NCBI RefSeq assembly: GCF_003046585.1
Contig: NZ_QAAE01000010.1
Span: 1-64,000 of the forward strand
Origin: Nitrosomonas aestuarii
GTDB taxonomy: Bacteria > Pseudomonadota > Gammaproteobacteria > Burkholderiales > Nitrosomonadaceae
Direction of reading: 5' to 3'
Length of the DNA: 64,000 bases
Part shown: in pieces, positions 1-64,000 of the stretch
How positions within the stretch are numbered: position 1 is the stretch's first letter
Layout of the letters: each line of letters begins with the position of its first letter
The notes under the pieces: generated by a model
Database searches by the model: none
Told to the model about the DNA's origin: nothing
The model's input: the letters and a program-made list of their open reading frames with translations, nothing else
Translations under genes and position numbers: made by a program

Positions 1-637
1 GTAATACTCCAAAGTTTTTGTTTCTTTTAGGTAAAAACATTTTAATAAATAGCTGTTCAGAGCAAGCCTTCAACCTGCCCACAAGGAAAAAGGAACCAAT
101 TTGCTCTTCAATTAATCAAAAGCACATATAATGCCAATACTTTATATTGACAAATGACCTGGCATAACATGCTGTATTATAATGGTATTATTGGTGAGTA
201 AAAAATGATGGGATAATTGATTGATAGGGCTAGTAGTTTATAAGACACAATTTGTGTAAATATAGAGGGATTCCTATAGTAAGTGTAAGGTATTCTTTAC
301 AGTTTTTTGATGACCAGAACAAATATTTTTTGTATTATTTGATGACAAAAGACAAATGGCTGTGTGTGATCCGCCTCATGATAAATAAATAATAGTCTAA
401 TAAACATACGGTTGAAGTATTTATGAGGATTGGGTGTTGCTAAAAAAATACGAAAATTATAGTAATTTCAATAACCATCCTTAGTGTAAACAATTTCGAC
501 ACTTAGAGATCTTTACAAAACCAGGGTTTCAGAATTCCATATTTTAGCTACAGCTATTTTTATGCAATTTGACTCACCTTGAACCATTCAGACCCGTAGA
601 GTGACATGATCATTGGCTTATTATCGCTGTTTCCTAT
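1..637. other. AT-rich spacer with no recognisable gene
   Basis: No open frame of useful length and no family match can be read on either strand. A TTGACA at 147-152 and a TATAAT at 178-183 are present, but 25 bases apart, too far for a normal sigma-70 promoter. The stretch ends at an insertion-sequence remnant, so it may be a decayed flank. Confidence 0.5.
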
Positions 638-1072
638 TTAAAAGGCGCATTTCTCCTGTACCGTTAAACTTTGTATATAGCGCTTAGGTAACCTTTTCAG
701 CTTATATGCCACAGCAAGCAGCACATGCCAGGCATGTGCTTTATCCAGCCCCTGATAACGTAGTATTTTGCTGCCGAACCAACGTGCCTGACTGCCAAAA
801 GTACGCTCCACGACATACCGGGATTTGGTAATGAGGCGATTACGTTGTAATTGTCGCCGGGTCAGCGGTTTGTTCTTCACCGCTTTATGCTGGATGCCGT
901 TTTTGATCCCACGCGTCTTTAAAGCTTCATGGTGCTTCTGACTACAATAGGCCTTGTCACCATGCAGCCGCGAACCTGCTTTGATCGCAGCTTTATCAAG
1001 CAATGCCAACATCGGTTTACTATCATGCGCATTGGCAGCGATAGTTTCTATCACTGACACCAGGCCATTGTG
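638..1072 (-). pseudogene. IS5-family transposase, C-terminal fragment
   Basis: Only the C-terminal part of a DDE transposase remains. Visible landmarks are AANAHDSKPM and HGDKAYCSQ (region of the second catalytic Asp) and the Glu-containing YVVERTFGSQARWFG near the C-terminus, typical of IS5-group enzymes. The frame continues a few codons upstream of the GTG at 1060 (residues LHNGLV) and is then cut at about 1071, where the terminal sequence of an IS3-type element begins. The first catalytic Asp region is missing, so the protein cannot be active. No clear IS5 inverted repeat was recognised on the left side. Confidence 0.82.
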
Positions 1073-1247
1073 AAGTGGCCCCGGTTATTTGGACACCGGG
1101 AGGGGGTAAGTTAAGGAGTTATTTTCTGTATGATTATTTTTATAAATAAAAGGAGTACAGAAAATGAGCAAGAAACGTAGAAATCATTCACCGGAATTTA
1201 AATCAAAAGTTGCCTTTGCGGGTGCGGTGCGTGACATAGCAGTCTGA
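1071..1247 (+). mobile_element. IS3-family element remnant: end sequence and start of orfA
   Basis: The segment begins with TGAAGTGGCCCCGGTTATTT followed by GGACACC, which resembles IS3-group terminal inverted repeats (a TGA-start with a GGACACC block). An ATG at 1164, behind AAAGGAGTACAG, opens a frame MSKKRRNHSPEFKSKVAF, the standard start of an IS3 orfA helix-turn-helix protein. It loses similarity after about 20 residues and stops at 1245. The rest of orfA and all of orfB are absent. Its left end abuts the broken IS5 transposase exactly, consistent with insertion into that element followed by deletion. Confidence 0.75.
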
Positions 1248-1342
1248 GAAACTCATGCCCATTCCTATAACCAACTGATTGAAAACGGTATTATAGCATT
1301 ATTGCAGTACAACCATGCTGCTTGCCGTGCAAAAGCCTCTGT

Positions 1343-1768
1343 TCATGCCTTCGGCACTTCCCTTGGTCGCCGGTCGTTGTCGATGGCAACATAAGTCAAT
1401 ACCGCTTCGGTCACTTTAATACATATTTCCTCGCCGCCTTCCCGCGCACCGCGCTGGGCGTATACCGCCACATCTACAGTAATCGATGTTCGTCCTACCC
1501 CGACAATGTCTGCATAGAAACTGACAAGATCGCCCACCAGCACCGGTTGTTTGAATACGAACGAGTTCACGGCCACGGTGACAGCCCGGCCGCGTGCGCG
1601 TCGGATGGCCGGAATACTGCCTGCGATATCGACCTGCGACATGATCCAGCCACCGAAAATATCGCCGGCATAATTCGTATCTGATGATGTCGGCACCATA
1701 CGCAATACGGGCTGCTCTTCTGGCAGTGAAACATGCAGTGCCGCGTCACTGGTTGTTGTTTTTTGCAT
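1343..1768 (-). CDS. yciA: YciA-type acyl-CoA thioesterase (hotdog fold)
   Basis: The protein (141 aa) should hydrolyse acyl-CoA thioesters to free acid and CoA in the cytoplasm. The hotdog-fold signature GDIFGGWIMSQVDIAG lies near residues 35-50. It holds the Asp of this family, and the following FKQPVLVGDLVSFYADI is the usual second half of the fold. The length matches the single-domain YciA family, which forms hexamers. It is the last gene of a minus-strand run, 146 bases after the sulfotransferase, and its 3' end faces the insertion-sequence remnants. The family is well recognised; the in vivo substrate is not deducible. Confidence 0.85.
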   Translation of the reverse strand: MQKTTTSDAALHVSLPEEQPVLRMVPTSSDTNYAGDIFGGWIMSQVDIAGSIPAIRRARGRAVTVAVNSFVFKQPVLVGDLVSFYADIVGVGRTSITVDVAVYAQRGAREGGEEICIKVTEAVLTYVAIDNDRRPREVPKA

Positions 1769-1913
1769 TATCGATGATCTATCCAGTTTGTCGTTGCGAT
1801 GCTGCTGTTACATTATAAACAGGTTCAAAATGCTCATTTACTATAAATAAGCTTCGTTTCCCGCCTGCTATTACCTCGCATCGGCCATCTCGAAAACCTT
1901 TTTCAACGACCTG

Positions 1914-2837
1914 TTAAAGGACGCCATTCTCAAGCCACGCACGGCATTCCTTGTTCAATACACGATCACAAGCAGCATCGTATTGCGCCAGCTCATCATT
2001 AGAGAGCACATCACGCCAGCGCCCATTGGTCCCTTTGTGCAGAAAAGTTTTTGCGCCGCCCTTCCATAATTCTCCGCCTCCGGGTGCATACAGTTCACCC
2101 TGATTTTTCATTTCAGCAAACGAAACTGCTTTGACAATGCCGCTCCAGGCATTTTCGGGTATCTCTATCTCAAGAAACGCCGCCATGCGCCGAATCTCCC
2201 CTTCGGTATCTGTGAGCATATCGCCATAGTTAAACAGTTCGATATTGGGCAAATGACGAAAATCCCACCAGGATCGCACGTTTGACAGATGCGACCAGTA
2301 CGGCCAGCCGTCATGTTCCCATGCAAATGCGCCACGTGTTATCCAGCCGCGCCAGAAATCATGAATATCATCCGGTGGGGGCGGCAGTTCATCACCTTCC
2401 CGGCCGGACAGTATATTCATCAGCATGCGCGTCTCGTCCTTCATCTTGGTGTAATGATTCCATAAAGACATAAACACATCGCGCGGATCGCGGGCGATAT
2501 AGAGATATTTGATGTTTGCGTTATAAGACAGGCCATCCAGCGGCAGGTGTGTTTTGATAAAACGGCGATGCTGCTGCGCTTTTAATTTGTTCAACACAAT
2601 TTCGAGCGGCATAATGCGCATGTCGAGCCACGGTGACATTTCAAAGGGCGCTGCGGGGAAACAGCCATCTGGAAAGAGCAGATGCGCAACGATTGCCTGC
2701 GTCCATGTCGTCCCCGCCTTATACGACGTGGCAATGACTATATCATCATCGCGCGGTACAAAATAATCCCAGCGTGTACTGTCCATATGGTGGTTCTGAT
2801 AAATATGTTTTTGTTGCGGTAGATTCGACATTTGCAT
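1914..2837 (-). CDS. Sulfotransferase (Sulfotransfer_1, PAPS-dependent)
   Basis: This 307-aa protein should transfer sulfate from PAPS to a hydroxyl or amine of a small acceptor. It shows the complete cytosolic-type signature set: the 5'-phosphosulfate loop SYKAGTTWTQ near residue 45, the catalytic His in KTHLP near residue 95, the 3'-phosphate loop ARDPRDVFMSLWNHY near 120, and the C-terminal KGTNGRWRD corresponding to the RKGxxGDWK motif. It has no signal peptide. It follows the CocE-type hydrolase by 97 bases on the same strand and probably belongs to the same operon. The acceptor is unknown. The start could be ATG 2837 or the ATG two codons later. Confidence 0.9.
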   Translation of the reverse strand: MQMSNLPQQKHIYQNHHMDSTRWDYFVPRDDDIVIATSYKAGTTWTQAIVAHLLFPDGCFPAAPFEMSPWLDMRIMPLEIVLNKLKAQQHRRFIKTHLPLDGLSYNANIKYLYIARDPRDVFMSLWNHYTKMKDETRMLMNILSGREGDELPPPPDDIHDFWRGWITRGAFAWEHDGWPYWSHLSNVRSWWDFRHLPNIELFNYGDMLTDTEGEIRRMAAFLEIEIPENAWSGIVKAVSFAEMKNQGELYAPGGGELWKGGAKTFLHKGTNGRWRDVLSNDELAQYDAACDRVLNKECRAWLENGVL

Positions 2838-2934
2838 GACCTGTTGAATTGATTTGGCGATAATTTAAAGGAACGTTTCAGATTTGGCAAATATATGCTG
2901 ATGCGCTTACCGGGTATCTTCTAAAGCGCATCCA

Positions 2935-4947
2935 TCAAACAAGCTTCCGCCTTATACGGCGATTCCAGTTTTTTGAAAAAACCCGTTTGCCTGCTTCATA
3001 AGCATCGAGTTCGGCATCCAGGTAAAAATAATTTTCATCACAGCGCAACACCGTACGTGTAATTGTTTTAACCTGCCAGTCTCCACGTTCAAAACTTCTC
3101 GTCCACAGCGTTTCACCCTTCGCTGAGCTAAAGTCATCACCCTGGTAGGAATACCATTCTTCGGTTTTACGCTGCACCTTCAGATCAATATCTTCAAGTT
3201 GATACAGCCCGTTATCATTAATTACTTCGAGCGTTGAGATATCCTGATCCAGCTCCCGGATAACACGCCAGTTATGATGCCCTTCCTTGATCTGCCGCTG
3301 CTGGCTACTGACGGATGCTTCGGCATCAGGGAAATTGATACATTCTTCTCTTGGCGTGCGTACCGGCAGTATCAAACGGCTACTGCCAATATGGATTTTC
3401 AATTGTGCAGACTGTGGCGGCGGCCAGGCTAAAGGGAAATAGGATGAAGAAATTGCGATACGAATACGGTGTCCTTTTGGCAGACTCTGCGCCACATCAT
3501 TTAACTGCACACGAACCGGATACACCTTGTCTGGTTGCAAGGATGACGGATCGGCATGACTGTCACGATGAGTTAAATTCAGCATACCATAAGTGATACG
3601 AGTTACTTTGTTGTCCGGGCGCATATCGGATAAGCGAACAGCGATCATCGCCACTGGCCGGTTCGCCGACAGCTCCAGTTCAAGCACCGGCGCACCCAGT
3701 ATTTCAAGTGTTTCCAGCAATGGTGTGGTGGTAAACAACAATGCACCACCATCTTCTTCTCGTTGATCATGTGGCAAATCCGGCGTTGCACTGTACGAGC
3801 ACCATTTACCAGCGAATAAACCGTTACTCAGCGGTGATTGCAGTGTCAGAGCATGCGCTGCCACATTATTATCTTCATCGACCAGGCGGTATTCATCCAG
3901 TTTGTATATACGCGGCATGATATTGGGAGAAGGCCAGCATGACTCACTTATCCAGCGGCCATAGCGTTGATGATAAAATGTCGACGGCGGCATGCTGTCG
4001 AGCATCCATGCGCGCAGCATGGGTTCACCCATGATGTCCGTTTCCTGGTTCTTGAGCCATTTATCCCACCAGCGAAGACATTCCTGCAAAAAACCGATTG
4101 CCGGTCCGGGCACGCCCAAGTGCGGATATTTATGACTCCAGGGTCCAATCAATCCTAAACGGGGGCCCGATAAATTTGCCAGCAAGCGAAATACGGCATT
4201 GGAATAACCATCAGCCCAGCCACTGACCGCCATCACAGGGATATTCACTCTGGAATAATCCTCACAAATAGAACCATGCCGCCAGTATTCACCGCGATGC
4301 TGATGCTGCAGCCAGATTTCCAGCCAGAGGCCACTGCCCTGTAACCGTTCAAACCACATATCGCGCCACTTGCCCCCGACGATAGCCGGGTCTGGCGGCA
4401 GTGAGTTATAAGCAAACATGGTCGAAGCCCAGGAAAGATTGTCTCCGAGCAGGCATCCGCCCATATAATGTACATCATCCGCATAACGATCATCCGTGGA
4501 ACACACGCTGACAACTGCTTTAAGCGCCGGTGGCTGCATTGCTGCAATCTGCAGTCCATTAAAACCACCCCAGGAAATGCCTATCATACCTACATTACCA
4601 TTGCACCATGATTGCTGTACCAGCCACTTAATTACCGCGACGCCATCATTGAGTTCCTGCTGCAGATACTCGTCACACAATACGCCTTCTGAATCACCGC
4701 TGCCACGTATATCCACACGTATACAGGCATAACCATGACCAGCAAAGTACGGGTGCATTGTTTCATCGCGCAAACGCACGCCATCGCGTTTACGGTAAGG
4801 AATATATTCGAGTATGGCCGGAACAGGACTGGCTTCGGCACTTTCAGGCATCCAGATACGCGCGGCTAACCTTATACCATCGGGCATCGCAATCCAAAGA
4901 TGCTCGATATGCCGAATCCTGTGCGGAAAATCGCTAACGATTTTCAT
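2935..4947 (-). CDS. CocE/NonD-family serine hydrolase
   Basis: This 670-aa alpha/beta hydrolase belongs to the cocaine-esterase / X-Pro dipeptidyl-peptidase family. The nucleophile elbow is GISWGG with Ser125. The Asp of VSGWADG and the His of GPWSHKYPH are the likely remaining triad members. The C-terminal half is the beta-rich jelly-roll domain found in CocE and X-Pro peptidases. No signal peptide is seen, so it acts in the cytoplasm. The ATG lies 9 bases after the ATP-grasp stop codon, and its ribosome binding site (AAGG) spans that stop, suggesting coupled translation. Such enzymes cleave esters, amides or N-terminal dipeptides; the substrate here is unknown. Confidence 0.88.
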   Translation of the reverse strand: MKIVSDFPHRIRHIEHLWIAMPDGIRLAARIWMPESAEASPVPAILEYIPYRKRDGVRLRDETMHPYFAGHGYACIRVDIRGSGDSEGVLCDEYLQQELNDGVAVIKWLVQQSWCNGNVGMIGISWGGFNGLQIAAMQPPALKAVVSVCSTDDRYADDVHYMGGCLLGDNLSWASTMFAYNSLPPDPAIVGGKWRDMWFERLQGSGLWLEIWLQHQHRGEYWRHGSICEDYSRVNIPVMAVSGWADGYSNAVFRLLANLSGPRLGLIGPWSHKYPHLGVPGPAIGFLQECLRWWDKWLKNQETDIMGEPMLRAWMLDSMPPSTFYHQRYGRWISESCWPSPNIMPRIYKLDEYRLVDEDNNVAAHALTLQSPLSNGLFAGKWCSYSATPDLPHDQREEDGGALLFTTTPLLETLEILGAPVLELELSANRPVAMIAVRLSDMRPDNKVTRITYGMLNLTHRDSHADPSSLQPDKVYPVRVQLNDVAQSLPKGHRIRIAISSSYFPLAWPPPQSAQLKIHIGSSRLILPVRTPREECINFPDAEASVSSQQRQIKEGHHNWRVIRELDQDISTLEVINDNGLYQLEDIDLKVQRKTEEWYSYQGDDFSSAKGETLWTRSFERGDWQVKTITRTVLRCDENYFYLDAELDAYEAGKRVFSKNWNRRIRRKLV

Positions 4948-4956
4948 ATGAATACC

Positions 4957-6285
4957 TTAATTGGATATCTGCCGATCGACGGGCTCAAGTTCGATACGCA
5001 TTGCCTGTTGTACATCACGGTATTTCTGAAGTAATTCTTTCTGAGTGTTACCCCCCAGAAAGATGACCGCGATTTCATAACTGTAACTGTCCTGATCCTT
5101 GAGTTCCGACAAATACATACCGCTGTGTATATGCAGTTGAATATCTGCCTCTGGAAACTGCCGTTTGAGGACTGACAAATCGTTCGCTGTCGGCACATGT
5201 CTAACATAAGCGTCTTTGTAAATCCGCCACATGAATTTAGCGGCTACTTTATAGTTGCCCTGACGGTATGGAAAATCAGGTTTCTGTCCCAGTGCGAGTT
5301 CCAGCATGACTTTTTGATGCGTAGCGCCGTCCACATCACGAAACAGCGGGCAGTGTGACTTGGAAATGCGCGTATTAATCTCCAACAACCAGATTTTGTC
5401 CTCCGCATGCTGATGGTGCTCCCAATAATATTCGATATTGAAAGGCCCATTATCAAAATCGATATACTCGAGAAAATGTCGGGTAACCGCGGTCATTTCC
5501 TGCTGAATACGCTGTGGAATCATCGACGGGTATTGATATCGCGCAAAACTGCAACGGTGCTGACCCTCGCGGATTGAATCAACAACACCGTAAACAGTAA
5601 CCTCACCCTGATAAACATAGCCCTCAAGTGTGCATTGCCGCCCCCGGGATATAATGCTCTCAACTATGCAATAATTCCCATCCACGTTTGCCACTTCATC
5701 CGGCAACCGGGCAAATTGCAGCATATAGTTGAATGGATTGGCAAAACGGAAAATCTTTCTGCGAATGGTCTGGATCGCCTGTTTAAGCTCGGCATCATTA
5801 CGCACCTTGAAGCCCAAATGCGAGGAAGCTGCTTTGACCGGTTTTATCCAGAAAGGATAAGCAACTGTAATCGACTGGCCAGGCTCATCTGCAAAAGGGT
5901 TGACCGCACAAAAATCGGGGATATATTCCGGCACGATTTTTTTTTGCTCCAGACGGCACCAGTATTTATGCTCGCACTTAAGCACCGCTTCATAACTGGG
6001 CGACGCCAGGCCATAGGGTTTTCGCAACAATGGCAACATGATACTGACCGGAAAATCCCAGTATCCTACAATGGCGTCTACAGAACCGGGAAACCGTTTC
6101 AATTGCTCAAGCGCGCCTTCATATAAAGCCTTGACGGGAAATTCGAGACCTGACTTTACCTGACGAAAACTGAAAAGCTCATGAAAACGGTAATTCGCTG
6201 CAGAATCCAGTGCCTGCATTTGGGCTAAATTAAATTGATCTGCACCAAACACAAATATATTGTTCTGAGCAGATTTCATTTTCAT
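4957..6285 (-). CDS. ATP-grasp domain protein, putative carboxylate-amine ligase
   Basis: A protein of about 442 aa with an ATP-grasp core. The phosphate-binding Lys lies in PFWIKPVKAASS (near residue 150), the adenine-side Glu in YCIVESI, and the Mg-binding Glu and Asn in FNIEYYW and LLEINTRIS (near residue 300). These enzymes activate a carboxylate as acyl-phosphate and join it to an amine or thiol. The first gene of a minus-strand set, it runs directly into the CocE hydrolase and then the sulfotransferase. A GTG 21 bases upstream could also start it. I do not recognise a characterised orthologue; an amide- or peptide-forming role is inferred from the fold. Confidence 0.82.
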   Translation of the reverse strand: MKMKSAQNNIFVFGADQFNLAQMQALDSAANYRFHELFSFRQVKSGLEFPVKALYEGALEQLKRFPGSVDAIVGYWDFPVSIMLPLLRKPYGLASPSYEAVLKCEHKYWCRLEQKKIVPEYIPDFCAVNPFADEPGQSITVAYPFWIKPVKAASSHLGFKVRNDAELKQAIQTIRRKIFRFANPFNYMLQFARLPDEVANVDGNYCIVESIISRGRQCTLEGYVYQGEVTVYGVVDSIREGQHRCSFARYQYPSMIPQRIQQEMTAVTRHFLEYIDFDNGPFNIEYYWEHHQHAEDKIWLLEINTRISKSHCPLFRDVDGATHQKVMLELALGQKPDFPYRQGNYKVAAKFMWRIYKDAYVRHVPTANDLSVLKRQFPEADIQLHIHSGMYLSELKDQDSYSYEIAVIFLGGNTQKELLQKYRDVQQAMRIELEPVDRQISN

Positions 6286-6361
6286 TTTAATTACACAACC
6301 TGACACAATTCATGGAGTATTCTACAATAGCACATGCTGGAAAAACTTACATGACAGGCTG

Positions 6362-7049
6362 GGCATGCGATACACGGACGGGCCACTTTATTTGATGACC
6401 GGCATGAGTTTCGCACCGGTGACACCGATACCAATTACCGTTCCCTGTCCTGGTTTACTATGCTTAACGACTGGCTGGCCACTTCCCCGCAAATGTGCAC
6501 ACTGAATCGCAATTAAATCGGCCGGCACACCAATAAACTGGAAGTACTGCATTTTGCCAAATCCGCCGGTCTTCAGGTGCCGACCACTCAGGTTACCAAT
6601 GATTGCTATCTTATCGATGCGCTTAGCGTGGAAGTTAAAATGATCACCAAACCCGTCCCCGGCGGCGATATTATGAGCTTGTCCAAACGCTTCGGGACCA
6701 AATCGCGTTCCCCGCGGGCACTGCAGCCAGTCCGGCAATTATCCAGCCAGAACTCCACAGAATCTATCTGCGTATCTATCGACTGGACAGAAGCTATTTT
6801 GGATTCTTTATTAACGCCGATACCGTCGACTACCGGAAAACACGCAACCGTAAAATCGAATGCGCCAAGCAACTGCCCATTGCAATATTAACCGGATTCG
6901 AGCGCCTGATGGACACCATGCATCTTGATTGGGAAGCGGTAGATTTCAAGTGGTATTATCGCGTATCTGTTGCAAAATTCACCAGATTGATATATGCATA
7001 CCCGCCAATTGAGAAGGCGCATGGATTATCGCTAATGGCTTTTACCTGA
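6362..7049 (+). pseudogene. Degenerate MvdC/MvdD-like ATP-grasp gene
   Basis: Translating in shifting frames recovers most of an ATP-grasp protein of the type that modifies ribosomal peptides. The pieces are YRSLSWFTMLNDWLATSP, then (after an in-frame stop near 6516) NKLEVLHFAKSAGLQVPTTQ with VTND, then, in another frame, PAIIQPELHRIYLRIY, SYFGFFINADTVDYRKTR and LDWEAVDFKW. At least two frameshifts separate them and the N-terminal third is missing. It lies head-to-head with the intact ATP-grasp gene and 50 bases before the DUF455 gene. It cannot make a functional enzyme as read. A reverse-strand open frame over the same bases is a shadow. Confidence 0.75.
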
Positions 7050-7099
7050 AAAACACGCGACAATACATTTTTTTGACATATCTGTATTTGTAGGTCGTT

Positions 7100-7909
7100 A
7101 TGAATTCCCTGTTTGAAGCAGCCGAACGCTGTTTGAAATCCCGTAAGATCGAAGAAAAGCTATATTTGACACAAGAAGCTTCACAGGCCTGGCAACAAGG
7201 ATTATTATCGCTTGAACCAACGTGCAAACCTGAACCGATCAGCGAACCAGGACGCCCAGACAAGCCTGTTCTGGTGATGCCCGGAGATGTCCCCAAGCGG
7301 CGCTTGGGGACAAAAGCAGGGCTGGCCGCACTGATTCATGCGGTGACACATATCGAGTTCAACGCCATTCATCTTGCCTGGGATGCTGTATATCGTTTCC
7401 GTGGTCTACCAAAGCAATTTTACGGCGACTGGTTGCACGTAGCCCACGAAGAAGCCTACCATTTTCAATTACTGCGCGAACGCCTCAATGAACTCGGGCA
7501 TGACTACGGCGACTTTCCCGCTCACAACGGTTTATGGGAGATGACCAGGAAAACCGCTTTTGATCCGATGGTACGCATGGCGCTTGTCCCACGTGTCCTG
7601 GAAGCCAGAGGGCTGGATGTAACACCCGGCATTATAAAACGCTTACGCAACGCAGGTGAAGACAAAACAGTTGCTCTACTGGAAATTATTATGCAAGACG
7701 AAATCGGCCATGTAAAAATAGGTTCACACTGGTTTAAATATTTTTGCAATCAACGCGGTCTGAACTCTGAACAGACATTCCGCAGTTTGCTGAACCAGTA
7801 TTTTACGGGAAAAATATCCGGTCCTTTTCATTTTGAAGCCAGGCAAAAAGCAGGCTTTACCAATAATGAATTAAAAGCGCTTGAGGACTTGGAAATCCCG
7901 GAAGCATAA
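7100..7909 (+). CDS. DUF455 family protein, ferritin-like fold
   Basis: This 269-aa protein belongs to the DUF455 family, a ferritin-like four-helix-bundle group of unknown reaction. The metal-ligand pattern is visible in order: HIEFNAIH, AHEEAYHF, EARGLD and QDEIGHVKIG, that is, repeated Glu and ExxH pairs expected to bind a di-iron or di-manganese centre. No signal peptide or membrane segment is seen. It is a single gene, convergent with the EAL-HDOD gene downstream. The family is certain; the substrate is not known. Confidence 0.88.
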   Translation: MNSLFEAAERCLKSRKIEEKLYLTQEASQAWQQGLLSLEPTCKPEPISEPGRPDKPVLVMPGDVPKRRLGTKAGLAALIHAVTHIEFNAIHLAWDAVYRFRGLPKQFYGDWLHVAHEEAYHFQLLRERLNELGHDYGDFPAHNGLWEMTRKTAFDPMVRMALVPRVLEARGLDVTPGIIKRLRNAGEDKTVALLEIIMQDEIGHVKIGSHWFKYFCNQRGLNSEQTFRSLLNQYFTGKISGPFHFEARQKAGFTNNELKALEDLEIPEA

Positions 7910-7931
7910 CCTCTCTTCAACCATGATTCAA

Positions 7932-9176
7932 TTAATCCGGCGAATTTACCATTTCGCTGATACGGTTTGCCCAGGCCAGGGCCTCGAGCTCCATTACGGT
8001 AAATTCACTCATGCTGATAAAACCCAGCTCTGTCAGCGCCGTTAGCACTGTTTCAAATTCACCTTGCTCATGCGCCTCAATTAATGCCAGTTGACGACCT
8101 AGATATCCACGTCGTGACAATAACGCATCACCCATATCCTTTTGTATACTGAGCGTTTCCACAAGTTCGGACATTTCCATGTCCAGCAGGGCATCAAGTA
8201 ACGATAAAACACCCACCATAAAGGCGCGGTCGTGATGATTTTTATCATGAGGGCGATCTGCAATTGCAATAAGTTCTAACAATTTGCCACGAACTGAGGC
8301 TGTCTGAACTAATGCATCGGACGAACTGCCATCCTTTTGTTTGGCGGTATACAGCAATATCTGCACCCACCTCTGTAGCTGTTTCCGGCCCAGTATCATG
8401 ATGGCCCGTTTAATTGAATTAATCGTTTTGGGCATACCTGTGGCCGCAGAATTGACCATGCGCAGCAGATTATAGCTTAAGCCAGGCTGATATTTGAATT
8501 CATTCTCAATTTCAGTAACATCGCCATCTTTGACAATGAGCAGAAGTAATTTCAGCAATGACAATTTGGAAGGGTCGATCCGCTTGCCGGAAATAATCTC
8601 CGGTTTTGCAAAATAAAAACCCTGCAACATATTGAAGCCCAGGGCTATGCACTTTTTTGCAGTTTTACGGTTTTCAACTTTCTCAGCGAGCAGTAAAACC
8701 GGCCATCGTTTTAAATTATTAATCAGACAGGTTAATTCCTTTTCATTTAACGCGTTGACATTTATTTTAACGACATTGACCAATGGCAACAGACGCTCAA
8801 ACTGCTTATCTATACGAACTACACTGGAAAGTGCGATCTGATAGCCTTTACGGCTTAACTCTGAACAGCGCTGAATAATCTCATCATTAATTTCAACACT
8901 TCTGAGTATTTCAAAAACTATATGATTTTTTGGAAGTAGAAAAACCGCATCACTTAATAAAAATTTGGCGTCCACTTTTATAAAACCGCGCCGCCTCCCC
9001 ATGACATTTTCAATACCCAGCTGTCCGTAGGTATCAATAATGACACTTGCCGAGGCTGCCCGATTATCCGTGACACTGACTTCATTTTGTTGGTTATCAC
9101 GAAACAACAATTCAAATGCCGCTATATTCTGCTTGCTGTCAAGTATTGGCAGCCTGCCAAGAAAGACGTCCTTCAT
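7932..9176 (-). CDS. EAL-HDOD (YuxH-type) signalling protein
   Basis: The 414-aa protein combines an N-terminal EAL-like domain (about residues 1-200) with a C-terminal HDOD domain (about 200-400). The EAL signature is degenerate: the start reads FELLFR where an active c-di-GMP phosphodiesterase has an E-A/V-L-x-R motif, and the later catalytic acidic cluster is not obvious. Cleavage of c-di-GMP is therefore unlikely and a binding or scaffold role more probable. HDOD domains lack the HD metal site and act in signalling. It is cytoplasmic and monocistronic. A second HDOD gene lies at 30948-31781. Confidence 0.85.
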   Translation of the reverse strand: MKDVFLGRLPILDSKQNIAAFELLFRDNQQNEVSVTDNRAASASVIIDTYGQLGIENVMGRRRGFIKVDAKFLLSDAVFLLPKNHIVFEILRSVEINDEIIQRCSELSRKGYQIALSSVVRIDKQFERLLPLVNVVKINVNALNEKELTCLINNLKRWPVLLLAEKVENRKTAKKCIALGFNMLQGFYFAKPEIISGKRIDPSKLSLLKLLLLIVKDGDVTEIENEFKYQPGLSYNLLRMVNSAATGMPKTINSIKRAIMILGRKQLQRWVQILLYTAKQKDGSSSDALVQTASVRGKLLELIAIADRPHDKNHHDRAFMVGVLSLLDALLDMEMSELVETLSIQKDMGDALLSRRGYLGRQLALIEAHEQGEFETVLTALTELGFISMSEFTVMELEALAWANRISEMVNSPD

Positions 9177-9402
9177 ATTTGACCCTGTATACCCATGATC
9201 CTGTATCGCGAAGTGATTCCTTACACCCTACACCCAGAACGAACCAATACACCCAGTGTAATTCAGTATGCTTATTGCCTGAACTGTATTCATAATATGT
9301 GGCAGTCTAACCGAGTACAAGCAAACACCATTGCTCATTTAAGCAAAGTTTATGCCTTCTATTTAAGAGATTTGTTTGCTAAAAACAGCTATAGTGCATG
9401 CA

Positions 9403-10686
9403 TCAAAACACACGGACAATTCCTGGAAACACCATCACAATCGCCAATGCAATCAGCTGCAGAAAAATAAAAGGAATAACACCACGATAGATCTCCAGGG
9501 TACTGACCGATGCGGGTGCTACTCCTCGCAGATAGAACAGTGAAAACCCGAAAGGAGGCGTCAAAAATGACGCCTGCAAATTTAAGGCGATAAGGATGCC
9601 AAACCAAAGTGGATCAATGTCCAGTTTTAGCAGTACAGGCGCAATCATGGGTACAAAAATATAGGCGATTTCGACAAAATCGATAAAGAAGCCAAGCAAA
9701 AAAATGACGAGCATCATTAATATAACAAACCCCCATTGACCACCAGGAATATATTGCATGATTTCCTCAACGGCCTCATCGCCGCCGGTATAGGTAAATA
9801 CCATCGAAAAGAACGTAGCGCCCGCCAGAATGGTAAACACCATTGCGCTGATTTTAGTCGTTTCCATCGCGACCTGGTGCAGCATGGAGAACCGGAAGCG
9901 GCCACCTGGCAGCGCCAGAATAATCGCCCCCACTGCTCCCATGGCTGCTGATTCTGTCGGTGTAGCAACACCGGCAATAACAGTGCCCAGTACTACCATA
10001 ATCAGTGCCAGTGCAGGTACGATCGCTTTAAATACCTGCCAATAATGAACGGTGCTCAAAGCGGAGCTGCGTGGTATCGGGGGTGCGAAATCTTTCTTTA
10101 AATAGGCAGCAACCAGACATACAATGATATACAACACGACCAGCAACAGACCGGGCAGCAGTGCAGCACGGTAAAAATCACCTACAGGCTGTTGCAAGAC
10201 ATCGCCAAGAATGATAAGCACGATGGAAGGCGGAATAATCTGCCCAAGCGTACCCGAAGCGCAGATCACACCGCTGGCCAACTTTTTGTCATAGCTGTAT
10301 TTCAGCATCACCGGCAAGGCAATCAAACCCATGGTAACAACCGAAGCGCCTACTACACCGGTCGATGCCGCCAGCAACATACCAACCACAACTGTGGAAA
10401 CAGCCAGACCACCCCGCACATGTCCGAACAATAATCCCATGGACTCAAGCATTCTTTCTGCAATACCCGATTTTTCGAGGATCAGTCCCATGAAAATAAA
10501 AAGCGGTACCGCCATCAGGGTGACATTGGTCATAATTGCATGCAGGCGGTATGCTACCAACAGAAAAAGATCAAGTCCTTGTGTATATAACCCGAACAAT
10601 ACCGCCACACCACCAAATGTAAATGCAACGGGATAACCCAATGTCAGCATCAGCAGACAGACGATGAACATGATCAGTGCGATCAT
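9403..10686 (-). CDS. dctM: TRAP transporter large permease, DctM family
   Basis: This very hydrophobic 427-aa protein has about a dozen membrane segments and family landmarks such as the N-terminal GYPVAFTFGG, ASTGVVGASVVTMG and TPTESAAMGA. It forms the ion-coupled translocation subunit of a tripartite ATP-independent periplasmic transporter for organic or keto acids. Its ATG overlaps the dctQ stop codon by four bases, so the two are translationally coupled. No dctP periplasmic binding-protein gene is present nearby; that component must be encoded elsewhere. Substrate unknown. Confidence 0.92.
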   Translation of the reverse strand: MIALIMFIVCLLMLTLGYPVAFTFGGVAVLFGLYTQGLDLFLLVAYRLHAIMTNVTLMAVPLFIFMGLILEKSGIAERMLESMGLLFGHVRGGLAVSTVVVGMLLAASTGVVGASVVTMGLIALPVMLKYSYDKKLASGVICASGTLGQIIPPSIVLIILGDVLQQPVGDFYRAALLPGLLLVVLYIIVCLVAAYLKKDFAPPIPRSSALSTVHYWQVFKAIVPALALIMVVLGTVIAGVATPTESAAMGAVGAIILALPGGRFRFSMLHQVAMETTKISAMVFTILAGATFFSMVFTYTGGDEAVEEIMQYIPGGQWGFVILMMLVIFLLGFFIDFVEIAYIFVPMIAPVLLKLDIDPLWFGILIALNLQASFLTPPFGFSLFYLRGVAPASVSTLEIYRGVIPFIFLQLIALAIVMVFPGIVRVF

Positions 10687-11234
10687 AATTTTTCTTGATA
10701 CGACTTGTTACTCTTGGCCGGCATCGCTGTATCACCCGCCAGCAAACGGATATTACGGGAAACAAAAGCACATGACTGAATTAATACAAGAAAATAACCG
10801 AGTGGAAGCAACGCTTTGAATACAAAACGATAAGACAGTCCGCCCGGATCGTTTGATACTTCCTGAACTTCATACGAATAGGCAACAAAATCGAACGAAC
10901 TGTACAAAATCAATGTACACATGGGTATCACAAAAAATACTGTACCAAAGACATCAATCACAGCTTTGTTGCGGGTCGACATTTTTTCGTACCAGACATC
11001 GACCCGTACATTCGCGTTTTCACGCATGGTATATGCCGCGCCTAACAGAAAAACGGCAGCGAACAAATGCCATTCCATTTCCTGCATTGCGATTGACCCG
11101 GAGTCAAACAGATAACGTGCAATGACATCTATAAAAACGACAGCGACCATCAAAATGCACAACCAACCCGCCAGCCAGCCAAAAGCGCCGGACAATCGGC
11201 CTACTGCACACTCGAATTTGCGCAAGGCTTCCAT
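10683..11234 (-). CDS. dctQ: TRAP transporter small permease, DctQ family
   Basis: The small four-helix membrane subunit that pairs with DctM. Hydrophobic segments are visible from about residue 20, including GWLAGWLCILMVAVVFIDVIARY and the downstream AVFLLGAAYTMRENANVRVD, a typical DctQ stretch. I chose the ATG at 11234 (about 183 aa), 13 bases after the pmbA stop; the frame also extends to a TTG at 11261 that would overlap pmbA. This tight spacing suggests that pmbA, dctQ and dctM are co-transcribed, an unusual grouping. Confidence 0.88.
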   Translation of the reverse strand: MEALRKFECAVGRLSGAFGWLAGWLCILMVAVVFIDVIARYLFDSGSIAMQEMEWHLFAAVFLLGAAYTMRENANVRVDVWYEKMSTRNKAVIDVFGTVFFVIPMCTLILYSSFDFVAYSYEVQEVSNDPGGLSYRFVFKALLPLGYFLVLIQSCAFVSRNIRLLAGDTAMPAKSNKSYQEKL

Positions 11235-11247
11235 AGTCAGCGCAAAT

Positions 11248-12612
11248 TTAGCCGCCCGCAATTGTCATATGATCTATCAAGATGGAACCACTTTGTTTGG
11301 AGCCGCGGACAACAACATCGTCACCGATCGCTGAAATACCGCGGAACATTTCTTTCAGATTCCCCGCGATTGTAATTTCTTCAACGGGGTAACAGATCTC
11401 ACCATTTTCTACCCAGTAACCGGATGCACCGCGTGAATAATCACCTGTAACCGAATTCACCCCATGACCCATCAATTCAGTAACCAACAACCCTTTGTTC
11501 ATTTTTCTAAGCATGGCTGCAAAAGCCATCGGCTTCCCGTCGTCGATAATCAGATTATGAGCACCACCGGCATTTCCTGTCGTTTGCATGCCAAGTTTAC
11601 GTGCAGAATAACTACTCAGAAAGTAACCGTTCACTATGCCGTTTGAAACAACATCACGTTCAACAGTCGCCACACCTTCGTCATCAAAGAAACCGCTGGC
11701 CAGGCCTTTTGGTAAATGTGGCAATTCACGTATATTGATATTATCTGCAAAAACCTGCTGACCAATGCTATTCGATAAAAAAGAAGATTTACGATAAAGA
11801 CTACTACCACTGACTGCAGAGGCAAAATGTCCAATCACGCTTGATGCCACAGGCGCTTCAAATAATACCGGCACGTCACAGGTTGCTATTTTGCGCGCAC
11901 CCAGCCGGGCAACGGTTCGCTCCCCGGCTTTTCGGCCTATTTGGCCAATTGATTCAAGATCACGGGTATCACGTGCAACGCTGTACCAATAATCTCTTTG
12001 TTTCGAATCGCCCTGCTCTGCGATCGCCACACAACTGGCACTGTGTCGCGAATACGGATATCCTCCAAGAAAACCCAGGCTATTGGCATACACAAATTGC
12101 GATTCATCAACCGATATACTGGCACCTTCAGAATTGGTAATACGTTTATCTACAGCAAATGCAGTTTGCTCGCAGTCGCGTGCAAGTGCTATCGCTTCCT
12201 CCACAGACAAATCCCAGGGATGATACAAATCCAGATCCTGGAAAGTCTGCGCCAGAAGCGTCGCATCTGCTAATCCTGAACATTCATCTTCAGCTGTATG
12301 GCGTGCAATCGACAACGCAGCAGAAACCGTATCACTAATCGCCTGAGGTGAAAAATCGGATGTACTGGCATTTCCGCGCTTGTGGCCAATGTAAACGGTT
12401 ACTGAAAGCCCTTTATCACGATTATATTCTATTGTTTCCACTTCGCTTTTGCGCACAGTCACAGTCTGTCCAAAACCATCGGACACATGCGTTTCGCACG
12501 CATTGGCACCGCTTCGTCTGGCTTGTTCCAGGATGTCGCGTGCGATTTCCTGGAGTCTGGAAAAAGGATATGAAAAACGGGTATATGTGTTCGTTGTCGA
12601 TAACTTATTCAT
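11248..12612 (-). CDS. pmbA: Metalloprotease subunit PmbA (TldE)
   Basis: PmbA/TldE is the partner subunit of the TldD/E zinc protease, which trims peptides such as microcin precursors and CcdA in the cytoplasm. The sequence is typical: the N-terminal ARRSGANACETHVSDG, central EGASISVDESQFVYANS and C-terminal NLIIDDGKP, TELMGHGVNSVTGDYSRGA and GNLKEMF. It lacks the HExxxH of TldD, as expected. The ATG at 12612 gives 454 aa, close to the usual 450; an upstream ATG at 12678 is also open. It is divergent from darP, a common pairing. tldD is not in the window. Confidence 0.93.
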   Translation of the reverse strand: MNKLSTTNTYTRFSYPFSRLQEIARDILEQARRSGANACETHVSDGFGQTVTVRKSEVETIEYNRDKGLSVTVYIGHKRGNASTSDFSPQAISDTVSAALSIARHTAEDECSGLADATLLAQTFQDLDLYHPWDLSVEEAIALARDCEQTAFAVDKRITNSEGASISVDESQFVYANSLGFLGGYPYSRHSASCVAIAEQGDSKQRDYWYSVARDTRDLESIGQIGRKAGERTVARLGARKIATCDVPVLFEAPVASSVIGHFASAVSGSSLYRKSSFLSNSIGQQVFADNINIRELPHLPKGLASGFFDDEGVATVERDVVSNGIVNGYFLSSYSARKLGMQTTGNAGGAHNLIIDDGKPMAFAAMLRKMNKGLLVTELMGHGVNSVTGDYSRGASGYWVENGEICYPVEEITIAGNLKEMFRGISAIGDDVVVRGSKQSGSILIDHMTIAGG

Positions 12613-12858
12613 AAAATCATTAACTTTGTCAGAAAACCGCCTTGCAAGATGCGCATAGCGTGTTAAATTACAATACATAAAAAAGCGCTATGATAACAGC
12701 TTATGAATAGCACATCGTATGGTTACTTAAAATCGTAATCTACGCAAAAGTGGAAAAAGCCGTTATGGTTAAATTTTTGCTGCAGACGCTTTCATTATTA
12801 ACTGGTTAAATCCCAACCGAAACGTTATGATCATTCTTATCAATTCTACCTAACCCAA

Positions 12859-13389
12859 ATGGCCGTGCAAAATAACCCCGATAAAAAATTTGAAGACAAC
12901 GATAACGCCAATAAGCCAAGCAAAACGCAGCGTAAGCAAGCGATGCATAAGTTACAAAAAATGGGCGAACAACTGGTTGAGCTTAATGACAGGCAGCTTG
13001 AAGAATTAAATTTACAGGAAATGTTACTCGAAGCAATTTTTGAGGCGCGTCGGATCAATAAATTTGGCGCACGTCAACGTCAGATGCAATATATCGGAAA
13101 ATTAATGCGAAAAATTGACATATTGCCGATTCAGGAAAAGCTTAACACCTGGCAACAGATTCCCTTCGCTCAGAAGGTTCAATTGCATCAGATAGAGCGC
13201 TGGCGTGAACGGCTCTTAAATGATGCAAACGCATTAACAGAGTTTATCAAGCAATATCCAACTGCTGATATCAAGCAGATCCGTTCACTGACAAGGAATA
13301 CGTTTAAGGAGAAAGTTAGTGACAAACCACCTAAAAGCTATCGGTCGTTATTTCAATTGATACAAGAAACTATACAAGAATCGAATTAA
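12859..13389 (+). CDS. darP: Ribosome biogenesis factor DarP (YjgA, DUF615)
   Basis: This 176-aa, highly charged, mostly helical protein of the DUF615 family binds late 50S ribosomal precursors and helps their maturation. Family signatures are visible: KTQRKQAMHKLQKMGEQLVEL near the N-terminus, then EARRINKFGARQRQMQYIGKLMR and VQLHQIERWRERLL. The length agrees with the family. It is divergent from pmbA, the arrangement seen in many beta- and gammaproteobacteria. No strong ribosome binding site is seen before the chosen ATG. Confidence 0.92.
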   Translation: MAVQNNPDKKFEDNDNANKPSKTQRKQAMHKLQKMGEQLVELNDRQLEELNLQEMLLEAIFEARRINKFGARQRQMQYIGKLMRKIDILPIQEKLNTWQQIPFAQKVQLHQIERWRERLLNDANALTEFIKQYPTADIKQIRSLTRNTFKEKVSDKPPKSYRSLFQLIQETIQESN

Positions 13390-13410
13390 TCGTTTAACTA
13401 GTTTGTACAA

Positions 13411-13635
13411 TTAACCAAGTTCTCTAAACCTTGCAGCATCCAGAACCGACCATAGGTGAATTACGCCTCCGATGACCGCCGGTATAATCAACACAGCAAA
13501 AAAATAATTTGTACTCACAACGAGAAAAAATAACAAGGCAGGTAACGCTCTCCCCTGTACCAATTGACCCAAGCCAGGTATGAGGAAACTGCAAATTGCC
13601 GCAAGCACATTACCGCCAGAGCCTTGACCCGCCAT
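13411..13635 (-). CDS. Small membrane protein, TM2-like
   Basis: A 74-aa protein with a short glycine-rich N-terminus followed by AAICSFLIPGLGQLVQGR and two hydrophobic helices. The P-G-x-G-Q motif between helices resembles TM2-domain and related small inner-membrane proteins. It lies between darP and the hairpin terminator at 13691-13727, convergent with darP. Function unknown; a real gene is likely because of the coherent hydrophobic pattern. Confidence 0.65.
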   Translation of the reverse strand: MAGQGSGGNVLAAICSFLIPGLGQLVQGRALPALLFFLVVSTNYFFAVLIIPAVIGGVIHLWSVLDAARFRELG

Positions 13636-13690
13636 TCATAGCGTCCCGGTTAAGTAGATGTCACTCAGAAGATATTCCATTCGACAAGCG

Positions 13691-13727
13691 AAAGCCCGGC
13701 ATTATGATTTCTCTACCGGGCTTTTTT
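13691..13727. terminator. Rho-independent terminator of the cox operon
   Basis: An inverted repeat AAAGCCCGG / CCGGGCTTT with a 16-base loop. Its plus-strand copy runs into TTTTTT, and the minus-strand reading into AAGC-flanked T-poor sequence, so the T-tract is best on the plus strand. It sits just beyond the ctaB stop codon, so ctaB transcripts coming from the right also cross the hairpin. Confidence 0.6.
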
Positions 13728-13762
13728 AATTATTCACTTACAAAGTTCTGAAAATCAATAGG

Positions 13763-14665
13763 TCAAAAATAATAATAATGATCAACCAATAATGCCACAA
13801 ATAGCAATGCAAGATATAAAATCGAGTAGCGAAATGCCTTTCGTGCCAACTGGTCACTGTAATTACGATATATCTCGACTGCGTAATACATAAATACTGC
13901 GTTCAATACAGCTGCACTCGCTATATATATAAGACCGCTCATTTGCGTCAGATAAGGAAATATCGTAATGATACACAGAATAACTGTATACAGCAGTACA
14001 TGTAACTTTGTAAACTGATCACCATGCGTCACGGGAAGCATGGGCATTCCAATGGAAGCGTATTCTTTTTTACGATATAGCGCCAATGCCCAGAAATGAG
14101 GCGGTGTCCAGGCAAAAATAATCAAAAATAACAGTAGTGCATCTGCAGTAATCTCACCTGTCACAGCAGTCCAGCCCAATACTGGCGGCATCGCTCCAGA
14201 AGCACCGCCTATTACTATGTTTTGTGGCGTCAGTGGTTTTAATATGACAGTATAGATAATTGCATAACCTACAAAAGTACCTAAGGTCAGCCACATCGTC
14301 AGTGGATTAATCCATTCATAAAGAATAAACAAACCAAAGCCGCCGATAAGCAGTAAAAATAACGTGGTTTCAGGTACGTTCACTTTACCTTGTGGTAACG
14401 GGCGGCCTTTCGTTCTGGCCATGACGGCGTCCAATTTCTGTTCAACCAGACAATTGAGTGCAGCTGCCGCACCCGCAACCAGCGCAATACCTAAAGTGCC
14501 AAAAAACAGTACATCAATGGGTACCGCACCCGGCACCGACAAAAACATTCCAATCACCGCTGTAAACACGATCAACGAGACTACTCTTGGTTTTGTTAAT
14601 CGATAAAACTGGTTTATACGTGATGCTGTTTCATGCCATACTAAACTCGTTGCCATTCTAATCAC
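13763..14665 (-). CDS. ctaB: Protoheme IX farnesyltransferase (heme O synthase)
   Basis: CtaB/CyoE attaches a farnesyl group to heme b to make heme O, the precursor of the heme A used in the oxidase encoded upstream. The 300-aa UbiA-family membrane protein shows the prenyl-diphosphate motif [21 protein letters not shown] near residues 70-90 and the second motif around [17 protein letters not shown]. About eight membrane helices are visible. It is the last gene of the cox operon, 80 bases after the SCO-like gene, with an AGGAGG-type ribosome binding site. The heme A synthase gene ctaA, often its neighbour, is absent here. Confidence 0.95.
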
Positions 14666-14745
14666 CTCCTACATTTCTTTTATGAATTACTTTCAATTCA
14701 GACAGTTAATTACTAGGTATCTTAATCCGTTTTGTCAATATTTAA

Positions 14746-15330
14746 TCAGTGTTCTAGTTGGGACACATGTAACAGTCGTTTAATATCATCGCTCAATTTT
14801 CTGGGTTCAATATTTTCAGGAAAGCGCATCATTAAATTTCCGAGTGGATCAATCAAATAGATATGATTACGTTGTATTTCTTTGGTTGGGATCAGGTCAA
14901 GCAACTCACTATCGCGCGCATTCACAATAATAGTGCCATCGTATTCGTTCCATAATTCGTCTTCAACTGGCACATTATCATCTACCAGCCATAAACGCTC
15001 TATCCGGTGCATTTCTTTGTTCTGCATTGTACGAATCTGGCGCATATAATAGAGCTTTGAACGACAGGACTCATCACATTGACCAGAATCAACCGTCAAC
15101 ATTATCCATTTACCGTGCAAATCTTTTATCCTGAAAATAATGTTAGTTTTTTGCGTAACCCCTGAACCTGATAATTTCTGCACATCTAAAAGTTCGCCAT
15201 AATTAATGCTACCGGGACGATAACCCATAAAAAAAAGGGTATATGAAATCACAACCGGTGAAAGCAACAACACCAACATAATTATCAGCTTGCGCCTGTT
15301 GGATTTTTTATTTACTTCTTCGTTTGACAT
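14746..15330 (-). CDS. SCO1/thioredoxin-like membrane protein, oxidase assembly
   Basis: A 194-aa protein with one N-terminal membrane helix and a periplasmic thioredoxin-like domain. A CxxxC pair (CDESC, near residue 84), the copper motif of SCO proteins, is followed near the C-terminus by HIYLIDPLGNLMMRFPE, which matches the end of the SCO fold. The His that is the third copper ligand in SCO (in a DHS motif a few residues before the strand) is not in its usual place; one His lies directly beside the strand. Overlapping surf1 and preceding ctaB, it probably assists CuA or CuB loading or thiol reduction. Confidence 0.78.
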   Translation of the reverse strand: MSNEEVNKKSNRRKLIIMLVLLLSPVVISYTLFFMGYRPGSINYGELLDVQKLSGSGVTQKTNIIFRIKDLHGKWIMLTVDSGQCDESCRSKLYYMRQIRTMQNKEMHRIERLWLVDDNVPVEDELWNEYDGTIIVNARDSELLDLIPTKEIQRNHIYLIDPLGNLMMRFPENIEPRKLSDDIKRLLHVSQLEH

Positions 15331-16021
15331 TTAACACCAGGAAAATAATGATAGTTGTTATAGCCAAGGTGAACCACTGAATTGCGTACCCGATATTTTT
15401 TGATGCACCTGAATCAGGTCTATCCCAATCGCGAATTAAGCCGTCCTCTACTTTGTTTTTTTGTAAAATCATTATCGGTTGCAAATCGAATCCCGTCATT
15501 TCTTTATAGCGTTCCAAATTAAAACTATCCCATACAACGCCGGACACCGTATGATCTGATAATTCAAGCATTTTTAATTCAGGTGAAACAACGGTGCCAG
15601 TAACAAGCGTTTCATCAGCTACAGTCGGTATTTCCGGGAGAATGGAGCGATCATAACCAACCGGCACCCAACCTCTGTTAATAATGACATACCATTGACT
15701 ATTGGCGATTTGCAGCGGCGTGAGCACGTGATAACCGGCGCGACCTTTATAAGTCTTATTATCCAAGAAAATCGTATATTCAGATCGATATTTCCCTCTC
15801 GCATCGACTTGTCGATATTGAAAATCTTCTAACCTGATTAAACTGCCTGGAACCGTCACCACGGGCTCTAGTGACAATTGTTCAAGCTGCTCATGACGAG
15901 ATTTTCTTTCGTCAGCGCGTGACAATTGCCATTTACCCAGCTCCAGAAAGATCCACACCATACAGATTGTAATCGCTACGGCCCATAACTTCGGTCTAAA
16001 TTGATAACCTGCCAAAGTCAT
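15308..16021 (-). CDS. SURF1 family cytochrome oxidase biogenesis protein
   Basis: SURF1 helps heme A insertion into subunit I. The protein, about 237 aa from the ATG at 16021, has an N-terminal helix beginning MTLAGYQFRPKLWAVAITI, the typical GKWQLSRADERK, the signature INRGWVPVGYDRS and a second membrane helix near the C-terminus (IQWFTLAITTIIIFLVL). The frame stays open 30 codons upstream, but that extension has no SURF1 similarity. The 3' end overlaps the SCO-like gene by 23 bases. It sits between coxC and the SCO-like gene, as in other betaproteobacteria. Confidence 0.9.
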   Translation of the reverse strand: MTLAGYQFRPKLWAVAITICMVWIFLELGKWQLSRADERKSRHEQLEQLSLEPVVTVPGSLIRLEDFQYRQVDARGKYRSEYTIFLDNKTYKGRAGYHVLTPLQIANSQWYVIINRGWVPVGYDRSILPEIPTVADETLVTGTVVSPELKMLELSDHTVSGVVWDSFNLERYKEMTGFDLQPIMILQKNKVEDGLIRDWDRPDSGASKNIGYAIQWFTLAITTIIIFLVLNVKRRSK

Positions 16022-16176
16022 AGTAATACGCTGTTTTCTGCTGTGGTTATATCGTTCATTCTGGATACAATGACTATTGTAAAAAAGATTCCAGTCTTTT
16101 ACATGAATCAATCTCAGTTAAACGACTACTGCAATGCAAAAGCTGGAATCTCTATAAGACTATTTTCTTTATTTCG

Positions 16177-17040
16177 TTATAGCAAGTACACGAAAATAAA
16201 GAGACCTAACCAAACCACGTCAACAAAGTGCCAATACCAGGCGACCCCTTCAAAGCCGAAGTGTTTTTCCGGAGTAAAATGTCCTGCTGCGCAACGGAAA
16301 TATATTACGATCAGCATGATTGTGCCGAGTGTCACATGGAATCCATGGAAGCCTGTCAGCATGAAGAAGGTTGATCCATATGCACCTGTATCCAATTTCA
16401 AATTCAGATCCTGGTAAGCATGTACATACTCATAAGCTTGCAAGCCTAAGAACAGTGCACCAAGGGCAATTGTTGCCAACATCCATTTTTTAAGTGCATC
16501 ACGCCGATTTTCTTTAATCGCCCAATGCGCATACGTAATCGTTACACCTGAAGTTAGCAATATCAATGTATTGATCGCCGGCAATCCCCAAGGACCCATT
16601 GCGGTATACTCTTCAAATTCACCGGGACCTGTTGTTGGCCAGCCACCTTCATAAGCACCCCAAAACGCTTGGCCCAGAACCTCGCTTTCTTCCACCAGCC
16701 AAGGTATTGACAAGTTGCGCATATAGAACAGCGCGCCGAAGAATGCTGCAAAAAACATAACTTCTGAAAATATGAACCATGTCATCCCCCAGCGGAATGA
16801 TTTATCAACATCCATGCCATATTTGCCACTTTCACTTTCTGCAGCTACTGTCCCAAACCAGCGAAAACACATATAAAATAAAATTGCAAAGCCAATGGCC
16901 AACATACCATAGCCAAGCTCAATTCTATTCATCGACAATGCCGCACCAAAACCCAAGAACAACAACGCTGACGATCCGATAATCGGATATGTTGACGGAG
17001 CTGGTACATAATAGTGACCCGATTCCTGACTCATTCTCAC
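16177..17040 (-). CDS. coxC: Cytochrome c oxidase subunit III
   Basis: A 287-aa seven-helix subunit of the aa3-type terminal oxidase; it shields the active site and proton-entry region and binds lipids. Landmarks are WPTTGPGEFEEYTAMG before a helix, SGVTITYAHWAIKENRR, STFFMLTGFHGFHVTLGTIML and the terminal WHFVDVVWLGLFIFVYLL, all diagnostic of subunit III. The last helix contains the conserved His and Asp of WHFVDVVW. It is preceded by the DUF2970 gene and followed by surf1. Confidence 0.96.
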   Translation of the reverse strand: MRMSQESGHYYVPAPSTYPIIGSSALLFLGFGAALSMNRIELGYGMLAIGFAILFYMCFRWFGTVAAESESGKYGMDVDKSFRWGMTWFIFSEVMFFAAFFGALFYMRNLSIPWLVEESEVLGQAFWGAYEGGWPTTGPGEFEEYTAMGPWGLPAINTLILLTSGVTITYAHWAIKENRRDALKKWMLATIALGALFLGLQAYEYVHAYQDLNLKLDTGAYGSTFFMLTGFHGFHVTLGTIMLIVIYFRCAAGHFTPEKHFGFEGVAWYWHFVDVVWLGLFIFVYLL

Positions 17041-17064
17041 CCTCCTACTTTTAAATTTTTAATT

Positions 17065-17271
17065 TCATTTAACAACTATTTTGACAAGTAACAAAATGCT
17101 GACTACGAAAAGCATTGCACCGATAAGTCCACCAATAATTACATGTGCTGGTTTTAAATTCGCTGCATCATTTTCAAGATCACTTTTTTTTCTAATGCCT
17201 ATGAATGCTGACATCACTGCCTTTGCTATCTGAAAAACAGTTGGCTCTGGAGCTTTTTCATGATTGCTCAT
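17065..17271 (-). CDS. DUF2970 small membrane protein of the cox operon
   Basis: A 68-aa protein with the DUF2970 pattern: AKAVMSAFIGIRKKSDLENDA, then LKPAHVIIGGLIGAMLFVVS with a single C-terminal membrane helix. Members of this family sit between ctaG and coxC in betaproteobacterial oxidase operons and are thought to assist assembly; the exact role is unknown. Here it starts 8 bases after ctaG and is followed closely by coxC, so it is surely part of the operon. Confidence 0.85.
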   Translation of the reverse strand: MSNHEKAPEPTVFQIAKAVMSAFIGIRKKSDLENDAANLKPAHVIIGGLIGAMLFVVSILLLVKIVVK

Positions 17272-17279
17272 TCTGATTC

Positions 17280-17831
17280 CTATTTTTCGCTGATCGATGA
17301 TGAACCGGCAGGCAATTCAAAAAAAGTATATGAAATTGTCACTGTATGAATTTCCTTTGGCAAACTAGGTTCAATTACAAATTGCACCGGCATCTGCCTC
17401 ACTTCATTTGGTTTTAATTCCTGCTTCGTAAAACAAAAACATTCGAATTTTCGTAGATGTTGATCTAAAAAACGTGGACTATAACTCGGTATAGCCTGTC
17501 CACTAATTTCACGTTCCGAGTTATTTGTGATCTCGTACATCACTTCGACTGGCTCCCCAGGATGAATACGCACGCTGCGTTGCATTGGTTTAAAATCCCA
17601 GGGCAAACCCCTAGTATTTGCGTCAAACTCAATGGTCACCCAGCGCTCTGTATCAACTTCCATGTCTTTTGCCAGTTTGTCTGGCTGCAGCAGATTATTA
17701 ATACCTGTAACCTCACAGAACTTTTCGTAGAATGGCACCATCGCATAACCAAACACAAACATAACAACTGAAAAAATCAACAATTTTTTCATCATTGTGA
17801 GATTGCTTAGTGTTTTTTTATCGTTAGCCAT
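17280..17831 (-). CDS. ctaG: Cytochrome c oxidase assembly protein CtaG (Cox11)
   Basis: Cox11-type copper chaperone that delivers Cu to the CuB site of subunit I. The 183-aa protein has one N-terminal membrane anchor (MKKLLIFSVVMFVFGYAMVPFYEKFCEVTG) with its conserved Cys, and a periplasmic immunoglobulin-like domain holding the copper motif FECFCFTKQ near residue 130. The AIPSYSPRFLDQHLRKFECF region is highly typical. It lies between the 35-aa small ORF and the DUF2970 gene in the oxidase operon. Confidence 0.95.
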   Translation of the reverse strand: MANDKKTLSNLTMMKKLLIFSVVMFVFGYAMVPFYEKFCEVTGINNLLQPDKLAKDMEVDTERWVTIEFDANTRGLPWDFKPMQRSVRIHPGEPVEVMYEITNNSEREISGQAIPSYSPRFLDQHLRKFECFCFTKQELKPNEVRQMPVQFVIEPSLPKEIHTVTISYTFFELPAGSSSISEK

Positions 17832-17938
17832 TCTACTTATTATCCATTAACAAATTGCTACAGCCGTAATCCACAGATTCTTTGTAAAACTCATACTGCA
17901 ATGATTATCAGCCTAATTTTTCCATATATTTACTGATG

Positions 17939-18046
17939 CTAAACATCATTAAAAAAGAATGCGCCAATATAAATTGCAATAACCGTAATTAACAAAATCA
18001 ATGCTGTCTTCAGTTTCTTACGTTTCAAATCCGTTTCATCTGACAT
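17939..18046 (-). CDS. Cytochrome oxidase small assembly protein (35 aa)
   Basis: A very short frame in the gap between coxA and ctaG encodes MSDETDLKRKKLKTALILL followed by ITVIAIYIGAFFFNDV. A charged N-terminus precedes one membrane helix. Betaproteobacterial cox operons often carry such a peptide of about 35 residues at this place, annotated as cytochrome oxidase small assembly protein. A GATA-rich leader with an AGA(T)A stretch is the only possible ribosome binding site. The position and composition support it, but homology was judged from the pattern only. Confidence 0.7.
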   Translation of the reverse strand: MSDETDLKRKKLKTALILLITVIAIYIGAFFFNDV

Positions 18047-18069
18047 ACGTATCTCTATCTATTCTGTTT

Positions 18070-19656
18070 TTATTTAACGACTGGAGGCTTTTCAAAACTA
18101 TGATATGGCGCTGGTGTTGGTAAATGCGTCCATTCCAGTGTCGTTGCACCATCCCAAGGTTTTTCAGGAGCTGGTTCTTTGCTACGTATACATTTAATCA
18201 CAATATAGACGAACAACAATTGACTCAATCCAAAACCAAATGCACCGATGCTTGAAATCATATTGAAATCAGCAAACTGCAACGCATAATCAGGGATTCT
18301 ACGCGGCATTCCAGCTAAGCCAAGAAAATGCTGAACAAAAAATGTCACGTTAAAGAAGATCATGGATAACCAGAAATGCACTTTACCCAGAGTCTCGTCG
18401 TACATCTGTCCTGTCCATTTTGGAAGCCAGTAATATGCACCCGCAAACAAACTAAACAAAGCGCCAGACACCAGTACATAATGGAAATGCGCAATCACGT
18501 AGTAAGTATCCTGTACTTGAACGTCAATTGGCACAATCGCACAAATCACGCCACTAAAGCCGCCAATCACAAACAGAAAAATAAACCCAATTGCAAACAG
18601 CATCGGCGTTTCAAATGTCATAGACCCGCGCCACATTGTTGCAGTCCAGTTAAACACTTTCACCGCTGTTGGCACTGCGATCAACATGGTTGCATACATA
18701 AAGAATAACTGACCTACCGCTGGCATACCCGCAGTAAACATGTGATGCGCCCATACTACACAAGATAAAATTGCAATTGATGCTGTCGCATAAACCATTG
18801 ACGCATAACCAAACAGTGGTTTACGTGCAAATGTAGGAATAATTTCAGACACAATACCAAAAGCAGGCAAGATCATGATGTACACTTCCGGGTGCCCAAA
18901 GAACCAGAATATATGCTGGAACATTACAGGATCACCACCACCCGCTGCATTAAAGAAGCTTGTACCAAAATGACGATCTGTCAGCAACATGGTTACTACA
19001 CCTGCCAAAACAGGCATAACCAAGACCAACAAATACGCGGTAATCAGCCAGGTCCAAACGAACAAAGGCATTTTCATCAAAGTCATGCCCGGTGCACGCA
19101 TATTCAAAATGGTTGTAATGATATTGATTGCACCCATAATTGAAGAGGCCCCCAGAATATGGATTGCAAAAATCATCATATCAACTCCCAAACCGCCCTG
19201 TGTAGACAGCGGCGGGTAGAATGTCCAACCACCTGCTGCTGCACCACCCGGTACAAAAAAGGAGGCAATCAACAGCGACGCTGCCACAGGCAACAACCAG
19301 AAGCTCCAGTTATTCATACGGGCAAAGGCCATATCCGGCGCACCAATCATCATCGGCACCTGCCAGTTAGCAAAACCCACAAATGCCGGCATGATGGCGC
19401 CAAACACCATAATCAAACCATGCAGAGTAGTAAATGCGTTAAAAAGTTCAGGCTCCAGAATCTGAATACCCGGCTGAAACAGCTCAGCCCGAATACCCAT
19501 TGCCAAGAAACCGCCTGTAAAAAACATTGTTAAACTAAACCACAGATACATCGACCCGATATCTTTGTGGTTGGTAGTTGTAATCCACCGCATTATGCCA
19601 GTTGGATGGTGGTCATCGTGACCGTGACCATGTACATCACCATGTACTGCTGCCAT
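18070..19656 (-). CDS. coxA: Cytochrome c oxidase subunit I
   Basis: Catalytic subunit of the aa3-type oxidase, holding heme a, heme a3 and CuB, which reduces O2 to water and pumps protons. The 528-aa protein shows [13 protein letters not shown] (the His-Tyr cross-link motif at CuB), [12 protein letters not shown] (CuB His pair), [13 protein letters not shown] (heme a and a3 ligands) and an N-terminal [14 protein letters not shown]. The His-rich N-terminal leader ([13 protein letters not shown]) may bind metal. Preceded 14 bases upstream by coxB, with AGGAGATAA as ribosome binding site. Confidence 0.98.
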
Positions 19657-19670
19657 AAGTTTATCTCCTC

Positions 19671-20555
19671 TTAATTATTTTCTGAAATTGCATTATCAGC
19701 AGCCTCGATTGCCTCGTCGACTTCGGCTACCATATCAGTTTTTGCTGCAGCCAGATTAACAGCATCAGCTGACCCAGCCAGTTTTTCAGCAACCCATTGT
19801 GCATATGCCTCTTCCTCAAGAACCTCTACGACGATCGGCATATAACCGTGATCCTTACCACACAACTCTGCACACTGCCCACGATATATACCCGGCTTAT
19901 CCGCTGTAAACCACGAATCACGAATGAATCCAGGAATTGCATCCTGCTTGACACCCAGCGCAGGCACCCACCATGCGTGGATCACGTCATTTGCTGTCAG
20001 GATCATGCGCACTTTCTTGCCAACCGGCACAACCACGTGATTATCTACTTCAAGAAGATAGTTCTCACCTTTAGGTGCTTTGTTATACAACTGGTCTCTA
20101 GGTGTGGATAGTTTGCTGAAAAAGCTAATGCCTTCACCCTCACCCTGCAGGTAATCATACCCCCACATCCATTGATAGCCTGTCGCTTTGATGGTCATAT
20201 CCGGGCTGGAAGTGTCCTTCATTGCAATGACAGTTTTTGTTGCCGGCCATGCCATTACCACAAGAATTATGCATGGAATAATTGTCCAGATTACTTCAGC
20301 AGTCATACTGTGATGAAAATTAGCTGCTTTGTGGCCCAACGATTTACGATGTTTTAAAATAGAATAAAACATAACGCCGAACACTCCGACAAAAATAACC
20401 AGACAAACCCACAAAAGCATAATATGCTGATCATAAATTTCTTGCGCAATCACACTCTGCGGCTCGGGAAAGTTGTATTTAGACCCCACCGCCATGCTTG
20501 AATACAAAGCAAGAGCGGCTACTCCCGCCAGGGTTGTTACTGATTTACTTCTCAT
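19671..20555 (-). CDS. coxB: Cytochrome c oxidase subunit II
   Basis: Carries the dinuclear CuA centre that receives electrons from cytochrome c. Two N-terminal membrane helices precede a periplasmic cupredoxin domain. CuA ligands are in DVIHAWWVP (His) and [15 protein letters not shown] (two Cys, Glu, His, Met). The aromatic electron-entry stretch is [10 protein letters not shown] signal-like N-terminus ends near SMAVGS. I start at ATG 20555 because GGGGGAAA lies just upstream; a GTG at 20567 would place that sequence inside the gene. The tail is acidic and lacks a fused cytochrome c. First gene of the cox operon. Confidence 0.95.
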
Positions 20556-20567
20556 ATTTTCCCCCAC

Positions 20568-21299
20568 ATGATTATTACTAATTTGTTGAACTCAGGCACA
20601 CCCATTTTCGTTACAAAGCTGATCATTTTTTGCTCAGTCAGCGCACGAAGATGCTGTACCGGAATCTCATCTTGTAAAAAAAATAACCACACTACAATCG
20701 ACGACAATTACTTTAATTTGGCCGAATTTTTTTATTATCCACAACTTAAATTTCCTTGATTGAGGATAACGCTCAAATACTACAAAATTGAAGGGAAATT
20801 CTAGCACGCCGCAACACCTCTAACAAGGGAAAATCATGATTTTTATAGCAATATTCCCCTGTTTATAAAGTGGATTTTCAATTTTATATCTAACAAAAAA
20901 CCCTATTCAGATCATAAAAATTCCACATCTTTCTTTTATAATACCTTCCCTTCCATATGGACTGTTTATTTCATTCAAAGTTTTCAATCAAAATAACAAG
21001 CAGCCGCTCAACCACGAATTCCTTTTATCGTGCCTTATACTTTATCGTCTTCATTTGTTTCCCATGATTATGGTGCAGATATTTTATATCCGAGGCATCA
21101 TCATGCAGGACGCTTCCAAAAATATACCTCTCTCTTCAGAAACAGAAAAGAATATGTTATGAAAAACACGTTTATTCGATTTTTGTCGGTTTTAATTCTC
21201 AGCGTAAACTACAATACAGGATACTTATTAACAGTTATATACACTAAGACATACCTAAATAACCGATAACCAAAAGTCACTGTTCGATCACGACAAGGC
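20568..21299. other. Divergent intergenic region, coxB / L,D-transpeptidase
   Basis: AT-rich spacer of about 730 bases that must hold the cox operon promoter and that of the transpeptidase. A 36-codon frame at 21159-21269 (MKNTFIRFLSVLILSVNYN and onward) resembles a signal peptide and its MKNTFIRFL start echoes MKQFIRFLPFF of the next gene, but it has no clear ribosome binding site. I see no convincing -35/-10 pair, RNA gene or repeat. Confidence 0.4.
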
Positions 21300-22940
21300 A
21301 TGAAGCAATTTATACGATTTTTACCTTTTTTCTCTGGCTTGTATTTTTTACTATTCACTGCCTCAGCATTTGCACTCACACCTAATTCGCGAACACTGAG
21401 CCAGGAACTCGAAAATTTTTTATCCCAGCATGCTACAAACGATGATACTGAAAAGCATCAGTTAGCAGCTTTACAACAATTTTATGTGACCCGTAATTAT
21501 CAGCCGGCTTGGATCAATTCATCCTCGCAGCAATCTCGCATAGAGACCATTCTGTCTTTTATAGCGTCTGCGGATGACGAAGGTCTGGATAGCCATAATT
21601 ACCGATTGCAACAGCTGCTGCTATTAGCTACAGAACATTCATCGCTTTCGCGCTATGAACTGGAATTCCGCACCACTTTAGCCCTGTTGCAATATGCGCA
21701 CGATTTATACCGCGGAAGATTTACTGCTTCTGAAATAGATCCAGACTGGCATATTCCACAACCGGATTTCGATTTTGTCGATTTCTTATTAAGAACAGCC
21801 AGCTCAAATAATTTACTGCAGTCATTAGAAAGTCTTGCGCCCAATATTCCCAGCTATCAATTATTTAAAAAAGCACTGGCAAAGTATCGCGAACTGGTCA
21901 ATAATCAGATTTCATGGCAACAAATTCCAAATGTATCACTTCTACGACCAGGCGATTCTCATCCGGTTATTCCGATTATCCGCACACGTATTGCTCAGGC
22001 CTACGAAACACACGGCAAAATTGAATATCATTTAGTTTCGTCAGAAGAAAGCGATAAAAGCAATCGGTACGATATCAATCTGGTACGCGCAATTAAAGCA
22101 TTTCAGTTACAGCATGGCTTAAATGCAGACGGTATTATCGGCAAAAATACATTAAATGCACTCAACAAAACACCTTCAGAAAAAATCCAGCAATTGCGTA
22201 TTAGCATGGAACGCCTGCGCTGGCTGCCCCGCGATTTGGGTGGCAGGTATCTTCTTGTCAACATTGCGGGATTCCAACTTGCTGCTGTAGAAAATGATCA
22301 GAATATTCTTGATATGCGCATTATTGTCGGCCGTAATTACCGGTCCACACCCAGTTTTCATAGTCGTATCACACATATGATCGTCAATCCCTACTGGAAT
22401 ATTCCCGCCAGCATTGCCCGCAAAGATCTATTGCCCAAACAACAACAAGACCCAGGCTATTTCAACAGCCAGAAAATCAGAGTTTACCCTGATTACAATT
22501 ATAGCTCAGCTCCAATAGATCCAAATACCATCGACTGGCGCGCAATCAAAAACCGTTTCCCATATGCATTACGTCAGGAACCCGGAATACTAAATGCACT
22601 AGGGTCCATTAAATTCATGCTCCCGAATCATTTCAGCATTTATCTGCATGACACGCCTTCGAAAGCACTTTTTAACAGAGAAATCCGCACATTCAGCTCG
22701 GGATGTATTCGGTTAGAAAAACCATTATTGCTGGCTGAATTTGCCTTGCGCACCTCAACTTCAGCCGGGAAAATCAACGAACAAATCAATACCGGAAGAA
22801 CCGTACAGATCAATTTGCCCGAGCCACTACCCACGTATATTGTTTACCTGACCGCATGGGTTGATAGTCAACATACTATTCATTATTCCCCAGATTCTTA
22901 TGGGAGAGACAGACATGCATTAAAGTTTGCACGCTGGTAA
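21300..22940 (+). CDS. ldtD: L,D-transpeptidase, YcbB/LdtD type
   Basis: Periplasmic enzyme that forms 3-3 cross-links between peptidoglycan stems. The 546-aa protein has a signal peptide ending near TASAFA, an N-terminal helical scaffold, a peptidoglycan-binding domain around residues 245-290 (RAIKAFQLQHGLNADGIIG) and a YkuD catalytic domain. That domain holds the motif HDTPSKALF followed by FSSGCIRLEKP, with Cys469 as nucleophile. The insertion before the catalytic motif (PYWNIPASIARKDLLPK) is typical of the YcbB capping loop. It is followed by the MepK-like gene, the same order as ycbB-ycbK in enterobacteria. Confidence 0.92.
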   Translation: MKQFIRFLPFFSGLYFLLFTASAFALTPNSRTLSQELENFLSQHATNDDTEKHQLAALQQFYVTRNYQPAWINSSSQQSRIETILSFIASADDEGLDSHNYRLQQLLLLATEHSSLSRYELEFRTTLALLQYAHDLYRGRFTASEIDPDWHIPQPDFDFVDFLLRTASSNNLLQSLESLAPNIPSYQLFKKALAKYRELVNNQISWQQIPNVSLLRPGDSHPVIPIIRTRIAQAYETHGKIEYHLVSSEESDKSNRYDINLVRAIKAFQLQHGLNADGIIGKNTLNALNKTPSEKIQQLRISMERLRWLPRDLGGRYLLVNIAGFQLAAVENDQNILDMRIIVGRNYRSTPSFHSRITHMIVNPYWNIPASIARKDLLPKQQQDPGYFNSQKIRVYPDYNYSSAPIDPNTIDWRAIKNRFPYALRQEPGILNALGSIKFMLPNHFSIYLHDTPSKALFNREIRTFSSGCIRLEKPLLLAEFALRTSTSAGKINEQINTGRTVQINLPEPLPTYIVYLTAWVDSQHTIHYSPDSYGRDRHALKFARW

Positions 22941-23011
22941 TTGCATCATAGTTGTTGTTACCAAAGAAAAATCATGCTAGGGTGCGTACACCTGTTTAAG
23001 GAGGATATTGA

Positions 23012-23611
23012 ATGTCAATTTGTACTTTTTCTCAAAATCAACGCGTTTCATCCAAAATAAATACCAGACACCATATTAATCGCCGTCATTTCCTGAAAAC
23101 AGGTATTGGCGCGTGTACATTGCTCGCATTACCGCAAACACAAGCAAGTTCATTTACTATGAATGAAAGAAAGCTGGCTTTTTTAAATCTGCATACAGGC
23201 GAGCGCGTCAATACCACCTACTGGGCGCAAGGCCAATACTTATCGGAAGGTTTAACGGCTATTGAAAAAGTTCTGCGCGATCATCGCACAGGCGAAACCT
23301 ATGAAATGGACCGAAATCTTCTGGATATGCTGCAACTTGTACAATATAAAATGACGTCCCAAAATGAATTCCACGTTATTTCAGGTTATCGTTCACCCGC
23401 AACCAATGCACAGTTAAATGCAAACAGCAGCGGGGTTGCAAAACGAAGCCTCCATATGCAAGGAAAAGCAATCGATATCCGGCTGCCCGGGCATGCACTT
23501 TCTGACCTGCATAAAGCTGCCTTGTCAATGCAAGCGGGAGGCGTTGGTTATTATCCAAAATCTGAATTTATTCATATCGACACGGGACATGTCAGACAAT
23601 GGCATGGATAA
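23012..23611 (+). CDS. mepK: MepK-like murein endopeptidase (M15/DUF882), Tat substrate
   Basis: A 199-aa M15-like zinc peptidase. An N-terminal RRHFLKTG twin-arginine motif followed by a hydrophobic stretch ending in QTQAS indicates Tat export. Zinc-site residues are visible in SLHMQGKAIDIRLPG (His, Asp) and FIHIDTGHVRQW (His). E. coli YcbK/MepK cleaves 3-3 cross-links, exactly the bond made by the LdtD enzyme encoded 72 bases upstream, so the pair should make and open the same link. A good ribosome binding site (AAGGAGG) precedes the ATG at 23012. Confidence 0.9.
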   Translation: MSICTFSQNQRVSSKINTRHHINRRHFLKTGIGACTLLALPQTQASSFTMNERKLAFLNLHTGERVNTTYWAQGQYLSEGLTAIEKVLRDHRTGETYEMDRNLLDMLQLVQYKMTSQNEFHVISGYRSPATNAQLNANSSGVAKRSLHMQGKAIDIRLPGHALSDLHKAALSMQAGGVGYYPKSEFIHIDTGHVRQWHG

Positions 23612-23682
23612 ATTCAGGATTGATGCGATTTCTATCAATAGTTTTATGAAGCATACACGTGCTTTACCATTCTACTCTTTGA

Positions 23683-25866
23683 TTAAAATTCAATAGGATC
23701 CACGTCAAGCGACCAGCGCACCTTATGTGCTGTCAAAGCACTCAATTGCTTATACCACTGTGCCAAAAAAATCTGCAATTTCTTGCGCGAACCAGATTGT
23801 ACAAGCAGATGCGCCCGCTCCATACCTTTCAAACGAGCCATATGAGCGGGTACTGGATCAAAAACTTCAATACCTGTAAGTGATTGTGTCAGTTTGTGCG
23901 CTGTATCCAGGAAATCCAGCACTTTCTTCAGACTGTGTGCTTCGGCGCGAAGTAGCGCCTGATAAACATAAGGTGGGAAACCGGCCATTTTTCTTTCCGC
24001 CAGTATGGTTTTGGCCAGCACGTCATAATCATGCCGCTGCAATGCTTGATAGAGCGGGTGATTCGGAAATTCGGTCTGGATCAACACAGACCCAGAAATT
24101 TTCGCACGTCCGGCCCGACCAGCAACTTGCATAAGCTGCGTAAAAAGACGCTCTCCCGCTCTGAAATCAGTACTATACAAAGAAATATCTGAACCGAGAA
24201 TACCGACTAAAGATAGATTCGGAAAATCATGCCCTTTTGCCAGCAGTTGTGTCCCGACCAAAATGTCCACTTCATGCTGATGAACAGATCGCAAAATAGC
24301 CTGCCAGGCATTCTTGCGGCGTGTGCTATCCCGATCAATCCGCAGAATGCGTGCCGACGGAAACCGCATCGCCAATGATTCTTCCACCCGTTGCGTACCG
24401 CGACCAAATGGCATCATATCCTGATCACCGCACTGTGGGCACGCATGTGGAAAAGATTCCAGATATCCACAGTGATGACAGGACAACTTTTTATCCTGTA
24501 AATGAACGACCAGTCGACTGGTGCAACGCTGACAAACCGCCGTCCATCCACAAGATTTACACAATAAAACAGGCGCATAACCACGCCGGTTGATAAAAAT
24601 CAAACATTGTTGCCGATGCGCCAGACAGACGTCAATTGCTTTGATAAGCGGAATGGATAAGCCATTCAATGGTTTCTCAGAGCGCAAATCGATGCATTTC
24701 ACCTGCGGCAATACTGCGTTTTTAATGGCCCTGTTTTTTAAGCGCAAATAGTGATACCGGTCATTCAAGACATTATAGTAACTTTCAAGCGACGGTGTCG
24801 CCGATCCCAGCACAGCAGGAATATGCGCTTGACTGGCGCGAAAAATAGCCAGGTCCCGTGCTGAATAACGCAAACCATCCTGCTGCTTGAATGAACTATC
24901 CTGCTCCTCATCTACAATGATCAGCCCCAGCTTTGGCAACGGTGTGAATACCGCAAGCCGCGTTCCCAGAACAACACCGGCCTCCCCCTGCTGTGCCTGC
25001 AACCAACCGGACAATCGCTCGCTATCATTCAAACCGCTATGCAGACTGACAATCCGCGTCATTGTGAAACGCTCCCGAAAAACGGATTCCAACTGCGGCG
25101 TTAAGCTTATTTCCGGAATTAAAACCAGCGCTTGCTTTCCTTTTGACAAGGTTTGCGCTATTAATCGCAAATATACTTCGGTTTTGCCGCTGCCGGTCAC
25201 ACCATGCAAAACCCAGGTATCGAATCGATCAAGTTTCTCAGCAATCGCGCCAACCGCTGTCGATTGCTCGGACGTTAACTTTGGAATAGCCGGGGTTGCT
25301 ACCGCGGGATCTGTTTCAGGAATAATATCAACCCAGCCTTTTCGCACCCAGTCTTGCAATATATGGCCAGCACGTGGCGAAATTTTTCTAACATCCCGAG
25401 CGTTCAGTGATGGCGTGCTTTTCAGGGTTGCCAGCAAGCGATGCATCAATGTATTTCGTGCCGGAATGGTCGAAGTATCCACTTGCTTGCCTGCCGCAGA
25501 CAATACAAATTGATCGCGATTAACATGCACTTTCAAACTGACCGGTTTATTGTTACGCAATTTTCCAGGCAAGCTGTTCATCACAACCATTCCTAATGGA
25601 TGGTGATAATAATCACTACAAAATGAAAATAACGCCAGCAATTCAGCTGACAATGGCGGTGTTTCCCGGAAAATACAGATAACTGATTTTAATTTTTCAG
25701 GTGGCACCGCAGTGTCCGAACAAACTTCCAGAATGACGCCGGTCAATTTTTTTTTACCGAATGGAACACATACTCGCAGGCCAATATCGGCCTCACAAGC
25801 ATCAGGGGCAATGTAATCAAATAATGTGTCGAGTGGAATATTCAGTGCGACACGCAGAATAGGCAT
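23683..25866 (-). CDS. priA: Primosomal protein N' (helicase PriA)
   Basis: Replication-restart helicase that loads DnaB at stalled forks. The 727-aa protein shows the N-terminal DNA-binding domain (VALNIPLDTLFDYIAPD), Walker A GVTGSGKTEVYLRLI, Walker B with DEEQ, and two zinc-binding clusters of CxxC pairs (LCKSCGWTAVCQRC, then CHHCG and CPQCG). Helicase motifs V and VI appear as GTQLLAKGHDFP and MQVAGRAGR. Walker B usually reads DEEH in PriA; the Gln here is a minor oddity. It is convergent with mepK. Confidence 0.97.
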   Translation of the reverse strand: MPILRVALNIPLDTLFDYIAPDACEADIGLRVCVPFGKKKLTGVILEVCSDTAVPPEKLKSVICIFRETPPLSAELLALFSFCSDYYHHPLGMVVMNSLPGKLRNNKPVSLKVHVNRDQFVLSAAGKQVDTSTIPARNTLMHRLLATLKSTPSLNARDVRKISPRAGHILQDWVRKGWVDIIPETDPAVATPAIPKLTSEQSTAVGAIAEKLDRFDTWVLHGVTGSGKTEVYLRLIAQTLSKGKQALVLIPEISLTPQLESVFRERFTMTRIVSLHSGLNDSERLSGWLQAQQGEAGVVLGTRLAVFTPLPKLGLIIVDEEQDSSFKQQDGLRYSARDLAIFRASQAHIPAVLGSATPSLESYYNVLNDRYHYLRLKNRAIKNAVLPQVKCIDLRSEKPLNGLSIPLIKAIDVCLAHRQQCLIFINRRGYAPVLLCKSCGWTAVCQRCTSRLVVHLQDKKLSCHHCGYLESFPHACPQCGDQDMMPFGRGTQRVEESLAMRFPSARILRIDRDSTRRKNAWQAILRSVHQHEVDILVGTQLLAKGHDFPNLSLVGILGSDISLYSTDFRAGERLFTQLMQVAGRAGRAKISGSVLIQTEFPNHPLYQALQRHDYDVLAKTILAERKMAGFPPYVYQALLRAEAHSLKKVLDFLDTAHKLTQSLTGIEVFDPVPAHMARLKGMERAHLLVQSGSRKKLQIFLAQWYKQLSALTAHKVRWSLDVDPIEF

Positions 25867-26004
25867 TTTTGAAGAGACGAATGTGGCGCGAACATTTCAG
25901 CCTTTTAATCGTTGGCTGGATGACTAATCCGAGCCCACTGGAAACCGCACCATTTCCAGTGAACCCGCAATTTTTGAAGCAAATAAACCTAATTGAACCC
26001 CCAC

Positions 26005-27417
26005 CTAACCGGAAACACGATAAACCGTAATCGGTTCTTCTCCTTTTTTCTCAAGCTTGGCTGTATTGCCATCCGAGCTAATGGAAAAACTATGCGGCGC
26101 ATTGGTGTCGCCTCCTGAAAAACCGATACAGCCATCCGTATTATAGGTAAAATTTGATATTTTCAGTTGATTGGCACCTTTGTTATAATCAAAGTTTGCA
26201 AACTCCACACCCGGTTTGGCACATCTGACCTGATCTTCGCGTGACGCTTCACCAATTGGATCAATCGACATAAAGCGATTGTTAGCAAAAAAAACCAGCA
26301 TCTTGGTATTGATTGCATCCGCATCATATGCCCAGGCGCCGACTATACCGTCAGGATCATTTTCAATTTTCGAGAAACGGGTTTCCTTAATTTCTTTTTC
26401 AACTACTTCGTTCTCATCACTCAATTCAATCGGTTTAGCGATATGAAACATTTCACCGAATACGCTTTTCTGTTCCCTCTCTCGTTGCACCGTAACAATG
26501 TCGGAATTAATCATATCCAGACCATCTGTACGGATACGCCGCGTTGGACCCGGATCAGATAGACCGGCTTTCAGATTGGTATCAATGGTTGTTTCTCCAA
26601 TGACCTTGAAACCACGTGTATCGAACTCAATCGCTTTAGCTACGCCATGTTCCAGACCTGCCTGAATAATGGTGCGGCCGCCACAAACACGGTTTTCATC
26701 GCAAGAATCGTCCGGTGATGCCTGCCCTTGTAGATATTCGTTACTACCATCAGCAGCCACTCGTAAAACAGACGCGCTGCGGTCATTATAATTTACCCAG
26801 ATTTGGGTCCCGAGCGTGGTAACACCAGAAACCATAAAATGTTCACTGGCCTCTTCGACTGTTTTTGCCGCATGCTCAATACCAGCCGTATCCAGAATAC
26901 TTTGTAGTTCAGACGAGGCAGCAAACACTTCAGGGTCGCTGTTGAGCTTGATTGAATTACCCACAGCGGACGCTGCTGCAGCAGTTATGACAATGCCATT
27001 TGACGGATCACCATCTGCATCAAGTGACTGTAATAGGACGAGCAAATTAGCCAGTTTCTTGTCATTTCCTTCAGCCAAGTCTATAGGGGTCACCACCGGC
27101 GCCCCATTAACTTTACCCAGTGTTAAGCCACCGAGTTTAAACTCAACGGTATCGCCATAATTAAAGTCAAAATGACCAGCTTCATTGGTAATTCCCTTTT
27201 TACCGGAAGACGCGTTATAGGAAACGCCAGACACGGGACTGTTCATCAAGACACCTGTCGCGGCACCTGTGGGCATCGTGCGGTTAACTGTTGAAGCCTC
27301 ATCGGCGCCACTTCCACCGCTACTGTCGCCACCACCACAGGATGCAAGGCCCACGGCCAATGCGACAGGCGCTAAATAAATCCATGGATTTCTTCTGATT
27401 TTTTGATTTAGTTTCAT
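26005..27417 (-). CDS. Lipoprotein of unknown function
   Basis: From the ATG at 27417 it encodes 470 aa with a signal peptide and lipobox ALAVGLASC, then a Gly/Ser-rich linker. A first small domain holds TGVLMNSPVSGVSYN and TNEAGHFDFNYGDTVEF, a pattern seen at the start of many surface lipoproteins. The rest is unclassified, with a cysteine-containing loop SCDENRVCGG. The mature protein is expected in the outer membrane. No signal-transduction, enzyme or adhesion motif is clear. It stands alone between priA and the Rieske gene. Confidence 0.7.
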   Translation of the reverse strand: MKLNQKIRRNPWIYLAPVALAVGLASCGGGDSSGGSGADEASTVNRTMPTGAATGVLMNSPVSGVSYNASSGKKGITNEAGHFDFNYGDTVEFKLGGLTLGKVNGAPVVTPIDLAEGNDKKLANLLVLLQSLDADGDPSNGIVITAAAASAVGNSIKLNSDPEVFAASSELQSILDTAGIEHAAKTVEEASEHFMVSGVTTLGTQIWVNYNDRSASVLRVAADGSNEYLQGQASPDDSCDENRVCGGRTIIQAGLEHGVAKAIEFDTRGFKVIGETTIDTNLKAGLSDPGPTRRIRTDGLDMINSDIVTVQREREQKSVFGEMFHIAKPIELSDENEVVEKEIKETRFSKIENDPDGIVGAWAYDADAINTKMLVFFANNRFMSIDPIGEASREDQVRCAKPGVEFANFDYNKGANQLKISNFTYNTDGCIGFSGGDTNAPHSFSISSDGNTAKLEKKGEEPITVYRVSG

Positions 27418-27680
27418 CAAAATACTCTCTTTCATTTAAAAAATTAGTCAATTGAATATTTTTGCTCTCACACAAGCAAAAATATTTTTGTGTGTTAACT
27501 GTTAGAAGGATAATGAAATTTTTCTTCCACGCCTACTATTATAGCCAAGCCACTCTATTTTGGTTCTTCTTATCTCGATAATTTAGCTTTAAAATTACAT
27601 ATTTTTGATTTTTTCCGTCATCAATATTTTTTGGATTACTATTGGGCACGGATACAAAATAAGCAAATAAGGTGTTAAAC

Positions 27681-28787
27681 ATGGCTGATATGGCGGAAAT
27701 CTCGCAACTGGCTAAGTCATCAGTCCAGTTACCGATTGAGTGGTACTTGAATCCAAAAATACTGGACATTGAAAAAGAACTGCTGTTTGATAACGGTCCG
27801 GGTTATGTAGGCCATGAAATTATGGTGCCTCAGGTGGGTGATTACTATGTGCTCGAATCAATGAAAAATGCCAAATTATTAGTACACAATGAACAAGGCA
27901 TTGAATTGATTTCCAATATCTGTCGTCACCGACAAGCACGCATCCTCGAAGGCAGGGGCAACACAAAAAGTATAGTCTGTCCATTACATCGCTGGACTTA
28001 TGCGCTGGATGGCAAGTTACTGGGTGCGCCACATTTTGACAAGAATCCCTGCATGCACTTGGAAAAAACACCGGTGCAAAACTGGAACGGCCTTCTGTTT
28101 AACGGAAAGCGATCAGTCTCCAAGGACATGGCCAACCTGGGTGTATTGAAAGACTTCGACTTCTCCGGCTATCTATTGGATCGTATACGGCTTGACCACT
28201 ACAACTGTAACTGGAAAACGTTTATAGAAGTTTATCTTGAAGATTATCATGTCAATCCTTTCCACCCCGGTCTCGGTAATTTTGTCTGCACCGAGGATCT
28301 CATCTGGGAATTTGGCGACTGGTACAGCGTACAGACAGTGGGCGTCAACAACGGGCATCTGGAACGTTCAGGCACATCGGTGTACGCAAAATGGCAAAAG
28401 CAGGTTTTACTGCGGAATGATGGCAAACTGCCACCACATGGTGCAGTATGGTTGCTTTATTTTCCGAATATCATGCTCGAATGGTATCCACACACACTTG
28501 TTATCAGTACTATTGTGCCAACCGGTGTTGAAAGTTGCATTAACATTGTTGAATTTTACTATCCGGAAGAAATTGCACTTTTCGAACGTGAATTTATTGA
28601 AGCCGAACAAGCCGCATATATGGAAACCGCTGTTGAAGATGAAAAAATCTGTATGCGCATGACTGAAGGCCGTCGTGCACTCTACGAGCAATCGATCAAT
28701 GAAACCGGCCCCTATCAAATGCCAATGGAAGCGGGCATGGTACACTTCCACCAATTCCTGCAACGCCAAATTGCACCACGTCTGTAG
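27681..28787 (+). CDS. Rieske non-heme iron oxygenase, alpha subunit
   Basis: Terminal oxygenase that would hydroxylate or demethylate an organic substrate using electrons from a separate reductase. The Rieske 2Fe-2S ligands are in CRHRQA and CPLHRWTY (about residues 80-104), and the mononuclear iron site in EDYHVNPFHPGL (two His). From ATG 27681 (behind AAGGTG) it has about 368 aa, normal for the alpha-subunit family. It is 15 bases ahead of the EamA transporter. No ferredoxin or reductase gene is near, and the substrate cannot be deduced. Confidence 0.9.
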   Translation: MADMAEISQLAKSSVQLPIEWYLNPKILDIEKELLFDNGPGYVGHEIMVPQVGDYYVLESMKNAKLLVHNEQGIELISNICRHRQARILEGRGNTKSIVCPLHRWTYALDGKLLGAPHFDKNPCMHLEKTPVQNWNGLLFNGKRSVSKDMANLGVLKDFDFSGYLLDRIRLDHYNCNWKTFIEVYLEDYHVNPFHPGLGNFVCTEDLIWEFGDWYSVQTVGVNNGHLERSGTSVYAKWQKQVLLRNDGKLPPHGAVWLLYFPNIMLEWYPHTLVISTIVPTGVESCINIVEFYYPEEIALFEREFIEAEQAAYMETAVEDEKICMRMTEGRRALYEQSINETGPYQMPMEAGMVHFHQFLQRQIAPRL

Positions 28788-28813
28788 TTTCTCATGTCAA
28801 ATTGAGCATTAAA

Positions 28814-29668
28814 ATGCGTTCACTCTGGATGCTGGTAGCCGCCTTTTTATTCGCCTGCATGGGCGTATTGGTCAAGCTCAGTACTGATCATTTTACAAGT
28901 ATCGAACTGGTTTTTTACCGCTCCTTAACAGGTGTTGCTGTAATCTACATTTTTGTGCGCTATCAGCGTCTCCCGCTCAGGACCAATCATTGGAAAACCC
29001 ATTGCAGCCGCGGTCTGGCAGGACTCGGCAGTCTGCTCATGTTTTTTTATTGCATCACCGAATTACCGTTAGCCACGGCTATTTCACTCAACTATACCTG
29101 GCCACTTTTTATGGCCATCTTTTCTACCTTTATTCTCAGAGAACAACTGCATTGGTCAATGGTTTTTGCCATCGCTTTAGGTTTTGCCGGCATCATTTTC
29201 CTTTTGCGCCCCACCTTGCATGACGAGCATTGGATAGCTGCATTGCTGGGACTGGCATCCGGTTTCTTTGCCGCCATTGCTTACATGAATGTAAAACAAC
29301 TGGGTAATCTGGGCGAGTCAGAATGGCGTATCGTTTTTTATTTTACCCTGATCAGCACATTGATAACCGGTGTCTGGTTACTGCTCACCGCCTTCAATCC
29401 GGTTACACAACAGAATTTTCATTTGCTAATTGGTATCGGCCTCACTGCAACGCTGGCACAACTGGCGATGACACGCGCCTACCGCACCGGAACGACACTG
29501 ATCGTCAGTTCACTGGGATATAGTACCGTGTTGTTTGCAGGTATCTGGGGCATATTCATCTGGAATGAAATACTGCCGCCAATTGCGTGGCTGGGCATGG
29601 GAATGATCATTCTTGGTGGCGCTTTAAGTGGCTTCCTGGGTCACAAAATCATGCCAAGAATGCGATAA
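28814..29668 (+). CDS. DMT-superfamily transporter (EamA repeats)
   Basis: A protein of about 284 aa with ten hydrophobic helices arranged as two EamA repeats, typical of drug/metabolite exporters of the DMT superfamily. N-terminal RSLWMLVAAFLFACMGVLVK and the second-half GIGLTATLAQLAMTRAYR are characteristic. I prefer the ATG at 28814 (MRSLWML); the frame begins at 28802. It follows the Rieske gene closely and the pair is probably co-transcribed; the solute is unknown. Confidence 0.88.
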   Translation: MRSLWMLVAAFLFACMGVLVKLSTDHFTSIELVFYRSLTGVAVIYIFVRYQRLPLRTNHWKTHCSRGLAGLGSLLMFFYCITELPLATAISLNYTWPLFMAIFSTFILREQLHWSMVFAIALGFAGIIFLLRPTLHDEHWIAALLGLASGFFAAIAYMNVKQLGNLGESEWRIVFYFTLISTLITGVWLLLTAFNPVTQQNFHLLIGIGLTATLAQLAMTRAYRTGTTLIVSSLGYSTVLFAGIWGIFIWNEILPPIAWLGMGMIILGGALSGFLGHKIMPRMR

Positions 29669-29839
29669 ATACGCGAAAATTAATCACTTTTCCAGTCCAG
29701 CCTATTTGACATTCTTTTATCATTTCTGCAAATATTTAAGCATACCAGTGACAGACGGGTATCATAGATATTGAATCATGTCGCCACAGATAGCGAACAC
29801 ATATCCCGCAATCGTTAATATAGCCCGAAATAAACTGAT

Positions 29840-30886
29840 ATGATGCATTATAGAAATCTTGGAAACACCCATACAAAAGTCAGCGTCATCTGTTTGGGCA
29901 CCATGACTTGGGGTCAGCAGAATACCCGCTCGGAAGCTTTCAAGCAGATGGATTACGCACTTGATGAAGGCGTTAATTTCTTTGACACGGCTGAACTCTA
30001 TTCGATACCGCCGAAATCAGAAACTTATGGTCTTACTGAGATAATTATCGGTGAATGGTTAAAATCACGCGGTCAGCGCGACAAGGTCATTCTGGCCAGT
30101 AAAATTGCCGGCCCTGGCGCTGACTGGATACCGCATATCCGTCAGGGCCAGACAACTTTCAACCGAAAATATATTCAGTCAGCACTGGATGACAGTCTAA
30201 AACGCTTACAAACCGATTATATCGATCTTTATCAGCTGCATTGGCCGGAACGTAAAACCAATTATTTTGGACAACTGGGATTTATGCCGGAAGACGAGAC
30301 GCAGCAAACGTCATTTATTGAAACACTTCAAGCGCTCGATCAACAGGTACAAGTCGGAAAAATTCGCTTCATCGGTCTGTCGAATGAAACACCCTGGGGC
30401 GTTATGCGTTTCCTGCAGCTTTCCAAACAACACAATCTCCCCCGTGTCGTCAGCATTCAGAATCCCTATAATTTGCTGAATCGCAGTTATGAAGTCGGGC
30501 TGGCAGAAGTTTCATGGCGCGAAAAAGTCGGGTTATTGGCTTATTCCCCACTGGGTTTTGGCACGCTCTCGGGCAAATATCTCGGGGACAAAAAACCAGC
30601 AGGATCGCGATTGAATTTATTCCCACACTATACACGTTACAGCAATTCTCACGCGACAAATGCAATCAGACAATATATTTCGCTGGCAAACAAGTATAAA
30701 CTTGATCCAGCGCAAATGGCACTGGCCTACGTTAACAGCCGCCCTTTTTTGACCAGCACAGTTATCGGTGCCACGACAATGCAGCAACTCAAAATGAACA
30801 TTGACAGCATAAAAACGGAGCTATCAGCAGAAGTGCTGGATGCAATTGAAACGATTCATCTTGACCATCCCAATCCAAGCCCCTGA
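29840..30886 (+). CDS. Aldo/keto reductase, Tas-like
   Basis: A 348-aa NADPH-dependent carbonyl reductase of the AKR superfamily. The catalytic tetrad can be placed: Asp in NFFDTAELY (with the Tyr), Lys in VILASKIAG and His in YQLHWPER. LGNTHTKVSVICLGTMTWG opens the barrel and the cofactor site is near LLAYSPLGFGTLSGKY. It lies 171 bases after the EamA gene on the same strand. Closest in style to E. coli Tas; substrate not known. Confidence 0.9.
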   Translation: MMHYRNLGNTHTKVSVICLGTMTWGQQNTRSEAFKQMDYALDEGVNFFDTAELYSIPPKSETYGLTEIIIGEWLKSRGQRDKVILASKIAGPGADWIPHIRQGQTTFNRKYIQSALDDSLKRLQTDYIDLYQLHWPERKTNYFGQLGFMPEDETQQTSFIETLQALDQQVQVGKIRFIGLSNETPWGVMRFLQLSKQHNLPRVVSIQNPYNLLNRSYEVGLAEVSWREKVGLLAYSPLGFGTLSGKYLGDKKPAGSRLNLFPHYTRYSNSHATNAIRQYISLANKYKLDPAQMALAYVNSRPFLTSTVIGATTMQQLKMNIDSIKTELSAEVLDAIETIHLDHPNPSP

Positions 30887-30947
30887 GTGACGATTAGCGC
30901 ATGTTTGATACATTCTGTACGGTTGCGAGCAGTATAGAAATTACTAA

Positions 30948-31781
30948 TTATGCACTTGGTTGTTTATTCGCGCCTACAATCTTCATCACATCTTCCGGCT
31001 GCAAATGCAATAAACTTCCAATTTCTTTATAATCATCTGGTAGTGCCGCATCATCCCAGCCATTTGCAGAATGCCTGGCCAGATTCACGGCCAGAAAAAC
31101 ATTTTGAACACGCTGCTGACTGGTAAGGTCTCCATCCATCAGTGTAATCAGCAATCCGGGTAGCGCCCATTTTTTTGCCAGTGCGTGCTGCAGTGCATGC
31201 AGTGTAAATCCAAGCACCTGCTCTTGGGCGTTATGACTACGCATTGTTTTGTCTTTTATTTGTAACGATTTGATAAATTGCATTTCCTTTGGAGAGAAAC
31301 ACCACATCAGTATTTCTGCAATATCATGCAATAATGCGGCAATGCGTACTTCTTCATAATGCAAATCTTGCAAGCGAACCGCCCAATCAAATGCATAATT
31401 TGAAGCCACCTTGGCACGATGCGTGACTTTCAACAAAGATAGCAATGCACCCATATGTTCACGCCCCATTACTTCCTCAACCAGCGGCGTGACAGGCACT
31501 TTCTTCAAAGCGCTTTCTATTCCGAGCATCATCAATACTTGCTCTACTTCCATGATTTCATGATCCTGAGCGCGTTGTTTACGATGTTGCAGATAGCGCA
31601 TAAGTTTGACAACCATCAAGGGGTCGCTTTTAATAATCTGAGCGATGTTGCGGGCACTTAGATTTTCTGGCTGCTCACACAATACTGACAATCTACGAGC
31701 AGTCTGTTTTAGCACAGGAATTTCGACCTGGCTCAAAAAATAAACCCATGCGTTTAGTTCCTTACTGCCTTGATTTGTCAT
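30948..31781 (-). CDS. HDOD domain protein
   Basis: A 277-aa cytoplasmic protein with an HDOD domain over most of its length: PVLKQTARRLSVLCEQPENL, then ARNIAQIIKSDPLMVVKLMRYLQ near residues 40-65 and EEVRIAALLHDIAEILMWCF near 145. HDOD proteins resemble HD phosphohydrolases but usually act as regulatory modules; one HD pair (LLHD) is retained here, though the full metal site is not obvious. No partner domain is attached. Convergent with the AKR gene. Confidence 0.85.
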   Translation of the reverse strand: MTNQGSKELNAWVYFLSQVEIPVLKQTARRLSVLCEQPENLSARNIAQIIKSDPLMVVKLMRYLQHRKQRAQDHEIMEVEQVLMMLGIESALKKVPVTPLVEEVMGREHMGALLSLLKVTHRAKVASNYAFDWAVRLQDLHYEEVRIAALLHDIAEILMWCFSPKEMQFIKSLQIKDKTMRSHNAQEQVLGFTLHALQHALAKKWALPGLLITLMDGDLTSQQRVQNVFLAVNLARHSANGWDDAALPDDYKEIGSLLHLQPEDVMKIVGANKQPSA

Positions 31782-31875
31782 GATCCACTCTCAAACTTGA
31801 TTATCACCGGATTTATATCATGACAACTGCAAATACTTCTTTACAAAAAGTGAGGTTAATTGGTTTTTATTTCGA

Positions 31876-32196
31876 TCATCCTGTCCATAGCGCCTCTAAA
31901 TTGTAATAATCACGTGCCTCCGGCTGCATGATATGTACAATGACCCCACCAAGATCAACCAATAACCATTCACCTGTTTGTTCTCCTTCAAGACTGAATA
32001 TGCAGCCGCCCGCATTTTTTACTTTTTCCTGCACATTACTGGCAAGCGCTTTTGTCTGGCGGGAAGAGCTTGCGCTCGCTATGACGATATAGTCAAACAT
32101 TGACGTAAGTTTAGCCACATCCAAGACTTTAATATCAAATGCTTTGATTTCTTCCAGTGCATCAACCGTAATTTTTACCAGTTTATTTGAATCCAT
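31876..32196 (-). CDS. rsfS: Ribosomal silencing factor RsfS
   Basis: RsfS binds L14 on the 50S subunit and blocks subunit joining in starvation. From ATG 32196, preceded by AGGAGAAA, it is 106 aa and holds the family pattern: VLDVAKLTSMFDYIVIASASSSRQTKALA and GEQTGEWLLVDLGGVIVHIMQPEARDYYNLE. The frame is open a further 29 codons upstream, but those bases belong to the end of nadD. The start overlaps nadD by 14 bases, the usual nadD-rsfS coupling. Confidence 0.95.
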   Translation of the reverse strand: MDSNKLVKITVDALEEIKAFDIKVLDVAKLTSMFDYIVIASASSSRQTKALASNVQEKVKNAGGCIFSLEGEQTGEWLLVDLGGVIVHIMQPEARDYYNLEALWTG

Positions 32197-32860
32197 TTTC
32201 TCCTGAATACAGGTGGTGAGTTTTAATATAATCTGAAACAGCTTCGGGTAATAAATAGCGTGTGCTTTTATCAGCCGCAACAAGCTTACGTATTCGTGTT
32301 GCAGAAATATCCAGCAGCGTTGTACGCGCGATATAAATCATACCACTGAATTGGTTTGCCAGATCAGTGGGGCAGGTTATCCAGCGCGATGCACATGCAT
32401 CTTGTATTATTGGCGGAAAATCGCTCCGATCCATCATCCGCATGCTGCCGGGACGATCCACAATAACCAAATGGCATAGCTGAAATATTTCAAGCCAATG
32501 ATGCCAGCGGTGAATCTTTAAAAAAGTATCGACCCCCATGATAAAACAGAGTGCAGCCTTTCCACTATACCCCGCATGATATTCCCTCAATGATTCCACT
32601 GTAGTACTCACGCCAGCGCGTTTTATTTCGCGCTCATCCAGAGAAAACCTCGAATTATTCTGTATGGAAAGTGCCACCATTCTAGCGCGGTGGTATTTCG
32701 ATGCAATCGGTGCTTTACGCAAACGCGGTTCACCTGCAGGCACAAAAAAAAACTGGTCGAACGCAATGGTATCAGCAAGCTCTTCAGCCACGCGCAAATG
32801 ACCGTAATGAATTGGATCGAATGTTCCGCCGTAAATACCGACCAGAGAGTAGTCAGTCAT
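32183..32860 (-). CDS. nadD: Nicotinate-nucleotide adenylyltransferase NadD
   Basis: Adds AMP to nicotinate mononucleotide to form deamido-NAD in NAD biosynthesis. The nucleotidyltransferase signature GIYGGTFDPIHYGHLRVAEE opens the protein, followed by FFVPAGEPRLRK and, near the C-terminus, ISATRIRKLV (the ISxTxxR motif). About 225 aa from ATG 32860; a TTG two codons earlier is also possible and neither has a clear ribosome binding site. It overlaps rsfS at its 3' end. Confidence 0.95.
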   Translation of the reverse strand: MTDYSLVGIYGGTFDPIHYGHLRVAEELADTIAFDQFFFVPAGEPRLRKAPIASKYHRARMVALSIQNNSRFSLDEREIKRAGVSTTVESLREYHAGYSGKAALCFIMGVDTFLKIHRWHHWLEIFQLCHLVIVDRPGSMRMMDRSDFPPIIQDACASRWITCPTDLANQFSGMIYIARTTLLDISATRIRKLVAADKSTRYLLPEAVSDYIKTHHLYSGENGFK

Positions 32861-32901
32861 AATCAATTTATAACGTAATCCAAATTAACATGTACGGTGC
32901 T

Positions 32902-34314
32902 TTACAACAGTGCCAGCCGCATATCCGTCAATACTTCTGCCAGATGTGAAGTAAATCGTGCTGCAGCTGCACCATCAATCACTCGGTGATCATAGGACAA
33001 TGAAAGTGGCAGCACCAATCGCGGCACAAATTGGTTTTCTCGATAAATCGGTTTATAAACAGCCTTGGAAACACCTAGGATGGCAACCTCAGGCGCATTA
33101 ATAATCGGCGTAAAAGCTGTACCACCAACACCACCTAAACTGGATATTGTAAAACTGGCACCCTGCATTTGAGTGGGTTTAAGTTTGCCTTCGCGCGCGA
33201 AAGCTGCCAGTTCACCTAATTCGCGCGCTATTGCTACGACACCTTTCTGATCAACGTCCCGGATAACGGGTACAACAAGACCATTGGCAGTGTCTACAGC
33301 AAAACCGATGTGATAATAGCGTTTGATAACCAGATTAGTTTCTCCGTTGGCGTTCTTATCCAACGATGCATTAAATTCTGGAAATTTTTTGAGTGATGCA
33401 ATCAACGCTTTCATTAAAAATGATAACAGTGTTAATTTGACTGCGTCCTTCTTTTCCGTTGTGTTTGACTCTTTACGCAATGCCTCCAGGTCGGTAATAT
33501 CCGCTTCATCAAATTGCGTCACATGCGGAATCATGATCCAGTTGCGATACAAATTTGCGCCGGCAATTTGTTTAATTCGTGACAAAGACTTTATTTCGAC
33601 AGGTCCGTGCTTTGCAAAATCGACTTGGGGCCAGGGCAACAAATCAAGTGCTGCAGCCATTCCTGTATTTTTGCTGTCCATTTGTACTTGTGATAATTTG
33701 GCTTTCACAAACGCCTGAACATCTTCTTTCAGAATACGTTGCTTGGGGCCGCTTCCTGTAATCAGATCCAGGTTAACACCCAATTCACGGGCAAAACGGC
33801 GTACTGACGGACCCGCGTGTGCTTTGGAAGAAACGGTTTCATCGCATGCTGCAATAACTGACGAATCGGTTTGTGGAATCTTTTTTTGTTCTGCTTCTGC
33901 TATGGACTCAGCTGTTGTCGTATTTTTGGCTGGTTGCAACTGAGATTGAGATTGAGCCTGCTCTTCGGAATCTTTGTCTAGTACTACTTCCTCACTATTC
34001 TCCGGTTTGTTCGATGGTTCAACATCTTTAGATTCCTCTACCGCCTCTGCTTCATCCGTCGCTTTTTCCGTCAGTTCCATAATTGCTATGGCTGTACCTT
34101 CTGAAACCTTGTCTCCAGACTTAACTTTGATTTCTTTGACCACACCTGAAAACGGCGCCGGGATATCGATCGTCGCCTTGTCAGATTCCAGTGCAATCAA
34201 GGGATCTTCCGCATTAACCTGACTTCCTGCTTTAATAAACACTTCGATAACAGGCACATCCTCAAAGTCTCCAATATCCGGAATGAATACTGTTTTAAGT
34301 TCTCCCACATGCAT
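32902..34314 (-). CDS. aceF: Pyruvate dehydrogenase E2, dihydrolipoyl acetyltransferase
   Basis: Core of the pyruvate dehydrogenase complex, transferring acetyl groups from the lipoyl arm to CoA. The 470-aa protein has one lipoyl domain with Lys46 in ESDKATID, a Glu/Ser/Ala-rich linker, the E1/E3-binding domain (PSVRRFARELGVNLDLITGSG) and the catalytic domain ending in SLSYDHRVIDGAAAARF. Only one lipoyl domain is present, whereas E. coli has three. It follows aceE by 95 bases; the E3 gene is not in the window. Confidence 0.97.
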   Translation of the reverse strand: MHVGELKTVFIPDIGDFEDVPVIEVFIKAGSQVNAEDPLIALESDKATIDIPAPFSGVVKEIKVKSGDKVSEGTAIAIMELTEKATDEAEAVEESKDVEPSNKPENSEEVVLDKDSEEQAQSQSQLQPAKNTTTAESIAEAEQKKIPQTDSSVIAACDETVSSKAHAGPSVRRFARELGVNLDLITGSGPKQRILKEDVQAFVKAKLSQVQMDSKNTGMAAALDLLPWPQVDFAKHGPVEIKSLSRIKQIAGANLYRNWIMIPHVTQFDEADITDLEALRKESNTTEKKDAVKLTLLSFLMKALIASLKKFPEFNASLDKNANGETNLVIKRYYHIGFAVDTANGLVVPVIRDVDQKGVVAIARELGELAAFAREGKLKPTQMQGASFTISSLGGVGGTAFTPIINAPEVAILGVSKAVYKPIYRENQFVPRLVLPLSLSYDHRVIDGAAAARFTSHLAEVLTDMRLALL

Positions 34315-34409
34315 TCCTTAAATGATAAAAACACGGAAAAGCAATTTTAATGTACCCAAAGTTGTTATATCTCTCTTAAACTTGATTATACAATTCAAAT
34401 ATCAAATGA

Positions 34410-37070
34410 TTATAATGTGACCGGATCTGGTTTTTCCGGATCGATACCAAATTGTTTAATTGCCTGCGTTACCTTATCTTTAGGTATCTTCTCATCATCC
34501 GCCAAAGCTTTGAGTGCAGCAATGGTTATATAGTAACGATCAATTTCAAAGAATTGACGCAGCTTATTGCGGGTATCAGAACGCCCAAAGCCATCTGTAC
34601 CCAGTACGCGATAACAACCCGGCACAAATTCACGGATCTGATCGGCATAAATTTTCATATAGTCAGTTGCAGCAATCACAGGACCAGTACGTTGTTGCAA
34701 ACAGTCTTCAACATGCGACGTCTTCGCCTTTTTTTCAGGATGCAGCATATTCCATCTGTTTACACGCAGGGCTTCGCGTCTTAATTCAGTGAAACTTGTG
34801 ACACTCCAGACATCCGCATTCACACCATAGTTTTTTTTCAGGATTTCGCCAGCCGCTATCACTTCACGCAGGATTGTGCCTGACCCCAGCAATTGCACGC
34901 GAGGACCTTTACTGCGCTTACCAACCTCACTGTAGAGATACATGCCTTTCAAAATATGCTGCTCAACACCCTTGGGCATTTCCGGATGCGGATAATTTTC
35001 GTTCATTACAGTGATGTAATAAAAAACATCTTGCTGGTCCTGATACATACGGCGCAGGCCATCTTGAATGATCACAGCCAACTCGTAGGCGAAGGTCGGA
35101 TCATAAGAAATACAATTCGGTATAGTAGAAGCAACAACATGACTATGACCATCTTCATGCTGCAATCCTTCACCATTGAGCGTAGTACGTCCGGCAGTTC
35201 CACCCATCAGAAAACCACGGCACCGCATGTCTCCTGCCGCCCAAATCAGATCTCCTACACGCTGAAAACCAAACATGGAATAAAAAATAAAAAAAGGAAT
35301 CATTTGTATGCCATGCGTACTGTATGCCGTTGCAGCAGCTATCCATGATGACAAAGCACCCGCTTCGTTTATGCCTTCCTGCAAAATCTGGCCATGTTTG
35401 TCTTCTTTGTAGTACATCAACTGATCTGCATCTTGTGGCGTATAAAGTTGTCCAACGGATGACCAAATACCCAACTGACGGAACATGCCTTCCATGCCAA
35501 AAGTGCGTGACTCATCGGCAACAATCGGCACAACATGTTTACCAATCTGCTTATCCTTAACCAATGTACCCAGGATACGCACGTAAGCCATCGTTGTTGA
35601 AGATTCACGGCCTTCACCACTTGCCTTCATCATGGGTTCAAAAGCTTTCAATGGTGGTATTTGCAACGGATCAGCCTGTCGTCTGCGACGATGATAGAAG
35701 CCACCCAATGCCTCACGGCGTTCCTGCATATAAACATATTCAGGCGCATCCTTGTCAAAGGTCAAGTAAGGGATATCATCAATCTTGTCATCAGGTATAT
35801 CCAGACCAAACCGATTACGAAACGCCTTTAACGAGGTGGTTCCCATTTTCTTCTGCTGATGCGTAATATTCTGCGCTTCACCGGCCTCGCCCATGCCATA
35901 ACCTTTAATCGTCTTGGCCAGAATAACCGTTGGCTGTCCTTTATGCTTCACCGCCTCGGCGTAGGCAGCATAAACTTTGTACGGATCATGGCCTCCCCTG
36001 TTCAGACGCCAGATATCATCGTCTGACATATTGGCAACCATTTCCAGCAATTCAGGATATTTACCGAAAAAATGCTTACGCACGTAAGCACCATCGCGGG
36101 ATTTGAAATTCTGATATTCGCCATCAACGCATTCCATCATACGTTTTTGCAACAATCCTTTGGTATCCTTCGCCAACAATGGATCCCAATATGAACCCCA
36201 TATCACTTTAATTACATTCCAACCCGCTCCCCGGAACGCCGCTTCCAACTCTTGAATAACCTTGCCGTTACCCCTGACCGGACCATCAAGACGCTGCAGA
36301 TTGCAATTGACCACAAAAATCAGATTATCCAGTTTCTCGCGCGATGCCAGCGTAATAGCACCCAGTGATTCAGGTTCATCCATTTCTCCGTCGCCCATAA
36401 ATGCCCATATTTTGCGACCTTCAGTATTTACCAGACCGCGGCTTCCCAGATATTTCATAAAACGGGCCTGATAAAGGGCCATTATAGGTCCAAGACCCAT
36501 GGATACAGTTGGGAATTGCCAGAATGAAGGCATAAGCCAGGGATGTGGATAGGAAGACAGACCATTACCACCTGCTTCTTGACGAAAATTGTTTAGTTGC
36601 TCTTCCGTCAATTCTCCGGCAAGAAAAGCATATGCATAAATACCAGGTGATGAGTGACCCTGCACATAAACCAGATCACCACCGTTATTCTCACTGGGAG
36701 AATGCCAGAAATGATTGTAACCGATATCATAAAGCGTAGCAGCTGACGCAAAACTAGCAATATGTCCACCTACATTGGTTGATCTGTTGGCTCTCAATAC
36801 CATTGCCATGGCATTCCAACGCACATACGAACGAATGCGGTGTTCTATGGCGTTATCACCCGGAGAGCGCTCTTCCTTGCCGGTCGGAATGGTATTAATA
36901 TAAGCGGTATTTGCACTATAAGGGAGATAAGTACCTGAACGACGGGCTTTTTCAACTAACCTTTCCAATAAAAAATGGGCGCGCTCAGGGCCCTCATTGA
37001 CTAATACAGACTCCAGTGCATCCAGCCATTCCTGAGTCTCTTGCGGGTCTATATCAGGTTGTGATTCCAT
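34410..37070 (-). CDS. aceE: Pyruvate dehydrogenase E1, homodimeric type
   Basis: Thiamine-diphosphate enzyme that decarboxylates pyruvate and acetylates the lipoyl group of AceF. The 886-aa length is that of the single-chain E1 of beta- and gammaproteobacteria. The TPP/Mg motif GDGEMDEPES with its distal Asn (FVVNCNLQRLDGPVRGN) lies near residues 230-265; further landmarks are GHSSPGIYAYAFLAGEL and FMGGTAGRTTLNGEGLQHEDGHS. It starts the aceE-aceF pair. No leader regulator site (PdhR-like) was recognised. Confidence 0.97.
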   Translation of the reverse strand: MESQPDIDPQETQEWLDALESVLVNEGPERAHFLLERLVEKARRSGTYLPYSANTAYINTIPTGKEERSPGDNAIEHRIRSYVRWNAMAMVLRANRSTNVGGHIASFASAATLYDIGYNHFWHSPSENNGGDLVYVQGHSSPGIYAYAFLAGELTEEQLNNFRQEAGGNGLSSYPHPWLMPSFWQFPTVSMGLGPIMALYQARFMKYLGSRGLVNTEGRKIWAFMGDGEMDEPESLGAITLASREKLDNLIFVVNCNLQRLDGPVRGNGKVIQELEAAFRGAGWNVIKVIWGSYWDPLLAKDTKGLLQKRMMECVDGEYQNFKSRDGAYVRKHFFGKYPELLEMVANMSDDDIWRLNRGGHDPYKVYAAYAEAVKHKGQPTVILAKTIKGYGMGEAGEAQNITHQQKKMGTTSLKAFRNRFGLDIPDDKIDDIPYLTFDKDAPEYVYMQERREALGGFYHRRRRQADPLQIPPLKAFEPMMKASGEGRESSTTMAYVRILGTLVKDKQIGKHVVPIVADESRTFGMEGMFRQLGIWSSVGQLYTPQDADQLMYYKEDKHGQILQEGINEAGALSSWIAAATAYSTHGIQMIPFFIFYSMFGFQRVGDLIWAAGDMRCRGFLMGGTAGRTTLNGEGLQHEDGHSHVVASTIPNCISYDPTFAYELAVIIQDGLRRMYQDQQDVFYYITVMNENYPHPEMPKGVEQHILKGMYLYSEVGKRSKGPRVQLLGSGTILREVIAAGEILKKNYGVNADVWSVTSFTELRREALRVNRWNMLHPEKKAKTSHVEDCLQQRTGPVIAATDYMKIYADQIREFVPGCYRVLGTDGFGRSDTRNKLRQFFEIDRYYITIAALKALADDEKIPKDKVTQAIKQFGIDPEKPDPVTL

Positions 37071-37152
37071 TATGTTCGGATCCCATTATATTAAACAGAA
37101 TTGTATGCATGCCTCGCTGTAAACCGTGTATATTTTTATTTATGCCAATTAT

Positions 37153-37998
37153 TTATACACGTTCAGCAGCCAGTATGGTATTGCACAATAACATGGTAAT
37201 TGTCATGGGCCCCACGCCGCCAGGAACCGGCGTGATATACCCCGCAACTTCTTTCACTGAGGAAAACTCAACATCACCACAAAGCTTACCGCTTGGTAAC
37301 CGATTGATACCAACATCAATAACCGTAGCACCTGGTTTAACCATTTCTGCTGTAATCATTAGAGGTTTGCCGGTAGCCACCACCAGAATATCAGCTGTAC
37401 GGGTAAACTGCGTCAAGTCTCGTGTTTTCGATGTGCATATTGTCACAGTCGCACTTCGCTCCAGTAACATCATCGCCATCGGCTTGCCAACAATATTACT
37501 GCGCCCAACAACAACAACATGCTTACTCTCAATTGCAATTTGATACTTTTCCAGCATAACCATCACACCATAAGGTGTACATGGGACAAAATTGGTATTC
37601 CCGGTAACTAATGCGCCCACATTATATAAATGAAAGCCATCAACATCTTTCTCTATCGCAATCGAAGTTATGACTTTATTATTTTCAAAATGTTCCGGCA
37701 GTGGCAGTTGCACCAGAATACCGTGGACATGCTTATTCTGATTGAGAATTCTAATACAATCCAACACCTCATCCTGTTGCGTACTGCTTGAAAAATGGTG
37801 CACCTCGGAATGTATGCCAATCTCACTACACGCTTTGACTTTGTTGCGTACATAAATCTCTGAAGCCGGATTATCACCGACCATAATAACAGCAAGTCCC
37901 GGTCTTTTTCCCTGCTCTGTCAGTCTGGATGCGCGAATTCTCCATTCCTCACGCACATTATGTGCAAGCAGTTTACCGTCAATGATCTGTGCGCTCAT
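37153..37998 (-). CDS. folD: Bifunctional methylene-THF dehydrogenase/cyclohydrolase FolD
   Basis: Interconverts 5,10-methylene-, methenyl- and 10-formyl-tetrahydrofolate with NADP. The 281-aa protein shows the catalytic Lys region [24 protein letters not shown], the Rossmann motif [16 protein letters not shown] and the end signature [15 protein letters not shown]. It sits close to metF, ahcY and metK, so one-carbon supply and the methyl cycle are neighbours on the chromosome though not in one transcript. Confidence 0.97.
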
Positions 37999-38026
37999 GC
38001 TCTCCAGTTGTTTATTATTTTGCAGT

Positions 38027-38701
38027 TCAAGTAGATTGTTTGGCCTTCTTGATTTTTAGATGATAAATTAACAACCCTACCAAGAACACTGGAATAACAA
38101 ATAATGCAGCTGATATCAGCCCCGCGGCAAGTATGGCCAACGTACTGTTACCCGGCATGAATAACGTTACAAACCAGATAACCACAAAAGCGACAAAAAG
38201 TCCGCCATACAACATTGTTTTTCTGCTGCGGTCGTAAAGTCTCCAGAAAGCACCAGAAACCTGAATATCATCGGTATAATGCTCAAAAACTTCCACCAGA
38301 CTATGATCATCAGGCCGGGAACCATAACCGATGGCAACAGCCAGTGCATTACTTCCGTCTTCCATTTTGGACATTTTTTTCAAAAACTCAACCCGTTTAG
38401 CGGCATCTTTGGGTTTCATATTATCCCGAACAAACATGGTGTCCAAGGCTTCAAAAGCCGTTTCTCGAGCGCTCTCAACATTATCGAGCTCTTCTGCATG
38501 TTTCCACATGACACCAAACAAATATAGCTGTGTGGTCATATCTCTGAACTCGGGCGCAAAATCGTAGTTTTTATCTTTCACAAAGCCTAGCTGGGTAGCC
38601 AGAATGTCACGTCCATGGTCTATACACGCATCAACTGGCGATATATCTGGAATAGATACTTTTTCAGTTTTTACTTCAGGGTCATTCTTTTTCTCTTCCA
38701 T
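38027..38701 (-). CDS. Membrane protein of unknown function
   Basis: About 224 aa from the ATG at 38701 (GTG 38713 is possible). The N-terminal two thirds are soluble, acidic and probably helical ([40 protein letters not shown]), followed by two membrane helices ([20 protein letters not shown] and [20 protein letters not shown]) and a short basic tail. I do not recognise the family. It sits 28 bases upstream of folD on the same strand, so the two may be co-transcribed. Confidence 0.6.
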
Positions 38702-38830
38702 TTTGAAAAACACCTTATATATTTTTGATGACTTTAAATATTTTCAGCATTATATACCTGCTTGCGTAATCTGAAAAAAGTTCATATCAACTCGAAAGTA
38801 ATCAAACTTGGAATACCTCACAGAATATCG

Positions 38831-39676
38831 TTAAATACCCAACCGACTCCAGATTCTGGATGTCAAATTAGCTCTGTTCATTGTATAGAAGTGTAAACCA
38901 GGCGCACCTTCCTTGAGCAATCGTTCGCACATTTCTGTTACCACATCCAGCCCAAATGCATGGATGGACGCACTATCATCACCAAATCCTTCCAGTTTCT
39001 TGCGGATCCAACGTGGAATTTCTGCTCCGCAGGTATCAGAAAATCTTACCAGTTGTGAAAACTTATTAATTGGCATAATTCCGGGTACTATTGGAACTGA
39101 GATACCCATTGATTCGCATGAATCAACAAAGTGAAAATAGGCATCTGCATTATAAAAATACTGGGTAATAGCTGAATCAGCGCCAGCATCTATTTTACGT
39201 TTAAAGTTTTCCAGATCTGCCTGTGCTGAGCGCGCCTGTGGATGGTACTCAGGATAAGCCGCAACTTCAATATGAAATATTTGCCCAAAAGCCTCTCGAA
39301 TATATGCAACCAGTTCACTTGCATAACGAAACTCACCAGCCCGTGCCATACCTGAGGGCATATCTCCACGCAAGGCGACAAGCTGTTGTATGCCTGCTTC
39401 CTGATATTTCTCTAAAATTGCATGAATCTTTTGCTTAGTAGAACCAATACAGGAAATATGCGGCGCAACTACATAGCCTTCAGACTGCATTTCGAGCACT
39501 GTTTCAAGCGTATGTTCACGTGTTGAGCCACCTGCGCCAAAAGTAACTGAAAAATATTTAGGGTTTAGCCGCACCAATTTTTTTCGAGTAAGCCGAAGGT
39601 TCTCGATACCTTGCTCTGATTGCGGCGGGAAAAGTTCAAAACTGAAAGTGGGTGTAAACTTTTTTTGTGATTCCAT
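38831..39676 (-). CDS. metF: 5,10-methylenetetrahydrofolate reductase MetF
   Basis: Flavoprotein reducing methylene-THF to methyl-THF, the methyl donor for methionine synthesis. The 281-aa barrel protein starts with FSFELFPPQSEQG (active-site Glu) and shows YFSVTFGAGGSTREHTLE, LVALRGDMPSG and ITQYFYNADAYFHFVD. Length matches the bacterial single-domain form. Transcribed in the same direction as ahcY and metK, which lie upstream, but separated from ahcY by its terminator. Confidence 0.97.
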   Translation of the reverse strand: MESQKKFTPTFSFELFPPQSEQGIENLRLTRKKLVRLNPKYFSVTFGAGGSTREHTLETVLEMQSEGYVVAPHISCIGSTKQKIHAILEKYQEAGIQQLVALRGDMPSGMARAGEFRYASELVAYIREAFGQIFHIEVAAYPEYHPQARSAQADLENFKRKIDAGADSAITQYFYNADAYFHFVDSCESMGISVPIVPGIMPINKFSQLVRFSDTCGAEIPRWIRKKLEGFGDDSASIHAFGLDVVTEMCERLLKEGAPGLHFYTMNRANLTSRIWSRLGI

Positions 39677-39825
39677 CTTGATTGATTGTCAGAACCATGC
39701 ATTATGGATTCCCGAACAAGTAATGCTACTTTTAAATCTGGCAGAATGCAGAAAAAACAGGTAGATGACTGTTATCCGGGTTTTGTGGTCAGCCTTGCTA
39801 TAAGTTATTCGCTTATAAACATACT

Positions 39826-39875
39826 GATTAAAAATAATAATACCTGCAAAACAAATATAAGCTTTTTTGCAGGTA
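39826..39875 (-). terminator. Rho-independent terminator of ahcY
   Basis: An 11-base perfect inverted repeat TACCTGCAAAA / TTTTGCAGGTA with a 13-base loop lies 24 bases past the ahcY stop codon. On the minus strand it is followed by the T-rich run TTATTATTTTTAATC, a normal intrinsic terminator arrangement. Short open frames on both strands across it are shadows. Confidence 0.75.
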
Positions 39876-39898
39876 TCTAACATATCCAAACGGTTACT

Positions 39899-41332
39899 TT
39901 AATAGCGATACATCTCAGGTTTATATGGACCGTTTTTATCAAGCCCCAAGTATAATGCCTGCTCATCCGTCAATTCAGTCAGTTTTACGCCAATTTTATC
40001 CAAGTGGAGTCTGGCAACTTTTTCATCAAGATGCTTAGGCAACACGTAAACTTCTTTATGATAGTTGTCGCCATTACGCCAGAGCTCGATCTGCGCCAAC
40101 ACCTGATTGGTAAATGAATTAGACATCACGAATGAAGGATGGCCGGTAGCACAGCCCAGATTAACCAGTCTTCCTTGCGCCAGTACAATAATTCTTCGTC
40201 CAGTTGGGAAAATCACATGGTCAACTTGCGGTTTAATATTTTCCCATTGATATTTTTGCACTGAGGCAATATCTATCTCGGAATCAAAGTGACCGATATT
40301 ACAAACAATGGATTGATCTTTCATCTTAAACATATGATCATGAGTAATCACTCTCAGATTACCCGTTGCTGTTACAAAGATGTCAGCTTTATCACAGGCG
40401 TCATCCATTGTTACCACTCGATAGCCTTCCATCGCGGCCTGCAATGCACAGATTGGGTCGATTTCTGAGACCCAAACGGTAGCCCCCAAACCGCGTAATG
40501 ACTGCGCACACCCTTTACCGACATCACCGTACCCGCATACCAGCGCAATTTTCCCTGCAATCATCACATCGGTCGCGCGCTTGATACCATCAACCAGAGA
40601 TTCGCGACAACCGTATAGATTATCAAATTTGGACTTAGTGACTGAGTCATTTACATTGAATGCCGGGAATGGCAACTCTCCATTCTTTTGCATTTCATAT
40701 AAACGATGTACGCCTGTTGTAGTCTCTTCGGTTACGCCATGAATGCTGGCAAGTTTCTTTGAATACCAATTGGATTCATCGGACAGTTTCTTTTTAATTG
40801 AAGCAAACAAAGCCTGCTCTTCTTCATTGGATGGACTGGCAATCACCGAGATATCCTTTTCGGCTTTGCTACCCAGTATTAACAACAACGTAGCATCACC
40901 ACCATCATCCAGAATCATATTTGCGTCATCAGGATGACCACTTACCGTCCATTCAAAAATCTGGTGTGCATAATCCCAGTAATCATCCAAAGATTCACCT
41001 TTGTAAGCAAATACCGGGATCCCTTTAGCTGCGATCGCAGCAGCAGCATGATCCTGAGTTGAATAAATATTACATGATGCCCATCGAACTTCAGCACCCA
41101 ATGCCACCAGTGTTTCAATCAGCACAGCAGTTTGAATAGTCATATGCAAAGAGCCTGCAATTCGTGCGCCTGCTAGTGGCTTCTGATCAGCGTATTCTTT
41201 ACGCACTGCCATCAAACCTGGCATCTCAGTCTCTGCAATCGCAATCTCCTTGCGACCCCACTCAGCCAAAGAAATATCTGCGACTTTATAATCGGCAAAA
41301 TTACTGCCATCTGGATTAAGCACAGCGTTCAT
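39899..41332 (-). CDS. ahcY: Adenosylhomocysteinase (SAH hydrolase)
   Basis: Splits S-adenosylhomocysteine into adenosine and homocysteine, removing the product inhibitor of methyltransferases. About 477 aa from ATG 41332, which has AGGAGAAA before it. Landmarks: [35 protein letters not shown] (substrate domain), [18 protein letters not shown], and the NAD motif [17 protein letters not shown]. The frame remains open 16 codons upstream, but that part is the riboswitch. Expression is probably switched by the SAH riboswitch at 41353-41422. Confidence 0.98.
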
Positions 41333-41352
41333 AGTCTTTCTCCTATAACATG

Positions 41353-41422
41353 GAACGAGCGCCGTTGTAACAATCACCACTCAACCGAGCCTCACGGAAA
41401 TTCCGTTGCAGCGCCCCTCAGT
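41353..41422 (-). promoter_or_regulatory. SAH riboswitch upstream of ahcY
   Basis: On the minus strand the leader reads GAGGGGCGCTGCAACGG, a short hairpin ACGG-AATTT-CCGT, then GAGGCTCGG, a variable arm, and CAACGGCGCTC. This is the SAH-riboswitch layout: P1 pairs GGGCGC with GCGCTC, and CTGAG upstream of P1 can pair with CTCGG to form the pseudoknot. It ends about 10 bases before the ahcY ribosome binding site. Known SAH riboswitches turn their gene on when SAH accumulates, which fits an SAH-degrading enzyme. Not confirmed by a covariance search. Confidence 0.88.
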
Positions 41423-41471
41423 ATAGTGGGAAAAATGGATCAGTTTTTCACTAGAAACGAAACTGACAAAA

Positions 41472-42635
41472 TCAGATACCGGCCTCTGTGCGCAGCAGCT
41501 CAGCTTTATCGGTTGCTTCCCAAGTAAATTCGGCTTCTTCTCGCCCAAAATGACCATAGGCAGCTGTTTTAGCATAAATCGGACGCAACAGATTCAAAGT
41601 ATGAATAATTGCACGCGGACGCAAGTCAAAATGTTTATCAACCAACTGGATAATCTTATCATCCGAAATCTTTCCTGTACCAAAGGTATTAACCATGAGT
41701 GAAACCGGCTTAGCCACACCAATCGCATAGGCAACCTGCACTTCACATTGATTCGCAAGGCCAGCCGCCACAATATTTTTAGCAACATATCGGCCTGCAT
41801 AGGTCGCTGAACGATCAACTTTTGATGGATCTTTGCCAGAAAAAGCGCCACCACCATGACGCGCCATACCGCCGTAGGAATCAACGATAATTTTACGGCC
41901 CGTCAAACCACAATCACCCATTGGCCCACCCACGACAAAGCGCCCGGTTGGATTCACAAGAAACTGGGTTTGGTTATTTAACATTTCCTGAGGAAGAACT
42001 GGCTTGATAATTTCTTCCACAACAGATTCCGTTAAAGCTTCATGCGTAATTTCTGGATCATGTTGCGTTGAAATTACAACTGTTTCAATATACTTAGGCT
42101 TTCCATTTTCATATCTAACTGACACCTGTGATTTGGCGTCTGGTCGCAACCATGCCAGCTTCCCACTCTTCCGCAAGGCCGCCTGCCGCTCAACCAAACG
42201 ATGTGCATAAAAAATGGGCATCGGCATTAGCTGTGGCGTCTCATCACATGCATAACCAAACATTAATCCTTGGTCGCCCGCACCTTGATCCATCTCTTCT
42301 TCCTTTGTGCGATTGACGCCTTGCGCGATATCAGGCGATTGTTTGTTAAAAGCGGTTAAAACAGCGCAGGTTGTTGAGTCAAATCCTATATCCGAACTAG
42401 TATATCCAATATTACGCACAGTCTCACGTGCAATAACATTATAATCAACAGTTGCATTTGTTGTAATTTCTCCGGATAGCACTATAAGACCAGTGCTACA
42501 CATCGTTTCGCATGCAACTCTTGCACTTGCATCTTGACTTAAAATAGCATCAAGAACCGCATCAGAAATCTGATCGGACACTTTATCTGGATGGCCCTCT
42601 GATACTGATTCGGATGTAAAAAGATAATTACTCAT
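41472..42635 (-). CDS. metK: S-adenosylmethionine synthetase
   Basis: Makes S-adenosylmethionine from methionine and ATP. The 387-aa protein has the start [20 protein letters not shown], the [12 protein letters not shown] motif, and the P-loop-like [20 protein letters not shown]. Length is normal. It lies just upstream of the SAH-riboswitch-controlled ahcY, on the same strand; the 139-base gap contains the riboswitch and probably a separate promoter. No SAM riboswitch was recognised ahead of metK. Confidence 0.98.
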
Positions 42636-43244
42636 AATTAACCTTAATTGTTAAAAAGCTAAAGATTATACCAAATCACCAACATCTTAAAAACCCACGC
42701 AGTAATAAATCGCAATTAAATAAGATATTTTTATATTAAAAAACATATTCTTAAATGAATTTTACAGTCGCCACCAAATCAACGAGTAATCATTCGATCC
42801 ATAACATTTATATATAGCAATCCTATACTCCATCAACTTAGAAATGATGAACTCAGTTAGCTTATTAGCATCACTGGCAAGACTGATTTTCATTGGCAAG
42901 GTTATGCGAGCATTCCCTGCACATCGCACCTTGCAACGAAAACCATCATGGAGAATGCCACATCTTTCACTTCTAAGCTGAAGGACTAGAAGGGCCTACT
43001 TGGCGCGGTTTATGCTCTTATTTTTTATTAGCCAATTAACCTCCAACGACATTATTGACCAAAAAATAACTAAAGCTACGAATTATTAGCGCTATGAAAG
43101 GAAATGGTAAAACAGAAAGGAAAGATTGGTTTAAAACATCACGGTATCGACACCATGAAATTTTGGATTTTGCAGAATTTAGTATATTAACAAATTCACT
43201 TTTGTCCCTTGACCTTTATCTAAACACCTAAGACAGAAAGTATA
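42636..43244. other. Intergenic region metK / flgN, no gene recognised
   Basis: About 600 AT-rich bases. A 45-codon plus-strand frame at 43094-43231 (MKGNGKTERKDWFKTSRYR and onward) and another near 42847 are open but have no convincing ribosome binding site or family match, so I do not call them genes. The metK promoter must lie here. No RNA structure stood out. Confidence 0.4.
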
Positions 43245-43694
43245 TCAGATAAAAGCCTGTCCATTGGGGCCATATAGAGAAATATTTCCAGCCGCTCCTT
43301 GTAATGCCATGTATGCGCGTTGGCTATGTTGTAACTGTGCCGAGATAATCTCTCCATTTGTCTTATTGATTTGCTGGGCTACTAAAGCAAGCCTAACCAA
43401 CTCATCCCAAATTGTTTGCACTCCATCATCCGCCTGCTTTGACAGCCATAGCTGCATACCATCTTTATCCGAGGACAGACCCAGAAACGATAGATACTGA
43501 ATACGTTGTTTAGCCAGATTCTCAAGTTTTTCAACCAGCCGGACTTTGTCAGAGGCAAGCATATCAAGTTCGTCTATCCGCCCATGAATTAATGCATCTT
43601 CTTCTTTCTCAAGTAATTTCACAAATACTTTAACTGTATTTATTTCAATATTAATGGCGGCAACGAACTCCTCATGAGCTTTCATTTTAATCAC
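43245..43694 (-). CDS. flgN: Flagellar export chaperone FlgN
   Basis: FlgN keeps the hook-filament junction proteins FlgK and FlgL soluble before export. The 149-aa protein is almost wholly helical (VKVFVKLLEKEEDALIHGRIDELDMLASDKVRLVEKLE) and ends in ISAQLQHSQRAYMALQGAAGNISLYGPNGQ, the typical amphipathic C-terminus of the family. Its ATG overlaps the flgM stop by four bases; flgM-flgN order is the standard one. Other flagellar genes are outside the window. Confidence 0.85.
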   Translation of the reverse strand: MIKMKAHEEFVAAINIEINTVKVFVKLLEKEEDALIHGRIDELDMLASDKVRLVEKLENLAKQRIQYLSFLGLSSDKDGMQLWLSKQADDGVQTIWDELVRLALVAQQINKTNGEIISAQLQHSQRAYMALQGAAGNISLYGPNGQAFI

Positions 43695-44050
43695 TGGGAA
43701 TGACCTTCTTTAGACTTAATTAGCTCTTTAACAGTTTCAAGTAAGCGATCGGCAACAACCTCAGGATTGACCTTGAAAGCACCATCGCTAATTGCTTGTT
43801 TAATTTCCTGTACACGCGATATGTCAACAACTGAACCACTTACCGAGCCGCTATCAATTGATTGCAAGCTCGATGCCCGCGGACTAATATGAACGGCATT
43901 GCTTGCGTTTTCTTGGCCTGCGCCAACAGGCGATGTATCAGTACGTTTTTTACCATCATTGGCTGAAACACTTGGTACTGATTGTATTGAATTATCGATT
44001 TTCAATTTAACTTCCTTATGATTTATTTTGATTGAATGCTTCATCGACAC
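43691..44050 (-). CDS. flgM: Anti-sigma-28 factor FlgM
   Basis: FlgM holds sigma-28 (FliA) inactive until the hook is complete and it is exported. The 119-aa protein has a disordered, Ser/Asn-rich N-terminus and a C-terminal helix pair that binds sigma-28: VVDISRVQEIKQAISDGAFKVN followed by ADRLLETVKEL, a typical FlgM end. It is translationally coupled to flgN. It is slightly longer than the usual 95-100 aa because of the N-terminal part; the second Met (codon 3) is an alternative start. Confidence 0.85.
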   Translation of the reverse strand: MSMKHSIKINHKEVKLKIDNSIQSVPSVSANDGKKRTDTSPVGAGQENASNAVHISPRASSLQSIDSGSVSGSVVDISRVQEIKQAISDGAFKVNPEVVADRLLETVKELIKSKEGHSQ

Positions 44051-44372
44051 CCTAGATCAAAACTTTAGTCAGAATATCTGCACCTTAAAAGACAAAACAC
44101 TACTAATTCAATATAACGTTTCTATAAAACCATATAAAAATCAAATGCTAGCAACACGTTTAAAATAATGCAAGAAAACTTCCACTTTTCTTTGTATTTA
44201 AAATACGCATTCTCTTAATTTTATTTGTACACGATGTAATTTAATAATGATAGTCAATTAATCATTTAAATTTATCCCATAACAATCCGATTCAGTCAGA
44301 TACATTAAATGTAGCATTATTTGTTACAACAGGTGATCTATATATTTTATTAATTCTTATGAGGAAAAAATA
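44051..44372. other. Divergent promoter region flgM / lemA
   Basis: An AT-rich spacer of 322 bases between divergent genes. I looked for a sigma-28 promoter (TAAA with GCCGATAA) and a sigma-54 site (GG and GC elements) and saw neither. No small gene or RNA is evident. The lemA ribosome binding site is GAGGAAA at about 44360. Confidence 0.4.
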
Positions 44373-44945
44373 GTGGAAATTTCTACAATAGTGGCCTTGG
44401 TAATTTTATGTCTACTCATTGTTTATTTAGTACTTATATACAACAATCTCATCAGACTTAAGCATAATGTCTCCAAAGCCTGGTCAAACATAGATGTTTT
44501 ACTGAAACAACGTCACGACGAATTACCTAAGCTCGTAGAAACCTGCAAAAAATACATGGGCTATGAAAAAGATGCGCTGGAAGCAATTATAAAAGCACGT
44601 TCTGCTGTCGCAAATGCGCAACAAAATTCTAACGTGAAGGCACTGGGCGCAGCTGAAACCCAGCTTCGCTTAGGGCTTGGTAACTTATTTGCACTTGCGG
44701 AATCTTACCCAGAGCTCAAGGCAAATGATGCATTCCAGCATTTGCAAACACGTATTACCGCCTTAGAACATGACATTGCAGATCGACGTGAATTTTATAA
44801 CGAATCCACCAACTTAAACAATGTTCGCATTGAACAGTTTCCCGATGTAATAGTTGCAAAAAGCTTTGGTTTCAAGTCATTTGATTTACTTGAATTTTCA
44901 GAAACTGACAAAGCAGATATCAATATGAGTGTATTATTCCAATGA
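44373..44945 (+). CDS. LemA family protein
   Basis: A 190-aa protein anchored by an N-terminal membrane helix (IVALVILCLLIVYLVLIYNN) followed by a helical bundle with the family core LKHNVSKAWSNIDVLLKQRHDELPKLVETC and LGNLFALAESYPELKAND. LemA proteins are widespread but their molecular function is unresolved; they are often next to GIDE-type proteins, as here. The GTG/ATG choice: the frame starts GTG at 44373 after GAGGAAAAAATA. The stop overlaps the next gene by four bases (ATGA). Confidence 0.9.
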   Translation: MEISTIVALVILCLLIVYLVLIYNNLIRLKHNVSKAWSNIDVLLKQRHDELPKLVETCKKYMGYEKDALEAIIKARSAVANAQQNSNVKALGAAETQLRLGLGNLFALAESYPELKANDAFQHLQTRITALEHDIADRREFYNESTNLNNVRIEQFPDVIVAKSFGFKSFDLLEFSETDKADINMSVLFQ

Positions 44946-45862
44946 TACTTGCACATGGAAATTCATTGCTGCAGAGTGAAAATCAGTTTTTCTTACTGGT
45001 TTTCTCCTCTTCGATGGCATTGATCTGTTTCTGGTTGACTTTTCGTTATCTAAAGCGTGCACGGTTGATCGAAGACACGCCCACTTCAAAAATACGCTCT
45101 GCCGCCCAAGGCCATGTGGAAATCAAAGGCACCGTCTCATATGGCGAAAATAAGGAACTGATTGCACCTCTTTCTGGAAATTCTTGCGTCTGGTATACCT
45201 ACAAAATACAGCGTTATCAACGTTCTGGAAAAAACAGCCATTGGTCTACAGTTGAAGAAGGAACAAGTAACAAGTCCTTTTTAATACAAGACAACACTGG
45301 AATTTGCGTAATTAACCCGGAAGGTGCAGAAATCCTGACAGAACATTCGCGCACCTGGTACGGCAACACAGAAAAGCCAAAACAAACAAAAAACACGAAT
45401 AATTTTTTCAACGTCATTAGTGGCCGACGTTATCGTTATATAGAAAAGTTTATTTATGTACACGATCTAATCTATGCGCTCGGCAATTTCAAAACAAGCG
45501 GGGGCGGTCGCGATGTACCAAGTAATCATCAAATGACCGGACAAGTAATCCGAGAATGGAAACAAGATTACAATCAAGTCCTGAATCACTTTGACCAAGA
45601 CAAAAACGGGAAAATAGACATACTTGAATGGGAGGCAGTGCGCGCAGCAGCCAGTCAGGAAGCCGAAAAGCGCCGCCAACATTTATCTAAAATGCCGACG
45701 GTTTATACACTTAGCAACACAATTCACAAGCAACACCCTTTTATTTTATCAACATTTAGTCAGAAAATATTAGCAAAAAAATTTCGTATATATGCAATTC
45801 TTAGCTTAATGGGTGCACTACTTTTTATAGCATTTCTAATAATTCATTTTTTTAAACCTTAA
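44942..45862 (+). CDS. GIDE-domain membrane protein with an EF-hand
   Basis: A 306-aa protein with membrane helices at both ends. The central part (about residues 50-175) matches GIDE-type domains related to the E3 ligase MAPL: KIRSAAQGHVEIKGTV, LIAPLSGNSCVWYTYKI. It lacks a RING finger, so ubiquitin-ligase activity is not expected. Residues 218-229 (DQDKNGKIDILE) form a canonical EF-hand loop with Ca ligands D218, D220, N222, D226 and E229. Coupled to lemA by a four-base overlap, so the two probably form a complex. Function unknown. Confidence 0.82.
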   Translation: MILAHGNSLLQSENQFFLLVFSSSMALICFWLTFRYLKRARLIEDTPTSKIRSAAQGHVEIKGTVSYGENKELIAPLSGNSCVWYTYKIQRYQRSGKNSHWSTVEEGTSNKSFLIQDNTGICVINPEGAEILTEHSRTWYGNTEKPKQTKNTNNFFNVISGRRYRYIEKFIYVHDLIYALGNFKTSGGGRDVPSNHQMTGQVIREWKQDYNQVLNHFDQDKNGKIDILEWEAVRAAASQEAEKRRQHLSKMPTVYTLSNTIHKQHPFILSTFSQKILAKKFRIYAILSLMGALLFIAFLIIHFFKP

Positions 45863-46190
45863 AATCATTAGAGCCGTGAAACTGAATACACATACCAAAA
45901 AAAGCCAACACCAGCTTAGTTAAGCATAAACGTTTACTAAACAACAAAGAACACCGTCCTGCTTATAAGCGTTTCTACACTGGCACAATCGGCAGTATAA
46001 AATGTATAAAATTCACCCTCAACACTGTGATGCTCGCATTATCAGCATCAGCAAACCGTAAGTTCAATCCATTTCTAGAAGCAAGCTGCTCGCTTAGATT
46101 AATTATTCAGAGGCCGTCGTTTGGCAACACAGCGTTGCGGGCTGGATTTCAGAGCAAGCACTACTTACATCTGCCCTGCAAAATTGCGTA
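45863..46190. other. Intergenic region, nothing recognised
   Basis: About 330 bases between the convergent lemA/GIDE genes and cysE. A short plus-strand frame (46027-46209) is an artefact that enters cysE. No terminator hairpin with a clear T-tract, RNA or repeat was found. Confidence 0.4.
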
Positions 46191-47126
46191 TCACATTGAT
46201 TTTTTGTGAGGTGTTGGAGCCTGCGATATATTACTGCCAGGCGGCACACTATGCGTCAACCAGACATTACCACCAATCGTTGAACCACGCCCGATAGTGA
46301 TCCTGCCCAGAATGGTTGCCCCCGCATAAATCACGACATCATCTTCCACAATTGGGTGGCGTAAATTACCTTTCACCAGGGCACCGTTCTCATCGACAGG
46401 AAAACGCTTGGCGCCCAGTGTCACTGCCTGATAAAGGCGCACATTTTGGCCGATAATGGTTGTCTCACCGATCACCACACCGGTTCCATGATCTATAAAG
46501 AAGCTACCGCCTATTTGAGCACCTGGGTGAATTTCTATACCTGTAACCGAATGTGCAATTTCCGAGATCATACGCGCAATTAACGGCACACCAAGATTAT
46601 GTAATTCATGCGCCAGCCGATAATGCGTAATCGCCATAATACCCGGATAGCAAACCAATACTTCATCAACATTACGCGCGGCCGGATCGCCTTCATAGGC
46701 AGCAATAATATCACTATCCAGCAAAACCCGAATTTCCGGCAAACGCTTGGCAAACGCTTGCGTAATCACTATTGATTTTTTCTGATCCTCGCAACTAAGT
46801 GTTTCCAGGTTTGAGTTATAGTGCAATTCATGCTGAATTTGCACCATCAAATCGCGCAATGTCACATTGAGGATATGACCCACATAATGGTCGATACCTT
46901 CGTCTGCAAGTTCCGAGGATCCCAGACGATTCGGAAATAACGCAGCGCTCAAGCCTTCTGCAACATTTGCAAGTATTTTCCGCGATGGCAGTTTGGGTGG
47001 CCTGTCATGTCGCTTGCGACTTTCCAGAGACGCGACACGTAAAGCTCTTAATTTTGAAATAATATCATCAACTTCTAGATGGGTGCTTCTCACTTGAATA
47101 TCCCGCGCTCTTTTTGTATTGGTCAC
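46191..47126 (-). CDS. cysE: Serine O-acetyltransferase (CysE/EpsC type)
   Basis: Acetylates serine with acetyl-CoA, first step of cysteine biosynthesis. The 311-aa protein has an N-terminal helical domain and a left-handed beta-helix of hexapeptide repeats. Active-site landmarks are IEIHPGAQIGGSFFIDHGTG (catalytic Asp/His) and VVIGETTIIGQNVRLYQAVTLG. The loop EDDVVIYAGATILGRITIG is typical. It is longer than E. coli CysE (273 aa), matching the EpsC-like form. Confidence 0.93.
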   Translation of the reverse strand: MTNTKRARDIQVRSTHLEVDDIISKLRALRVASLESRKRHDRPPKLPSRKILANVAEGLSAALFPNRLGSSELADEGIDHYVGHILNVTLRDLMVQIQHELHYNSNLETLSCEDQKKSIVITQAFAKRLPEIRVLLDSDIIAAYEGDPAARNVDEVLVCYPGIMAITHYRLAHELHNLGVPLIARMISEIAHSVTGIEIHPGAQIGGSFFIDHGTGVVIGETTIIGQNVRLYQAVTLGAKRFPVDENGALVKGNLRHPIVEDDVVIYAGATILGRITIGRGSTIGGNVWLTHSVPPGSNISQAPTPHKKSM

Positions 47127-47269
47127 TCTATTTTTAACCTTTGTTCATCAAAAAATACGATTATTATTCTATCCATTTAAAATGATTAACGATGATTCTT
47201 TGCCCTGTATACGTTATTATAATGTAAAGAATTAATATTCATACAAGGCAGTTTTATCTTTAGATCACT

Positions 47270-48043
47270 ATGTCATGGGGTTTAAATCACTGGCGACGTA
47301 ACCGGATACTTCAACATGAAGAAATTCCGGCTACTATCTGGAAAAAAGTAACCAGCCTACGCTGCCTGAAAGGCTTGAGTCCGGACGAACTAAAGCGACT
47401 ACATGAGCTTGTTTTGTTATTCTTGCATGCCAAGGTAATCAATGGCGCACATAATTTGGTGATTACTGATGAAATGCGTACAACAGTAGCTATACAAGCC
47501 TGTATTCTGCTTCTGAACCTTAACCTGGATTATTATGATGATTGGATTGAAATCATCGTATATCCAGAAGAGTTTATACTGGATTATAAGTATGCAGATG
47601 AAATTGGTGTAGTGCATCATGCCTACAACATTGCCTCTGGAGAAGCCTGGTTTGCAGGTCCAGTCATTCTTTCATGGCAACAGATTGCAACACAATCACA
47701 AACTCAATATGCCCATAACGTCATCATACATGAATGTGCGCACAAACTGGATATGCTGCACGAAGGCGCAAACGGTTGCCCACCCTTACATGCCAATATG
47801 AGCGCGCATACTTGGCATGATGTATTCAATCAAGCTTATGCAGATTTTTGTCGTCAGATAGAAACACGACCCGATCCGATTATTGATCTCTATGCAGCCG
47901 AGAGTCCGGCAGAATTTTTTGCCGTATTGAGCGAAGGTTTTTTTGAGTCTCCACTGATTATCCAGCAGTATTTCACCGCCGTTTATGAACAGCTTGTACT
48001 ATTTTACCGGCAGGATCCTGCAAAACGCTGGGTAAGTTTCTGA
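47270..48043 (+). CDS. mtfA: MtfA-type zinc peptidase (M90)
   Basis: E. coli MtfA binds the repressor Mlc and is a zinc aminopeptidase. The 257-aa protein carries the HExxH zinc motif as HECAHKLDMLHEGANG near residue 160, with the family segments RNRILQHEEIPATIWKKV at the start and YAAESPAEFFAVLSEGFFESP as likely third ligand region. It is cytoplasmic and stands alone, divergent from cysE. Substrate in this organism is not known. Confidence 0.9.
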   Translation: MSWGLNHWRRNRILQHEEIPATIWKKVTSLRCLKGLSPDELKRLHELVLLFLHAKVINGAHNLVITDEMRTTVAIQACILLLNLNLDYYDDWIEIIVYPEEFILDYKYADEIGVVHHAYNIASGEAWFAGPVILSWQQIATQSQTQYAHNVIIHECAHKLDMLHEGANGCPPLHANMSAHTWHDVFNQAYADFCRQIETRPDPIIDLYAAESPAEFFAVLSEGFFESPLIIQQYFTAVYEQLVLFYRQDPAKRWVSF

Positions 48044-48290
48044 TTTTTGACTAGCTACTGCTGACACTTTACGGAAGCCAAATCAATGCTGAAGCAGGTC
48101 ATGTAAACTTGATGTAATTTCTGGTCATTTTCTCATACTGTGAGAATACTCTTCTGTAGTGTTCAACTCAGATTTTCCATTATCTTAGCCTTCTAATGAA
48201 AACCAATAGAATAACTTGTTAAGAATAATGATGTTTTGGCAAATTAGCGCTGTTTGGGAAATGCATATTTTTCTTCCGGGAGATATATAT
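48044..48290. other. Spacer between mtfA and the tandem repeat
   Basis: About 250 AT-rich bases with no gene. The last 20 bases before the array are an AT-alternating run (AGATATATAT) that directly abuts the first GGGTTTT unit. No inverted repeat of an insertion sequence was certain. Confidence 0.4.
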
Positions 48291-48388
48291 GGGTTTTGGG
48301 TTTTGGGTTTTGGGTTTTGGGTTTTGGGTTTTGGGTTTTGGGTTTTGGGTTTTGGGTTTTGGGTTTTGGGTTTTGGGTTTTGGGTTTT
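48291..48388. repeat. Heptanucleotide tandem array, 14 copies of GGGTTTT
   Basis: Exactly 14 perfect head-to-tail copies of GGGTTTT (98 bases) start after ATATATAT and end before GATTTTCGC. There are no interruptions and no spacers, so this is a microsatellite rather than a CRISPR array. Repeated GGG runs separated by four T could fold into G-quadruplexes on the plus strand. Because 7 is not a multiple of 3, all frames stay open and give artificial 7-residue repeats; these are not genes. The array lies directly before a decayed IS1380-type transposase. Confidence 0.97.
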
Positions 48389-48404
48389 GATTTTCGCAAA
48401 AGAA

Positions 48405-49140
48405 ATCACTGCCTGAGGTGGTATGGGGCTGATGAACGGATGCCTGACCGGATAGGTTTTCAGCCGGCAGTGTCAGCATGTGGATTACCGCAACCGGTTA
48501 GTAATAACCGAAGCTATGCGCCAATTCAACTGATGTTGCAATTCATACTGTCAGTATGGTGTGGTACGAATCGTCTGAATGACCTGGATCAGCGTGACAT
48601 GCATTATTTGATTAAACTATAGATCAACCAGCCATTACAAAGGGCGATGGTTGATGAAACAGATTGGTGGGTATTCGTCAAATAACAGATGAACGCACGA
48701 ATGCAAAAGGCAGGCAACTGTCTTACTTGCCGATGATCCTGCTTTTTCTTGTTACCGCTGTAGCACGCTGGTCACAGATATGGATTTACCGGCGCAGCAC
48801 TTTGGCGTTTATACCGTGGCCGTGCAGATTGGTGAGAATCGCATCAAGGAACTCAAATATGAGTTTGGTGGCGAGAGCTTTAATCTTAAAAAATTTTTGA
48901 GCCTCTGAAACGACTTTGCTGACGGTTATGCTGATTTACAATTTGATAAGCCTGTTTCGTCAGGGCGTATTGAAAAGTGGTGCCGTATCAGGCAAGCCCG
49001 ACATTCAGCATACGCTCAAAACGCTCCGCTACAAACTCTTTGCCACAGCCGGTTACATCACAAAAGACAGCCGTAAAAAGATCATTAATCTGGCCGTTGC
49101 CATGCAGCAACGCGAGAAACGCTTAAAAACTGAATCCCAC
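48405..49140 (+). pseudogene. IS1380-family transposase remnant
   Basis: Shifting frames recover transposase pieces: NNRSYAPIQLMLQFILSVWC from the N-terminal part, then, after a large internal deletion, STLVTDMDLPAQHFGVYTV and ENRIKELKYEFGGESFNL, and, after a stop near 48905, MLIYNLISLFRQGVLKSG and HTLKTLRYKLFATAGYIT. These match IS1380-group (DDE) enzymes, in particular the NRIKEL(K)YxFG motif with the catalytic Glu. Several frameshifts, stops and a missing middle make it inactive. No intact inverted repeats were identified. Confidence 0.75.
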
Positions 49141-49400
49141 TTTCCCAATGACTGGGGAAATAAACGCTATTGTGCGCCACCACGCATTATCTGCAGCACT
49201 GCATTCAAAAAAACGACGACATGTTTCAATTCCGCCTACATAAACCTGCTCTTGAAGCAGAAATAGTTGGCACAAAGTACCCCATGTTCATCGGTCAGTT
49301 CCGTTCTATTATTCATCTCTGTCAAGAAATGACCGATATTTTCACTGATTATTTCGAAATGTAAACAAAACACAGAGCTGCATTATATTAGCAGTTATTC

Positions 49401-51503
49401 TCAAACACGCGTGATTTTCGCAACATCTTTAATGCGTCGCAAATCTCGCATCACCTGTGCCAAGTGATGCCTGTTTCTAATCTGAAAAATAAAACCCATC
49501 GCTGTATAGTCCTTTTCACTTTCCATAGCAACGTCATCAATATTGGATTCAGTTTTAGCAATAGCAGCCGCAATTCTTGCAAGAACACCATGTTTGTTTG
49601 CTGCTATAACTTTTATTTTAACTTCGAATGTTCTTGTAATGTCTTTGCCCCAAGCAACATCCAGATAATTCTCGGAGTGTTTCTGGCTTTGTGTAATAGT
49701 TGGACAATTATGCGTATGAATAATAAGCCCATGCTCTTTTTTAATCAACCCGACGATAACATCTCCCGGTATGGGATGACAGCATTTGGCAAACTGCACA
49801 GTTAAACCCTCAGTACCCAGAATTGTAATGGGGTCACTGGACACCTGTTCACTTTTGACCGACTCAAGTGGAGAAATCAATCGTTTGGCAATGACAGCTG
49901 GCAATTGCTTTCCCAAAGCCATATCCGCCAGCAGCGCTTTCTTGGAACCGGCGCCACTGTCTCGCACCAATTTTTCCCATTGCACTTCATTAATCATGGC
50001 TGGATCAATGTTTAAAGTCAGTAATGCCTGATTCAGCATCCGTTCACCCAACTCAACGGACTCATCATATTGAATAGTCTTAAGAAAACGGCGTATATGA
50101 GAGCGCGCCCTGCCTGTAACCACATAACTTAACCAAGATGGATTGGGTTTAGCATAAGGTGCCGTCACAATTTCCACCCGATCACCACTCTTAAGTTCAC
50201 TGCGCAACGGTGCATTCTCACCATTGATTTTAGCGGCCACACAGCAATTTCCGATATCGGAATGAATGGCATATGCAAAATCTACCGCGGTTGACCGTCT
50301 GGGTAGCGTCAAAATTTTTCCTTGCGGGGTAAATACATAAACATCACCCGGAAACAAATCAATTTTCATGTGTTCCAGGAATTCCATAGAGTCAGTGGAA
50401 TCGCTTAATGTTTCCAGCAGGCTTTGCAGCCATTGGTTTGTCTTCATATGCAGATCATTCAGATTTGCATCAGTGCTTTTATAAAGCCAGTGAGAAGCCA
50501 CTCCATTTTCAGCAATACGATGCATCTCTCGCGTACGGATCTGCATTTCCATGGGAATACCAAAAGGCCCTAGTAAGGTACTATGCAGCGACTGATAACC
50601 GTTTGCCTTAGGTATAGCAATGTAATCTTTAAATTTGCCCGGAATAGGTCTATACAGGCTATGCAATGCACCTAGTGCCACATAGCATGCTGGAGCATCT
50701 TTCACAATTACACGAAAGCCATAAATATCAAGTACCTCGGAAAATGACAACTGCTTTTCCGCCATTTTTTTGTAAATACTATAGATATGCTTCTCACGAC
50801 CATTGACTTGTGCATCCAAGCCTGCTTCTTTTAATTTATTAATAATCGCGTCCTGAATTTTTCCAACAATTTCACGCCGATTACCTCGCGCCGCTTTTGT
50901 TGCCTTTACCAGAACACGGTAGCGTAATGGATAGGAATAACAAAAACCCAATTCCTGTAATTCCTGATAAATATTGTTGAGCCCCAGACGATGTGCAATG
51001 GGCGCATAAATCTCCAATGTTTCGCGTGCGATACTGCGTTGTTTTTCAGGTCGCATGACATCAAGCGTCTGCATATTATGCAGTCTGTCGGCTAATTTTA
51101 TCAGAATGACACGTACATCACGCGCCATGGCCAGCAACATTTTACGGAAATTCTCAGCTTGCGCCTCTGCCTGCGTTTGGAATTTAATTTTCTCAAGCTT
51201 TGAAACACCGTCAACCAGCTCGGCCACCGATTCACCGAATCTTTCGCTGATCTCTTCCTTGGAAATATGCGTATCTTCAACGACATCATGCAACAATGCG
51301 GCTGTCAGCGTCGGTGCATCCATATGGAGTTTACCCAAAATTCTGGCAACAGCCAGCGGATGGGATATATAAGGCTCGCCTGACTTTCGATACTGACCGG
51401 AATGTGCACCCTGACCGAAAGAATACGCATTTTTAAGCTGAGTGACATCTTCCGATCTCAGGTATTGAGCAACTTCAGAAAACAGAAATTCAGCTTCAGG
51501 CAT
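49401..51503 (-). CDS. spoT: Bifunctional (p)ppGpp synthetase/hydrolase SpoT
   Basis: Makes and degrades the alarmone (p)ppGpp in the stringent response. The 700-aa protein has an HD hydrolase domain (LLHDVVEDT, His72-Asp73), a synthetase domain (GREKHIYSIYKKM; PGKFKDYIAIPKANGYQSLH; AENGVASHW), a TGS domain (VYVFTPQGKILTLPRRSTAVDFAYAI) and a C-terminal ACT domain. The KFKD motif (RFKD-type) rather than EFDD indicates a bifunctional enzyme. Last gene of the gmk-rpoZ-spoT set, the standard proteobacterial order. Confidence 0.96.
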   Translation of the reverse strand: MPEAEFLFSEVAQYLRSEDVTQLKNAYSFGQGAHSGQYRKSGEPYISHPLAVARILGKLHMDAPTLTAALLHDVVEDTHISKEEISERFGESVAELVDGVSKLEKIKFQTQAEAQAENFRKMLLAMARDVRVILIKLADRLHNMQTLDVMRPEKQRSIARETLEIYAPIAHRLGLNNIYQELQELGFCYSYPLRYRVLVKATKAARGNRREIVGKIQDAIINKLKEAGLDAQVNGREKHIYSIYKKMAEKQLSFSEVLDIYGFRVIVKDAPACYVALGALHSLYRPIPGKFKDYIAIPKANGYQSLHSTLLGPFGIPMEMQIRTREMHRIAENGVASHWLYKSTDANLNDLHMKTNQWLQSLLETLSDSTDSMEFLEHMKIDLFPGDVYVFTPQGKILTLPRRSTAVDFAYAIHSDIGNCCVAAKINGENAPLRSELKSGDRVEIVTAPYAKPNPSWLSYVVTGRARSHIRRFLKTIQYDESVELGERMLNQALLTLNIDPAMINEVQWEKLVRDSGAGSKKALLADMALGKQLPAVIAKRLISPLESVKSEQVSSDPITILGTEGLTVQFAKCCHPIPGDVIVGLIKKEHGLIIHTHNCPTITQSQKHSENYLDVAWGKDITRTFEVKIKVIAANKHGVLARIAAAIAKTESNIDDVAMESEKDYTAMGFIFQIRNRHHLAQVMRDLRRIKDVAKITRV

Positions 51504-51625
51504 TGACGTAAATACTCAAATAAATGGCGTTAAGTTACAAAGACATTATCCAGAGATAAACGCTCTATTGAGAAACAGTAAACAACAAATGCGCAGATTA
51601 TTCTTGCATACGATTGTTTCCTACA

Positions 51626-51832
51626 CTACAAATTCTTAGGATTTAAGATATCCATATCGACTTTTCCTTGCGAAAGCTCACGCAATGCAATTACCGTCGG
51701 CTTGTCCCGCGCTGATTCAATCATCGGCGAAGCGCCCATAGCTAGTTGCCTCGCACGGGTGGTCGCAACCAGTGTCATATCAAAACGGTTCGGTATTCTC
51801 GCTAAACAGTCATCTACAGTAATGCGTGCCAT
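51626..51832 (-). CDS. rpoZ: RNA polymerase omega subunit
   Basis: Smallest RNA polymerase subunit, assists beta' folding and binds ppGpp. The 68-aa protein reads [20 protein letters not shown] followed by [10 protein letters not shown], the universal start of omega, and continues with [16 protein letters not shown]. It sits between gmk and spoT, the conserved location, 32 bases after gmk. Encoding the ppGpp-binding subunit beside spoT links the pair functionally. Confidence 0.96.
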
Positions 51833-51864
51833 TTTATTTATTTCAATTTATTAATTAAAAGAAG

Positions 51865-52512
51865 TTACGAGTTGGGGTTGCTGGAATTACAATTTCGAGT
51901 AAGCTGAGCAATCAATGCCTGATATTTTATTATTTGCTTTTCTCTTTTCAAACGTTCTGCATTGACTATACTAACTATATCATTTACTGCATTTTCTAAC
52001 TCATCGTTAATAATAACATAGTCAAACTCATTTACATGACTCACTTCTTCACGTGCAGCGGCAAGCCTTTTTCGGATGACCTCAGCAGTATCCTGATCCC
52101 GTGCTATCAAACGTTCTTCCAATACAATATTGGATGGTGGCAATATAAAAATACCGATTGCATGTGCAAAAAAACGGCGCACCTGTTTGGCGCCTTGGCA
52201 ATCAATTTCAAGCAAGATATCCTGCCCTGATGCAATCGTATCATTTATCCATTTTTGCGAGGTTCCATACAAGTTACCATAGACTTCGGCACTTTCCATA
52301 AATTCCCCGCGAACCTGCATTCGCCTGAAAGCTTCCTCATCGACAAAATGATAGTCACATCCGTTCGTTTCACCGGTACGCTGCGGACGTGAAGTGTATG
52401 AAATTGACAAACTGATACGTGAATCTTTTTTAAGTAACGCTTTAACCAGACTGGTTTTCCCTGCACCTGAAGGCGCACTGATAATAAACAAGCAACCGGT
52501 CTTTATAGCCAT
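51865..52512 (-). CDS. gmk: Guanylate kinase
   Basis: Phosphorylates GMP to GDP. The 215-aa protein has the P-loop SAPSGAGKTSLVKALL near the N-terminus, the GMP-binding SYTSRPQRTGETNGCDYHFV, and ILLEIDCQGAKQVRRFF. Length is normal. It opens the gmk-rpoZ-spoT group; GTP supply, omega and ppGpp turnover are therefore co-encoded. The upstream gap to msrA (about 190 bases) shows no gene. Confidence 0.96.
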   Translation of the reverse strand: MAIKTGCLFIISAPSGAGKTSLVKALLKKDSRISLSISYTSRPQRTGETNGCDYHFVDEEAFRRMQVRGEFMESAEVYGNLYGTSQKWINDTIASGQDILLEIDCQGAKQVRRFFAHAIGIFILPPSNIVLEERLIARDQDTAEVIRKRLAAAREEVSHVNEFDYVIINDELENAVNDIVSIVNAERLKREKQIIKYQALIAQLTRNCNSSNPNS

Positions 52513-52705
52513 TTTTTTGTGTTATACAGATTAAACAATTCTCGGACTCAAGTAATACTTGAGTTTGAAGATTCTGATAAAACGCATTTCTTCAGATGAC
52601 ACACCTTCAGGTGCCCCCATTCTCAATCTGCGTATAAAATAATACGCCAATTTTTTTTAATCACAACGGATAGATTGAAACATCGGCATTTTAAATGACA
52701 ATAAA

Positions 52706-53170
52706 TCAAAGAATGCCACGTTTTTCGAAATAGCGCTGATGGTATTTTTCTGCAGGATAAAATGTATTGACAGGTAGAATTTCAGTTACAACAGGCGATT
52801 GCCAGCGACCGCTTTGCTGTATTCTACTGCACGACAACTTGGCAGCCGCTTCCTGTTCCGGAGTAAAAAAATAAATAGTAGAACGATACTGCGTACCAAT
52901 ATCCACACCCTGCCGGTCTTTAGTTGTGGGATCGTGGCACTGCCAGAACACATCAAGTAATTCATCGAGTGAAACTGCTGAAGTGTCATATTCAACCAAT
53001 ACAACTTCAGCATGCCCAGTTTTACCTTTACACACCATTTCATAGGTAGGGTGTGCCACATCACCTCCTGAATAACCACAAGTTGTATTCCTTACGCCGT
53101 CAATTCTACAGAATGTTGATTCTACACCCCAAAAACAACCGGCACCAAAAATAATTTTTTCTATTGACAT
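52706..53170 (-). CDS. msrA: Peptide methionine sulfoxide reductase MsrA
   Basis: Reduces the S-form of methionine sulfoxide in proteins. The 154-aa protein carries the catalytic GAGCFWGVE near residue 10 and the conserved GYSGGDVAHPTYEMVCKGKTGHAE. Other family segments are LFWQCHDPTTKDRQGVDIGTQYRS-like (split here as LDVFWQCHDPTTKD and DIGTQYRSTIYF) and the C-terminal FYPAEKYHQRY. No signal peptide, so cytoplasmic. It follows dsbA on the same strand. Confidence 0.95.
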   Translation of the reverse strand: MSIEKIIFGAGCFWGVESTFCRIDGVRNTTCGYSGGDVAHPTYEMVCKGKTGHAEVVLVEYDTSAVSLDELLDVFWQCHDPTTKDRQGVDIGTQYRSTIYFFTPEQEAAAKLSCSRIQQSGRWQSPVVTEILPVNTFYPAEKYHQRYFEKRGIL

Positions 53171-53239
53171 AAATAAATTTATATTTAATCAGATTCTTAT
53201 GACAATCACTTCTAAATACATTAAAAAATTGACAGTGCC

Positions 53240-53875
53240 TCATTCTTTAGATTTTCGAACCATATCTATAATTTCATCAAGTATGCGTATTGTAAGCTGA
53301 GGCGTCCCGCCCTGCCGACCACTGGTGACATATTTGCCTTCTATCACAAGCGCAGGCACTCCTGTTAACTGATACTGACGTGTCATTTGGTTCGATCTGG
53401 CAACTTGATTTTGAATTGTAAATGAGTTGTATATATTGACAAACTTTTCTTTATCAACACCCTGCTTCTCAACCCACCCAAACAAAACCGACTCGTCCGT
53501 CAAGTTGATTTTGTCTTGATGAATTGCATCATAGATTTTGTCATGTATTGTTTCCATGATATCCAGGGTTTCTATCGTATAAAACGCTTTAGCGCCCGGT
53601 ATCCAGTTATCTCTGAAAATTGCCGGCACATATCGAAAATCAACATCACTCGGCTTATTCTTCAGCCATTCCTTAATATGTGGGTGCAAGCTGTTGCAGT
53701 ATTGGCAGCCATACCAGAAAAACTCAATCACTTCGATACGATCATCGCTCCGCACAGGTTGTTGATTCTCCAGTACTTTATAATCCCTCCCTTCAACAAT
53801 TTCAGCATGAGCACTTGTCATACCAAACAATCCTGTTCCTATAACAACGATTACAATTGCAATTAATTTGCTCAT
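53240..53875 (-). CDS. dsbA: Thiol:disulfide interchange protein DsbA
   Basis: Periplasmic oxidase that introduces disulfide bonds. The 211-aa protein has a signal peptide ending near TSAHA, a thioredoxin fold with the active site EFFWYGCQYCNSLHP and the cis-proline loop LTGVPALVIEGKY. The CxxC dipeptide is Gln-Tyr instead of the usual Pro-His, which should lower its oxidising strength. The order argS-SPOR-dsbA is usual in betaproteobacteria, and it starts 71 bases after the SPOR gene. Confidence 0.93.
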   Translation of the reverse strand: MSKLIAIVIVVIGTGLFGMTSAHAEIVEGRDYKVLENQQPVRSDDRIEVIEFFWYGCQYCNSLHPHIKEWLKNKPSDVDFRYVPAIFRDNWIPGAKAFYTIETLDIMETIHDKIYDAIHQDKINLTDESVLFGWVEKQGVDKEKFVNIYNSFTIQNQVARSNQMTRQYQLTGVPALVIEGKYVTSGRQGGTPQLTIRILDEIIDMVRKSKE

Positions 53876-53946
53876 ATGTGCGCTCGCCTTATATAAAGTA
53901 ATTTTGAATTAAATCATCCAGAAAATTTAAACTCTCTATGACAGAT

Positions 53947-54639
53947 TTATCGCGTCTTGATAAATTGAGCCTCTATACCGTTTTCCCGCAATGTATGATG
54001 TACTTGATCCACCCGGGGCTTTTGCGTAAATGGGCCGACTCTGACACGATACCAGATGCCCTTTTCAGACAAATCGGCCGATTGCACTGAAGCAATCACG
54101 CCTAGCAACGCAAGCTTTGCTTTAAGGTTATCCGCATCAGCGTTGTTGCGAAACGATCCGACTTGAAGATAATATGTCTCTGTTGCTATATGAACTGGCT
54201 CAGTCTGCTTTGTTCTCTGAATTGAAGATAAAGCCGGCGGTGGATTCGGTTTGGGCTTTTCAACTGTGCGCGGCTTCTCCACGTTGACGGATTCTTCAAC
54301 ATGCTGCGAAGTTTCATAATCTATGGTCGGCTCATCTGCATTGGATAAAATTTTATAAAAATCAAACTGTGCTTTCTCCTCCACTTTAGCCACATTTCCA
54401 TGTTCCGCAGCAGCATCAGCTCCCTCGGTCTGCTTGTTATTATCAGAACGCTTAACCAACTGATCGTATCCGGAAATCTGTTCTTCCGATAGAAAAGGGC
54501 TTGGTGCTTGCTCCAGATAAAACCATATTCCGATAGCACTCACAATACCTAATGTATAACCAATAAAAACGCCCAACATCAAAACACCTTTACCGCCCCT
54601 CGATGCTGCGGGCTTACGGGATTTATAATCGCGGCTCAT
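53947..54639 (-). CDS. SPOR domain inner-membrane protein
   Basis: A 230-aa protein with a short basic N-terminus (MSRDYKSRKPAASRGGKG), one membrane helix (VLMLGVFIGYTLGIVSAIGIWFYL), an acidic/proline-rich periplasmic linker, and a C-terminal SPOR domain (ETYYLQVGSFRNNADADNLKAKL; IWYRVRVGPFTQKPRVD). SPOR domains bind denuded glycan strands at the division septum. FtsN-like layout, but no FtsN-specific motif was confirmed. It lies 29 bases after argS. Confidence 0.9.
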   Translation of the reverse strand: MSRDYKSRKPAASRGGKGVLMLGVFIGYTLGIVSAIGIWFYLEQAPSPFLSEEQISGYDQLVKRSDNNKQTEGADAAAEHGNVAKVEEKAQFDFYKILSNADEPTIDYETSQHVEESVNVEKPRTVEKPKPNPPPALSSIQRTKQTEPVHIATETYYLQVGSFRNNADADNLKAKLALLGVIASVQSADLSEKGIWYRVRVGPFTQKPRVDQVHHTLRENGIEAQFIKTR

Positions 54640-54668
54640 GAAAATTCCATATCCTCTAAAATAGCGAC

Positions 54669-56438
54669 CTACATTTTTTCTGGCGCACTGACGCCCAATA
54701 ATTCCAATCCATTTTTCAGTACATGCCGAATCGCTGCAATCAGCGTTAGCCGTGCTTGCATAAGTGGAATTTCTGGCACCAGAATATGACTTGAATTATA
54801 GTAACTATGGAACTCACTGGCCAGTTCTCGCAAGTAAAAAGCGATCAAATGCGGAGAAAACTCTAGCGCGGCCGCTTCGACCATGTCCGGAAAATCAATT
54901 AACCGCTGTAACAACGCCAACTCAGATGCGCTTGTCAGCACACTCGCATCAACCTCAGCCAATGTTGCAATATCCCCATCCCATTGCGCCAATACACTAC
55001 AAATCCGTGCATGCGCATACTGGATATAATAGACCGGATTTTCATTACTTTGAGACTTTGCGAGATCAAGATCAAAATCGAGGTGCTGGTCACTTTTGCG
55101 CATCACATAAAAGAAACGTGCCGCATCTTTGCCAACTTCATGACGCAATTCGCGTAACGTTACGAATTCCCCCGAGCGGGTTGACATGGACGCCTTCTTC
55201 CCGTTCCGGTATAAAACCGCAAACTGCACCAATGCAATTTTTAGTTTATCCGGATCCAGTTGCAATGCCTGCAATGCACCTTTTACACGCGGAATATACC
55301 CATGATGATCCGCCCCCCAGATATTAATAATCTTTTCAAAACCACGTTCAAACTTATTTAGATGATAAGCAATATCCGAAGCAAAGTAGGTAAACTGACC
55401 ATTTTCTCTTTGCACCACCCGATCTTTTTCGTCGCCAAAATCGGTTGAACGGAACCAGACCGCACCATCCTGACGATAGAGATGTTTTTTTTCATCGAGT
55501 AACTGAACAGCATGCGCGACCCGTCCATTATCAAAAAGTGATTGTTCCGAGAACCAGGTATCAAATTCAACGCCAAACTCCATCAAATCATTACGGCAAT
55601 CACCGAGCTGCTCAGTCAATACAAAGTTATGGATATAAGCATAGTCTTGATCTAATATTCTTTTCGCGTTAGCGATGAGTTGATCCAAATCTTCATCAGT
55701 ATTTACCGCTTTATCATGCGCTGTTTCATGTAATCCGTCCAGAAGCTTCTCAGGCTGGCGCACATAGCGATCAGCATGTGCCTGACAGATCAGCTGCGCC
55801 ATAATCTTTACATATTCACCTTGGTAGGCATTTTCTGGAAAAGGAACGTGTATATCGTTTAACGCCAAATACCGTAGCCAGGTCGACAGCGCCAGAATAT
55901 CCATCTGTCGGCCTGCATCATTGACATAAAATTCACGCGTTACAGAAAAACCTGCCGCAGAAAGCACATTGGCAAGACTTGCGCCAAACGCCGCACCGCG
56001 GCCGTGTCCGACATGCAGCGGACCTGTTGGATTGGCTGACACGAATTCCACTTGAATTTTCTCATTTTTGCCGAAATCGCTGGCGCCAAACGAATCACCT
56101 TTTTGCAGAACATGAAAAAGATATGCCTGTTTAGCTGTATTTTTAATAAAAAAATTGATAAATCCCGCTCCGGCGATCTCAATCTTATCCAGATAAGGCG
56201 ATAATGCAATCGCTTCAATCAACATATTCGCAATCTCGCGTGGATTTTTACGTAGCGGCTTAGCCAACTGCATGGCAAGATTACAGGAATAATCGCCATG
56301 GTTTGCCTGTTTAGTGCGTGTCATTTCAATACGCAAATCAATGTCGGTGGTCTCGGCAGCCATAACTTTATCGAAAGCTTGGTGCAGAAGCTGGGATAAA
56401 TGTATCCTGTAATTAGGAAGTTCCGAAGTGTTAATCAT
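54669..56438 (-). CDS. argS: Arginyl-tRNA synthetase
   Basis: Charges tRNA-Arg. The 589-aa class I synthetase shows the HIGH-type motif NPTGPLHVGHGRGAAFG near residue 130, a KMSKS-like KKASMSTRSGEFVTL, and the N-terminal Add-1 domain and C-terminal anticodon-binding domain (YIQYAHARICSVLAQW). Length is standard. First gene of the argS-SPOR-dsbA-msrA series. Confidence 0.97.
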   Translation of the reverse strand: MINTSELPNYRIHLSQLLHQAFDKVMAAETTDIDLRIEMTRTKQANHGDYSCNLAMQLAKPLRKNPREIANMLIEAIALSPYLDKIEIAGAGFINFFIKNTAKQAYLFHVLQKGDSFGASDFGKNEKIQVEFVSANPTGPLHVGHGRGAAFGASLANVLSAAGFSVTREFYVNDAGRQMDILALSTWLRYLALNDIHVPFPENAYQGEYVKIMAQLICQAHADRYVRQPEKLLDGLHETAHDKAVNTDEDLDQLIANAKRILDQDYAYIHNFVLTEQLGDCRNDLMEFGVEFDTWFSEQSLFDNGRVAHAVQLLDEKKHLYRQDGAVWFRSTDFGDEKDRVVQRENGQFTYFASDIAYHLNKFERGFEKIINIWGADHHGYIPRVKGALQALQLDPDKLKIALVQFAVLYRNGKKASMSTRSGEFVTLRELRHEVGKDAARFFYVMRKSDQHLDFDLDLAKSQSNENPVYYIQYAHARICSVLAQWDGDIATLAEVDASVLTSASELALLQRLIDFPDMVEAAALEFSPHLIAFYLRELASEFHSYYNSSHILVPEIPLMQARLTLIAAIRHVLKNGLELLGVSAPEKM

Positions 56439-56539
56439 GGGAACGATTGTATTCCTTTCTTTATATCTCTCGTGGATTCAACCTCGGAGTGCAACATCAC
56501 CACCGGAAGGTTTAATGTAAATATTTTGTACGCCAAAGA

Positions 56540-56790
56540 ATACATCGTCTGTGGCACGCTAGCCAAGCACTTTTCTCGATTGACAATTGACGTTTTCATT
56601 CGTCTGTAGCACTGGGCCCTCAATCAACTCTGTTAATGCTTTCTTCTGTGGAAGAACACGTCACACAAAGTCATTGCTATTCTCATTCAAGCCGCGTTTT
56701 CTGAAATGGTATAGATGAACAAAGTTAATGCCGGACTAATAACTCTTGCAGACGGTTCGTATTCCACCTATTGTTTGCGATTATCGAATT
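56540..56790 (-). pseudogene. IS30-family transposase remnant
   Basis: In the 590-base gap between argS and the VOC gene the minus strand reads GINFVHLYHFRKRGLNENSN, then after a stop VLPQKKALTEL, and later CQSRKVLG and TDDVFFG. This follows the IS30 C-terminal order (FAHPYHSWERGLNENTNG, PKKTDL, NNRPRKCLG, PDEVFFG). Stops and substitutions make it dead, and no N-terminal half or inverted repeats were found. Rest of the gap (56439-56539 and 56791-57025) shows nothing. Confidence 0.72.
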
Positions 56791-57025
56791 GACGTGCTCA
56801 GATATGATTTTGATAATTCTGTGTTTTAGAAGAAACACCACCTGCATATTGAGCGAATAAATTAATTCGTGGTTTACCTTTCAATGTATTTTCGATTTCA
56901 AACAAAAGCCACAACCTGTTCCGTGCTCGCGCCCACTTTCCAAATCGCTCCGCAGCGTGTTGCGAGCATTATCTTACAGCGAGGATCTCTCTAGAAAATT
57001 TTCACTTAAAAAATTGTGATAAAAG

Positions 57026-57463
57026 TTATATTTGCGAGCGCAACTCGACCGTATTGCCTTCTGGGTCAAGAATGTAGATTGAACTACCGACACCTTGCGC
57101 GCCATACCGTTCACCAAACTCTCCTACCTCGACACCATGCATCTTCAAGTGTTTTTTTATTTCCGTTTCCGAAACGGGCTTGAGTTGCAGGCAAAAATGA
57201 TCGACATTGTTTCCGGTTCTTTTCGGCGCCCCGCCACCTAATCTGCCCAGACGACTATCTACGGTGACCAGATCAATCAAGGCGTCTCCCGCACGCAATT
57301 GAGTTAATCCTGTTTCAACGGCAGTTTCTCTTTCAATCACACAACCCAGCACCATGCAATAAAAATTCAACATGTCCTGTAATCTTGTTGTTCTCAACAC
57401 AATATGATCAATTCCTGCCACTTCAATCAACGTATTATCTCCTGGCGCGATGTTAAAAACCAT
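57026..57463 (-). CDS. VOC family protein (glyoxalase/dioxygenase fold)
   Basis: A 145-aa single-domain vicinal-oxygen-chelate protein: GIDHIVLRTTRLQDMLNFY near the N-terminus with the first metal His, VDHFCLQLKP (second His) and IYILDPEGNTVELRS (Glu), the usual metal triad of the fold. Reaction unknown; members include glyoxalases, dioxygenases and resistance proteins. Monocistronic. It begins close to the 57473 region where a divergent spacer lies. Confidence 0.8.
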   Translation of the reverse strand: MVFNIAPGDNTLIEVAGIDHIVLRTTRLQDMLNFYCMVLGCVIERETAVETGLTQLRAGDALIDLVTVDSRLGRLGGGAPKRTGNNVDHFCLQLKPVSETEIKKHLKMHGVEVGEFGERYGAQGVGSSIYILDPEGNTVELRSQI

Positions 57464-57716
57464 CTACAATGTGTCACGATGGCGTTAGAATCAGACTCAA
57501 AAGCACCATTTATTCGATATAAACCGCTTCTCAACTATTATTACCCTACATCCCCCAGTTTGAATATATTCTCCAGCGACCGATTCGCAGGAGAAAACTT
57601 CTATACTACTGCCGATAATATTCTTAACTGTAATGTTTTTCTATTATGAATATGATAACAAGTGCGTCTACAAAATGCAGACTACCAATATTTTTCATCC
57701 AGTTACATTACAGATG

Positions 57717-57866
57717 CTATTTCCCTATGCTGATATCTTTGATGCTAATCGCTTCTAAAGCGTCGAATTTTTTAGGATTCATCATTTCTTCCAACAATTT
57801 TTTGATATCCGCAATGCTGGCTTTGGATAAATTAATATCTAACTCAACTGTTACTTCTACTTTCAT
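57717..57866 (-). CDS. Small protein of 49 residues, unknown
   Basis: A short minus-strand frame starting at ATG 57866 after AGGAAGAG (6 bases before the start) encodes MKVEVTVELDINLSKASIAD then IKKLLEEMMNPKKFDALEAISI and a short tail, ending TAG at 57717. It is an amphipathic, charged peptide with no membrane segment. No family is recognised. The good ribosome binding site, coherent composition and lack of any competing gene support a real product; the reverse-strand frame over the same bases is a shadow. Confidence 0.55.
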   Translation of the reverse strand: MKVEVTVELDINLSKASIADIKKLLEEMMNPKKFDALEAISIKDISIGK

Positions 57867-58266
57867 CAGTCTCTTCCTTTAACAATTATCCACCGTGGTT
57901 ATAGGACAAAAATTTTAGTCGGGGAATATCATACATGCTGTCGAAAAACCACATGCGTTGCCGTTGCAGCGTCAAACAAGCTCATTTCCAATCCCAATAC
58001 CATAAATATCGTTGTCATCTTTTAATTTTTTATATAGAAATTGTGATTTGTAAGGAAAGTACACCATGCAAAACGTAATAAATGCTGCCAGTTACACAAG
58101 GCAGCTAATCGTGTCATCGCAATCACACCTGTTAGATTCATAAATTTGAATACGCACATGGATCATAATGCACCTTGCATATTAAACGGAACTGTAAGCT
58201 CAATGCCCTGGATCAGAAGCACAGCGCATTCATGTGCACAAATGATGCTTTTTTAGGTATAAGAAA
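57867..58266. other. Intergenic region, nothing recognised
   Basis: A 400-base AT-rich spacer. A 25-codon plus-strand frame at 58065-58142 follows AAGGAAAG but has no other support. No terminator, RNA or repeat was identified. Confidence 0.35.
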
Positions 58267-58611
58267 TTACAGCTCATGTTCTCCTACAGGCTCTTGTCCG
58301 GTGTATAGCGCATTCCAGTTCGGTGAGTCACTGTTCAAATAGCAAAAAACTGGTTTTTCATTGCGTAACAGATCAACGAACCACTCAAATTGCCATCGTG
58401 GAACAAAAATAGTCCCCCGGTTGCGTGTCGGTATAAATGTGTTGGCAGGCACTGGACTCGCATCATCAAGAATATAAACCACGACATGATACTTATCGCC
58501 CCGACACAAGATATAAGCGGGAAATTTAAGACTCAATCCGTCTGCCGAGGCATTTAATTCGCGTGCAATTTTTACTTCGTATGTTTTGACCTCGAAAGTT
58601 ATGGTTGCCAT
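58267..58611 (-). CDS. Hypothetical protein, 114 aa
   Basis: A 114-aa protein with no signal peptide or membrane segment, rich in beta-strand-like stretches (MATITFEVKTYEVKIARELN, YHVVVYILDDASPV, GTIFVPRWQFEWFVDLLRNE). It has an AAAGGAGAAAAG ribosome binding site 4 bases before the ATG, so it is very likely translated. I do not recognise a family. It follows the SUMF1-like gene by 168 bases and may share its transcript. Confidence 0.65.
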   Translation of the reverse strand: MATITFEVKTYEVKIARELNASADGLSLKFPAYILCRGDKYHVVVYILDDASPVPANTFIPTRNRGTIFVPRWQFEWFVDLLRNEKPVFCYLNSDSPNWNALYTGQEPVGEHEL

Positions 58612-58779
58612 TGTCTTTTCTCCTTTCGTATCGAAAAAATTTGTTTAAGCGCCACTACTCAACTATACACCATCACCCTATCCGCTTCATCAACAATGTC
58701 CGATGTGAATAAACCGTTCTGACTGTTTACCGGTTACCGAAGTTTAAGCACCCTGATATCTGTCTTGTAAAATACAGCA

Positions 58780-59766
58780 CTACTCGACAGAAAACAGACA
58801 CATGACTCGGAAACCAAATCCGCTGTACCGGATGCTTGCATCAAATTCACCGCGCACGGATGATCTTATGTATTTTGTATCATAGGCCCAGGAGCCACCA
58901 CGCACCGCGCGCGTACCGAATTCTTCCATACGGGCGCACTGTTGTTCCTGCCCTTCGTATTGATCTCGCCACGCCGAGCAGGTCCATTCCCAAACATTGC
59001 CAGACGTATCATATAAACCATAAAGATTCGCTTTGAACTGTCCAACCGGTGCCGCTTGCTGTTTATCCCACTGACTACCGCATTCACGACAATGGGCATT
59101 ATTGACGCCAATCTCATCACCCCACGGGTAGGCGTTATTAAGACCGGCCCGGGCGGCGTATTCCCATTCCGCCTCAGTTGGCAAACGGCAGCTGAACTGC
59201 TTCTGCTCACCCAACCAGACTGCGTAGGCCATCGCCCTGCGCCAACTGACTTCCGCGACCGGATAGTTGTCATATTTATCTTGTTTAACGTCTGGCAGTA
59301 TGATTGAGTTCTTTTCCATCGGAATATTGAATTGTTGTGCCTTAACATAGCTATCATATTGTGCGTTGGTGATCTCATACTTACTGATGTAAAAAGGCCT
59401 GTCAATCTCAACATGCTTTCCTGGAACACCGAAGTATTTTTTTTCGTCCGCGCTTAAATTCTTTATAAATGATTCGTTTTGTTCACCCATATAAAAAGAT
59501 CCAGCCGGAATCAATACAAGTTCAGGCAGTAACATCTCATCGGGGTGCATGGAAATCCTGCCTGCTGTTGATTCATGACCGGTAATTGTTTGATAGACCG
59601 ACTTCAAAAAAGGCACACTCATGATTGCCAGCAGCGCAACAGTTGAAATCCACAGAAAACGCCTTAACAATAGAAGCTGAATACTGCTTTTAGCCGGGTG
59701 GCGGCATTGATCTTGCATATTTCTTTCTGGTGATTTTTGTGCGATGTTTTGATTCTTTACGTTCAT
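58780..59766 (-). CDS. SUMF1-fold (formylglycine-generating-like) membrane-anchored protein
   Basis: About 328 aa from the ATG at 59766: one N-terminal membrane helix (LLLLRRFLWISTVALLAIMS), then a SUMF1 domain with VLIPAGSFYMGEQNE, EVSWRRAMAYAVWL, RLPTEAEWEYAARAG, AYPWGDE, YDTSGNVWEWTCSAW and RAVRGGSWAYDTKYI. The catalytic cysteines of formylglycine-generating enzymes (RGGSW-x-C...C) are replaced by Tyr and Ile, so sulfatase activation is not expected. The domain probably faces the periplasm. A longer frame begins at 59835. Confidence 0.82.
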   Translation of the reverse strand: MNVKNQNIAQKSPERNMQDQCRHPAKSSIQLLLLRRFLWISTVALLAIMSVPFLKSVYQTITGHESTAGRISMHPDEMLLPELVLIPAGSFYMGEQNESFIKNLSADEKKYFGVPGKHVEIDRPFYISKYEITNAQYDSYVKAQQFNIPMEKNSIILPDVKQDKYDNYPVAEVSWRRAMAYAVWLGEQKQFSCRLPTEAEWEYAARAGLNNAYPWGDEIGVNNAHCRECGSQWDKQQAAPVGQFKANLYGLYDTSGNVWEWTCSAWRDQYEGQEQQCARMEEFGTRAVRGGSWAYDTKYIRSSVRGEFDASIRYSGFGFRVMCLFSVE

Positions 59767-59901
59767 GCTCCAGGATGATAACGTTTTCCGTACAAAATCT
59801 AAATACAACAAATCAGATAACTTGCAAGCCACCACTTATTAATGAAGCGCCACACCATTAGATTAATTAACGTAATCAAGATAACGCCCTACCTTGCGAA
59901 A

Positions 59902-60231
59902 TTAATGACTGGCGGTGTTAGAAAAAACATGGATCACTATCACACCCAACACAATTAGCATCATCCCAACAATTGCCGGCAAATCAGGCACTTGTTTAAA
60001 CATTATCGCTGCAACTATTGCAACCAACACGATTCCCATCCCCGCCCATATTGCATAGGCGATACCTACAGGAATTGTTTTTAATACTAGTGATAATAAA
60101 TAAAACGCAGTGCCGTAACCTAACACCACAACAATACTTGGAATCAGTCTTGTGAATTCTTCAGACGATTTCAGTGCACTTGTAGCTATGACTTCTGCAA
60201 TTATTGCCATAGCAAGATATAAATACCCCAT
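59902..60231 (-). CDS. SMR-family multidrug efflux protein (EmrE type)
   Basis: A 109-aa, four-helix small multidrug resistance transporter. The essential Glu lies in MAIIAEVIATSALKSSEEFT near residue 13, and GIAYAIWAGMGIVLVAIVA is the typical third-helix segment. It is of the EmrE/Qac group rather than the guanidinium-exporter (Gdx/SugE) group, based on the AEVIATSALKSSEEFTRL pattern. It probably acts as a homodimer that exchanges protons for cationic compounds. Confidence 0.9.
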   Translation of the reverse strand: MGYLYLAMAIIAEVIATSALKSSEEFTRLIPSIVVVLGYGTAFYLLSLVLKTIPVGIAYAIWAGMGIVLVAIVAAIMFKQVPDLPAIVGMMLIVLGVIVIHVFSNTASH

Positions 60232-60614
60232 ATCTCTCCTAAAATAAGGAACTAACTCATATTATTGTAGTTTAGAGTACGCTTACGCTCGACCAATCAG
60301 TCAAACAATTTCCAGTTCCAATTGGTGAGTTGCTACTTACTTTTCCTTGTGTTGAAGCTACATAACGAATCATACTGCGGATTTACAATGTTTTGTCTCA
60401 GTTCTGCAGCGCATGGATTTTTTACAATTCTGCATTCTAATATGGCTAAATAGCTACATACTTAAAATAAAATGCCGAATACACTTTTCTGAAATCTTTA
60501 CTCTGGATACTTGCGGGTCATATCTCTTTGATTAGACGACAAATAAAATGAAAATAAAAACACTTTATCTATGAGAAAATTACGATCATATTCTGGCACC
60601 CGGATTCATGTAGT
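60232..60614. other. Spacer and presumed promoter region, no gene
   Basis: About 380 AT-rich bases before the binding-protein/porin pair, divergent from the SMR gene. No small gene, RNA or strong promoter pair was recognised. Regulation of the porin operon must be encoded here. Confidence 0.35.
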
Positions 60615-61022
60615 ATGAGATCAATTGAAAAAAATTTTTTTATTAAAATCACACTATTCCTGTTACTGACTAACGCGGCCATTGCATCTGAAATAGTAAT
60701 TAAAGTCAATAACCATACAAATAGTGATTATTCACAGAATACACAACTAAACCAAGAGCAATTACGCAGGATTTTTTTCACAAGACAAACGCATTGGTCT
60801 GATGGAACTCCAATTCGCGCTTTTGTCCTGCCAGATAAACACCCGCTTCACATACGGTTTTCAAAAGAAATTCTTGGCGTTTATCCCTATCAACTCAGGT
60901 CTGCCTGGGATCGAATGATGTATTCAGGTACTGGCTCGCCACCTATCACAGTAAATAATATTGAAGACATGCGCGACAAAATTCAATTTACACCAGGTGC
61001 CATAGGTTATTTCGCGGAGTGA
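60615..61022 (+). CDS. Short periplasmic binding-protein-like protein
   Basis: A 135-aa exported protein with a signal peptide ending near AAIAS. The body has LNQEQLRRIFFTRQTHWSDG, HIRFSKEILGV and the end TPGAIGYFAE, segments of PstS-like phosphate/anion binding proteins, in a single-domain short form (full PstS is about 330 aa). It is 4 bases ahead of the porin gene, so they form an operon. A role in sensing or delivering an anion to the porin is an inference. Confidence 0.72.
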   Translation: MRSIEKNFFIKITLFLLLTNAAIASEIVIKVNNHTNSDYSQNTQLNQEQLRRIFFTRQTHWSDGTPIRAFVLPDKHPLHIRFSKEILGVYPYQLRSAWDRMMYSGTGSPPITVNNIEDMRDKIQFTPGAIGYFAE

Positions 61023-61026
61023 AAAA

Positions 61027-62253
61027 ATGCAAAAAATAACAATATTAAATTGCTTATCGACATTCATAATAGCGGGTTTATGCCTGCTATTTGGTCGAGA
61101 CGCTTATTCACTCGATCTTGGTGTAGGCGACTGGCGGGCACACGGTTTTGCAAGTCAAGGTTACACTTACACGACAGGAAACAATTTTTTCGGCAACAGC
61201 CAAAAAGACGGCAGCTTTGATTTCAGAGAAATCGGTATTAATGTCATGGGGCATGTATATCCAAATTTACTCATTGCCGCTCAGGGGCTCTATCGCAATG
61301 CAGGCGGTTCTGACACAGATAATTTCCGCTTGGATTTTGCTAATCTTGACTACCAGTTACCACTGAACAATAAGAGTACCGTCGGCATTCGTCTAGGAAG
61401 AATAAAAAATCCTTTTGGTTTATATAATGACACACGTGATGTTATCTGGACTCGTCCCGGTGTCACATTACCTCAATCGGTCTATTTCGACGCGCTGGCA
61501 TTACGTCAAGCCATGATATCATCTGATGGAGGATTGATTTATGGCCGCCATGCTATTGGCGAACATGCTTTCAACGCAGAATTCGTTACTGCCAATCCTC
61601 TTGATAATACCGGCGGAGCATCCGAATTTTTAACAGGCCATGCAAACGCTCCTGGAAAAATGACTGGTCGGCCTCTTTTTGTTGGCCGCGCTGGTTATCA
61701 ATGGAAAGAAGGCCGCTTTCGCTTACTTTTCAGCATCGTTGATCTTGATCGTGATTTCAAATCATCCTCGCCCGCAGTTTCCTCTGGAAGCATCAAAACA
61801 CTCTACCCACTCGCTTCAGCACAGCTTAACCTGGAAAAATGGAGCTTCACCGCAGAATACGGACAAGTCATCTTGGAACGTAGCGAATCACTAACTCCTG
61901 ATGGTGCTGCCTTTAAAAATACTTCTGAAAGTTTTTATGTGCAATCAGAATATCGTTTCGCGCCTGCCTGGACTGCACTGCTAAGATTTGATGCTTTTTT
62001 TGCTAATATACATGATCGAAGCGGAAAAAAATCAGCTCAACTAACAGGTCTTCCAAAGCACAATTTTTTTGCAAAAGATATTACTTTTGGTCTACGGTGG
62101 GAATTCGCCCGTAATTTCCTGGTTGCCGCCGACTATCACAGAATACACGGAACCGGCTGGTTGTCGCCAACAGACAACCCTCAACTATTTCAGGGCTCAG
62201 AGGGGGACGCCAATTGGGACTTAATTACCGTCATGTTTTCTTATCGTTTTTGA
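61027..62253 (+). CDS. Outer membrane porin-like beta-barrel protein
   Basis: A 408-aa protein with a signal peptide (cleaved near RDAYS), then alternating amphipathic strands such as VGIRLGRIKNPFGLYNDTRD and WSFTAEYGQVILERSE, and a C-terminal Phe (MFSYRF), the outer-membrane assembly signal. The RGRIKNPFGxYND segment and general length fit a 16-stranded porin-like family. Substrate unknown; the preceding binding-protein-like gene suggests a small anion. Confidence 0.82.
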   Translation: MQKITILNCLSTFIIAGLCLLFGRDAYSLDLGVGDWRAHGFASQGYTYTTGNNFFGNSQKDGSFDFREIGINVMGHVYPNLLIAAQGLYRNAGGSDTDNFRLDFANLDYQLPLNNKSTVGIRLGRIKNPFGLYNDTRDVIWTRPGVTLPQSVYFDALALRQAMISSDGGLIYGRHAIGEHAFNAEFVTANPLDNTGGASEFLTGHANAPGKMTGRPLFVGRAGYQWKEGRFRLLFSIVDLDRDFKSSSPAVSSGSIKTLYPLASAQLNLEKWSFTAEYGQVILERSESLTPDGAAFKNTSESFYVQSEYRFAPAWTALLRFDAFFANIHDRSGKKSAQLTGLPKHNFFAKDITFGLRWEFARNFLVAADYHRIHGTGWLSPTDNPQLFQGSEGDANWDLITVMFSYRF

Positions 62254-62276
62254 CATAAATAACCTGTTATAAAAAA

Positions 62277-62313
62277 GTGCGGAAGTTGAAAATAACCTGC
62301 CGCAACGTTTTTT
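62277..62313 (+). terminator. Possible terminator after the porin gene
   Basis: A hairpin GTGCGG ... CCGCAAC, with the inner pairing AAGTT / AACCT holding one mismatch and a bulged G, is followed by GTTTTTTCC. It lies 25 bases past the porin stop codon. The stem is imperfect, so confidence is moderate. Confidence 0.4.
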
Positions 62314-62458
62314 CCTGAGTCTGCGTTGAAACCTCTATAACATAAACAAAAAGCCTATTCTGTGTTTTTTCAATAATTTCAATATACTATTGGCTGATAC
62401 ACTGTGTTGACACATCTGTTCATCACCTAATATCACGATAAAACATGAGGTTCTAATT

Positions 62459-63466
62459 ATGACAAATGAAAAAATAACCCTCCCACACCTTACCTGTCCA
62501 TTTCCAGAGAAAATAAGTCCTTATGCCGATCAAGTTCATGAACATACACTTGAATGGGTCAAAGATTATAAGCTTGTAACAGAAGAAAGGGCCTATGAGC
62601 GGCTGCGATTATCCAAATTTGGTCGATTGGCCGCACGGGCCTACCCTGATGCAGCTCTGGATCGGCTAGAAATCATTTCTGACTGGAATACCTGGTTATT
62701 TGTTATTGATGATCAATGTGATGAAAGTGGACTCGGAAAACTTCCTGATCAGCTTTCAGCGTTACACAACCGATGCCTCGAAATTCTTTCCGGTCATCAA
62801 CTCAAATTTGAAGATATCCCGTTAATCCATGCACTTCATGATATTTACAATCGACTTAACCCGGTTTCATCGCAAGCCTGGATGATACGGTTTGCCAAAA
62901 GTGCGTCTGAATATTTTGAAGCGACTTTCTGGGAATCACAGAATCGCTTCCATAATCGTTGGCCAGATACAGACTCTTATATCCTGATGCGCCCTTTTAG
63001 CGGTGGTCTTTATACTGATATTGAATTAATAGAAATTGCCGAAGAGATTAATATACCCTGTATCGCACGCGCGCATCCACGCCTGACAGAACTCGCAAAT
63101 CTTACCAACAATGTGGTTTGCTGGTCCAACGATATTATTTCGTTAGCTAAAGAAAAAGCACATGGCGACATGCATAATATGGTGATGGTTATGCAACATG
63201 AGTTGAATATTAGCTTGCAAGAATCGCTGAATCTAGTCAAAAAACTGATTGATGCACAGATTCAACAATTTCAAGCACATGAAAAGCAGTTACCCGAATT
63301 TCCTGAATCATCCAGTCGCGATATAAACAAATATGTTGCGGTACTGCGATCATGGATGAGAGGCAATCTGGACTGGGCATATGAGTCGGGACGCTACAGC
63401 ACGCCACAAAACACTGATGAACCTTCAATAAAAAGCACATGTCTAGAATTAGACAGATCAAGTTAA
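62459..63466 (+). CDS. Class I terpene cyclase
   Basis: A 335-aa bacterial terpene synthase that would cyclise a prenyl diphosphate, probably farnesyl or geranyl. The Mg-binding aspartate-rich motif is DDQCD (D84, D85, D88) and the NSE triad NDIISLAKE (N224, D225, S228, E232) is intact; the C-terminal RY pair is in ESGRYSTP. No signal peptide. It has no fused methyltransferase or second domain, so it is neither geosmin synthase nor an MIB operon. Preceded by AGGTTCTAATT. Product unknown. Confidence 0.9.
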   Translation: MTNEKITLPHLTCPFPEKISPYADQVHEHTLEWVKDYKLVTEERAYERLRLSKFGRLAARAYPDAALDRLEIISDWNTWLFVIDDQCDESGLGKLPDQLSALHNRCLEILSGHQLKFEDIPLIHALHDIYNRLNPVSSQAWMIRFAKSASEYFEATFWESQNRFHNRWPDTDSYILMRPFSGGLYTDIELIEIAEEINIPCIARAHPRLTELANLTNNVVCWSNDIISLAKEKAHGDMHNMVMVMQHELNISLQESLNLVKKLIDAQIQQFQAHEKQLPEFPESSSRDINKYVAVLRSWMRGNLDWAYESGRYSTPQNTDEPSIKSTCLELDRSS

Positions 63467-63539
63467 TTTGAATAATTCCCGGGAAAATGGAAAAATAAAA
63501 TGCAATTGAAACATCAGCTTGTCCTTCTGGTTTGTGATC

Positions 63540-64000
63540 ATGCCCACGCCCTTCAGTTTCAGTGAAATTTCCCTTGCCAGCCTGTCGGACTCAAATTCTG
63601 TCAATTCACTTATATTGGGGTTTCGTTGGAAGAATCCAGTAATTTCTTTTAGTTTTCCTGATAACGATGCCAGATGGTCTGCTGATCCATTTACAGGCTA
63701 CGGCCCTGGAGAGGAACCGTGGAGCGCTTCCTATACACCACTTTCATTTTCCAATCAATCCGACTTCCTCATCGCACTGCAGCAATGGGAAAATGTCGCA
63801 AATATTGATTTCAATTTTATCGATGAGTCTGATAATTCTGTTGGCGATATTCGAATAGCCTATACTGAAGTCAGAGAACTTGATAATGCTGAAGCTTGGG
63901 CCTATTTGCCTGCTAACGGTGTTTGGAGTGGCGACATCTGGATCAACAAATCAGGTAACAGCGCCGTCAATGAATGGACCAGAGGTGATTTTTCTTTTTT
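63540..64000 (+). CDS. M10-type metallopeptidase, N-terminal part
   Basis: From ATG 63540 (ribosome binding site weak; GTG 63534 or TTG 63519 also open) a frame runs off the window end. It begins PTPFSFSEISLASLSDSNSVNS, then ISFSFPDNDARW, FLIALQQWENVANIDFNFID, DIRIAYTEV and WSGDIWINKSG. This is the N-terminal pattern of serralysin/matrixin-type M10 peptidases just before the HExxHxxGxxH zinc motif, which lies beyond the edge. No classical signal peptide is seen, as is common for type I-secreted serralysins. Partial, so the zinc site is unconfirmed. Confidence 0.7.
   Translation, partial: MPTPFSFSEISLASLSDSNSVNSLILGFRWKNPVISFSFPDNDARWSADPFTGYGPGEEPWSASYTPLSFSNQSDFLIALQQWENVANIDFNFIDESDNSVGDIRIAYTEVRELDNAEAWAYLPANGVWSGDIWINKSGNSAVNEWTRGDFSF

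Follow-up and report, generated by a model that had tools for sequence, protein, structure and literature searches.

An ATP-grasp enzyme, a serine hydrolase and a sulfotransferase are encoded in tandem on the minus strand of a contig (G000:C10) in the 3.44-Mb genome of Nitrosomonas aestuarii, and the locus raises the question of whether the three act in one pathway. We analysed the 64,000 nucleotides that contain them, hereafter the window. A first-pass annotation had read the genes as one apparent operon for the ligation, trimming and sulfation of a small metabolite, and the families that it named agree with the open reading frames and with both the Pfam and the NCBIfam matches. The ATP-grasp gene (4957–6285, minus strand, 442 aa; PF13535, E 2e-10), which has an in-frame GTG at 6306 besides the called start, is followed after 9 bases (4948–4956) by the gene of a CocE/NonD (peptidase S15-like) serine hydrolase (2935–4947, minus strand, 670 aa). 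Both this short gap and the ribosome binding site described at the stop codon agree with the sequence, where TAAGG at the end of the ATP-grasp gene is probably the ribosome binding site of the CocE gene. A spacer of 97 bases (2838–2934) separates the latter from the gene of a cytosolic-type sulfotransferase (1914–2837, minus strand), which matches PF00685 (Sulfotransfer_1) with an E-value of 1.2e-39 and 136.7 bits for a cut-off of 22. Its probable start is the second ATG (2831), as suggested by the upstream sequences of its homologues.

The three genes are flanked by a YciA-like acyl-CoA thioesterase gene (1343–1768, minus strand; PF03061, with NF007970 under its cut-off) and, on the other side of the ATP-grasp and CocE pair, by a DUF455 gene (7100–7909, plus strand; Pfam). 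Genomes G066 and G067 have the DUF455 gene at this flank too, as does G095, where the pair is missing. A DDE transposase fragment (638–1060, minus strand; PF01609) adjoins the YciA-like gene. Between the pair and DUF455, at approximately 6388–7000, there are short open reading frames, possibly from a decayed gene, and likewise at 10340–11980 of locus L124. In this stretch, one piece from the window, two pieces from G066 and the interval 6388–6738 had no Pfam match. None of the three proteins matched any PADLOC family of known anti-phage defence, and the reading of the locus as a defence system was therefore dropped.

Within the genus, the sulfotransferase is mostly unlinked to the pair. It has a match in 58 of the 85 genomes and an orthologue (at least 72% identity) in 44, the genome of the window included, and 40 of these 44 lack the close ATP-grasp gene. 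The ATP-grasp gene is present in seven of the 85 genomes, in 11 copies, ten of them with CocE and one at a contig end. Three of the seven genomes have no sulfotransferase orthologue. The other four (G000, G066, G067 and G010) carry it, in G010 on another contig, and it stands beside the pair at three of the 11 copies, all from one lineage. No sulfotransferase match was found in the genome of G081, whose pair is the nearest to that of the window, nor, at 17 pair loci from beyond the genus, in the stretches examined. More often, the sulfotransferase has the YciA-like thioesterase as its neighbour: of the 16 orthologue loci examined, 12 have it nearby, namely the window at 1343–2837, L041–L044, L046, L051, L124, L125 and L131–L133. 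In G095 the YciA-like, sulfotransferase, DUF455 and HDOD genes keep the order of the window, with another gene at the position of the pair.

A three-step pathway, in which one operon provides ligation, trimming and sulfation and yields a sulfated metabolite, has some observations in its favour. The order YciA, sulfotransferase, CocE, ATP-grasp, DUF455 is complete in G066 and G067, with a gap of 89–97 bases between CocE and sulfotransferase in these genomes and in the window, and co-transcription is thus possible in that lineage. A 47% identical sulfotransferase lies about 1.1 kb downstream of the pair of G034, with an open reading frame of 211 residues between them. These cases speak against a pure-bystander view, but they are few, and the window, G066 and G067 make up a single lineage. 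Given the distribution of the sulfotransferase, we regard such a pathway as very improbable and have rejected the three-gene operon as a functional unit, while keeping it as a rival explanation in view of the common gene order in G066 and G067. We judge the sulfotransferase to be mostly a local bystander that does something other than the pair. The tandem arrangement in the first-pass annotation thus stood, the single operon of all three genes was not borne out, and sulfation as a third step and the small sulfated metabolite found no support. Two candidate elements of the CocE–sulfotransferase spacer were also rejected. A putative terminator, seen by eye as a 9-pair inverted repeat, lacks a T run, and the folding of the whole spacer is no better than that of shuffled sequences (z −0.13). 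A weak promoter-like site (TTGCCA-17-TAAATT at 2890–2862) is only partly alignable across 13 genomes, and such sites are about as frequent in the region as chance predicts (11 against 10.3).

In contrast to the sulfotransferase, ATP-grasp and CocE form a conserved pair, such that the trio looks like two units. In the large samples we scored three or four candidates per genome, so that weaker or extra copies can escape, e.g., a 48% identical CocE beside the third copy of G484 was only found when the locus was viewed. Among 398 genomes of Pseudomonadota there are 11 close ATP-grasp genes (more than 490 bits) in ten genomes, and each of them is directly upstream of a CocE gene of one subfamily, with at least 1068 bits. 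CocE genes of at least 1068 bits number 12, one of which has no close ATP-grasp partner, and they are absent from the other 388 genomes among the candidates scored (Fisher p 4e-20, kinship ignored). The remaining CocE matches with E no higher than 1e-150 score at most 924 bits and number 43, in 38 genomes, none of which has an ATP-grasp gene of the close family. Two genomes encode a distant ATP-grasp protein (172 and 44 bits) and have no listed CocE.

We searched 396 genomes of Actinomycetota for the ATP-grasp gene and 42 of these for CocE, i.e., the 23 with an ATP-grasp match and 19 negatives, which were the first listed and no random draw. All 18 genomes with a close ATP-grasp (at least 432 bits) carry a CocE of this subfamily, clade A (the G652 copy is a contig-end fragment), and none of the five with a distant ATP-grasp (277 to 345 bits) has a CocE. 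No negative genome reached 500 bits for CocE (three had weaker matches, from 271 to 498 bits). Of the 18 genomes, 12 have the two genes side by side, two of these in reversed order (G544 and G751). In G499 the genes share a contig but are separated by 36 kb, and in five genomes they are on different contigs, partly perhaps as a result of assembly breaks. The pair is also found in Nitrospirales. Relatives of the ATP-grasp gene turned up at nine loci when named genomes were scanned with a pattern (Nitrosomonas, Nitrospirales, Microbulbifer and four actinobacterial genera), with the hydrolase at eight and a sulfotransferase at none within the fetched stretch. A plasmid-borne pair was considered and rejected: in 215 plasmid records CocE identity reaches 50.4% at best, and ATP-grasp has six matches, all of them remote (31–34%). 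The neighbourhood comparison suggested with the first-pass annotation therefore supports the view that ATP-grasp and CocE belong together, and separates from them a sulfotransferase that is mostly unlinked in related genomes.

The organisation of the pair is nearly constant. At 26 of 27 pair loci both genes are on one strand, ligase then hydrolase, separated by −4 to 93 bases, counted up to the residue at which the CocE alignment begins (4 in L009 and 7 in L102). Seven of the 27 loci have 4-base overlaps, and L010 is divergent. Genes at the fetched loci were called with a simple script, which overlooked at least the L100 and L112 CocE genes. The distances between ATP-grasp proteins correlate with those between CocE proteins across the 27 pairs (r 0.915), and none of 5000 permutations gave a value as high. 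Both trees separate, with good support, three lineages of pairs within the genus, and both place the Nitrosomonas pair of G034 as the sister of the Nitrospirales pair (99/94 and 99/98). They disagree on where to place G081, whose proteins are 81/85% identical to those of the window, and at several forks that have weak support. The best explanation is that the pair moved between lineages as a unit. Its neighbours vary outside the genus. A second copy in G010 is decayed in both genes, the start of ATP-grasp being joined to the end of CocE (L054, approximately 6100–6612; G010:C102). A manganese-catalase-like gene, recognised by eye, is near the ATP-grasp gene or the pair at L008, L103 and L104 (one cluster in the gene-cluster comparison), and other stress-type genes are beside two of these three loci.

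What might the two enzymes do together? The ATP-grasp protein looks like an amide or peptide ligase, closest to the L-amino acid (dipeptide) ligases. Its AF2 model (pLDDT 87.4) ranks five entries of three such enzymes before all others in VIA-align, with Z of 29.1 (3vot_A), 27.6 (4wd3_A), 26.7 (3vmm), 26.6 and 26.2. It superposes 380 of its 442 residues on 3vot_A (rmsd 3.7), and the best PDB profile match is BL00235 (E 2.8e-9). The earlier suggestion that this enzyme forms an amide is thus favoured by both the predicted fold and the profile. L-amino acid ligases have a Glu/Asn/Arg motif at the metal site, to which residues E302, N304 and R306, invariant in all 13 ATP-grasp members, may correspond. 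In the alignment with BL00235 the Glu and the Arg are matched, and Gly replaces the Asn. The margin of the modelled fold over purine and biotin enzymes is modest, and the fold reveals no substrate: the row after the five ligase entries, GAR synthetase (4dim, Z 25.7), trails the last of them by less than 1, further neighbours (down to Z 22.2) include PurK, PurT and biotin carboxylase, and identity to any listed row is 9–17%. Among NCBIfam profiles, urea carboxylase weakly matches all 13 members (best E 5.8e-11), and five of them have a weak match (best E 3.8e-13) to an argininosuccinate lyase model that contains an ATP-grasp. Distant ATP-grasp relatives with 27–33% identity are found in other families (L014–L018, L155 and L156), with no CocE and no evident common neighbour within the stretches examined.

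The family of the CocE protein is clear from PF02129 (E 2e-69, 234.6 bits for a cut-off of 23), PF08530 (E 1.6e-43) and the NCBIfam model CocE_NonD TIGR00976 (E 5.1e-69, 233.8 bits for a cut-off of 66.3). With the Xaa-Pro dipeptidyl-peptidase equivalog NF003781 it scores 43.8 bits, under the cut-off of 881. Cocaine esterase is its top PDB profile match (E 3.8e-40), followed by alpha-amino acid ester hydrolases (1mpx and 2b4k). Ser125, Asp246, His272 and Tyr51 are invariant in both alignments (A2, ten rows, and A4, nine rows), and their motifs align with cocaine esterase. Ser, Asp and His make up the catalytic triad of such hydrolases, and Tyr their oxyanion motif. Enzymes of this type cleave esters as well as amides. 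The protein has no apparent signal peptide, and its structure model is poor (pLDDT 59.7).

Cousins of the hydrolase that lack the ligase are the best clue to its function. We examined eight loci of the 43 Pseudomonadota CocE genes without ATP-grasp. Six of them have oligopeptide-type ABC genes (L107–L111 and L113; domains checked on L108 and L110) and two have a BCCT-type transporter gene beside the hydrolase (L112 and L114; domain checked on L114). We also viewed 11 of the 215 plasmid CocE records, and all ten that were annotated have an ABC transporter within 8 kb. A glycine betaine ABC transporter, a trimethylamine-methyltransferase-family gene and Rieske/ferredoxin genes are each found at one plasmid locus. 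The cousins stand by transporters and the paired hydrolase by a ligase, hence transporter and ligase look like alternative sources of substrate. We infer that the hydrolase family acts on small peptide-like or betaine-like amides or esters, delivered by one or the other. G484 has a third CocE of clade A (L098) without an ATP-grasp of the close family, and 2.2 kb away from it an ATP-grasp of the D-Ala-D-Ala-ligase type. At this locus (5484–10716; G484:C1), two CocE genes that are 48% identical cluster with the latter.

Taken together, ATP-grasp and CocE probably form a freestanding module: inside the cell, the ligase would produce a dipeptide-like compound that serves the hydrolase as substrate. 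This reading builds on the enzyme families and their catalytic motifs, the near-strict co-occurrence, the correlated divergence and the fold of the ligase. The ATP-grasp enzyme would activate a carboxylate with ATP and join it to an amine, and the serine hydrolase would act on the resulting compound or its immediate precursor, either to recycle it when unneeded or to trim it. That a single compound links both enzymes, that it is dipeptide-like, and that it is recycled rather than trimmed, are the suggested parts of this scheme. An intracellular location is suggested by the lack of a fixed exporter or regulator at the freestanding pair. In the Nitrosomonas-like lineage, the module would lie beside a sulfotransferase of the genus that has another job. 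It counts against this explanation that a ligase paired with an enzyme that hydrolyses what it makes would cycle futilely unless the two were regulated, and no conserved linked regulator was seen at pair loci.

Besides the pathway ending in sulfation, two other readings of the pair compete with a module for making and recycling. CocE could be a biosynthetic acyltransferase or trimming enzyme, and no degrader, that turns an activated or blocked intermediate of the ligase into the final product. Alpha-amino acid ester hydrolases, which run aminolysis, are among its profile matches (1mpx and 2b4k), and the strict pairing with ATP-grasp fits a biosynthetic step. The cousin genes beside importers look catabolic, however, and we hold a biosynthetic CocE to be unlikely. 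It is more doubtful still that the ATP-grasp enzyme carries out a carboxylation or another non-peptide reaction of the PurK/biotin carboxylase type beside an esterase. The fold scores of the purine and biotin enzymes named above (Z 22.2 to 25.7) and the weak urea carboxylase match in every member are in line with such a reaction, but L-amino acid ligases come first both by fold and by PDB sequence profile, and we recognised by eye no biotin carrier or purine gene among the neighbours.

A narrower version of the preferred module, which we propose only tentatively and think rather unlikely to hold in full, is a two-gene system, not described before and passed on horizontally, with which bacteria from three or more phyla make and recycle an intracellular dipeptide-like compatible solute, perhaps a betaine conjugate. 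The idea of a betaine conjugate comes from the hydrolase cousins beside BCCT, glycine betaine ABC, trimethylamine-methyltransferase-family and Rieske/ferredoxin genes. In the Pseudomonadota sample, ectoine synthase is found in seven of the ten pair genomes and in 50 of the 388 others, and four of the ten belong to a single family (f38), in which eight sampled genomes carry ectoine synthase. Within the genus, it is found in none of the seven pair genomes and in six of the 78 others. The association in the phylum is thus not repeated in the genus, and the salt link is weak and confounded. A role in salt tolerance or as compatible solute is therefore speculative.

The near-exceptionless co-occurrence in two phyla and the pairing in a third, even where the genes are not adjacent, predict a shared metabolite, for which the literature searched gave no name. 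As there is no other fixed partner, the two genes should be easy to express and assay, and the product could emerge quickly. It would give a function to many genes annotated as 'ATP-grasp domain' and 'CocE/NonD' and, if it is a solute, add to the few known peptide-type osmolytes.

As far as we searched the literature, in which most subscription papers were out of reach, no ATP-grasp with a CocE-type partner has been described. This agrees with the first-pass annotation, which recognised no characterised pathway with this gene set: the fixed combination appears new, and each of the enzyme families is already known. The likeness to L-amino acid ligases (BL00235, 3vot; RizA, 4wd3; BacD/YwfE, 3vmm) extends over nearly the full length of the ATP-grasp fold, whereas identity is only 14–15%, and, unlike for the window's enzyme, we know of no CocE partner for them. 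The hydrolase shares its catalytic and PepX_C domains with cocaine esterase, CocE/NonD, peptidase S15 and alpha-amino acid ester hydrolases, from which it differs by belonging to a subfamily tied to ATP-grasp and by about 110 residues beyond the PepX_C match. Its nearest plasmid cousins, up to 50% identical, are the CocE genes by peptide or glycine betaine ABC transporters on rhizobial and other plasmids. Such transporter-side cousins differ in that their 38 Pseudomonadota genomes have no ATP-grasp of the window's family and in that their substrate is apparently imported. Eight open reading frames scanned from 638 to 9176 for the gene set of N-acetylglutaminylglutamine amide (NAGGN) matched other Pfam families or none, and the other loci, judged by eye, gave no sign of the set. 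That set, the operon PA3459–PA3461 of Pseudomonas aeruginosa, comprises an asparagine-synthase-like enzyme, an acetyltransferase-ligase and a glutamyl aminopeptidase (PMC8070244), families other than those of the window's genes. It yields an osmoprotectant (PMC8070244) and offers a precedent for the proposed module, with enzymes of dipeptide synthesis encoded beside a peptidase.
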